A program made the translations under genes and the position numbers. Source: Acidobacteriota bacterium (lineage in GTDB: Bacteria; Acidobacteriota; Thermoanaerobaculia; Multivoradales; JAGPDF01). From it: a DNA stretch of 33,939 bases. Positions 1 through 33,939 of this stretch are shown in pieces. Every line of letters begins with the position of its first letter. Position 1 is the stretch's first letter. The notes beneath the pieces are model-generated. The model searched no databases. It saw nothing but the letters and a program-made list of their open reading frames with translations, and was not told the origin of the DNA. The stretch covers positions 1-33,939 of the forward strand of contig WYBK01000238.1 in the NCBI GenBank assembly GCA_011525905.1, given 5' to 3'.

Positions 1-1690
1 CGGCCGAACCCTGCTGCTCATCGACGGCGCGCGAGTGACGACGGAGCGGCGCGCCGGCCCCTCGGCGACCTTTCTCGACCCGGCGAGCCTCGCCTCGCTC
101 GAGGTCGTGCGCGGACCGGGCTCGGTCGCCTACGGCTCCGACGCCTTCGGCGGCGTGCTCAACGCGGTGACCCGGGACCCGCGGCCGGGGCCCTTCGGCC
201 TGCGCTGGTCGGTCGACGGCGTCACGGGCGGGCAACCGCTGGCGAGCGGCAGCGTCGCCGCCTCGCTCGGCCTGGGTGCCGGCTCCCTGCTCGTCGACGT
301 GCACGCCGTCGACGCGGACGACGGCGAGGCGGGAGGCGGCGAGGAGATCTTCAACTCCGGCTTCGCGTCTCGCGGCGGGGCCTTGCGCTACGTCGTGCCG
401 CTCGGACCGGGGCGGCTGCGCGCCAGCGCCTCGTTCGAGAAGGTGGAGGACCTGGACAAGGCGGCGATCGATTCGCGCGAGATCCGCGCCTATTACCCGC
501 GCGAGGATTCCGACCGCTTCCAGATCTCCTGGCTGGGCACGCCCGGCGGTGGTTGGGACGACCTCGACGTCTCTCTCTTCCTGGGCACCTACCGCGTCGT
601 CCTCGACCGCGACCGGAGTCCCACGGCGACCTCGAGCCGCCGGATCGACCGTGCGGACACCGACGCGGACGACGCCTCGCTGCGCGCGGTCGGCGGGCGG
701 ACTCTCGCCGGTGGCAGGTTGCAGCTCGGTCTCGACCTTCATGGCCGATTCGGGTTGCGCGCGGTCACCGAGCGGGTCAGCTTCGCGGAAGACGGCACCA
801 CCGTCATCGGGACCGAGCGCGAGCTGTCGATCGACGACGCCGAGCAGCGGACCGGAGGCCTCTTCGCCGTCTGGTCGAAGCCGTTGGGCGACCGGCTGTC
901 GCTCGGCGTCGGCGTGCGCGGCGACCAGGTGGAGAGTGAGAATCGAGGCGGCTACTTCGGAGACCGGAGCGAGAGGGCCGAGGCGCTCTCCGGCAACCTG
1001 GCGCTGACCGCCAGGCTCGGCGCGGGCTGGTCGGCGACGGGCCAGGTCGCCCGTGGCTTCCGCGCACCGACTCTGTCGGACCGCTACTTCCGTGGCCCCT
1101 CGGGGCGCGGCTTCGTCACCGGCAATCCCGAGCTCGACCCGGAGTCGAGCCTGCAGTGGGACCTGGCGCTCCGGCGGAGCACGACCGGCAGCGCGCTCGC
1201 GCTGTACGCCTATCGCTACGAGATCGAGGACCTGATCGAGCGCTACCGTGCGGGGAACGACTTCTTCTTCCGCAACCGGGGAGAGGCCGCGATCGAGGGG
1301 ATCGAGGTCGAGGCTCAGCGCGCGCTGGCTCCCGGCTGGGACCTCGACGCCGGGGCGGCCTGGACGCGCTCGCGCGGCGGCGACGGCGCAGCACTCGACG
1401 ACGCCCCGGCTCCTTACGCCTTCGCCGGCCTGCGCTGGACGGGAGAGCGCCTGTTCGCCTGGACGCGGGGAGCTCTCCACCGGGCGAAGGACGACCCGGG
1501 ACCGACCGAGCTCGAGCGACCCGGCTTCGCGTTGCTCGACCTCGGCGGTGGCTACCGCTGGAGCGAGCGGCTCGAGCTGCGCCTCTCGGTGCGCAACGCG
1601 CTCGACCGGAGCTACACCGGCTCGCCCGACGAGGCCGCCGACCGGTCGCCCGGCCGGACCCTCGGAATCGGCCTGTCGGGGAGCTTCTAG
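1..1690 (+). CDS. TonB-dependent outer-membrane receptor, 3' part
   Basis: The reading frame is open from base 2 to the TAG at 1688-1690, so the 5' end lies outside the window. The first visible residues (GRTLLLIDGARV) and then LEVVRGPGSVAYGSDAFGGV are the end of a TonB plug domain. The remaining roughly 480 residues alternate polar and hydrophobic residues as in a 22-strand outer-membrane barrel. They include the late-barrel motifs RGFRAPTLSDRYF and GNPELDPESS, and the protein ends in a C-terminal Phe, the usual signal for barrel assembly. Such receptors import siderophores, cobalamin or other large substrates using TonB energy. The substrate cannot be read from the sequence because the signal peptide, TonB box and neighbours upstream are missing. 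It converges on the antiporter gene with only 17 bp between stop codons. Confidence 0.93.
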   Translation, partial: GRTLLLIDGARVTTERRAGPSATFLDPASLASLEVVRGPGSVAYGSDAFGGVLNAVTRDPRPGPFGLRWSVDGVTGGQPLASGSVAASLGLGAGSLLVDVHAVDADDGEAGGGEEIFNSGFASRGGALRYVVPLGPGRLRASASFEKVEDLDKAAIDSREIRAYYPREDSDRFQISWLGTPGGGWDDLDVSLFLGTYRVVLDRDRSPTATSSRRIDRADTDADDASLRAVGGRTLAGGRLQLGLDLHGRFGLRAVTERVSFAEDGTTVIGTERELSIDDAEQRTGGLFAVWSKPLGDRLSLGVGVRGDQVESENRGGYFGDRSERAEALSGNLALTARLGAGWSATGQVARGFRAPTLSDRYFRGPSGRGFVTGNPELDPESSLQWDLALRRSTTGSALALYAYRYEIEDLIERYRAGNDFFFRNRGEAAIEGIEVEAQRALAPGWDLDAGAAWTRSRGGDGAALDDAPAPYAFAGLRWTGERLFAWTRGALHRAKDDPGPTELERPGFALLDLGGGYRWSERLELRLSVRNALDRSYTGSPDEAADRSPGRTLGIGLSGSF

Positions 1691-1707
1691 CGCGGAGCCG
1701 CCTCGGT

Positions 1708-3579
1708 CTAAGTCGGGGTCGACGGCGCAGCGGCCTCCTCCGCGCGGACCCAGCCGCCGAGCGTGAGGCGCGCTTCGGCGTCTCGGCGCGCCTCGGAGAA
1801 GAGGGCGACCGCCAGTCGGTCCCCCCGGCGCGGCTTGAGCGAGGCTCCCATCGGCCGCGCTCGGCCGTCGCGGAAGAGCACCAGCGGCAGGTAGGAGGAG
1901 GGCGAGGCGGTCTCGGGGTCCCTCGGGAGGACCGGCGCCTCCCCCTCCGCCTGCCAGGTCTCGATCGTCGCCAGGCCGCGCTCGAGGCGCAGCGACCAGA
2001 GCTCGATCGCGCGCTCACCGTCGAACAGGATGTCGGCGCCGAGGGGCGCGAGCATGTCCGGGCGGATGGCGTCGTGATCGCGGCGCAGCGCCACCCAGAC
2101 GTCTGCCTCGCGGGCCAGCTCGCGCACCCGGCCGGCGAACAGGAAGTTGACCTCCTCGTTGGGCGTCACGGCGAGGAATCCCCGGCGCTCCTCGAGGCCG
2201 GCGCTGCGGAAGGTGGATTCCTCGAGGGCGTTGCCGGCCCAGGCCACCAGCCCATCGCGGCGAGCGGCGCGGCAATGATCGGGATTGGCGTCGACGAGGG
2301 TCGTCGGCTGGCCGAGCAAGCGGGCGAGCGCGCGGCCGAGCGCATTGGCGCCGAGGATCCCCCAGCCGCGCGGCGCCGGCAGCGCCACGCCGAGGAGGCG
2401 CGCGACCGGCCCCCCGGAGAGCCCCTGCAGCGTCACGGTGGTCGCGATCACCAGGAAGACCAGGGCGCGCAGCTCGCGGCCGCCGGGAATGCCGGCGCCG
2501 CCGAGGACATCGGCGAAGTGCGAGGCGACCGCCGCGGCGACGATGCCGCGCGGCGCCACCCAGGCGAGGAAGAGCCGCTCCCGGGTGGCCAGGTCGGAGC
2601 CCGCGGTCGAGACGGCGACGTTGACCGGACGGATGACCAGCATCAGCGCCGCGACCACCAGGGCGCCCGGCAGGCCGAGCGCGCCCACGTCCGCGACGCG
2701 GACGTCGGCGGCCAGCAGGACGAAGAGGATGCCGATCATCAGGACCGTCAGTTCCTCCTTGAACTCGCGCAGCGCCCGCATCGGGCGCCCGGGCAGGTTG
2801 CCGACCAGCAGCCCGGCGACGATCGCGGTGAGCACGCCGCTCTCGCTCTGCAGCGCGTCGCTCGCCTGGACGAAGGCGACGAGCAGCGCCAGCACCGTGA
2901 CGTTGCGCAGCCCCTCGGGCACCAGCCGGCGGACGCTCATCGCGCCGGCGATCGCGCCGCCGGCCACGAGCCCCGAGACCAGGCCGAAGCCGAGGCGGCC
3001 GAACAGGCCGGAGAAGGCCTGCTGCACGCTGGTCCCCGGGCTGGCGAGCAACACCTCGAGCGCGACCACGGCGACCGTGGCGCCGACCGCGTCTCCGAGG
3101 ATCCCCTCGGCCTCGAGCACGGTCGCGACCCGCGGCTGGACGCGGATGCGGCGCAGGAGCGGCTGGATGACCGTCGGCCCGGTGACGATCACCAGCGTTC
3201 CGAAGAGGGTCGAGACTCCCCAGGACCAGTCGAGCAGGAACCGCGCGGCGAGCGTTCCGAGGACCGCGGTGACCGCGGCGCCGAGCGTGACCAGGCGGCG
3301 GATCGGCAGCGCCTGGTGGAGCAGGCGGCGCACGTCGAGCGCCATCCCGCCCTCGAAGAGGATGATCGCGACCGCGAAGGAGACGAACGCCGCCAGCCCC
3401 CCGCCGAGCGTTTCGGGCCGCAGCCACCCGAGCCCGTCGGGACCGACCGCGACTCCCAGGGCGAGCAGCACGACGATGCCCGGCACCCGCAGATGGCGCG
3501 CGAGGATCTGCCCCGCGATGCCGAGGCCGAAGGCGATTCCGAGCGCCAGCGCCGGGGAGTCGAGCGGGGCGTGGCTCAG
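1708..3579 (-). CDS. CPA-family cation/proton antiporter with C-terminal TrkA-N domain
   Basis: Integral membrane monovalent cation:H+ antiporter of the NhaP type. The core motifs TGPTVIQPLLRR and LEAEGILGDAVGA lie in the middle of about 12 hydrophobic helices. The C-terminal third carries a Rossmann-like TrkA-N domain (GILGANALGRALARLL, then LVDANPDHC), which in this family usually senses nucleotides and gates transport. A GTG start at 3486 would delete the first membrane helix. The frame continues upstream with ALALGIAFGLGIAGQILARH, typical of helix 1. No ATG, GTG or TTG occurs in this frame between 3486 and about 3636. A CTG at 3577-3579 overlaps the TGA of the upstream oxidase (3576-3578), so I place the start there, giving about 623 residues. 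It is the third gene of a minus-strand block after mgtE and the oxidase. The transported ion is not determinable. Confidence 0.85.
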   Translation of the reverse strand: MSHAPLDSPALALGIAFGLGIAGQILARHLRVPGIVVLLALGVAVGPDGLGWLRPETLGGGLAAFVSFAVAIILFEGGMALDVRRLLHQALPIRRLVTLGAAVTAVLGTLAARFLLDWSWGVSTLFGTLVIVTGPTVIQPLLRRIRVQPRVATVLEAEGILGDAVGATVAVVALEVLLASPGTSVQQAFSGLFGRLGFGLVSGLVAGGAIAGAMSVRRLVPEGLRNVTVLALLVAFVQASDALQSESGVLTAIVAGLLVGNLPGRPMRALREFKEELTVLMIGILFVLLAADVRVADVGALGLPGALVVAALMLVIRPVNVAVSTAGSDLATRERLFLAWVAPRGIVAAAVASHFADVLGGAGIPGGRELRALVFLVIATTVTLQGLSGGPVARLLGVALPAPRGWGILGANALGRALARLLGQPTTLVDANPDHCRAARRDGLVAWAGNALEESTFRSAGLEERRGFLAVTPNEEVNFLFAGRVRELAREADVWVALRRDHDAIRPDMLAPLGADILFDGERAIELWSLRLERGLATIETWQAEGEAPVLPRDPETASPSSYLPLVLFRDGRARPMGASLKPRRGDRLAVALFSEARRDAEARLTLGGWVRAEEAAAPSTPT

Positions 3580-5033
3580 CGCGAGCCCTCCGCCCCGGGA
3601 TCGGGGAAGATCTTGCCCGGATTGAGGATGCCGCGCGGGTCGAAGGCCCGCTTGAGCGCCAGCGAGAGCTCGAGCTCGGCGGGCCCGAGCGCGAGCGGCA
3701 GGAAGCGGCGCTGGACCCAGCCGACCCCGTGCTCGCCGGTGATCCGCCCGCCGAGCGAAAGCACTTCGCGGAAGAGCTCCTCCTCGGCCGCGTCGCGCCG
3801 GGCGCGCCAGAGCTCGTCCGGAAGCTCGCCGCGCAGCAGGTTGACGTGGAGGTTGCCGTCCCCGGCGTGGCCATAGCAGATCGCCGTCAGCCCCTGCCGC
3901 TCGGCCGCCCGGCGGGCCGCCCGCACCAGCTCGGCGAGCCGGGACCTCGGTACCACGGTATCGGCCTCCTTGTAGGGCGAGATCCCCTTGACCGCCTCGC
4001 CGATCTTGCGGCGCACGCGCCAGAGACGCTGCTGGCCCGCGGCGTCGTCGGCGACCATCGCGTCGCCCGACCCGGCGTCGTGCGCCACGCTCTCGACCCC
4101 GGCGGCGTCCTCCAGCAGCGCCTCCGGGTCACGGCCGTGCAGCTCGATCAGCAGCATCGCGGCGCTGCCGACGAGCGGCGGCGGCAGCGTCTCGACCCGC
4201 GCCACCGCGGCCAGCGCGGCCTCCTCCATGAGCTCGCACGCGGCGACGTCGTAGCCGGCGGAGAGGATCCGCTCGACCGCGGCGGCGGCGTCCTCGAGGC
4301 GACCGAAGGGGAGTACCAGGGTCAGCGTCGCGGCCGGGCGGGCGATCAGCGCCAGCGTGGCCGCGGTCAAGACCGCGAGCGTCCCCTCCGAGCCGACCAG
4401 CAGCTGGGCGAGTGCGTAGCCGGTGGCGTCCTTGCGGTTGCGCCCTCCGGCCCGGATCCGCCGGCCGTCGGCGAGCACGGCCTCGACGCCCAGCACCCAG
4501 CGGCGGGTCGTGCCGTAGCGCAGCGAGCGCGGGCCGGCGGCGTCCTCGGCGAGGTTGCCGCCGAGCTGACAGCTCTCCCGGCTGGAGGGGTCGGGAGGAT
4601 AGAAGAGGCCGCGCGCCTCGACCGCATCCTGCAGCGCCGCGGTGGTCACGCCGACCTCGACCTCGGCGACCAGGTCGCGCTCGTCGATCACGCGGATCCG
4701 GTCGAGCCGCTCGAGGGCCAGCACGATGCCGCCGCAGACCGGCAGCGCGCCGCCGGACAGGCCCGTGCCGCCGCCGCGCGGCACGACCGGCAGGCGCTCG
4801 GCGTGGGCGAGGCGCAGGACGGCCTCGACCTGCTCGACGCTCGCCGGCCGGACGACGACGTCGGGCGGAAAGCGCAGCGCCTCGGTCTCGTCGCGCGCGT
4901 AGGGCTCGAGGCGCTCGGGGTCGTCGAGAACCGCCTCGTCGCCGGCCGCCGCGCGCAGCGCCGCGACGTGGCGCGGCTCGATCCGGGCGAGGCCGAGGCT
5001 CTCGGGCGGCACGGGGGTCCGAGGGGGGGGCAT
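3576..5033 (-). CDS. FAD-linked oxidase, GlcD/D-lactate dehydrogenase family
   Basis: A 485-residue flavoprotein of the VAO/PCMH fold, similar to glycolate oxidase subunit GlcD and D-2-hydroxyacid dehydrogenases. The FAD_binding_4 domain covers about residues 45-220, with the PP-loop PRGGGTGLSGGALP and PPDPSSRESCQLGGN. The FAD-oxidase C-terminal domain follows, with CYGHAGDGNLHVN and the terminal GEHGVGWVQRRFLP motif that supplies active-site His residues. It probably oxidises a D-2-hydroxyacid (lactate or glycolate) and passes electrons to a quinone or partner protein. GlcE and GlcF partners are not adjacent, so it may act alone. It starts with ATG four bases after the mgtE stop and overlaps the antiporter start, consistent with one transcript. 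The substrate is an inference from the family. Confidence 0.92.
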   Translation of the reverse strand: MPPPRTPVPPESLGLARIEPRHVAALRAAAGDEAVLDDPERLEPYARDETEALRFPPDVVVRPASVEQVEAVLRLAHAERLPVVPRGGGTGLSGGALPVCGGIVLALERLDRIRVIDERDLVAEVEVGVTTAALQDAVEARGLFYPPDPSSRESCQLGGNLAEDAAGPRSLRYGTTRRWVLGVEAVLADGRRIRAGGRNRKDATGYALAQLLVGSEGTLAVLTAATLALIARPAATLTLVLPFGRLEDAAAAVERILSAGYDVAACELMEEAALAAVARVETLPPPLVGSAAMLLIELHGRDPEALLEDAAGVESVAHDAGSGDAMVADDAAGQQRLWRVRRKIGEAVKGISPYKEADTVVPRSRLAELVRAARRAAERQGLTAICYGHAGDGNLHVNLLRGELPDELWRARRDAAEEELFREVLSLGGRITGEHGVGWVQRRFLPLALGPAELELSLALKRAFDPRGILNPGKIFPDPGAEGSR

Positions 5034-5037
5034 CGTC

Positions 5038-6423
5038 TCAAGCTCCGACGAGCGGCAGCAGGAGGGCCGCGGTCCCCAGGAAACAGAGGAACCCGATGAC
5101 GTCGGTCGCGGTGGTGACGAAGATCGCGCTGCCCAGGGCGGGGTCGAGCCGCAGCGCCCGCAGGCCGAAGGGGACCGCCGCGCCGAACAGGCCGGCGACC
5201 GCGGTGTTGGCGGTCTGCGCCAGGAAGAGGATGAGCGAGAGCGCGGCGTTGCGCTCCCAGGCGAAGGCGGCGAGCGCCAGCACGGAGCCGGTCACCAGGC
5301 CGTTGACCAGGCCGATGGCCATCTGGCGCAGCACCACGCGCGAGCTGCGGGAGAGGTCGGCCTGCTCGAGGGCGAGCGCCCGCACGACCACGGTCAGGGT
5401 CTGCGTTCCGGCGTTGCCGCCCATGCCGGCGACCACCGGCATGAAGACCGCGAGGACCACGTACTTGGCGATCGTCGGCTGGAAGAAGGAAACGACGCCG
5501 GCCGCGAGGAAGGCGGTGGCCAGATTGACCAGGAGCCAGGGGAGGCGCAGGCGCACCGAACGCAGCGGCGCCGTGGTCACGCCGTCCTGGACGTCGAGAT
5601 TGGCGAGGCGGTAGATGTCCTCGGTCGCCTGCTCCTCGACCACGTCGAGCACGTCGTCGACGGTGATCGCGCCGACTAGGCGGCCATCCTCGTCGACCAC
5701 CGGCATCATCAGGAGGTCGTAGCGGCCGAACCGGCGCGCGACCTCCTCTTCCGGCGTGTCGACACGCACCGCGACCACTTCGGGGCTCATCAGCTCGCGC
5801 AACCGGCGCTCCGGGGCCGCCGAGACGATCTGCCAGAGGCTGGCGATACCCAGCAGGTGCCCGCGCTCGTCGACGACGTAGAGGTAGAAGAGGCGGCGGC
5901 CCTCCGCGAGGCGCCGGACCCTCTCGAGCGTCTCCGCCACCGTCTCGTCGGCCGGGAAGCGGGGGACGTCCGGGTCCATCAGCCCGCCGGCCGTCGCGGG
6001 GCCGTAGCGCATCAGGTTGCGCAGGTGGGTCGCGTGGGCCGGCGGAAGCTGCGCAAAGAGCGCCTCGACCCGCTCGCCCTCGAGGCTCTCGAGCAGGTCG
6101 ACGGCGTCGTCGGAGCTCATGCGGCGCAGCATCACCGCCAGACGCTCGTCCGGGATCCGCTCGACCACGGCGGCGAGCGGCTCGGGCGCGAGCTCGCGCA
6201 GCGTGCGCGCCGCCAGCCGCATCTCGAACAGCACCTCGAACAGAGCGCTCTGCTCGGCGGGCGTCAGCAGCGGCACCAGCGGCGCCAGGTCCGCCGGGTG
6301 CAGGCGCGCCAGCAGTCGCCGCGCCGGACGCTCGGCGGGACGGCGCAGGAGACGCAGGATCAGCCTCTGGCGCTGCCCTCGGGGGAGAGCGTCGGCGCGG
6401 CGCGCCACGAGCGGGACGGGCAT
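5038..6423 (-). CDS. mgtE: Mg2+ transporter MgtE (first copy)
   Basis: A 461-residue MgtE-type Mg2+ channel. An acidic helical N domain occupies about residues 25-130. A CBS pair follows at about 135-260 (MDPDVPRFPADETVAETL; LMSPEVVAVRVDTPEEEVARR; VVDEDGRLVGAITVDDVLDVV). Five membrane helices lie at about 285-460 with the family motif GMGGNAGTQTLTVVVRALAL. The last loop/helix, DPALGSAIFVTTATDVIGF, retains the pore-region Asp. The N and CBS domains normally sense cytosolic Mg2+ and close the pore. It is the first gene of a minus-strand block and is divergent from lgt with a 25-bp gap. A TAACAT box lies 7 nt upstream of the ATG and no Shine-Dalgarno is visible, suggesting a leaderless mRNA. A second mgtE is at 20379. 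Confidence 0.95.
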   Translation of the reverse strand: MPVPLVARRADALPRGQRQRLILRLLRRPAERPARRLLARLHPADLAPLVPLLTPAEQSALFEVLFEMRLAARTLRELAPEPLAAVVERIPDERLAVMLRRMSSDDAVDLLESLEGERVEALFAQLPPAHATHLRNLMRYGPATAGGLMDPDVPRFPADETVAETLERVRRLAEGRRLFYLYVVDERGHLLGIASLWQIVSAAPERRLRELMSPEVVAVRVDTPEEEVARRFGRYDLLMMPVVDEDGRLVGAITVDDVLDVVEEQATEDIYRLANLDVQDGVTTAPLRSVRLRLPWLLVNLATAFLAAGVVSFFQPTIAKYVVLAVFMPVVAGMGGNAGTQTLTVVVRALALEQADLSRSSRVVLRQMAIGLVNGLVTGSVLALAAFAWERNAALSLILFLAQTANTAVAGLFGAAVPFGLRALRLDPALGSAIFVTTATDVIGFLCFLGTAALLLPLVGA

Positions 6424-6448
6424 CCGCCGAATGTTAGGATGAATCGCG
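6424..6448. promoter_or_regulatory. Divergent, overlapping promoter between mgtE and lgt
   Basis: The whole spacer between the two ATGs is 25 bp. On the plus strand TGTTAGGAT (6432-6440) is an extended -10 (TGn-TANNNT) ending 8 nt before the lgt ATG. On the minus strand TAACAT (plus-strand 6431-6436) ends 7 nt before the mgtE ATG. The two -10 boxes share bases 6435-6436, so transcription from the two sides should be mutually exclusive on one DNA molecule. At these spacings the transcripts would begin at or next to the start codons. No convincing -35 is visible for either side; it would have to lie inside the opposite gene. Confidence 0.5.
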
Positions 6449-7300
6449 ATGATTCAGGAGCTTTTCCGCTTGGGTCCGATCGTCATCAGCCCGTTCGGCG
6501 TGATGCTGGTGCTCGCCTTCGCCGCGGGCTACTGGCGTCTCTCCTGGGGCCTCGGCCGGCTCGGCGCCGGCGACGCGGAGGACGCCAGCGCGATCGTCTT
6601 CGCGGCGGGGTTCGGCGGCATCGTCGGCGCCAAGCTCTACTACGCGCTGCTCTACGGCGACTGGCGCCTGCTGTTCGAGCGCTCCGGTCTGGTCTGGTAC
6701 GGCGGTTTCGTCCTCGGCACGGCGGCGGTGCTCTGGACGATGCGCCGGCGCCGGCTCGCGCCCTGGCCGACCCTCGACGCGGCCGCGCCCGGGCTGGCGC
6801 TCGGCTACGGCGTGGGGCGCATCGGCTGCTTCCTGGTCGGCGACGACTACGGGCGTCCGACCGATCTCCCGTGGGGCGTCGAGTTCGCCAACGGCCTGCC
6901 GCCGACCACCGCGTACTATCTGCGTCGAGAGTTCGGCATCGACCTGCCGGCGAGCGTGCCCGACGACCGGCTGCTCGCGGTCCACCCGACCCAGGTCTAC
7001 GAGACCCTGGCCGCGCTCGCGATCTTCGCGATCGGCACGGCGCTGGTGGCGCGGCGAGCGCCGACCGGCCGGCCGGCGCTGGCGGTCTTCGGGTTGCTCG
7101 CCATCGAGCGCTTCCTGGTCGAGTTCCTGCGCGCCAAGGACGATCGGTTCCTCGGGCCGCTGACGCTGGCGCAAGCGATTTCGCTGCTGATCCTCGCCCT
7201 GGTCGCCGGACTCGCCTGGCGCCACCGGCCGTCGCGGGCCTCGGCGCCGGCGGCGCCGGTGGCGCCCAAGGCGACCTCGGCGGGCGGAGGGCGGCGGTGA
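6449..7300 (+). CDS. lgt: Prolipoprotein diacylglyceryl transferase Lgt
   Basis: A 283-residue inner-membrane enzyme that transfers diacylglycerol from phosphatidylglycerol to the lipobox Cys of prolipoproteins, the first step of lipoprotein maturation. It has about seven hydrophobic helices. The Lgt signature region is present as GRIGCFLVGDDYGRPT, with Arg124. HPTQVYE lies at about residues 180-186, and the late ERFLVEFLRAKDDR segment carries the conserved Glu/Arg pair. The signature Asn found in most Lgt proteins (GRIGNF) is a Cys here, at residue 127. A low-complexity Ala/Pro tail follows the last helix. The ATG at 6449 is 8 nt from a TAGGAT box. An AGGA at 6436-6439 could alternatively act as a distant ribosome binding site. 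The stop overlaps the GTG of the next gene. Confidence 0.95.
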   Translation: MIQELFRLGPIVISPFGVMLVLAFAAGYWRLSWGLGRLGAGDAEDASAIVFAAGFGGIVGAKLYYALLYGDWRLLFERSGLVWYGGFVLGTAAVLWTMRRRRLAPWPTLDAAAPGLALGYGVGRIGCFLVGDDYGRPTDLPWGVEFANGLPPTTAYYLRREFGIDLPASVPDDRLLAVHPTQVYETLAALAIFAIGTALVARRAPTGRPALAVFGLLAIERFLVEFLRAKDDRFLGPLTLAQAISLLILALVAGLAWRHRPSRASAPAAPVAPKATSAGGGRR

Positions 7301-8316
7301 GTCTCGGCGGAGAGGAGAGTCCGCTCGACCTCCTGGTGGTGGGCGCCGGCCCGACCGGGATCGCGCTGGGGGCGGCGGCGCGCGGGCGGGGGCTCTCGGC
7401 GCTGCTCGTCGACCGGGGACCGCTGGTCGCCTCGATCGTCGACTATCCGGTCGACATGACCTTCTTCACGACGCGCGACAAGCTCGAGATCGCCGGCGTG
7501 CCCTTCGCCGTCCCCGAGGACAAGCCGAACCGGCGCCAGGCGATCGCCTACTACCAGGCGGTCGCCGAGGTCCACCGGCTGGCGGTCGCGACCCACGAGG
7601 AGGTCGTGGCGATCGAGCCCCGCGAGGGGCGTTTCCGGGTCCGAACGGTCGGACGCGGTGGCCCGCGGACCCGCTGGGCGCGGGCGACCGCGGTGGCGAC
7701 GGGCTACTTCGGCCATCCGCTGCGTTTGAACGTACCGGGGGAGGAGCAGCCCTGGGTGCGGTCGCGCTACCGCGAGCCCTGGGAGCATCATGGCGAGGAC
7801 GTGGTGGTGATCGGCGCGGGCAACTCGGGCGCCGAGGCCGCTCTCGACCTCTATCGGCACGGTGCCCGGGTGACGCTGATTCACCGCGGAGAGGCGCCCA
7901 AGGCGACGGTGAAGTACTGGCTGCGGCCCGATCTGGAGAACCGGATCGAGGAGGGCGCGATCCGGGCGCTGTTTCGCGCCCGGGTCCTGCGCTTCGGCGA
8001 GCGCTGCGTCGAGGTCGAGGTCGGCGGCGCGGTCGAGGTCGTGCGGGCCGACGCCGCCTACGTGCTGGTCGGCTACGCTCCGGACACCTCGCTGCTGCGC
8101 GGCGCCGGAGTGGCGGTGGACCCGGTCTCGGGCGTGCCGTCCTTCGATCCGGAGACCTTCGAGACCGGAGTCCCCGGGCTCTACGTCGCGGGTACGGTCC
8201 AGGCAGGAAGAGAGACCCACCGGATCTTCATCGAGAACTCCCGCGACCACGGCGAGCGGATCGTGGCGCACCTCGCCGCTCGGCTGCGCGGCGCCGCCGC
8301 CGTCCGGCCGGCCTGA
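7297..8316 (+). CDS. YpdA-like FAD/NAD(P)-dependent oxidoreductase
   Basis: A 339-residue two-dinucleotide-binding-domain flavoprotein. The FAD motif VVGAGPTGIALGAAARGRG is at about residues 14-32. A second Rossmann motif, VVVIGAGNSGAEAALDLYRHGA, is at about 168-189. Near the end, GVPGLYVAGTVQAG closes the FAD site. The segment FFTTRDKLEIAGVPFAVPEDKPNR is typical of the YpdA family, proposed in Firmicutes to reduce bacillithiol disulfide. There is no CxxC pair of the thioredoxin-reductase type. The start is the GTG at 7297, whose last two bases belong to the lgt TGA (7298-7300). The frame is open far upstream, but that part is antisense to mgtE and not protein-like. The substrate (a low-molecular-weight thiol or another disulfide) is inferred. 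Confidence 0.88.
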   Translation: MSLGGEESPLDLLVVGAGPTGIALGAAARGRGLSALLVDRGPLVASIVDYPVDMTFFTTRDKLEIAGVPFAVPEDKPNRRQAIAYYQAVAEVHRLAVATHEEVVAIEPREGRFRVRTVGRGGPRTRWARATAVATGYFGHPLRLNVPGEEQPWVRSRYREPWEHHGEDVVVIGAGNSGAEAALDLYRHGARVTLIHRGEAPKATVKYWLRPDLENRIEEGAIRALFRARVLRFGERCVEVEVGGAVEVVRADAAYVLVGYAPDTSLLRGAGVAVDPVSGVPSFDPETFETGVPGLYVAGTVQAGRETHRIFIENSRDHGERIVAHLAARLRGAAAVRPA

Positions 8317-8357
8317 CCCGGGGACCGGAACGGGGCTTGCACGGGGCGGCAGCAAGT

Positions 8358-8376
8358 CCGCCGCGTCCAGCGGCGG
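8358..8376 (+). terminator. Hairpin between the lgt operon and the VWFA operon
   Basis: CCGCCGC (8358-8364) and GCGGCGG (8370-8376) form a perfect 7-bp stem with a 5-nt loop, followed directly by TTTC. It lies 41 bp after the YpdA-like stop and 19 bp before the next ATG. It may be a weak intrinsic terminator or a 5'-leader hairpin of the VWFA gene. The U tract is only three bases, so the terminator call is uncertain. Confidence 0.4.
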
Positions 8377-8395
8377 TTTCGGACAGGAGCAGACC

Positions 8396-10054
8396 ATGAC
8401 GTCTCGTCGCCTCGCACGATTCGCCCCGATCGCCGTCGCCGCCCTGGCGCTGGCGCCGCCGGCCCGGGGGCAGGAGCCCCCGCTCCCGGTCTTCGGGGAG
8501 ACCCTGGAGGTCAGGGTGGTCAACCTAGAGGTCGTGGTGACCGACCGGGATGGCCTGCCGGTGACCGGTTTGGCGCCGTCCGACTTCCGTCTGACGGTCG
8601 ACGGCGACGAGCTGCCGATCCGCTACTTCACCGAGGTTCGCGGCGGCGACGCCGTGGCCGTGGAGCCGGCCGTCGAGGGACGAACGGTGCCCTCGGTGCC
8701 CGAGCTGGTGGCGGGCGAGCCGGTCGGCACCTCCTACCTCGTCTTCGTCGACGACTACTTCACGCTCGCCCGGGACCGCGACCGCGTCCTGCGCGCGATC
8801 GCCGGCGACCTGTCGCGCCTCGGGCCCGAGGACCGGATGGCCATCGTGGCCTACGACGGCAACCGGCTGGAGATGCTGTCGAGCTGGTCCTCCTCGGTGC
8901 CCGAGCTCGAGCGCGCCCTCCGCCGGGCGGAGGCGCGGCCGGCGCTCGGCCTGCAGCGCCGATCGGAGCGGCGCAACCTCGCCGCCGACCAGCGGCTGCG
9001 GCGCGACGTCGGCGCGATCAGCGCCCGCAGCCCGCTCGACGGCCGCCTCGAGGTCACCGAGCGCTGGTATGCCGAGCTGCTCCAGCAGCAGGTGGGCAAT
9101 GCCGTCTCGGCTGCGGCCGCCGCGCTGCGCGGCTTCGCGAGTCCGCCGGGGCGCAAGGTCCTGATCCTCCTTTCGGGCGGCTGGCCCGGGGATCCGGCCG
9201 AATTCGCCGCCAACGACTTCTCGCGCGTGATGTTCGAGCCAGGGCTCGCGCGCGGCAGCGAGCTGCTCGAACCCCTGGTCGATACGGCCAATCAGCTCGG
9301 CTACACCATCTTCGGCGTCGACGTGCCCGGCATCGACGACGACGGGCTCGGCGACGCCGAGCTCACCGATCCGGCCGACCGCGAGGGCGGGACCCAGAGC
9401 TTCCTGCGCGAGTCGAGCGCCCAGTGGTCGCTGCAGTTCGTGTCGCGCGAGACCGGCGGCCGGGCGCTGCTCAACGCCCAGCGGCTCGAAGCGCTCGCCC
9501 GCGCCAGCGCCGACACCCGGAGCTACTACTGGATCGGCTTCGTGCCGGACTGGCAGGGCGACGATGCCCGCCACGAAGTCCGTCTGCAGGTGCTCCGCGA
9601 GGGCCTCGAGGTGCGCAGCCGGTCGGGCTATCTGGACAGCTCGCAGCGGCGCGAGGTGTCGATGGCGGTCGAGAGCGTGCTGCTCTTCGGCAGCGGGCCG
9701 AACGTGCGGCCGTTGCCGATCCAGGTCGGGCGGCCCAAGCGGGTCTCCGCGGGGGTCATGCGCGTCGACCTGGCCTTCGCCATCCCGCTCGACGGGCTCA
9801 CGCTGGTGCCCGCCGGCGGTGGCTACGCCACCCAGCTCGAGCTGCGGGTCGCCGCGCTCGACGAGCGCGGCGGGCGCTCCGAGATCCCGGTCGTCCCGAT
9901 CCGCCTCGACTTCGCCGAACGCCCGGCACCGGGGCGCTACGCCCGCTACGAGACGGCGGTCGAGCTGCGCCGGGTGCGCAACCAGGTGGTCGTGGCGGTG
10001 TACGATCCGGCGAGCGGCGTGATCCACTCGGCTTCCCTGGAGATCGCGCCGTGA
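8396..10054 (+). CDS. Secreted VWFA-related protein (Acidobacterial type), copy 1
   Basis: A 552-residue exported protein. Residues 1-26 (MTSRRLARFAPIAVAALALAPPARGQ) are a clear Sec signal peptide. An N-terminal beta domain at about 35-75 follows (VRVVNLEVVVTDRDGLPVTGL, then SDFRLTVDGDE). The VWFA-like core runs from about residue 105 to 380: the first strand is TSYLVFVDDYFTL and a later strand is RKVLILLSGGWPG. The metal-binding DxSxS motif is absent (VDDYF in its place). After the SYYWIGFVPD strand there is a C-terminal beta domain. The architecture matches the VWFA-related domain family expanded in Acidobacteria; its function is unknown. AGGAG at 8385-8389 is a good ribosome binding site for the ATG. 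The next gene is a paralogue that starts inside this stop codon. Confidence 0.88.
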   Translation: MTSRRLARFAPIAVAALALAPPARGQEPPLPVFGETLEVRVVNLEVVVTDRDGLPVTGLAPSDFRLTVDGDELPIRYFTEVRGGDAVAVEPAVEGRTVPSVPELVAGEPVGTSYLVFVDDYFTLARDRDRVLRAIAGDLSRLGPEDRMAIVAYDGNRLEMLSSWSSSVPELERALRRAEARPALGLQRRSERRNLAADQRLRRDVGAISARSPLDGRLEVTERWYAELLQQQVGNAVSAAAAALRGFASPPGRKVLILLSGGWPGDPAEFAANDFSRVMFEPGLARGSELLEPLVDTANQLGYTIFGVDVPGIDDDGLGDAELTDPADREGGTQSFLRESSAQWSLQFVSRETGGRALLNAQRLEALARASADTRSYYWIGFVPDWQGDDARHEVRLQVLREGLEVRSRSGYLDSSQRREVSMAVESVLLFGSGPNVRPLPIQVGRPKRVSAGVMRVDLAFAIPLDGLTLVPAGGGYATQLELRVAALDERGGRSEIPVVPIRLDFAERPAPGRYARYETAVELRRVRNQVVVAVYDPASGVIHSASLEIAP

Positions 10055-11811
10055 ACTTGGAGGCTCTCGACTTGCATCCCCGCCGCCGATCGACTCTCGC
10101 CCTCGTCGCCGCGCTCCTGACGCCGCTCGTCCTCGTCGCGCAGCCGGCGCCCCCCGCCGAGAGCGCGGGCGCCGACGACCCGGCCGCCGACCAGCCCGGC
10201 GCCGTGGCCGAGGGCCCCGAGTTCTTCGAGTCGATCGACGTCAACGTGGTCAACGTCGACGTCTACGTCACCGACAAGAAGGGGAACCGGATCACCGGCC
10301 TGGCGCGGGACGATTTCGAGCTCTACGAGGACAAGAAGCCGGTCCAGATCACCAACTTCTACGCGGTCGAGGAGGGCCGCGCCGTCTCGGCCCCCGCGGC
10401 GGCGGCGCCCGGCGCGCCGCCGGAGGCCGGCGTTCCGCCCGGCGCGCCCGATGTGCTCGAGATCCCCGAGGACCAGCGCCTCCACCTGGTCGTCTACATC
10501 GACAATTTCAACATCAAGGTCTTCGACCGCAACCGGGTGTTCGCCGGCCTGCGCGAGTTCCTGCGCACGTCGCTCTCGGACGGCGACCGGGTCATGCTGA
10601 TGACCTACGACCGGGAGTCGCACGTCCGCCGGCCGTTCACCAGCGACGGCGCGACCATCGCCTCGGCGCTCTTCGAGATCGAGCGGATCTCGGCGATGGG
10701 CAACAGCGCCGAGCGTGACCGCCAGGACGTCCTGAAGGAGATCCAGGAGGCCGAGGATCCGACCTACGCCACCCTGCGCGCGCGGACTTACGCCGAATCG
10801 GCGTTCAACGACCTGACCTTCAGCCTGAACGCGATCAAGAACACCGTCTCCTCGCTCGCCGGGCTGCCCGGCCGCAAGGCGATCCTCTACGTTTCGAGCG
10901 GCCTGCCGTTGGTCGCCGGCGAGGACGTCTTCCACGCCATCCAGGAGAAGTGGACGAGCGCTTCGAGCGCGATCATGGAGGCGCGCCAGTACGACGCGAC
11001 CCGGCGCTACCAGGAGATCCTCGCGCAGGCCAACGCCAACCGGATCACCTTCTACACGATCGACGCCGGCGGGCTGCGGGTCTCCACCTCGATCTCGGCC
11101 GAGCACGCCCGCGCCAACGCCACCGGTTTCGTCGACTCGATCTACTTTGCCAACCTGCAGGGCTCGCTGCAGATGATGGCCGAGCGCACGGGCGGCAAGG
11201 CGATCTACAACACCAACGACCCGACCAAGGGTCTCGGACAGGTCGCCGACGACTTCCGCACCTACTACTCGCTCGGCTACCAGCCGGCGCACAGCGGCGA
11301 CGGCCGCTACCACGACATCGAGGTGCGCACCAAGCGCAAGGACTGGGTGGTGCGCCATCGCGACGGCTACCGCGACAAGACGGTCGAGGCGCGCATGGCC
11401 GACGGCGTGCTCTCCTCGCTCTACTTCGACGTCGAGAACAACCCGCTCGAGGTGGCGATCGACCGGGGGCGCGCGACGCCGCGCGACGACGGCCACTACC
11501 TGGTGCCGGTGGAAGTGCGCATCCCGATCGGACGTCTGACTCTGCTGCCGCGGGGCGAGACCCTGGCCGGGCGGATGCGGCTCTACGTCGCCGCCATGGA
11601 CACCCGCGGAGGGATCTCGGAGGTCCAGGAGATCCCGATCAACGTCGAGATTCCGGCGGGGGAGATCGACCGGGCCCGCACGCAGCACTACGTCTACCAG
11701 GCGCAGCTGCTGATGCGCAAAGGGGCGCAGAAGCTCGCCGTCGGCGTACGCGACGAGCTCGCCTCGGTCTCCTCCTTCACCGTGCGCACCATGAACATCG
11801 GTGCCGGATGA
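10051..11811 (+). CDS. Secreted VWFA-related protein (Acidobacterial type), copy 2
   Basis: A 586-residue paralogue of the preceding gene. It has a signal peptide (RRRSTLALVAALLTPLVLVAQP), an Ala/Pro linker, and the beta domain INVVNVDVYVTDKKGNRITGL-like segment with DDFELYEDKKPVQI. The VWFA core follows: LVVYIDNFNIKVFDRNRVF, later GRKAILYVSSGLPL and RITFYTIDAGGLR. It ends with the YYSLGYQPAHSGDGRYHDIEV module also found in copy 1. The DxSxS metal site is replaced by IDNFN. GTG at 10051 overlaps the upstream TGA and has GGAG at 10039-10042. A TTG at 10072 with GGAGG at 10059-10063 is an equally good start and gives a tighter signal peptide. The frame is open upstream within copy 1, but that is a shadow. 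Function unknown; likely periplasmic or surface. Confidence 0.87.
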   Translation: MNLEALDLHPRRRSTLALVAALLTPLVLVAQPAPPAESAGADDPAADQPGAVAEGPEFFESIDVNVVNVDVYVTDKKGNRITGLARDDFELYEDKKPVQITNFYAVEEGRAVSAPAAAAPGAPPEAGVPPGAPDVLEIPEDQRLHLVVYIDNFNIKVFDRNRVFAGLREFLRTSLSDGDRVMLMTYDRESHVRRPFTSDGATIASALFEIERISAMGNSAERDRQDVLKEIQEAEDPTYATLRARTYAESAFNDLTFSLNAIKNTVSSLAGLPGRKAILYVSSGLPLVAGEDVFHAIQEKWTSASSAIMEARQYDATRRYQEILAQANANRITFYTIDAGGLRVSTSISAEHARANATGFVDSIYFANLQGSLQMMAERTGGKAIYNTNDPTKGLGQVADDFRTYYSLGYQPAHSGDGRYHDIEVRTKRKDWVVRHRDGYRDKTVEARMADGVLSSLYFDVENNPLEVAIDRGRATPRDDGHYLVPVEVRIPIGRLTLLPRGETLAGRMRLYVAAMDTRGGISEVQEIPINVEIPAGEIDRARTQHYVYQAQLLMRKGAQKLAVGVRDELASVSSFTVRTMNIGAG

Positions 11812-12245
11812 CCGCCGCGCGGAAGGGCTGGACCGGTTCGGTGCGCGAGCTCGGCCTCGCGGCCGGCGACCTGGTGCGGGCGGAGATCTCGGCGCTCGCC
11901 TCGGACCTGGGGGCGTCGGGCCGCGCCCTGGTCTCGGCGCTGCTCGTCGCGGCGGTGGGCGGTGCGGTCGCCTTCTGGGCGCTCGGCCTTCTCGTCGATC
12001 TCGCGATCGAGCTGCTCGCGCTCGTCCTGCCGCGCTGGGGCGCGGTCGCGGTCGTTTTCGGGGTCTTCGCCGTCACGGCGGCGCTGTTGCTGCTCTGGGC
12101 CCGGGCCCGATTGCGCAGGATCGAGGCGCCCGACGCCACCGTCCGCCGGCGGCTGGCCGACAGCCGGCGCTGGTGGGCCGAACGGGTGGCGCCGGAGCGG
12201 GAGGTCCTGGCGGACGACCGGCTCGACTCGGAGGAGCCCTCGTGA
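11808..12245 (+). CDS. Holin-III-like (phage holin superfamily) membrane protein
   Basis: A 145-residue membrane protein starting at an ATG that overlaps the preceding stop (ATGA, 11808-11811). It has an amphipathic N-terminal stretch containing LGLAAGDLVRAEISALASDL, two transmembrane helices at about 40-65 and 72-100, and a charged Arg-rich C-terminus. This is the layout of the Phage_holin_3_6 / YqjE-like family, which is chromosomal and widespread in bacteria and not diagnostic of a phage. No lysin or phage structural gene is near. Translational coupling to the VWFA genes suggests an envelope role with them. Function not known. Confidence 0.72.
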   Translation: MTAARKGWTGSVRELGLAAGDLVRAEISALASDLGASGRALVSALLVAAVGGAVAFWALGLLVDLAIELLALVLPRWGAVAVVFGVFAVTAALLLLWARARLRRIEAPDATVRRRLADSRRWWAERVAPEREVLADDRLDSEEPS

Positions 12246-12454
12246 GCGATTCCCTCGAGAGGAGCCGGCGGCGTTTCGAGCGCAGCCTGGCCTCGCTGCA
12301 GGATTCGATCGAGAGCGAGATCGGCTGGGCGCCGCGCGCGGCGCCCTGGGCCGGCATGCTGGTGGCGGCCGCCGCCGGGCTGGCGCTCGCGCTCGGCCTG
12401 CGACGCAAGCTCCCCGAGTGGCGCGCGCGGCGCCGGCTCGGCGACGGACGCTGA
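12242..12454 (+). CDS. Small single-span membrane protein
   Basis: A 70-residue protein beginning with GTG at 12242, overlapping the upstream TGA at 12243-12245. The N-terminal half is a charged, probably helical segment (SLERSRRRFERSLASLQDSI). One transmembrane helix follows at about residues 37-55 (AGMLVAAAAGLALALGL), then a basic tail. It resembles the short companions (YqjD/DUF3618-like) commonly encoded next to YqjE-type proteins, but I cannot assign a family from sequence alone. It closes the four-gene operon that begins at 8396. Confidence 0.6.
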   Translation: MSDSLERSRRRFERSLASLQDSIESEIGWAPRAAPWAGMLVAAAAGLALALGLRRKLPEWRARRRLGDGR

Positions 12455-12504
12455 GCCCGGCGAGCTCGTCCCGGCGGCCGCGCGCGGCGGTGGCCGGCGG
12501 GGAC

Positions 12505-12536
12505 TACAATCTTGCCGTGCTCACGTCCATCGAGGT
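12505..12536 (+). promoter_or_regulatory. Promoter -10 and ribosome binding site of nnr
   Basis: TACAAT at 12505-12510 matches the sigma-70 -10 consensus at five of six positions. It lies 50 bp after the last stop of the VWFA operon and about 32 bp before the nnr ATG. GAGG at 12532-12535, 7 nt before ATG 12543, would serve as ribosome binding site, so this mRNA has a normal leader. No good -35 is visible in the GC-rich upstream sequence. Confidence 0.5.
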
Positions 12537-12542
12537 CGGGTG

Positions 12543-14075
12543 ATGAGGATCCTCGGCACCGCGGAGTCACGGGCCTTCGATCGGCGTGCGATCGAGGAGC
12601 TGGGCGTCCCCGGCCCCGTCCTCATGGAGAACGCCGCCCTGGCGGTGGTCGAGGCGGTGGCCGAGCGCTTCCCCCGGGCGCGACGGGTCGGCATCGTCTG
12701 CGGTCCGGGCAACAACGGCGGGGACGGCCTCGCGGTGGCCCGCCATCTGGAGACGCGCGGTTACGAGGTCGCCGTCGCTCTGGACCGGTTCGGCGGCCGC
12801 CTCTCCGACGACGCCGAGCTCCAGCTCGGCATCTGCCGCGGGCTCGGTCTCGAGGTGCGCGAGCTCGAGCCGGAGCAGGAGGACGAGCGCTTGGCCGACG
12901 TCGATCTCCTGATCGACGCCCTCTTCGGCACCGGCCTGTCGCGCCCGCTCGCCGGCGCGGCGGCCCGCAGGGTCGAGGCCCTCGCGCGGCTCGCCGCGCC
13001 CCGCCTGGCGATCGACCTGCCGAGCGGTCTCGATGCCGATAGGGCGCGTCCGTTCGGGCCGGTGCTCGCGGCCGACCTGACCGTGACCTTCGTCGCCCCG
13101 AAGCCGGCGCACGTGCTGCCGCCGGCCTGCGACCTCTGCGGGGAGCTGGTGGTCGCCGACCTGGGCGTGCCGGCCCCGCGGGAGCAGGCCCCGGGCGCGC
13201 TCCACCTGCTGCTCTCCGAGGAGGTGGGCGGCTGGCTGGTGCCGCGCGATCGCGATGCCCACAAGGGGCACTTCGGCCATCTGCTGCTGGTCGCGGGATC
13301 GCGCCGCCTGCCCGGCGCGGCGATCCTCTCGGCGCGCGCGGCGGTGCGCGGCGGCGCCGGCCTGGTCACGGTCGCCGCGCCCGCGGAGCTCGCCGCCGCT
13401 CTCGCTGCCGCCTCGCCCGAGTCGATGCAGCTGCCGCTGCCGGTAACCGCGACCGGGGGGGCGGCCCGGTCCGGCCTCGAAACGCTGCTCGCCGCCGCCG
13501 CCGAGCGCACGGTGGTCGCCGCCGGGCCGGGGCTCGGCCGCGATCCGGAGACGCTCGCCCTGGTCGAGGAGCTCGCGCTCGCCACCGACCGGCCCCTGCT
13601 GCTCGACGCCGACGGGCTCGCACCGTTCGACGGCGCCGCGGAGCAGCTCGCCACCCGGCGCGCGCCGACGGTGTTGACGCCGCATCCGGGCGAGCTCGGG
13701 CGGCTCCTGGGCCGCCCGACCGCAGAGGTGCAAGGGGACCGGCTCGCCGCGGCCCGCGAGGCGGCCGCGCGCGCCGGCGCCATCCTGGTGCTCAAGGGTC
13801 GCCGGACGCTGATCGCCGCGCCCGACGGCGAGGCCTGGGTGAACCCCTCCGGGGGGCCCGAGCTCGCCTCGGGCGGGAGCGGCGACGTGCTCACTGGCCT
13901 GATCGCCAGCCGCCTGGCCCAGGGGGACGACCCGGCCGTCGCCGCGGCGCTCGGGGTACACTTGCACGGCCTGGCCGGCGACCTGGTCGCCGAGCGCCGT
14001 GGCGGGCCTGCGGTCCCGGCGGCCGAGCTCGCCGAGGCGATCCCCGAGGCCTATCGGCGGCTCGCTCCAGCATGA
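12543..14075 (+). CDS. nnr: Bifunctional NAD(P)H-hydrate epimerase / ADP-dependent dehydratase
   Basis: A 510-residue metabolite-repair enzyme that restores damaged NAD(P)H hydrates. The N-terminal YjeF_N epimerase domain (about 1-205) has the GPGNNGGDGLAVARHL loop and LIDALFGTGLSRPL. The C-terminal ribokinase-like dehydratase domain (about 225-505) has HKGHFGHLLLVAGSR, LTPHPGELGRLLG and ASGGSGDVLTGLIASRLAQG, which contains the catalytic Asp. Both domains are complete. ATG 12543 is preferred to the adjacent GTG 12540 because of the GAGG 7 nt upstream. The TGA overlaps the tsaE ATG; the nnr-tsaE (yjeF-yjeE) neighbourhood is conserved across bacteria. Confidence 0.96.
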   Translation: MRILGTAESRAFDRRAIEELGVPGPVLMENAALAVVEAVAERFPRARRVGIVCGPGNNGGDGLAVARHLETRGYEVAVALDRFGGRLSDDAELQLGICRGLGLEVRELEPEQEDERLADVDLLIDALFGTGLSRPLAGAAARRVEALARLAAPRLAIDLPSGLDADRARPFGPVLAADLTVTFVAPKPAHVLPPACDLCGELVVADLGVPAPREQAPGALHLLLSEEVGGWLVPRDRDAHKGHFGHLLLVAGSRRLPGAAILSARAAVRGGAGLVTVAAPAELAAALAAASPESMQLPLPVTATGGAARSGLETLLAAAAERTVVAAGPGLGRDPETLALVEELALATDRPLLLDADGLAPFDGAAEQLATRRAPTVLTPHPGELGRLLGRPTAEVQGDRLAAAREAAARAGAILVLKGRRTLIAAPDGEAWVNPSGGPELASGGSGDVLTGLIASRLAQGDDPAVAAALGVHLHGLAGDLVAERRGGPAVPAAELAEAIPEAYRRLAPA

Positions 14076-15364
14076 GGCGCTGGCGCAGCACGAGCGAAGC
14101 GGAGACGCGGGAGATCGGCCGGCGGTTGGCCGAGGAGCTCGCCCCGGATCGGGCGCTGCTGCTCACCGGCGACCTCGGCGCGGGCAAGACCGTGCTGGTC
14201 CGCGGGCTCGCCGAGGGTCTGGGAGTCGATCCGGCCGAGATCCAGTCGCCCACCTTCACCCTGGTGCGCGAGCACGACGGGCGGAGCGTGCGGCTGCTGC
14301 ACTTCGATCTCTACCGGCTCGAGCCGCACGAGGTCGAGGCGGCGGGCCTCGTCGAGGCCCTCTTCGGCCCGGGAGTCAAGGCAGTGGAGTGGGCGGAGCG
14401 GCTCGGCTTCGAGATCCCCGGGGCGCTCCGCCTCGAGGTGCGCGCGCGGGAGGGGCGGCGCGAGGTCGTGGAGCTGGAGCAGGCAACCCAGGATTCGGAG
14501 GAATCGATGGCGATTCGCAAGGTGGGAGTTCTCGGCTGCGGCCTGATGGGCGCGGGCATCGCCGAGGTGGCGGCCAAGGCGGGGTTCGAGACGGTGGTTC
14601 GGGAGGTCGGACAGGAGTTGCTCGACCGCGGCATGAAGCGCTTGCGCGGCTCGCTCGACCGGGCGGTGGAGAAGGGCAAGCTCGACGGCGCGGCGCGCGA
14701 CGCGACCCTGGCGCGGCTGACCGGCACGACCGAGCTGGAGCCGTTCGCCGACTGCGACCTGGTGATCGAGGCGATCGTCGAGAATCTCGACGAGAAGAAG
14801 CGGATCTTCGGCGCGCTCGACGCGCTGGTGCAGAAGAGCGCCCTGTTCGCCACCAACACCTCGTCGCTCACGGTCACCCAGCTCGCGATGGCGACCGAGC
14901 GTCCCGACCGGGTGATCGGCCTCCACTTCTTCAACCCGGTGCCGGTGATGAAGCTGGTCGAAGTCGTGCGCACGCTGATGACCGACGAGGGCGTGCTCGC
15001 CGAGGTGACCGCCTGGTGTCGCGCGGTGGGCAAGACGCCGGTCGCCTGCAAGGACAACTCGGGTTTCATCGTCAACCGGCTGCTGGTGCCCTACCTGCTC
15101 GACGCCATTCGCGCGCTCGAGGAGGGGGTCGGCACGGTCGAGGACATCGACGAGGCGATGAAGCTCGGATGCGGCTACCCGATGGGGCCGTTCACCCTGC
15201 TCGACTTCGTCGGTCTCGACACGACCTACTACATCGCCGAGATCATGTTCGAGGAGTACCGCGAGAAGCGCTTCGCGCCGCCGCCGCTGCTCAAGCAGAT
15301 GGTCCAGGCGCGCCGCTTCGGCCGCAAGAGCGGCCGCGGCTTCTACGACTACGCCGGGAAGTGA
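14072..15364 (+). CDS. tsaE: TsaE fused in frame to 3-hydroxyacyl-CoA dehydrogenase
   Basis: A single open frame of 430 residues. Residues 1-143 are a complete TsaE, the ATPase that helps TsaB/TsaD make N6-threonylcarbamoyladenosine on tRNA. Walker A is GDLGAGKT (33-40), followed by SPTFTLVREHDGR, HFDLYRLEPHEVEAAG and AVEWAERLG. After REVVELE and a linker of about ten residues (QATQDSEES), the frame continues without a stop into a full 3-hydroxybutyryl-CoA dehydrogenase from Met146. The junction has its own GGAGGA and ATG (see next entry), so the cell may make the long fusion, a separate dehydrogenase, or both. TsaE is normally a stand-alone protein of about 150 residues. A lost stop codon in assembly cannot be excluded. 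ATG 14072 overlaps the nnr stop. Confidence 0.8.
   Translation: MRRWRSTSEAETREIGRRLAEELAPDRALLLTGDLGAGKTVLVRGLAEGLGVDPAEIQSPTFTLVREHDGRSVRLLHFDLYRLEPHEVEAAGLVEALFGPGVKAVEWAERLGFEIPGALRLEVRAREGRREVVELEQATQDSEESMAIRKVGVLGCGLMGAGIAEVAAKAGFETVVREVGQELLDRGMKRLRGSLDRAVEKGKLDGAARDATLARLTGTTELEPFADCDLVIEAIVENLDEKKRIFGALDALVQKSALFATNTSSLTVTQLAMATERPDRVIGLHFFNPVPVMKLVEVVRTLMTDEGVLAEVTAWCRAVGKTPVACKDNSGFIVNRLLVPYLLDAIRALEEGVGTVEDIDEAMKLGCGYPMGPFTLLDFVGLDTTYYIAEIMFEEYREKRFAPPPLLKQMVQARRFGRKSGRGFYDYAGK
14497..14509 (+). promoter_or_regulatory. Internal Shine-Dalgarno and start codon at the tsaE/dehydrogenase junction
   Basis: GGAGGA (14497-14502), 4 nt spacer, ATG (14507-14509). It falls exactly at the domain boundary, where TsaE homologues normally end and dehydrogenases begin. 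This is one of the best ribosome binding sites in the window and argues that the dehydrogenase can be initiated independently. Confidence 0.6.
14507..15364 (+). CDS. 3-hydroxybutyryl-CoA dehydrogenase (internal start within tsaE fusion)
   Basis: Counted from the internal ATG at 14507 this is a 285-residue protein, close to the usual length of stand-alone (S)-3-hydroxybutyryl-CoA dehydrogenases. The NAD-binding motif VLGCGLMGAGIAEVAAKAG is at residues 8-26. NTSSLTVTQLA carries the conserved Ser/Asn region, and GLHFFNPVPVMKLVEVV carries the catalytic His. DNSGFIVNRLLVPYL and GCGYPMGPFTLLDFVGLDT form the C-terminal dimerisation domain. It interconverts acetoacetyl-CoA and 3-hydroxybutyryl-CoA in fatty-acid or butanoate metabolism. 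GGAGGA at 14497-14502 sits 4 nt before the ATG, a strong ribosome binding site inside the TsaE frame. Confidence 0.85.
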   Translation: MAIRKVGVLGCGLMGAGIAEVAAKAGFETVVREVGQELLDRGMKRLRGSLDRAVEKGKLDGAARDATLARLTGTTELEPFADCDLVIEAIVENLDEKKRIFGALDALVQKSALFATNTSSLTVTQLAMATERPDRVIGLHFFNPVPVMKLVEVVRTLMTDEGVLAEVTAWCRAVGKTPVACKDNSGFIVNRLLVPYLLDAIRALEEGVGTVEDIDEAMKLGCGYPMGPFTLLDFVGLDTTYYIAEIMFEEYREKRFAPPPLLKQMVQARRFGRKSGRGFYDYAGK

Positions 15365-15374
15365 GCCGGCGCTC

Positions 15375-15383
15375 TGCTAGGAT
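15375..15383 (+). promoter_or_regulatory. Extended -10 promoter of the phoH-ybeY-corC-era cluster
   Basis: TGCTAGGAT is an extended -10 (TGn-TANNNT) located 11 nt after the dehydrogenase stop. The start codon of the PhoH gene is 47 nt further on, so this mRNA would have a leader of about 40 nt. The hexamer is identical to the one before lgt (6435-6440). Confidence 0.5.
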
Positions 15384-15430
15384 CGAGGCGCCTTGAGGCC
15401 GGCCCGACCTCCCGCCCCCGCGCTCCGAAG

Positions 15431-16390
15431 ATGACCGAGCTCACCCTCGCCGAGGAGGGCATCGACCTCCTCTTCGGCACCCGCGACGAGAACCTGAAGC
15501 GGATCGAGGCCGCCTTCGGCGTCCAGCTGGCGGCGCGCGGCAACCAGGTCTTCATCGAGGGGGAGGAGGTCGCAGCGGCGACCGCCCGCACCCTGGTCGA
15601 GCAGCTCTCCAAGCTGCTCGAGAAGGGCTACCGGCTGCGGCCCGAGGACGTCAACACGGCGATCCGGGTGATCGGGGAGGACCCCGCGACCTCGCTGATC
15701 GACTTCTTCCTCGCCGAGGGGCAGATGTCCTCGGTGCGCCGGCTGATCTCGCCGCGCAGCCTGAACCAACAATGCTACGTCAAGGCGATGGCCGAGTACG
15801 ACATGGTCTTCTCGATCGGACCGGCCGGGACGGGCAAGACCTACCTGGCGGTCGCCATGGCCGCGGCGGCGCTGGTGGAGAAGCGCGTGAAGCGGCTGAT
15901 TCTCGCGCGGCCAGCCGTCGAGGCGGGCGAGAAGCTCGGCTTCCTCCCCGGCGATCTGGCCGAGAAGGTCAATCCCTATCTGCGTCCGCTCTACGACGCC
16001 CTCTACGACATCCTCGGCTACGACAAGGTCGGTCGGATGCTCGAGCGGGGGATGATCGAGGTGGCGCCGCTCGCCTTCATGCGTGGGCGCACGCTCAACG
16101 ACGCCTTCGTCATCCTCGACGAGGCGCAGAACACCACCAGCGAGCAGATGAAGATGTTCCTGACGCGCATCGGCTTCCACTCGAAAGCGGTGATCACCGG
16201 CGACGTCACCCAGATCGACCTGCCGAAGACCGTGCAGTCGGGGCTGAAGCACGCGGTCGAGGTGCTCGAAGGGGTCGAGGGGATCAAGTTCGTCCGCTTC
16301 GACGAGCGCGACGTCGTCCGCCACCCGCTGGTGCAGAAGATCGTCTCCGCCTACGATCGCTTCCCGGCGCGCGCCGAGAGCGAGCCGTGA
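15431..16390 (+). CDS. ybeZ: PhoH-family ATPase (PhoL/YbeZ)
   Basis: A 319-residue PhoH-like NTPase. The N-terminal region (about 1-100) resembles the KH-like part of PhoL proteins. The P-loop domain follows, with Walker A GPAGTGKT at 130-137 and Walker B VILDEAQN with Asp230/Glu231. Further motifs are ARPAVEAGEKLGFLPGDL, the TTSEQMKMFLTRIG sensor region, and ITGDVTQIDLP. YbeZ proteins work with YbeY in rRNA maturation, and the adjacent ybeY supports that. No clear ribosome binding site precedes the ATG. The TGA at 16388-16390 overlaps the ybeY GTG. This is the first gene of a conserved four-gene cluster. Confidence 0.94.
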   Translation: MTELTLAEEGIDLLFGTRDENLKRIEAAFGVQLAARGNQVFIEGEEVAAATARTLVEQLSKLLEKGYRLRPEDVNTAIRVIGEDPATSLIDFFLAEGQMSSVRRLISPRSLNQQCYVKAMAEYDMVFSIGPAGTGKTYLAVAMAAAALVEKRVKRLILARPAVEAGEKLGFLPGDLAEKVNPYLRPLYDALYDILGYDKVGRMLERGMIEVAPLAFMRGRTLNDAFVILDEAQNTTSEQMKMFLTRIGFHSKAVITGDVTQIDLPKTVQSGLKHAVEVLEGVEGIKFVRFDERDVVRHPLVQKIVSAYDRFPARAESEP

Positions 16391-16848
16391 GCTCCGCGGC
16401 CGGCTCTCCTCCGGCGCCCGCCGGCCCCGCCGTCCAGCTCGCGGGGCTCGGTCGCTTCCCGGCCGCCGCCGATCCGTCGCTCGCCGCCTGGCTCGAACGC
16501 GTGGTCGCCGAGCTCGCGCCGGAGCACGCCTCGCTCGCCGTCCGCTTCGTCGGCGACCGGACGATGCGCCGGTTCAATCGGGAGTTCCGCGGCAAGGACC
16601 GGACGACCGACGTGCTCTCCTTCCCCGGGGAGGCCGGTCCGGAGGGGGCCCATCTCGGCGATGTCGCCGTCTGCGTGCCCCAGGCGGAACGGCAGGCGCG
16701 CGAGCGCGGGCGAGCGCTCGCCGTCGAGCTGAGGACCTTGCTGCTGCACGGCGTGCTCCACTGTCTCGGCCACGACCACGAGACCGACGACGGCGAGATG
16801 GAGCGCCTCGAGTCTCGCTTGCGCCGCCGGTACCTGCGCCATGGCTGA
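16387..16848 (+). CDS. ybeY: Endoribonuclease YbeY
   Basis: A 153-residue single-domain zinc endoribonuclease involved in 16S rRNA 3'-end processing and 70S quality control. The metal site HGVLHCLGHDH gives His121, His125 and His131, matching the HGxLHLxGYDH family motif. The central strands NREFRGKDRTTDVLSFPGE are also characteristic. The N-terminal 20 residues are Ala/Pro-rich and not conserved. The start is a GTG overlapping the phoH stop. The 3' end overlaps the corC-like gene by 8 bp, so translation through the cluster is coupled. Confidence 0.95.
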   Translation: MSSAAGSPPAPAGPAVQLAGLGRFPAAADPSLAAWLERVVAELAPEHASLAVRFVGDRTMRRFNREFRGKDRTTDVLSFPGEAGPEGAHLGDVAVCVPQAERQARERGRALAVELRTLLLHGVLHCLGHDHETDDGEMERLESRLRRRYLRHG

Positions 16849-18115
16849 AGGCGGGGGGAGCAGCTCGCTCGCGACCTGGCTCGCGGTGGCCATCTTGCCG
16901 CTGGTGCCGATGCTGTCGATGCTGACCGCGCTGCTCGAGAGGTCGGGTCCGATCCGCATGCGGCACTGGGTGGAGGAGGCCGGCGGACGGCTGCGTGGGC
17001 TCTACGAGGTCCCGGCCCGCTTCGAGGTCTTCCGCTACCTGCTCAACCTGCTCGCCAAGCTCGCGCCGCTCGGCCTGTTCATGGCGCTCGTCGTCGCCGG
17101 CGAGAGCGTCGGTCTCGAGGCGGCGGCGCCGCTCGCCCTGCTCTTCGTCGCCATCGCGGTCGCGGCGACCGAGCTCGCGAGCCGGGGGCTGCTCGGGCGC
17201 GACCCGGAGCGGGCGCTGCGGCGCGCCACCGGCCTCTACCGCATGGCGCTCGGCGTCCTGCTCCCCCTGGTGGTGCTGTTCGCCCCGCTGGTGCGCCGAC
17301 GGCAGGAAGAGGAGCCGATCGCGGCGATCGAGGGCGCCGACGAGGAGGCCTCGGAGGAAGAGGTCGAGGCGTTCATCGACGTCGGCACGCGCGAGGGGAT
17401 CCTCGAGCCCGAGGACCGCGACTTGGTCTGGGGCGTCGTCGACTTCGGCGACACGCAGGTGCGCAGCGTCATGACGCCGCGCGTCGACATGGTCGCCGCT
17501 CCGGTCGACTCGCCGCTCGAGTCGCTCGCCGACCTGTTCGCGGCCTCCGCCTTCTCGCGCATCCCGCTCTACCGCGGATCGATCGACCAGGTGGTCGGCG
17601 TGCTGCACATCCGCGATCTGCTCGCCGCGTTGCGCGGCGCCGAGCCGCGTCCGGCCGCGGCCGAGATCGCCAAGCCGCCGATGCTGGTGCCCGAGACCAA
17701 GCTCCTCGGCGACCTGCTCAAGGAGTTCCAGGAGCGCCGGCAGCAGCTGGCGGTGGTGATCAACGAGTGGGGCGGCACCGAGGGCCTGGTGACCGTCGAG
17801 GACCTGGTCGAGGAGATCGTCGGCGAGATCTCCGACGAGCACGACGAGGGAGCGCCCGAGAACCGGATCCTCGAGGACGGCAGTCTCCTGCTCGACGGCC
17901 GGGCGGAGATCGACACGCTCGACGAGTTCTTCTCCTACCGCCCCGCGGAGACCCAGAGCGAGACGGTCGGCGGGCTGATCACCACGCTGCTCGGGCGAGT
18001 CCCGGAGGCCGGAGAGCTGCTCGAGCACGACGGCCTCGCCTTCGAGATCGAGCGCGCCGACGAGCGGCGCATCCTCGCGGTGCGCGTCCGCCGCCTGCTC
18101 GCCGAGGAGGGCTGA
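16841..18115 (+). CDS. Hemolysin C/CorC-family membrane protein with CBS pair
   Basis: A 424-residue protein. The N-terminal 155 residues hold about four hydrophobic helices in place of the most typical DUF21 block. An acidic linker follows (EEEPIAAIEGADEEASEEEVEAF, shown here only as a landmark of charged residues 150-175). Then come the conserved GILEPEDRDLVWGVVDFGDT and VRSVMTPRVDMVAA leading into the CBS pair (about 205-325). The ferredoxin-like CorC_HlyC domain is at about 340-420 (TVGGLITTLLGRVPEAGELL). Family members are linked to Mg2+/Co2+ efflux and to membrane integrity; the 'hemolysin' name is historical. Its place between ybeY and era is conserved. Confidence 0.88.
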   Translation: MAEGGGSSSLATWLAVAILPLVPMLSMLTALLERSGPIRMRHWVEEAGGRLRGLYEVPARFEVFRYLLNLLAKLAPLGLFMALVVAGESVGLEAAAPLALLFVAIAVAATELASRGLLGRDPERALRRATGLYRMALGVLLPLVVLFAPLVRRRQEEEPIAAIEGADEEASEEEVEAFIDVGTREGILEPEDRDLVWGVVDFGDTQVRSVMTPRVDMVAAPVDSPLESLADLFAASAFSRIPLYRGSIDQVVGVLHIRDLLAALRGAEPRPAAAEIAKPPMLVPETKLLGDLLKEFQERRQQLAVVINEWGGTEGLVTVEDLVEEIVGEISDEHDEGAPENRILEDGSLLLDGRAEIDTLDEFFSYRPAETQSETVGGLITTLLGRVPEAGELLEHDGLAFEIERADERRILAVRVRRLLAEEG

Positions 18116-18117
18116 AC

Positions 18118-19047
18118 GTGCCCCGCTCGGGCACCGTCGCCCTGGTCGGGCGGCCGAACGCCGGCAAATCGACGCTGCTCAACCGGCTGCTCGCCGAGAA
18201 GGTCGCGATCGTCTCGGACAAGCCGCAGACCACGCGCCAGCGCATCATCGGCGTGCTGACCGCGCCCGCGGGGCAGATCGTCTTCCACGACACTCCCGGC
18301 ATCCACAAGCCGCTGCACCAGCTCAACCGGCGCATGGTGCGCGAAGCGACCGAAGCGCTCGAGGAGGCCGACGTCGTCTGCCTGCTGGTCGACGTCGCCC
18401 AATCCTTCGGCCATGGCGATGCCTTCCTGCTCGACCTGGTGACGCGCGTCCGACAGCCCAGAGTCGCCGTGCTCAACAAGATCGACCTGGTCGCCAAGCC
18501 CAAGCTGCTGCCCGAGATCGCACGCTACGCGGAAGGCGACCGGTTCGCCGCGATCGTGCCGATCTCGGCCACGACCGGCGACGGCTGCGACCGCCTGCTC
18601 GACGAGCTCTGGCGCCTGTTGCCGGAGGGCGAACCGGCCTTCGACGCCGAGCTGCTGACCCCGCACAGCGAGCGTTTCCTGGTCACCGAGCGGATCCGCG
18701 AGAAGGTGCTCGAGGCGACGCGCGACGAGCTGCCGTTCACCACCGCCGTGTTGCTCGAGCGCTGGGAGGACCCGGGCGAGCCGCGCGCGCTGCGTCTCTA
18801 CGCCGCGATTCTGGTCGAGCGCGAGTCGCAGAAGCGCATCCTGGTCGGCAAGGGGGGCGCCACCATCGGCGCGATCGGCAAGGCGGCGCGGCTCGACCTC
18901 GAGGAGTTCCTCGAGCGCAAGGTCTTCCTCGACCTCCACGTCCGCTGCGAGCCCGACTGGCGCGAGAACCCCCGCCTGCTCGCCGAGCTCGACCGCGACC
19001 TGCACGCCGCCGCCGGAGAGCTGCCGGCCCTCGGCGAGGACGACTAG
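18118..19047 (+). CDS. era: GTPase Era
   Basis: A 309-residue GTP-binding protein for 30S subunit maturation that binds the 3' end of 16S rRNA. G1 is GRPNAGKST at residues 11-19. SDKPQTTRQRIIG is the switch I region, DTPGIHKP is G3, and NKIDL is G4. The C-terminal KH domain starts around residue 225, with KRILVGKGGATIGAIGKAAR and FLDLHVRCEPDWRENPRLL. GTG 18118 begins two bases after the corC-like stop. The TAG stop (19045-19047) lies in a CTAG palindrome shared with the stop of the convergent lpxC fusion gene, so there is no intergenic space for a terminator. Confidence 0.97.
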   Translation: MPRSGTVALVGRPNAGKSTLLNRLLAEKVAIVSDKPQTTRQRIIGVLTAPAGQIVFHDTPGIHKPLHQLNRRMVREATEALEEADVVCLLVDVAQSFGHGDAFLLDLVTRVRQPRVAVLNKIDLVAKPKLLPEIARYAEGDRFAAIVPISATTGDGCDRLLDELWRLLPEGEPAFDAELLTPHSERFLVTERIREKVLEATRDELPFTTAVLLERWEDPGEPRALRLYAAILVERESQKRILVGKGGATIGAIGKAARLDLEEFLERKVFLDLHVRCEPDWRENPRLLAELDRDLHAAAGELPALGEDD

Positions 19048-20327
19048 CCGGCCGCGTTGGCCGCGACCAGCTCGCGCAGGAGGGCGATGTTGTCGCGGTG
19101 GCCGGTGAGCTCGGCGTCGACGCGGCCGCGGATCGGATAGCCGAGCAGGTAGAGGTCGCCGATCACGTCGAGGATCTTGTGGCGGACGAACTCGTCCGGG
19201 AAGCGCAGCTGGGTGTTGATCACCTCGTCCTCGCCCACCAGGATGAAGTTGTCGAGCCGGCCGCCCGAGCCGAGCCCGAGCTCGTTGAGCATCTTCAGGT
19301 CGCGCATGAAGCCGAAGGTCCTCGCCGGCGCGATCTCGTCCCGGTAGGCCGCGAACGAGGTCAGCTCGAACTCGTAGTACTGCTCGCCGATCGGCGGCGG
19401 GTAGCGTAGCCGGTAGCTCACGGAGAAGCCGTCGAATGGGGAGAGCGTCAGCCGCTTCTCGCCCGAGCCGACGCGGTAGTCCCGGTCGACCACGAACTCG
19501 AGCCGGGGTGCGGGCTGGTCCTCGACGCCGATCTCCTCGAGCGTCCGGCAGAACTCGATCGACGAGCCGTCGAGGACCGGCACCTCGCCGTGGACCTTGA
19601 TCAGCAGGTTGGTCACGCCGGCGGCGTGGAGCGCCGAGAGGATGTGTTCGACCGTCTTGACCGAGGCGCCGCCATCCCCGAGCAGGGTGGTCGCGTACTC
19701 GGTGTCGCCGACCGCCGAGACGTGCGCCGGAATCGAGCTGCCGGAGGGGAGCGAATGGAAGTGGATGCCGCTGTCGGGGGGTAGCGGCTGCAGGACGAGG
19801 CCGGTGCGCCCGCCCGAGTGCAGGCCGAGGCCGTAGAGGACGGTGGCGTGCCGGAGCGTGCGCTGCGGCACCGCGGAGGGGCGCAGCTGGCGCAGCCGGG
19901 CCGGCGGCCGGCGTGCCGGATCGCGGCTGGCCGGAGGCGCCGCCCGGTGCTCGGCGCCGGCGCGACGGGCGGCGAGCGCGCCGCGAGCGGCGGCGAGCAC
20001 CTGCTCGTAGGAGACGGGCTTCTCCAGATACTCGAAAGCGCCCATCTTGATGGCGCGCACGGCGGTCGAGGTGGTGCCGTGCCCCGAGATCATCACCACG
20101 GCGGCGGCGGGGTCGAGCTCGCGCAGGAGCTGCAGCGTCTCGAGGCCGTCCCGGTCGGGGAGCCAGACGTCGAGGAAGACCACGTCGGGGCGCCGTTCCC
20201 GGTAGAGCTCGACCGCGGCCTCGCCCGACTGAGTGGCTACGGTCTCGAAGCCGTGGTCCTCGAGCACCCCGGCCAGCGTGGCGAGGATTCCCGCTTCGTC
20301 GTCCACCAGCAGCGCGAGCGCCATCAT
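19044..20327 (-). CDS. lpxC: LpxC deacetylase with N-terminal CheY-like receiver domain
   Basis: A 427-residue fusion. Residues 1-120 are a response-regulator receiver: acidic pocket Asp9/Asp10, phospho-acceptor Asp53 (VVFLDVWLPDRDG), ISGHGT (Ser81) and Lys103 in EYLEKP. The sequence resembles NtrX/NtrC receivers. An Arg/Pro/Ala linker runs to about 150. The rest is LpxC, the zinc deacetylase committing UDP-acyl-GlcNAc to lipid A: VEHILSA (Glu227, zinc His228), RHKILDVIGDL (zinc His383 and Asp387) and GHRDNIAL (general-acid His410). The spacing from His383 to His410 equals that in E. coli LpxC, so both parts look functional. The frame is uninterrupted. A TAAACT box lies 7 nt before the second of two adjacent ATGs (20324), suggesting a leaderless start there. 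Convergent with era. Confidence 0.9.
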   Translation of the reverse strand: MMALALLVDDEAGILATLAGVLEDHGFETVATQSGEAAVELYRERRPDVVFLDVWLPDRDGLETLQLLRELDPAAAVVMISGHGTTSTAVRAIKMGAFEYLEKPVSYEQVLAAARGALAARRAGAEHRAAPPASRDPARRPPARLRQLRPSAVPQRTLRHATVLYGLGLHSGGRTGLVLQPLPPDSGIHFHSLPSGSSIPAHVSAVGDTEYATTLLGDGGASVKTVEHILSALHAAGVTNLLIKVHGEVPVLDGSSIEFCRTLEEIGVEDQPAPRLEFVVDRDYRVGSGEKRLTLSPFDGFSVSYRLRYPPPIGEQYYEFELTSFAAYRDEIAPARTFGFMRDLKMLNELGLGSGGRLDNFILVGEDEVINTQLRFPDEFVRHKILDVIGDLYLLGYPIRGRVDAELTGHRDNIALLRELVAANAAG

Positions 20328-20381
20328 CGAGAGTTTATCCGTTCGCGGGCGCCGGATCGGCGTGCTAGCTTCCCCGCCGTG
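20322..20381. promoter_or_regulatory. Divergent promoter region between lpxC fusion and second mgtE
   Basis: Minus side: TAAACT (plus-strand 20332-20337) is 4 nt from the first ATG of the lpxC fusion and 7 nt from the second. Plus side: TGCTAGCTT (20363-20371) is an extended -10 ending 7 nt before the GTG of mgtE at 20379. Neither start has a Shine-Dalgarno sequence. Both spacings fit leaderless transcription. The 11-mer CGTGCTAGCTT at 20361-20371 recurs exactly on the minus strand upstream of the metalloprotease gene. Confidence 0.5.
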
Positions 20382-21767
20382 GAGACCCCGACCGAGACCC
20401 CGCGCCGCGCCGAGGTGCTGGCCGAGACGCTCGAGCGCTACCTCGAGCGGGGCGCACGCGCCAACGTCTCGAAGCTGCTCGGCCGGGCCCGCCCCGAAGA
20501 CGTGGCGCCGGTGCTGGCGGGCCTAGAGCTCGAGCGCCAGATCGAGGTCTTCCAGATCCTGATCGAGGAGTACCCGGACGCCGCCGGGGTCGTGCTGACG
20601 TCGCTCGAGCCCTCGGCGCGGCTGGCGCTGCTCGAGCGCCTGCCTCCCGAGCAGACCGCCGGCCTGCTCGAGCAGGTCCCGGTCGACGACGCCGTCTACG
20701 TCGTCGAATCGCTGCCCGAGTCGCTGCAGGAGCGGGTCCTCGAACTGGCCGACCTGAAGAATCTGACGGACGTCCAGGCGCAGCTCGCCTATCCCGAGGG
20801 GAGCGCCGGCCGCCTGATGGACACGGAGCTCTTCGCCCTGCCGGAGAGCGAGACCGTGCGCGCCGCGATCGCTGCCATCCAGGACCAGCGCGACGTCGAG
20901 ATGATCTTCTACCTCTACGTCGTTGACCGCGACGGCCACCTGGTGGGCGTGACCTCGCTGCGCCAGTTGCTGCTCTCGAAGCCCGACCGCCAGCTCTCGG
21001 AGATCATGCAGCGGTCGGTCATCAAGGCGCCCCTCGACGCCGACCAGGCCGAGGTGGCGGGACTGGCGGCGCGCTACGACCTGCTGGCGATTCCGGTGGT
21101 CGACGAGCAGAACCGGCTGGTCGGCATCGTCACGGTCGACGACATCATCGACGTCGTGCAGGAGGAGGCGACGGACGACCTCTTCAAGGTCGCCGGGACT
21201 TCCGAGGACGAGCTGCTCTACCAGGAGCGGACCCTCAGAGTCGCCGGCCTGCGGCTGCGTTCTTTGCTCGGCAGCCTCGCCGGCCTGCTGGTCACCGGCC
21301 TGCTGCTCTGGTGGTTCCAGGTGCGCTTCCAGGACGCGCTCTTCCTGCTCGCCTTCGTCCCGGTGATCACCGGCCTGGGCGGCTCGATCGGCGGGCAGGC
21401 CTCGGCCGTGGCGCTGCGTGGCCTGGCGAGCGGCCGGGTCGGCGGCGAACCGGGAGGCGTGGCGCTCTTCGTCGGCCGGCAGGTGCGGGTGGGTGGCGTG
21501 GTGGGGCTGGCGTGCGGGGCGCTCGCCGGCGGCGCCGCGCTCGCCTTGCAGCAGAACTTCTACTGGGGCCTGGTGGTCGCCGGCGGCGTCTTCGTCGCCA
21601 CGCTGCTCGCCTCGGTCCTCGGAGCGAGCGGGCCGCCGCTGTTCGACCGCCTCGGGCTCGATCCGGCGCTCGCCGCCGGTCCGCTGATCGCCATCCTCGC
21701 CGACATCGTGGGCATCCTGGTCTACTTCGGCCTCGCCCACGCCCTGCTCGCCCACCTGCGCAGCTGA
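20379..21767 (+). CDS. mgtE: MgtE-family divalent cation transporter (second copy)
   Basis: A 462-residue MgtE protein. The N domain (about 10-135) contains [14 protein letters not shown] and [13 protein letters not shown]. The CBS pair at about 140-265 contains [22 protein letters not shown], then [21 protein letters not shown]. Five membrane helices follow from about 285, with [23 protein letters not shown] near the end. The motif that reads GGNAGTQT in the first copy is GGSIGGQAS here, so the two copies may differ in selectivity or gating. The GTG at 20379 was chosen because a TAGCTT box lies 7 nt upstream and the domain begins right after. The frame stays open further upstream, antisense to lpxC, without protein-like sequence. 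It is followed after 12 bp by recO. Confidence 0.92.
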
Positions 21768-21779
21768 GAGCCCGCCGGC

Positions 21780-22555
21780 GTGGCGCTCCACCAGGACGAG
21801 GCGATCCTGCTCGCCGTCACCGACCTCCAAGAGGCGGACCGGATCGTCGAGTTCCTGACCCGGCGCGAGGGGAAGCGGCGAGGCGTGGCGCGCGGCGCCA
21901 AGCGGCGCTTCAGCCGCTTCGCCGGCGAGCTGCAGCCGCTCGCCAAGGCGCGCATCGGCTGGTTCGAGAAGGAGGGGCGCGACCTGGTCCGGATCTCCTC
22001 GGTCGAGCTGCTGCGGGCGCCCAAGGGGCTGACCGGCGACCTCGAGGCGATCCTGCTCGGCAGCTGCCTGGCGGAGCAGATGGCCACCTTCGCCCAGGAG
22101 GGGGAGCCGGCCGAGACCCTCTTCCGGCTGCTCGACAGCACGGTCGAGGCGCTCGAGCGCAGGATCGACCGGGCGCTGGCGGCGCGGTACTTCGAGGCCT
22201 GGTTGCTCCGGCTGGCGGGTCTCTTTCCCGCGCCCGCGGAGTGTCCGCGCTGTGGCCGGCCGCTCCGCGAGGGGGCCGCGCTCGAGGCGAGCGGCGAGAA
22301 TCTGCTCTGCGCCGGCTGCGCCGGACCGGGTGCCCTGCCGGTCTCCGCCGGCGCGCTCTCGTTCCTCGAGCGGATTTCGCGAGAGAATCTGGCCCGCCTG
22401 AGCGAGCGGCCGCCCGCGCCGGCGACGCTCGCCGAGGTGGGGGAGATCGCCGGCAGGATCCGGCGCCACTTTCTCGGTCACGAGCTGAAGAGCTACGTGG
22501 TCGCGAGCCAGACCTTGGCCCGGCTCTCTGGCCAGCCGGAGCGAAGAGAGGGAAG

Positions 22556-22559
<4 letters not shown>
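21780..22559 (+). CDS. recO: DNA repair protein RecO
   Basis: A 259-residue mediator that helps RecR load RecA onto SSB-coated single-stranded DNA. The N-terminal OB fold (about 1-80) has [22 protein letters not shown] and [12 protein letters not shown]. The helical C-terminal domain holds a zinc knuckle: Cys155-x2-Cys158 and Cys177-x2-Cys180. GALSFLERI and the terminal [15 protein letters not shown], with the conserved HELKS-like segment, close the protein. The start is GTG 21780, 12 bp after the mgtE stop, with only a weak ribosome binding site. The TGA overlaps the glyQ ATG. Confidence 0.93.
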
Positions 22560-23474
<915 letters not shown>

Positions 23475-23482
<8 letters not shown>

Positions 23483-25694
23483 GTCGGCGAAGGCCCCGCT
23501 CGAGCTCCTCCTGGAGGTGCGCGCCGAGGAGATCCCCGCCCGCATGCTCCGGCCGGCGATCGAAGAGCTCCAGAGCTCCGTGCTCTCCGAGCTCGTCCGC
23601 CGCGGCCTGACGCCCGAATCGATCGACGCCGGCTACACCTGCCGCCGGCTCTGGCTGGTGGTCCGCGGCTTGCCCGCGAAGCAGCCCGATCGCGAAGCCG
23701 TCGAGATCGGACCGCCGGCGAGCGTCGCTTTCGATGCCGAAGGGCGCCTCACGGCCGCAGGAGAGGGCTTCGCCAAGAAGGTCGGCGTCTCTCCGGCTTC
23801 ACTCAGAAGAAGGCTTTTCTCGAAGGGGGAGACCCACTTCACCGAGGTCGTCTCCGGCGAGAGCATCGAGCGCATGGTCCAAGTGAAGGCGGACGGCGAG
23901 AGGGTCTACGCGGTTCGTTCGTACGCGGGGAGCTCGGCCGCGAGCGTGCTGGCCGAGCTCCTGCCCAAATCGCTCGCGCAGATCTCCTGGGCGAAGACGA
24001 TGCGCTGGGGGACGAACAGCGGACCCTGGGTGCGGCCGGTGCACGGCGTCGTCGCGCTGCTCGGAGGCGAAGTGGTGCCCTGCGACCTGTTCGGCGTCGC
24101 TTCGGGGCGCGAGACCCGCGGGCATCCGACCCTCTCGCCCGAGCCCTTCGAGGTCGCCGGCAGCGCGGACTACTTCGACCGGCTCGCCGAGCGGGGCATC
24201 GTCGCGAAGCCCGAGGAGCGCAAGGCGGCTCTGCGCCGGGGAATGGAGGAGCGGGCGCGCGCCGCGGGCGGCAACCTGGTCCCGGACGAGGCGCTGCTCG
24301 ACAAGCTCGCCGCGATCTGCGAGATCCCCGGCGTCATGGAAGGGGCCTTCGCCGAGGAGCTGGCCGAGCTGCCCCGCGAGGTGCTCACCGCCTCGCTGCG
24401 CGATCACCAGAGCGCGCTCACCGTCGAGCGCGATGGCCGCCTGCTGCCCCTCTTCCTGACCGTGATGGATCGTCCCGACGACCCCGCCGGGCGCGTTCGG
24501 GCCGGCAACGAGTGGGTCGTGGCGGCGCGTCTGGCGGACGCACGCTTCTTCTGGGAGAAGGACCGCTCCCGGCCGCTGGGCGAACGCGCGGGAGCGCTCG
24601 CGTCGCTGACCTTCCAGGAGCGGCTCGGCAGCTACGCCGAGAAGAGCGAACGGCTCGCGGCGCTCGCCGCGGAGGTGGCCGGGGCGCTCGGTCTCGACGC
24701 CGCGCGCGCCGCTGCCGAGCGCGCCGCGCGGCTGGCGAAGATCGACCTCGTGACCGAGATGGTGCGCGAGTTCACCACGCTCCAGGGAGTGATGGGGGGG
24801 CTCTACGCCCGCGCCGACGGCGAGCCCGACGAGGTCTGGCAGGCGGTCTACGATCACTACCAGCCGGCGGGCGCCGACGACTCGCTGCCACGCGGCACGG
24901 GCGGCCGGATCGTCGCGCTCGTCGACCGCCTCGACACGCTTTCCGGCTTCTTCGGGCTCGGTCCGAAGCTCTGGCCGACCGGGAGCAAGGACCCCTTCGG
25001 GCTGCGCCGTGCGGCGCTCGGCGTCGTCCGCCTCGCTCTCGAGGGGGGGCTCGATTGCGATCTCGCGCCCCTCTTCGCGCGCGCCGCCGCGGCTTACCCG
25101 GAGGGCACGCTGACCCACTGGAACGAGGCGTTCCGCCTCGAGCCGGGACCGGACGGCGCGCGCGCCGCGGGTCCGCTGGTCGACTTTCTGCTCGACCGCC
25201 TCGACTACCTGCTCGGCCGCGAGGGCCTCGCACACGACGAGATCGCCGCGGCCCTCGGCGCGGGCCGGGTCGGCCTCGAGGTCGGCGCGATCGCGGCGCG
25301 GGCCCGCGCCCTCGCGCGCGTGCGGGGCGACCGGGACTTCCTGGCGGTCGCGCTCGCCGCCAAGCGGATCTCGAACATCCTCGAGGGCGCTCCGGAAGGG
25401 AGCGTCGATGCCGGGGCGCTCGCGCAGGAGGCCGAACGGTCGCTCCATGCGGCGGCCGAGAGCTTCCGATCCGAGGTCGATCGGGCCCTCGCGGCGAGCG
25501 ACTTCGAACGCGGCCTGCGCGCGGTGCTGCCGCTCGCCGGTCCGCTCGACCGCTTCTTCGTCGAGGTCCTGGTGATGGACCCCGACCCGGGCGTGCGCCG
25601 CAATCGGCTGGCCCTGCTGGCGACGTTGCGCCACGCGATCTCGCGCCTGGCCGACCTCTCGGCGCTGGTCGTCGAGAAGGCCGACTACCGCTGA
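23475..25694 (+). CDS. glyS: Glycine-tRNA ligase beta subunit
   Basis: A 739-residue beta subunit, somewhat longer than the typical 690-700. The N-terminal signature is [19 protein letters not shown]. Downstream motifs are [33 protein letters not shown], the [12 protein letters not shown] segment, and [22 protein letters not shown]. The HD-like region has [27 protein letters not shown]. The DALR-type anticodon-binding end has SNILEG and [22 protein letters not shown]. The GTG at 23475 is preceded by GGAGG at 23464-23468 with a 6-nt spacer. It works with glyQ in tRNA recognition. Confidence 0.97.
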
Positions 25695-25708
25695 GGTTCC
25701 AGGACCGA

Positions 25709-25735
25709 GCCAGGCCACCCCGCCGAGTGGCTGGC
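25709..25735 (+). terminator. Possible hairpin after glyS
   Basis: GCCAGGCCAC (25709-25718) can pair with GTGGCTGGC (25727-25735) with one bulged G and an 8-nt loop, 15 bp after the glyS stop. No U-run follows, so it would not be a classical intrinsic terminator. It may slow or end transcription of the recO-glyQS operon before the ppdK promoter. Confidence 0.28.
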
Positions 25736-25752
25736 GGCTCCGGACCCGACGA

Positions 25753-25806
25753 TAGACTCGCGCGGGCCTGGCCGCGACGAGCGCGGCGCGGGCGGTCGGG
25801 AGGAGG
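25753..25806 (+). promoter_or_regulatory. Putative ppdK -10 box and ribosome binding site
   Basis: TAGACT at 25753-25758 is a possible -10 element. AGGAGG at 25801-25806, 4 nt before ATG 25811, is a near-perfect Shine-Dalgarno. The implied leader is about 45 nt. No -35 is recognisable. Confidence 0.4.
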
Positions 25807-25810
25807 CCTC

Positions 25811-28525
<2,715 letters not shown>

Positions 28526-28820
28526 CTCCGGCAGCGGCCGAGGCGCGCGTTCGCGCTTCCCAGCCGGCTGCGCCGGTCCGGCGCAAGTGGTCGTGCGCAC
28601 GCTCTCGGGCAGCTAAGGGGCGGGTCGTTCGCGCGCCCCGGCGCTGCGCGATCGAAGCTCGGCTTGCTCGGCGACGAACCGCCGAGGCGCGTGTGCGCCC
28701 TGTCGCGAGGCCGGAATCCCACTCCCCATAGATGGTCTTTCTGGAGGCAGCGTGCGATCGAGGCGCCGCGGGAATGCCGCGTCGAGCCTCGCTTCCGTCG
28801 AGAACCGATGAAAGCGCGTC
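28526..28820. other. Hairpin-rich non-coding region after ppdK
   Basis: Almost 300 bp without a protein-like frame. It holds several inverted repeats: GCGCG/CGCGC with a tiny loop at 28545-28556; TGCGCCGG-T-CCGGCGCA at 28569-28585; CTCGGCG/CGCCGAG with a 6-nt loop at 28667-28686; GGCGC/GCGCC at 28686-28699; and a two-tier hairpin at 28759-28791 (outer CGAGGC/GCCTCG, inner CGCGG/CCGCG). A less GC-rich patch lies at about 28704-28745. The first two hairpins could end the ppdK transcript, although U-runs are absent. The rest could be a structured RNA or a dispersed repeat. Translating it in any frame gives only Arg/Pro/Ala-rich shadows. Confidence 0.45.
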
Positions 28821-29198
28821 TCAGGCCGGCGCCGGGCCGGCGCCTGTGCCGAGCTCGCCGGGGCCGCCGCTGCCGCGGCCGCGGCGCAGCAGGACGAGGT
28901 TGCGGAAGTAGAGGAAGGGGAGGAAGCAGAAGGAGAGGATGACCGGCAGCTTGTCGATGTGCAGCGCGTAGATCAGGGCGATCGCGCTGCCCCAGAAGGA
29001 GAGGTGCCAGAAAACCGGCGGCACGAGCAGTTGCTTCTTCTTCTCGGAGTAGAGCCACTGGACGACGAAGCGGGAGCTGAAGATCACGTTGCCCAGCAGG
29101 CCGAACGCGGTCCACAGGTAGGAATCGACGTAGAGCCAGGGGAGCGCGGCGCCGAGGAGGGGCTGCAGGAAGCCGGAGGACTCGCTCATGGCCGCCAT
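28821..29198 (-). CDS. LAB_N-domain (lipid A biosynthesis N-terminal) membrane protein
   Basis: A 125-residue membrane protein with about three helices. The stretch LWTAFGLLGNVIFSSRFVVQWL, then SEKKKQLLVPPVFWHLSFWGSA, then IDKLPVILSFCFLPFLYFRNL matches the LAB_N family. That domain is found N-terminal to some lipid-A-disaccharide synthases and as a stand-alone small protein near envelope glycosyltransferases. Here it stands alone, with no glycosyltransferase adjacent. The exact role is unknown, probably lipid-linked sugar or lipid A modification at the inner membrane. ATG 29198 and ATG 29189 are both possible starts. A Gly/Ala/Pro tail follows the last helix. It lies downstream of the metalloprotease on the same strand but beyond its terminator. 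Confidence 0.82.
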   Translation of the reverse strand: MAAMSESSGFLQPLLGAALPWLYVDSYLWTAFGLLGNVIFSSRFVVQWLYSEKKKQLLVPPVFWHLSFWGSAIALIYALHIDKLPVILSFCFLPFLYFRNLVLLRRGRGSGGPGELGTGAGPAPA

Positions 29199-29260
29199 TC
29201 TCTGCGATCCCGGCCGGGCAGGGGGAGCGCGGCGCGCGAGCGAGCCGAGCCATGAAGAGA

Positions 29261-29292
29261 ACGGCCCGGCGCTCGCGGGAGCGCCGGGCCGT
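29261..29292 (-). terminator. Strong intrinsic terminator of the metalloprotease gene
   Basis: A perfect 14-bp inverted repeat, ACGGCCCGGCGCTC / GAGCGCCGGGCCGT, with a 4-nt loop. It starts 30 bp after the metalloprotease stop in the direction of minus-strand transcription. On that strand it is followed by the U-rich TCTCTTC. On the plus strand no T-run follows, so the minus orientation is favoured. It separates the protease from the LAB_N gene. Confidence 0.8.
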
Positions 29293-29321
29293 CGCAGGCT
29301 CGACCGACTGTTGCCCGCCGC

Positions 29322-32300
29322 TCAGGGCGCCGTCGCGTCCCAGAAGAAGGGGCCGCCGCTCTCGTAGTCGTCGGCGAAGATCAAAGCGCTCGCACCGCAG
29401 ACGTCTCCCTGGGCGTCCGCCACCTGGGCGGTCAGGTTGGTGACAGTCACCTGGTCGAACCAGAAGCCGGCCAGCACCTCCGCAGGGTCGGTGGCGTAGG
29501 TGACCTCGAGCTGGACGAGCTCGCCGGCGGGAGCGAGCGCGCCGAACGCGCCGGCGCTCCAGGAGCTGGTTCCCCAAGAGGCCTGGGACGCCGCCCAGCC
29601 GGGCTCGCCGGTATTGCAGCCGGAGTAGTCGCCGGCGCCGCTGGCGTTGTAGGTGCGGCCGCCGGTCGGGCTGACCACCGTGCGCGAGCCGTCGAGACGG
29701 CGGATCGCGACGTTCGCCCGGTCCCACCAGGTGCCGCCGGAGAAGGCCTCGATCTGATAGTTGTTCCACAGCCCGAGCGTCGAGGTGGGGGAGAGCTGCA
29801 TGAGCGGCGAGCGGACGCGGTCGCACTGCAGATCCAGGAACGAGGAGGAGCGCAGCGAGAAGGTGGTGCCGTCGCCGCCGCCGGCACCGCTCCGGTTGAA
29901 CGTGCCCTCGGCGACGGTCCAGCCGTCGTAGCCCGACTCGAAGCTGAAGGTCTGGCTCGCCAGCGCCTGCAGGTCGCTCTCGACGAAGGGCACCTGGATC
30001 GTCGCCCTCTTGGTCTGGCCGGGGAGCTGCGCCTCGAGCTCGTCGCTGGTCACTTCGACCTCGAACTCGACGACCTCGCCGAAGGCGAGCCCGTTGCCGC
30101 GGAAGTCGAAGCCGGCGATCGCCCGGCTACAGGCGGGGAGCGAGGGGGCGAAGGCCGCCGGGAACGAGATCGACGGATCGAGCGCCGGGTGGCTCGGCGA
30201 GGAGACCGCCACGATGCGCGCGTCGGTGAGCGAACCGGTGCCGATGTTGTCGACCTCGAAGTAGACGCGCGAGCTCTCGCAGTTGTCGACGAAGCCGTCG
30301 CCGTCACCGTCGAGGTCGACCGCCGCCGAGCCCGCGAGCAGGGCGAGGTTCGGTCCGGCCGCCGGCGTGACGTCGGTGCAGGCGCTCGCCGGCCCGAAGC
30401 AGGTGTCGCCATTGCCCAGGGCGAAGACGACGTAGGAGTACTCGCGTCCGTTGGCCAGGCCGTCGCCGTCGAGGAAGGACGTGCCGGTGGTCTCGCCGAC
30501 CAGCGTCTTGCCGAAGGCGCAGCCGAACTCCCCCTCCGTGCGGTAGACGCGATAGGAATCCGCTCCCGCCACGGCGGCCCAGGAGAGGTGGGTCGCCCGG
30601 TCGAGCGCGGTCGCCGTCACCGAGGGCGCCAGCGTCGGCCGGCCGGCGCAGCCCGAGGCCTGCACCGTCGGCGTGCCGCAGGCGATCTCGTGCCGGTCGA
30701 AGGCCGCATGGATCGCGGTCATGTGCGGCGTGCCGTTGGCGAGGTTGCCGTCGTCGTCGTCCGCCGCGAGGAAGTTCAGGTAGCCATTGGTCGCCGCGCA
30801 ACCGCCGCTGGGCGGGCTCCCGGAGAACCAGGTGCCGACGCCGCCGGCGCCGACGAAGGTCATCCGCGTCACGACCTCGTGCGCCGTGTCGTCGGACATG
30901 CCGAACAGGTTGGGCAGGTCGCGCTTCCAGAGGTCCCAGATCGCCTCGGAGTAGACCGCGCCGCGGCAGTGGACGCCGCCGCACAGCGGATTCGACAACG
31001 CCCACGAGTAGGTGTGTGCCGCTCCCGACTGGCGCTTCGCCCAGTCGATGTCGCGCACGCCGTCACAGCTCGTGCAGGGATCGCCGTAGCCACCGCAGTT
31101 GGTGCCCAGGCGGAAGTTCCGGCCGATGCACGAGGTGTTGAGGCGGAGCGCCGCGTAGATGTCGGCGATCCCCTCGCCGGGGTTCGAGATGCCTGGCGTC
31201 GCGTCGGCGCCGTCCATGCCGTGCCCCCACTCGTGGTCGAAGACGCCCGCGAGCTCGCCGGTGTTCGCGCAGCCGCCACCCGACTTGAAGAAGTTGACTC
31301 CGCCCGGGCCGCCCGAGGCGTTGCAGACGTCGTCGATGTTCATGGTGGCCGGCAGCTGCTGGCGGACCCAGGTGTTGTTCGGCAGGTGGCTGCGTCCCAT
31401 CTCGATGATCCGGTTGATCTCGTAGAAGCCGGAGCGGGTCGCGTGGGTGTTGCCGGCGCCGCCGAAGCCGGGCGTCGTGCAGTCCGTGCCCCCGGAGGTG
31501 CCGAAGTCGAGGGTGCCGCCCGAGGTGCTGTGCGAGACCGCGCCGCACAGATCGATCATCTTCAGGTAGGGGCCGGCGAGGGTGCTCGAGATCGTGCCGT
31601 CGACGCAGGCCTGGACATTGCCCCCGGAGTCCGTGAAGAGCGTCTGGCCGCCGGCCGTGACATCGGCGAACGGGAGGGGGTAGACCTGCTCGATGCCGTC
31701 GGGCGCCACGCCGTCGTTGCTCACCGGGTAGACGCCGCCGATCACCTTGCGGGTCGAGGCGTAGTGGGTCTTGTCCTCGAAGGCGAGCAGCTCGCCGGTC
31801 ACCGCGTCGACCAGCGCCTCCCAGTGCGCCAACGTCCCCGCGTAGCGCGGGCGGACCGCCCAGGCGAGGCGGTACTCGAGGCCCTCGCCGAGCGCGGCCC
31901 GAGCCGGGTCCTCGCCGACCGCCAGCGGGATCAGCTCGAGCGCCGGCTTGGCGTGACCCCGGTCGAGCTCGAGGCCGCCGAGGTGCTGCTGGGTGCGCTG
32001 GAAGGCCTCCTCGGCGGTCAGCGCCGGAACGGGCACGTCGTCGATCGCACCCCAGTTGTGCACGCCGAAGAGCACCAGATTGCCGTGGTTGATCACGGCG
32101 GTCAGGTAACTGTCACGCACCGGGTAGGCGCCGACGACGCGTGGCGCGTGAATCTGGATGACATCGCCCCCGCGATGCACGGTGACGTGGCCGGGCTCGC
32201 GCAGCTCGGCCGGATCGATGCGCAGCGCGCCCTGGTGGCGGGCGACCCAGTCGCGCAAGGCTCCCCAGGCCGCCGCCTCGAGGTCGGTGGAGCCGGCAGC

Positions 32301-32612
32301 GGCAGCGGCCGGGACCAGCGGTTCGGCCGGCAGGAGGGTCGCCCAGCGCTCGGTGCGCCGGTCGAGCAACGACTGCCCGTCGCCGAGGCGCAGGTCGAGC
32401 AGGTCCGCCGCCGCGCGGGCGGAAGCGGACGACGGCAGCTCGCCCGGAGAGAGGTAGAGCGTCTCGATGGTCAGCCGCGGATCGCGGAACTCCCGCTCGC
32501 GCACCGGATCGGGGTCGGGCTGGCGCACCGCGGCGAGCGGCGCGGTGAGCGCGAGCAGCAGGGCGGACGCGATGCTCGGGACGAGCGCCGGCTTCTTGGG
32601 ATCGAAGGGCAT
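29322..32612 (-). CDS. Large secreted M36/M4-like metalloprotease with C-terminal beta modules
   Basis: A 1096-residue exported protein. A hydrophobic signal segment is at about residues 8-28 (ALVPSIASALLLALTAPLAA). A propeptide with FTP/PepSY-like sequence (AVINHGNLVLFGVHNWG) runs to about 350. The catalytic gluzincin domain has DHEWGHGMD: His460, Glu461, His464, and the third ligand Glu480 in GEGIADIYAAL, comparable to thermolysin NEAISD. A fibronectin-III-like module lies at about 655-750 (HLSWAAVAGADSYRVYR). A Ca-binding-like DLDGDGDGFVDNCESS sits at about 760-775. Then come a CARDB-like region and a jelly-roll module starting FSFESGYDGWTV. The tail is IFADDYESGGPFFWD. ATG 32612 has GGAG 7 nt upstream; the frame is open further but antisense to the EamA gene. 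Probable role: extracellular protein degradation. Confidence 0.9.
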   Translation of the reverse strand: MPFDPKKPALVPSIASALLLALTAPLAAVRQPDPDPVREREFRDPRLTIETLYLSPGELPSSASARAAADLLDLRLGDGQSLLDRRTERWATLLPAEPLVPAAAAAGSTDLEAAAWGALRDWVARHQGALRIDPAELREPGHVTVHRGGDVIQIHAPRVVGAYPVRDSYLTAVINHGNLVLFGVHNWGAIDDVPVPALTAEEAFQRTQQHLGGLELDRGHAKPALELIPLAVGEDPARAALGEGLEYRLAWAVRPRYAGTLAHWEALVDAVTGELLAFEDKTHYASTRKVIGGVYPVSNDGVAPDGIEQVYPLPFADVTAGGQTLFTDSGGNVQACVDGTISSTLAGPYLKMIDLCGAVSHSTSGGTLDFGTSGGTDCTTPGFGGAGNTHATRSGFYEINRIIEMGRSHLPNNTWVRQQLPATMNIDDVCNASGGPGGVNFFKSGGGCANTGELAGVFDHEWGHGMDGADATPGISNPGEGIADIYAALRLNTSCIGRNFRLGTNCGGYGDPCTSCDGVRDIDWAKRQSGAAHTYSWALSNPLCGGVHCRGAVYSEAIWDLWKRDLPNLFGMSDDTAHEVVTRMTFVGAGGVGTWFSGSPPSGGCAATNGYLNFLAADDDDGNLANGTPHMTAIHAAFDRHEIACGTPTVQASGCAGRPTLAPSVTATALDRATHLSWAAVAGADSYRVYRTEGEFGCAFGKTLVGETTGTSFLDGDGLANGREYSYVVFALGNGDTCFGPASACTDVTPAAGPNLALLAGSAAVDLDGDGDGFVDNCESSRVYFEVDNIGTGSLTDARIVAVSSPSHPALDPSISFPAAFAPSLPACSRAIAGFDFRGNGLAFGEVVEFEVEVTSDELEAQLPGQTKRATIQVPFVESDLQALASQTFSFESGYDGWTVAEGTFNRSGAGGGDGTTFSLRSSSFLDLQCDRVRSPLMQLSPTSTLGLWNNYQIEAFSGGTWWDRANVAIRRLDGSRTVVSPTGGRTYNASGAGDYSGCNTGEPGWAASQASWGTSSWSAGAFGALAPAGELVQLEVTYATDPAEVLAGFWFDQVTVTNLTAQVADAQGDVCGASALIFADDYESGGPFFWDATAP

Positions 32613-32715
32613 CGGAAGGCTCCATGAACGCCGCGCAGGGCCCTCTCGGGCGGCGATTCCGGGTCGGGTCGCCGTCTCCCAGGGTGCGGCGCGGCTTGGT
32701 TCTGGTTGGTCGAGC

Positions 32716-32726
32716 AAGCTAGCACG
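32716..32726 (-). promoter_or_regulatory. Extended -10 promoter of the metalloprotease gene
   Basis: Read on the minus strand the sequence is CGTGCTAGCTT, an extended -10 (TGC-TAGCTT) about 104 nt upstream of the protease ATG. It gives a leader of about 95 nt. The same 11-mer occurs before the second mgtE at 20361-20371. Confidence 0.45.
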
Positions 32727-32756
32727 AAACGGTCGCGGGCGCAGCGGCCTGCCCGG

Positions 32757-32768
32757 TAGAGTGCGCAA
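32757..32768 (+). promoter_or_regulatory. Leaderless -10 box of the EamA transporter
   Basis: TAGAGT at 32757-32762 ends 6 nt before ATG 32769. No Shine-Dalgarno is present apart from a weak AGAG inside the box. The placement predicts transcription starting at or within a few bases of the start codon. Confidence 0.42.
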
Positions 32769-33665
32769 ATGAGCCGGCGCGATCTGGGTCTCGACGTCGC
32801 GGCCTTCCTGCTGCTTACCGCGATCTGGGGAACCACCTGGGCGGCGATCCGGGTGGCGCTCGTCGACATCCCGCCGCTCACCGGCGTCGCGATCCGCTTC
32901 GCGCTCGCCGGCGCCCTGCTCGTCGCGCTCGCCCGGGCTCGGCGCGTCGCTCTCGGCCGGACGGCGCGCGAACGCCGCCTTTGGCTGCTCAATGCCGGCA
33001 CCACGTTCGCGGGTTCCTACGGCCTGGTGTACTGGGCGGAGCAGTGGGTCCCCTCGGGGTTGGCGGCCGTCCTGTTCGCCACCTTCCCGCTCTGGGCGAC
33101 GCTGCTCTCGCGCTGGCTGCTGCCCGGGGAGCCGGCGCCCGGCCCGGCCCGGTTGGCGGGCCTCGTGGCGGGCTTTCTCGGGGTGGCCCTGCTCTTCTCC
33201 GAGGACCTCGAGGCGCTCGCCGGGGGCGGCGCCCGGCGCGCCGCGGCCCTGCTGCTCCTGGCGCCGCTCCTCTCCGCGCTCGGCTCGGTGGCCATCAAGA
33301 GGTGGGGGAGCGGGATCTCGGCGCTGTCGCTCTCGGCCGTGCCGATGCTGCTGACCGGCGGCGCAGTCGGATTCCTGGCCGCTCTGGTCGAACGCGGCCG
33401 GCCGATCGGCTGGGGCACCGGCCCCTGGCTGGCGACGCTCTACCTGGCGTTCGCCGGATCGGCGCTCACTTTCACCCTCTACTTCTGGCTGCTGGCGCGG
33501 CGCAGCGTCCTCGCGGTCGGACTGATCTCCTACACGGTCCCGGTCGTGGCGGTCGCCGTGGGGCACTTCGCGCTGCAGGAGCCGCTCACGCCTCGTCTGG
33601 CGGCCGGCGCGGGGCTCGTCCTGGGGGGCGTGGCGCTGTCGCTCCGGCCTCGCCGGGTCGGCTGA
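32769..33665 (+). CDS. EamA/DMT-family transporter
   Basis: A 298-residue inner-membrane protein with ten predicted helices in two five-helix repeats. Repeat 1 begins LDVAAFLLLTAIWGTTWAAIRVAL, the classical EamA start, and includes GLVYWAEQWVPSGLAAVLFATFPLWATLLS. Repeat 2 begins near LLLLAPLLSALGSVAIKRWG and includes AFAGSALTFTLYFWLL and VGLISYTVPVVAVAVGHFALQEPL. Family members export amino acids, nucleosides, sugars or drugs. The substrate cannot be told from the sequence. It is divergent from the metalloprotease, with a 156-bp spacer. Confidence 0.93.
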   Translation: MSRRDLGLDVAAFLLLTAIWGTTWAAIRVALVDIPPLTGVAIRFALAGALLVALARARRVALGRTARERRLWLLNAGTTFAGSYGLVYWAEQWVPSGLAAVLFATFPLWATLLSRWLLPGEPAPGPARLAGLVAGFLGVALLFSEDLEALAGGGARRAAALLLLAPLLSALGSVAIKRWGSGISALSLSAVPMLLTGGAVGFLAALVERGRPIGWGTGPWLATLYLAFAGSALTFTLYFWLLARRSVLAVGLISYTVPVVAVAVGHFALQEPLTPRLAAGAGLVLGGVALSLRPRRVG

Positions 33666-33688
33666 AGCCGGAGACGCGGCGCTCGTTG

Positions 33689-33720
33689 CCGCTTTGCGGT
33701 AAAATTATGCCGCAGTGCGG
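33689..33720. promoter_or_regulatory. Tandem CCGC-N3-GCGG palindromes flanking a -10-like box
   Basis: Two 11-bp palindromes, CCGCTTTGCGG (33689-33699) and CCGCAGTGCGG (33710-33720), have centres exactly 21 bp apart. The AT-rich TAAAATTATG (33700-33709) lies between them. TAAAAT is a good -10 for the gene starting at 33801. The arrangement looks like a two-site operator for a dimeric repressor on one face of the helix. Alternative: the first palindrome is a small hairpin after the EamA stop, although no T-run follows. Confidence 0.5.
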
Positions 33721-33800
33721 AAAGTTCTGCGGGAAGGTCCGACCACGGCCGACGATCTTGTACATTTCGGAGGGGCGACAGACCCCCAGGAGGAGGCCCG

Positions 33801-33939
33801 ATGAGCCACGCGTCCGGCACCCAGGTGAGCGAACAGGAGGCCCGAAAGGTCGCCGAAGCCTCCCGCGAGACCGAGTGGGCGAGCCCCAGCTTCCTCAAGG
33901 AGCTCTTCCTCGGGAATTTCCGTCTCCACCTGCTGCACC
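33801..33939 (+). CDS. Acyl-CoA dehydrogenase-like protein, 5' part
   Basis: Only 46 codons are visible before the window ends. ATG 33801 is preceded by AGGAGGAGG at about 33788-33796, a strong ribosome binding site. The translated start, with EARKVAEASRETEWASPSF and then LKELFLGNFRLHLLH, resembles the helical N-terminus of long acyl-CoA dehydrogenases, where a KELFLG-F/R-RLDLIHP segment is common. No active-site residue is in view, so the assignment rests on N-terminal similarity alone. The leader of about 90 nt carries the tandem palindromes at 33689-33720. A second possible -10, TACATT, is at 33761-33766. Confidence 0.55.
   Translation, partial: MSHASGTQVSEQEARKVAEASRETEWASPSFLKELFLGNFRLHLLH

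Follow-up and report, generated by a model that had tools for sequence, protein, structure and literature searches.

Two extended palindromes flank a -10-like element upstream of an acyl-CoA dehydrogenase gene

The window, which is the whole 33,939-nt stretch analyzed and also the whole of contig WYBK01000238.1 (C163), ends within a gene on the forward strand that begins at 33801 (33801-33939) and codes for a 636-aa acyl-CoA dehydrogenase (ACAD; Pfam PF02771/PF02770/PF00441/PF21343). The last 127 bp of the window (33813-33939) equal the end of contig C73, which is a typical assembly-graph overlap; the ACAD frame runs on into that contig, and its length is that of the reading frame joined across the C163/C73 overlap. 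Upstream of it, and on the same strand, lies a gene for an EamA-family transporter (32769-33665). Two CCGC-N3-GCGG palindromes, CCGCTTTGCGG at 33689-33699 and CCGCAGTGCGG at 33710-33720, are found between the two genes, spaced 21 bp apart (start to start) with TAAAATTATG (33700-33709) in between, so that both flank a -10-like TAAAAT just 5' of the ACAD gene. GC content falls to 50% over this operator-like segment, compared to 72.5% across the window. Judged by its named relatives, the source genome belongs to the Acidobacteriota, class Thermoanaerobaculia. The original prediction of two palindromes around an AT-rich -10 was thus reproduced in both coordinates and sequence, and its assignment of the downstream gene to the ACADs was borne out by the domain search.

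Both palindromes are the cores of longer 17-bp sites, O1 (TTGCCGCTTTGCGGTAA, 33686-33702) and O2 (ATGCCGCAGTGCGGAAA, 33707-33723), with the extended consensus TTGCCGC-RNY-GCGGCAA. When scored with a matrix built from 71 boxes in phaR promoters of our own and related genomes, with no ACAD sequence in the training set, O2 (24.1 bits, higher than the median of 22.6 in training) and O1 (16.9 bits) are the two best 17-mers of the 33.9-kb window, the next reaching 9.9 bits. The R and Y of the centre are nearly invariant in the family-wide matrix; the AGT centre of O2 fits this rule and the TTT centre of O1 falls outside it. The right end of O1 forms the first bases of TAAAAT (33700-33705, forward strand), a probable -10 element that occupies the same place beside the box as in phaR promoters, and O2 would span the expected transcription start at about 33712. 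No good -35 is found 17-18 bp from TAAAAT, where the sequence reads CGGCGC or GCGGCG, and because the -35 is weak a consensus promoter scan of the window gave no match. O1 lies 20 bp beyond the end of the transporter gene, where a possible decayed third box (GCCG-N6-CGGC, 33667-33680) is also seen; in relatives of the same family (L007, L009, L010 and L169) a third box lies about 19 bp 5' of O1. With its weak -35 and what looks like a decayed third box, the window's promoter seems somewhat altered compared with theirs. O2 ends about 80 bp before the ATG at 33801, which is preceded by a ribosome-binding site (AGGAGGAGG, 33788-33796, forward strand).

The box marks phaR promoters

The genome possesses a single PF07879 (PhaR) gene, on contig C56 from 15328, and three copies of the box lie just 5' of it (15226, 15261 and 15291). 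A PhaR gene was present in all 40 genomes searched, and a box preceded phaR in each of the 29 promoters tested, 26 of which read TTGANN-N17/18-TANNNN with the right half-site of the box adjoining the -10. O1 in the window is arranged in the same way, with TAAAAT as the -10. Scanning 31 whole genomes with TGCCGCRNYGCGGTADNNT, the box joined to the -10, gave 17 matches compared to one for the reversed control, and these were distributed between phaR (13), phasin genes (three) and an ACAD gene (one, in G002). The three phasin promoters with a box belong to relatives; the phasin genes of our genome follow phaR in one cluster. The PhaR protein scored 87.9 bits against the PF07879 DNA-binding domain (cut-off 25) and 88 bits against the equivalog TIGR01848, below the curated cut-off of 109.45. 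The C-terminal PHB_acc domain (PF05233) was not found in the six PhaR proteins scanned against Pfam, and a sequence search of solved structures returned no PhaR relative, only weak matches to designed proteins.

The sites described for PhaR in other bacteria are YTKNTGCRNYGCANMAR in R. eutropha (PMC12849132), TG[N]TGC[N]3GCAA for PhbF of Herbaspirillum (PMC3206438) and WNWD2NYGCRNYGCRNH2WNW, with the core YGCRNYGCR, for PhaR (AniA) of S. meliloti (PMC12542648). In length, symmetry and RNY centre the box of Thermoanaerobaculia, TTGCCGCRNYGCGGCAA, agrees with the known PhaR sites. The operators of Ralstonia eutropha, Herbaspirillum and Sinorhizobium meliloti also resemble those reported here in their palindromic GC-RNY-GC core, in often having several boxes per promoter, in their placement within the promoter, and in the presence of boxes both at the gene for the regulator itself and at those for phasins. 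They differ beside the core, where C/G is fixed here (CGCRNYGCG) whereas T/A predominates in the proteobacterial sites (TGCRNYGCA), although the S. meliloti consensus YGCRNYGCR admits both the CGC and the TGC forms. The proteobacterial TGC...GCA triplets were absent from the window and from most of the order, which has CGC...GCG instead, and were found in a single family (f4), with the classical TGCAGTGCA form upstream of phaR, as TTGTGCAGTGCAGCAA. The PhaR of family f4 differs at several otherwise fixed positions, and a PHA synthase is kept beside phaR. This suggests that the PhaR protein and its DNA site may have changed together, as a correlation seen in one family. In the f4 locus L189:9073-11604, PhaE-like and PhaC-like genes point away from phaR, and the boxes are of the classical TGC...GCA type. 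Among plasmid-borne phaR genes read for boxes in Azospirillum, Sinorhizobium and Chlorohelix, only that of Sinorhizobium showed one (CGCATTGCA), which adds little.

FadR, PsrA and similar fatty-acid regulators of the TetR/GntR type control ACAD genes. The original prediction named such a regulator as a candidate, and an ACAD gene is indeed a usual target for one, so that control of the downstream gene is a feature in common; both the regulator family and the DNA site are different, however. The box was present in all phaR promoters tested and marks the phaR promoter throughout the order (PF07879, a different family), it resembles the published PhaR sites, and the promoter-coupled scan gave phaR, phasin and ACAD promoters only. 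An operator for a TetR- or GntR-type regulator is consequently improbable, and, because the box marks phaR promoters and because of the promoter-coupled matches, the regulator is most likely PhaR. We therefore propose, with a probability of roughly 0.87 and from sequence comparison, that the two palindromes together serve as a double operator to which the only PhaR-family regulator of the genome would bind, repressing the ACAD gene as part of a storage, beta-oxidation and glyoxylate-shunt regulon.

Conservation upstream of ACAD orthologues and malate synthase

In the congeneric genome G003 (L010; 76% protein identity) the DNA upstream of the ACAD gene reads CCGCTTTGCGGTAAAATCATGCCGCAGTGCGGAAAG, nearly as in the window, with O2 identical and the flanks different. 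The corresponding sequence in G004 (L163), from another genus of the same family, is CCGCTTTGCGGTAAAATCTAGCCGCACTGCGG, and the CCGCTTTGCGGTAAAAT of O1 is exactly kept in both. With the phaR-trained matrix, 17 of 27 distinct loci had a box above 10 bits upstream of the ACAD gene. The p of 0.005 from shuffling at each locus is the lowest value that 200 shuffles allow, and the Fisher value is given no weight here, since orthologues are not independent of one another. Most families of the order have the box at their ACAD orthologues; with the same matrix, those of families f4 and f7 had none. The original prediction of an operator over the -10, for which a lack of conservation upstream of orthologues would have been damaging, gains from this conservation.

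Malate synthase is likewise preceded by the box in seven of the eight genomes of the window's family, the start of the gene not being located in the remaining one. At L125:2859-2873 the box, kept within this family, lies 5' of a malate synthase-like gene. Box-like palindromes 5' of an EttA-like ABC-F gene (L126:2598 and L159:2510) looked shared, but the two genomes differ in their position and sequence.

Proposed action of the double operator

O1 fills the space just 5' of the -10 (spacer and -10) and O2 lies over the expected transcription start, so that PhaR bound there should exclude RNA polymerase and thereby repress the ACAD gene; promoter occlusion is thus the likely mode of action, judging from the placement of the sites. 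In species where it has been studied, PhaR keeps its targets repressed until granules recruit it (PMC9049629), and it is also able to activate (PMC12849132). By analogy, PhaR here would be drawn onto storage inclusions, which would then free the promoters. The boxes at phaR, malate synthase and the phasin genes of relatives would join with the ACAD operator in one regulon linking the storage inclusion with beta-oxidation and the glyoxylate shunt. The sequence itself shows the boxes, their place in the promoter, their conservation, the regulator gene and its operon; we infer the binding of PhaR, the repression and the signal alike, and induction by storage inclusions is suggested by analogy only.

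The palindromes could instead work in RNA as 5'-leader hairpins, given that each can form a short hairpin and that the two could also pair with one another. This is very unlikely, as folding was no better than that of shuffled sequences (z -0.03), no Rfam match was obtained, O1 lies 5' of the expected start and would stay untranscribed, and conservation follows the position of the -35/-10.

According to the original prediction, a motif occurring at background frequency would speak against an operator. The bare CCGCN3GCGG does occur at background (14 seen in the window compared to 11.1 expected), and to that extent the objection stands, but it does not hold for the extended 17-bp site; how often the bare motif occurs is the wrong test, given that the real site extends beyond it. 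The suggested genome scan for pairs with 21-bp spacing gave two occurrences compared to one for the reversed control. A 15-mer with one mismatch allowed also occurs at background frequency in three genomes, with most sites intragenic, so isolated matches mean little and single matches were not accepted. It is the extended 17-bp site, not the bare core, that exceeds chance. Functionless chance occurrence in GC-rich DNA, the reading favoured by the bare-core count, is the least credible of all, as the extended boxes rank first and second in the window and are placed at a promoter, and boxes are kept 5' of orthologues (76-83% protein identity) where the flanking DNA has diverged.

PhaR and phasins in genomes lacking a detectable PHA synthase

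PhaR and phasins are usually counted as part of PHA granule biology. Searches with PF07167 and TIGR01836 detected no PhaC in our genome (93% complete) or in most of its relatives (34 of 40 genomes), and the PhaC-negative genomes include one estimated to be 100% complete; a PHA synthase of an unrecognised type could nevertheless be present. The phaR operon of our genome (L063:10329-14453, contig C56 of G000) consists of phaR, two phasins, a patatin-like lipase and a WS/DGAT (wax-ester/triacylglycerol synthase; TIGR02946, 360 bits), and the phaR-phasin-patatin order is kept across families. The WS/DGAT is near phaR mainly in the window's family and elsewhere mostly on other contigs. Clusters for neutral-lipid storage with a WS/DGAT share the wax-ester/triacylglycerol synthase and the patatin-like lipase with this operon and differ in that the linkage to PhaR and phasins is found here; no paper on a link of such clusters to PhaR and phasins was found in the literature library searched. 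Unlike proteobacterial PhaR systems, the targets here include ACAD and malate synthase, with no PHA synthase detected.

PhaR may therefore have been redirected to neutral-lipid storage. Somewhat short of even odds, we would tentatively extend this to most Thermoanaerobaculia, in which PhaR and phasins would operate without PHA, PhaR would sense wax-ester/triacylglycerol inclusions or another storage signal, and a rewired regulon would serve lipid storage, lipolysis, beta-oxidation and the glyoxylate shunt, with a GC-shifted site. That PhaR and phasins are conserved, along with a precise operator, in a lineage where no PHA synthase is detectable suggests that one sensor can be put to use for a different storage compound. 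This regulon also provides a testable list of targets in a poorly studied phylum, with storage tied to beta-oxidation and the glyoxylate shunt.

Two further features of these loci were observed. Phasin domains are fused to a DUF2188 domain at L200:749-1453 (reverse strand), L201:1575-2231 and L197:1725-2363. In several families the gene immediately 5' of phaR, the first gene of L185, L186, L188, L191 and L192, codes for a P-loop ATPase whose start (VVVVGSGGVGKTT) is ArsA-like.
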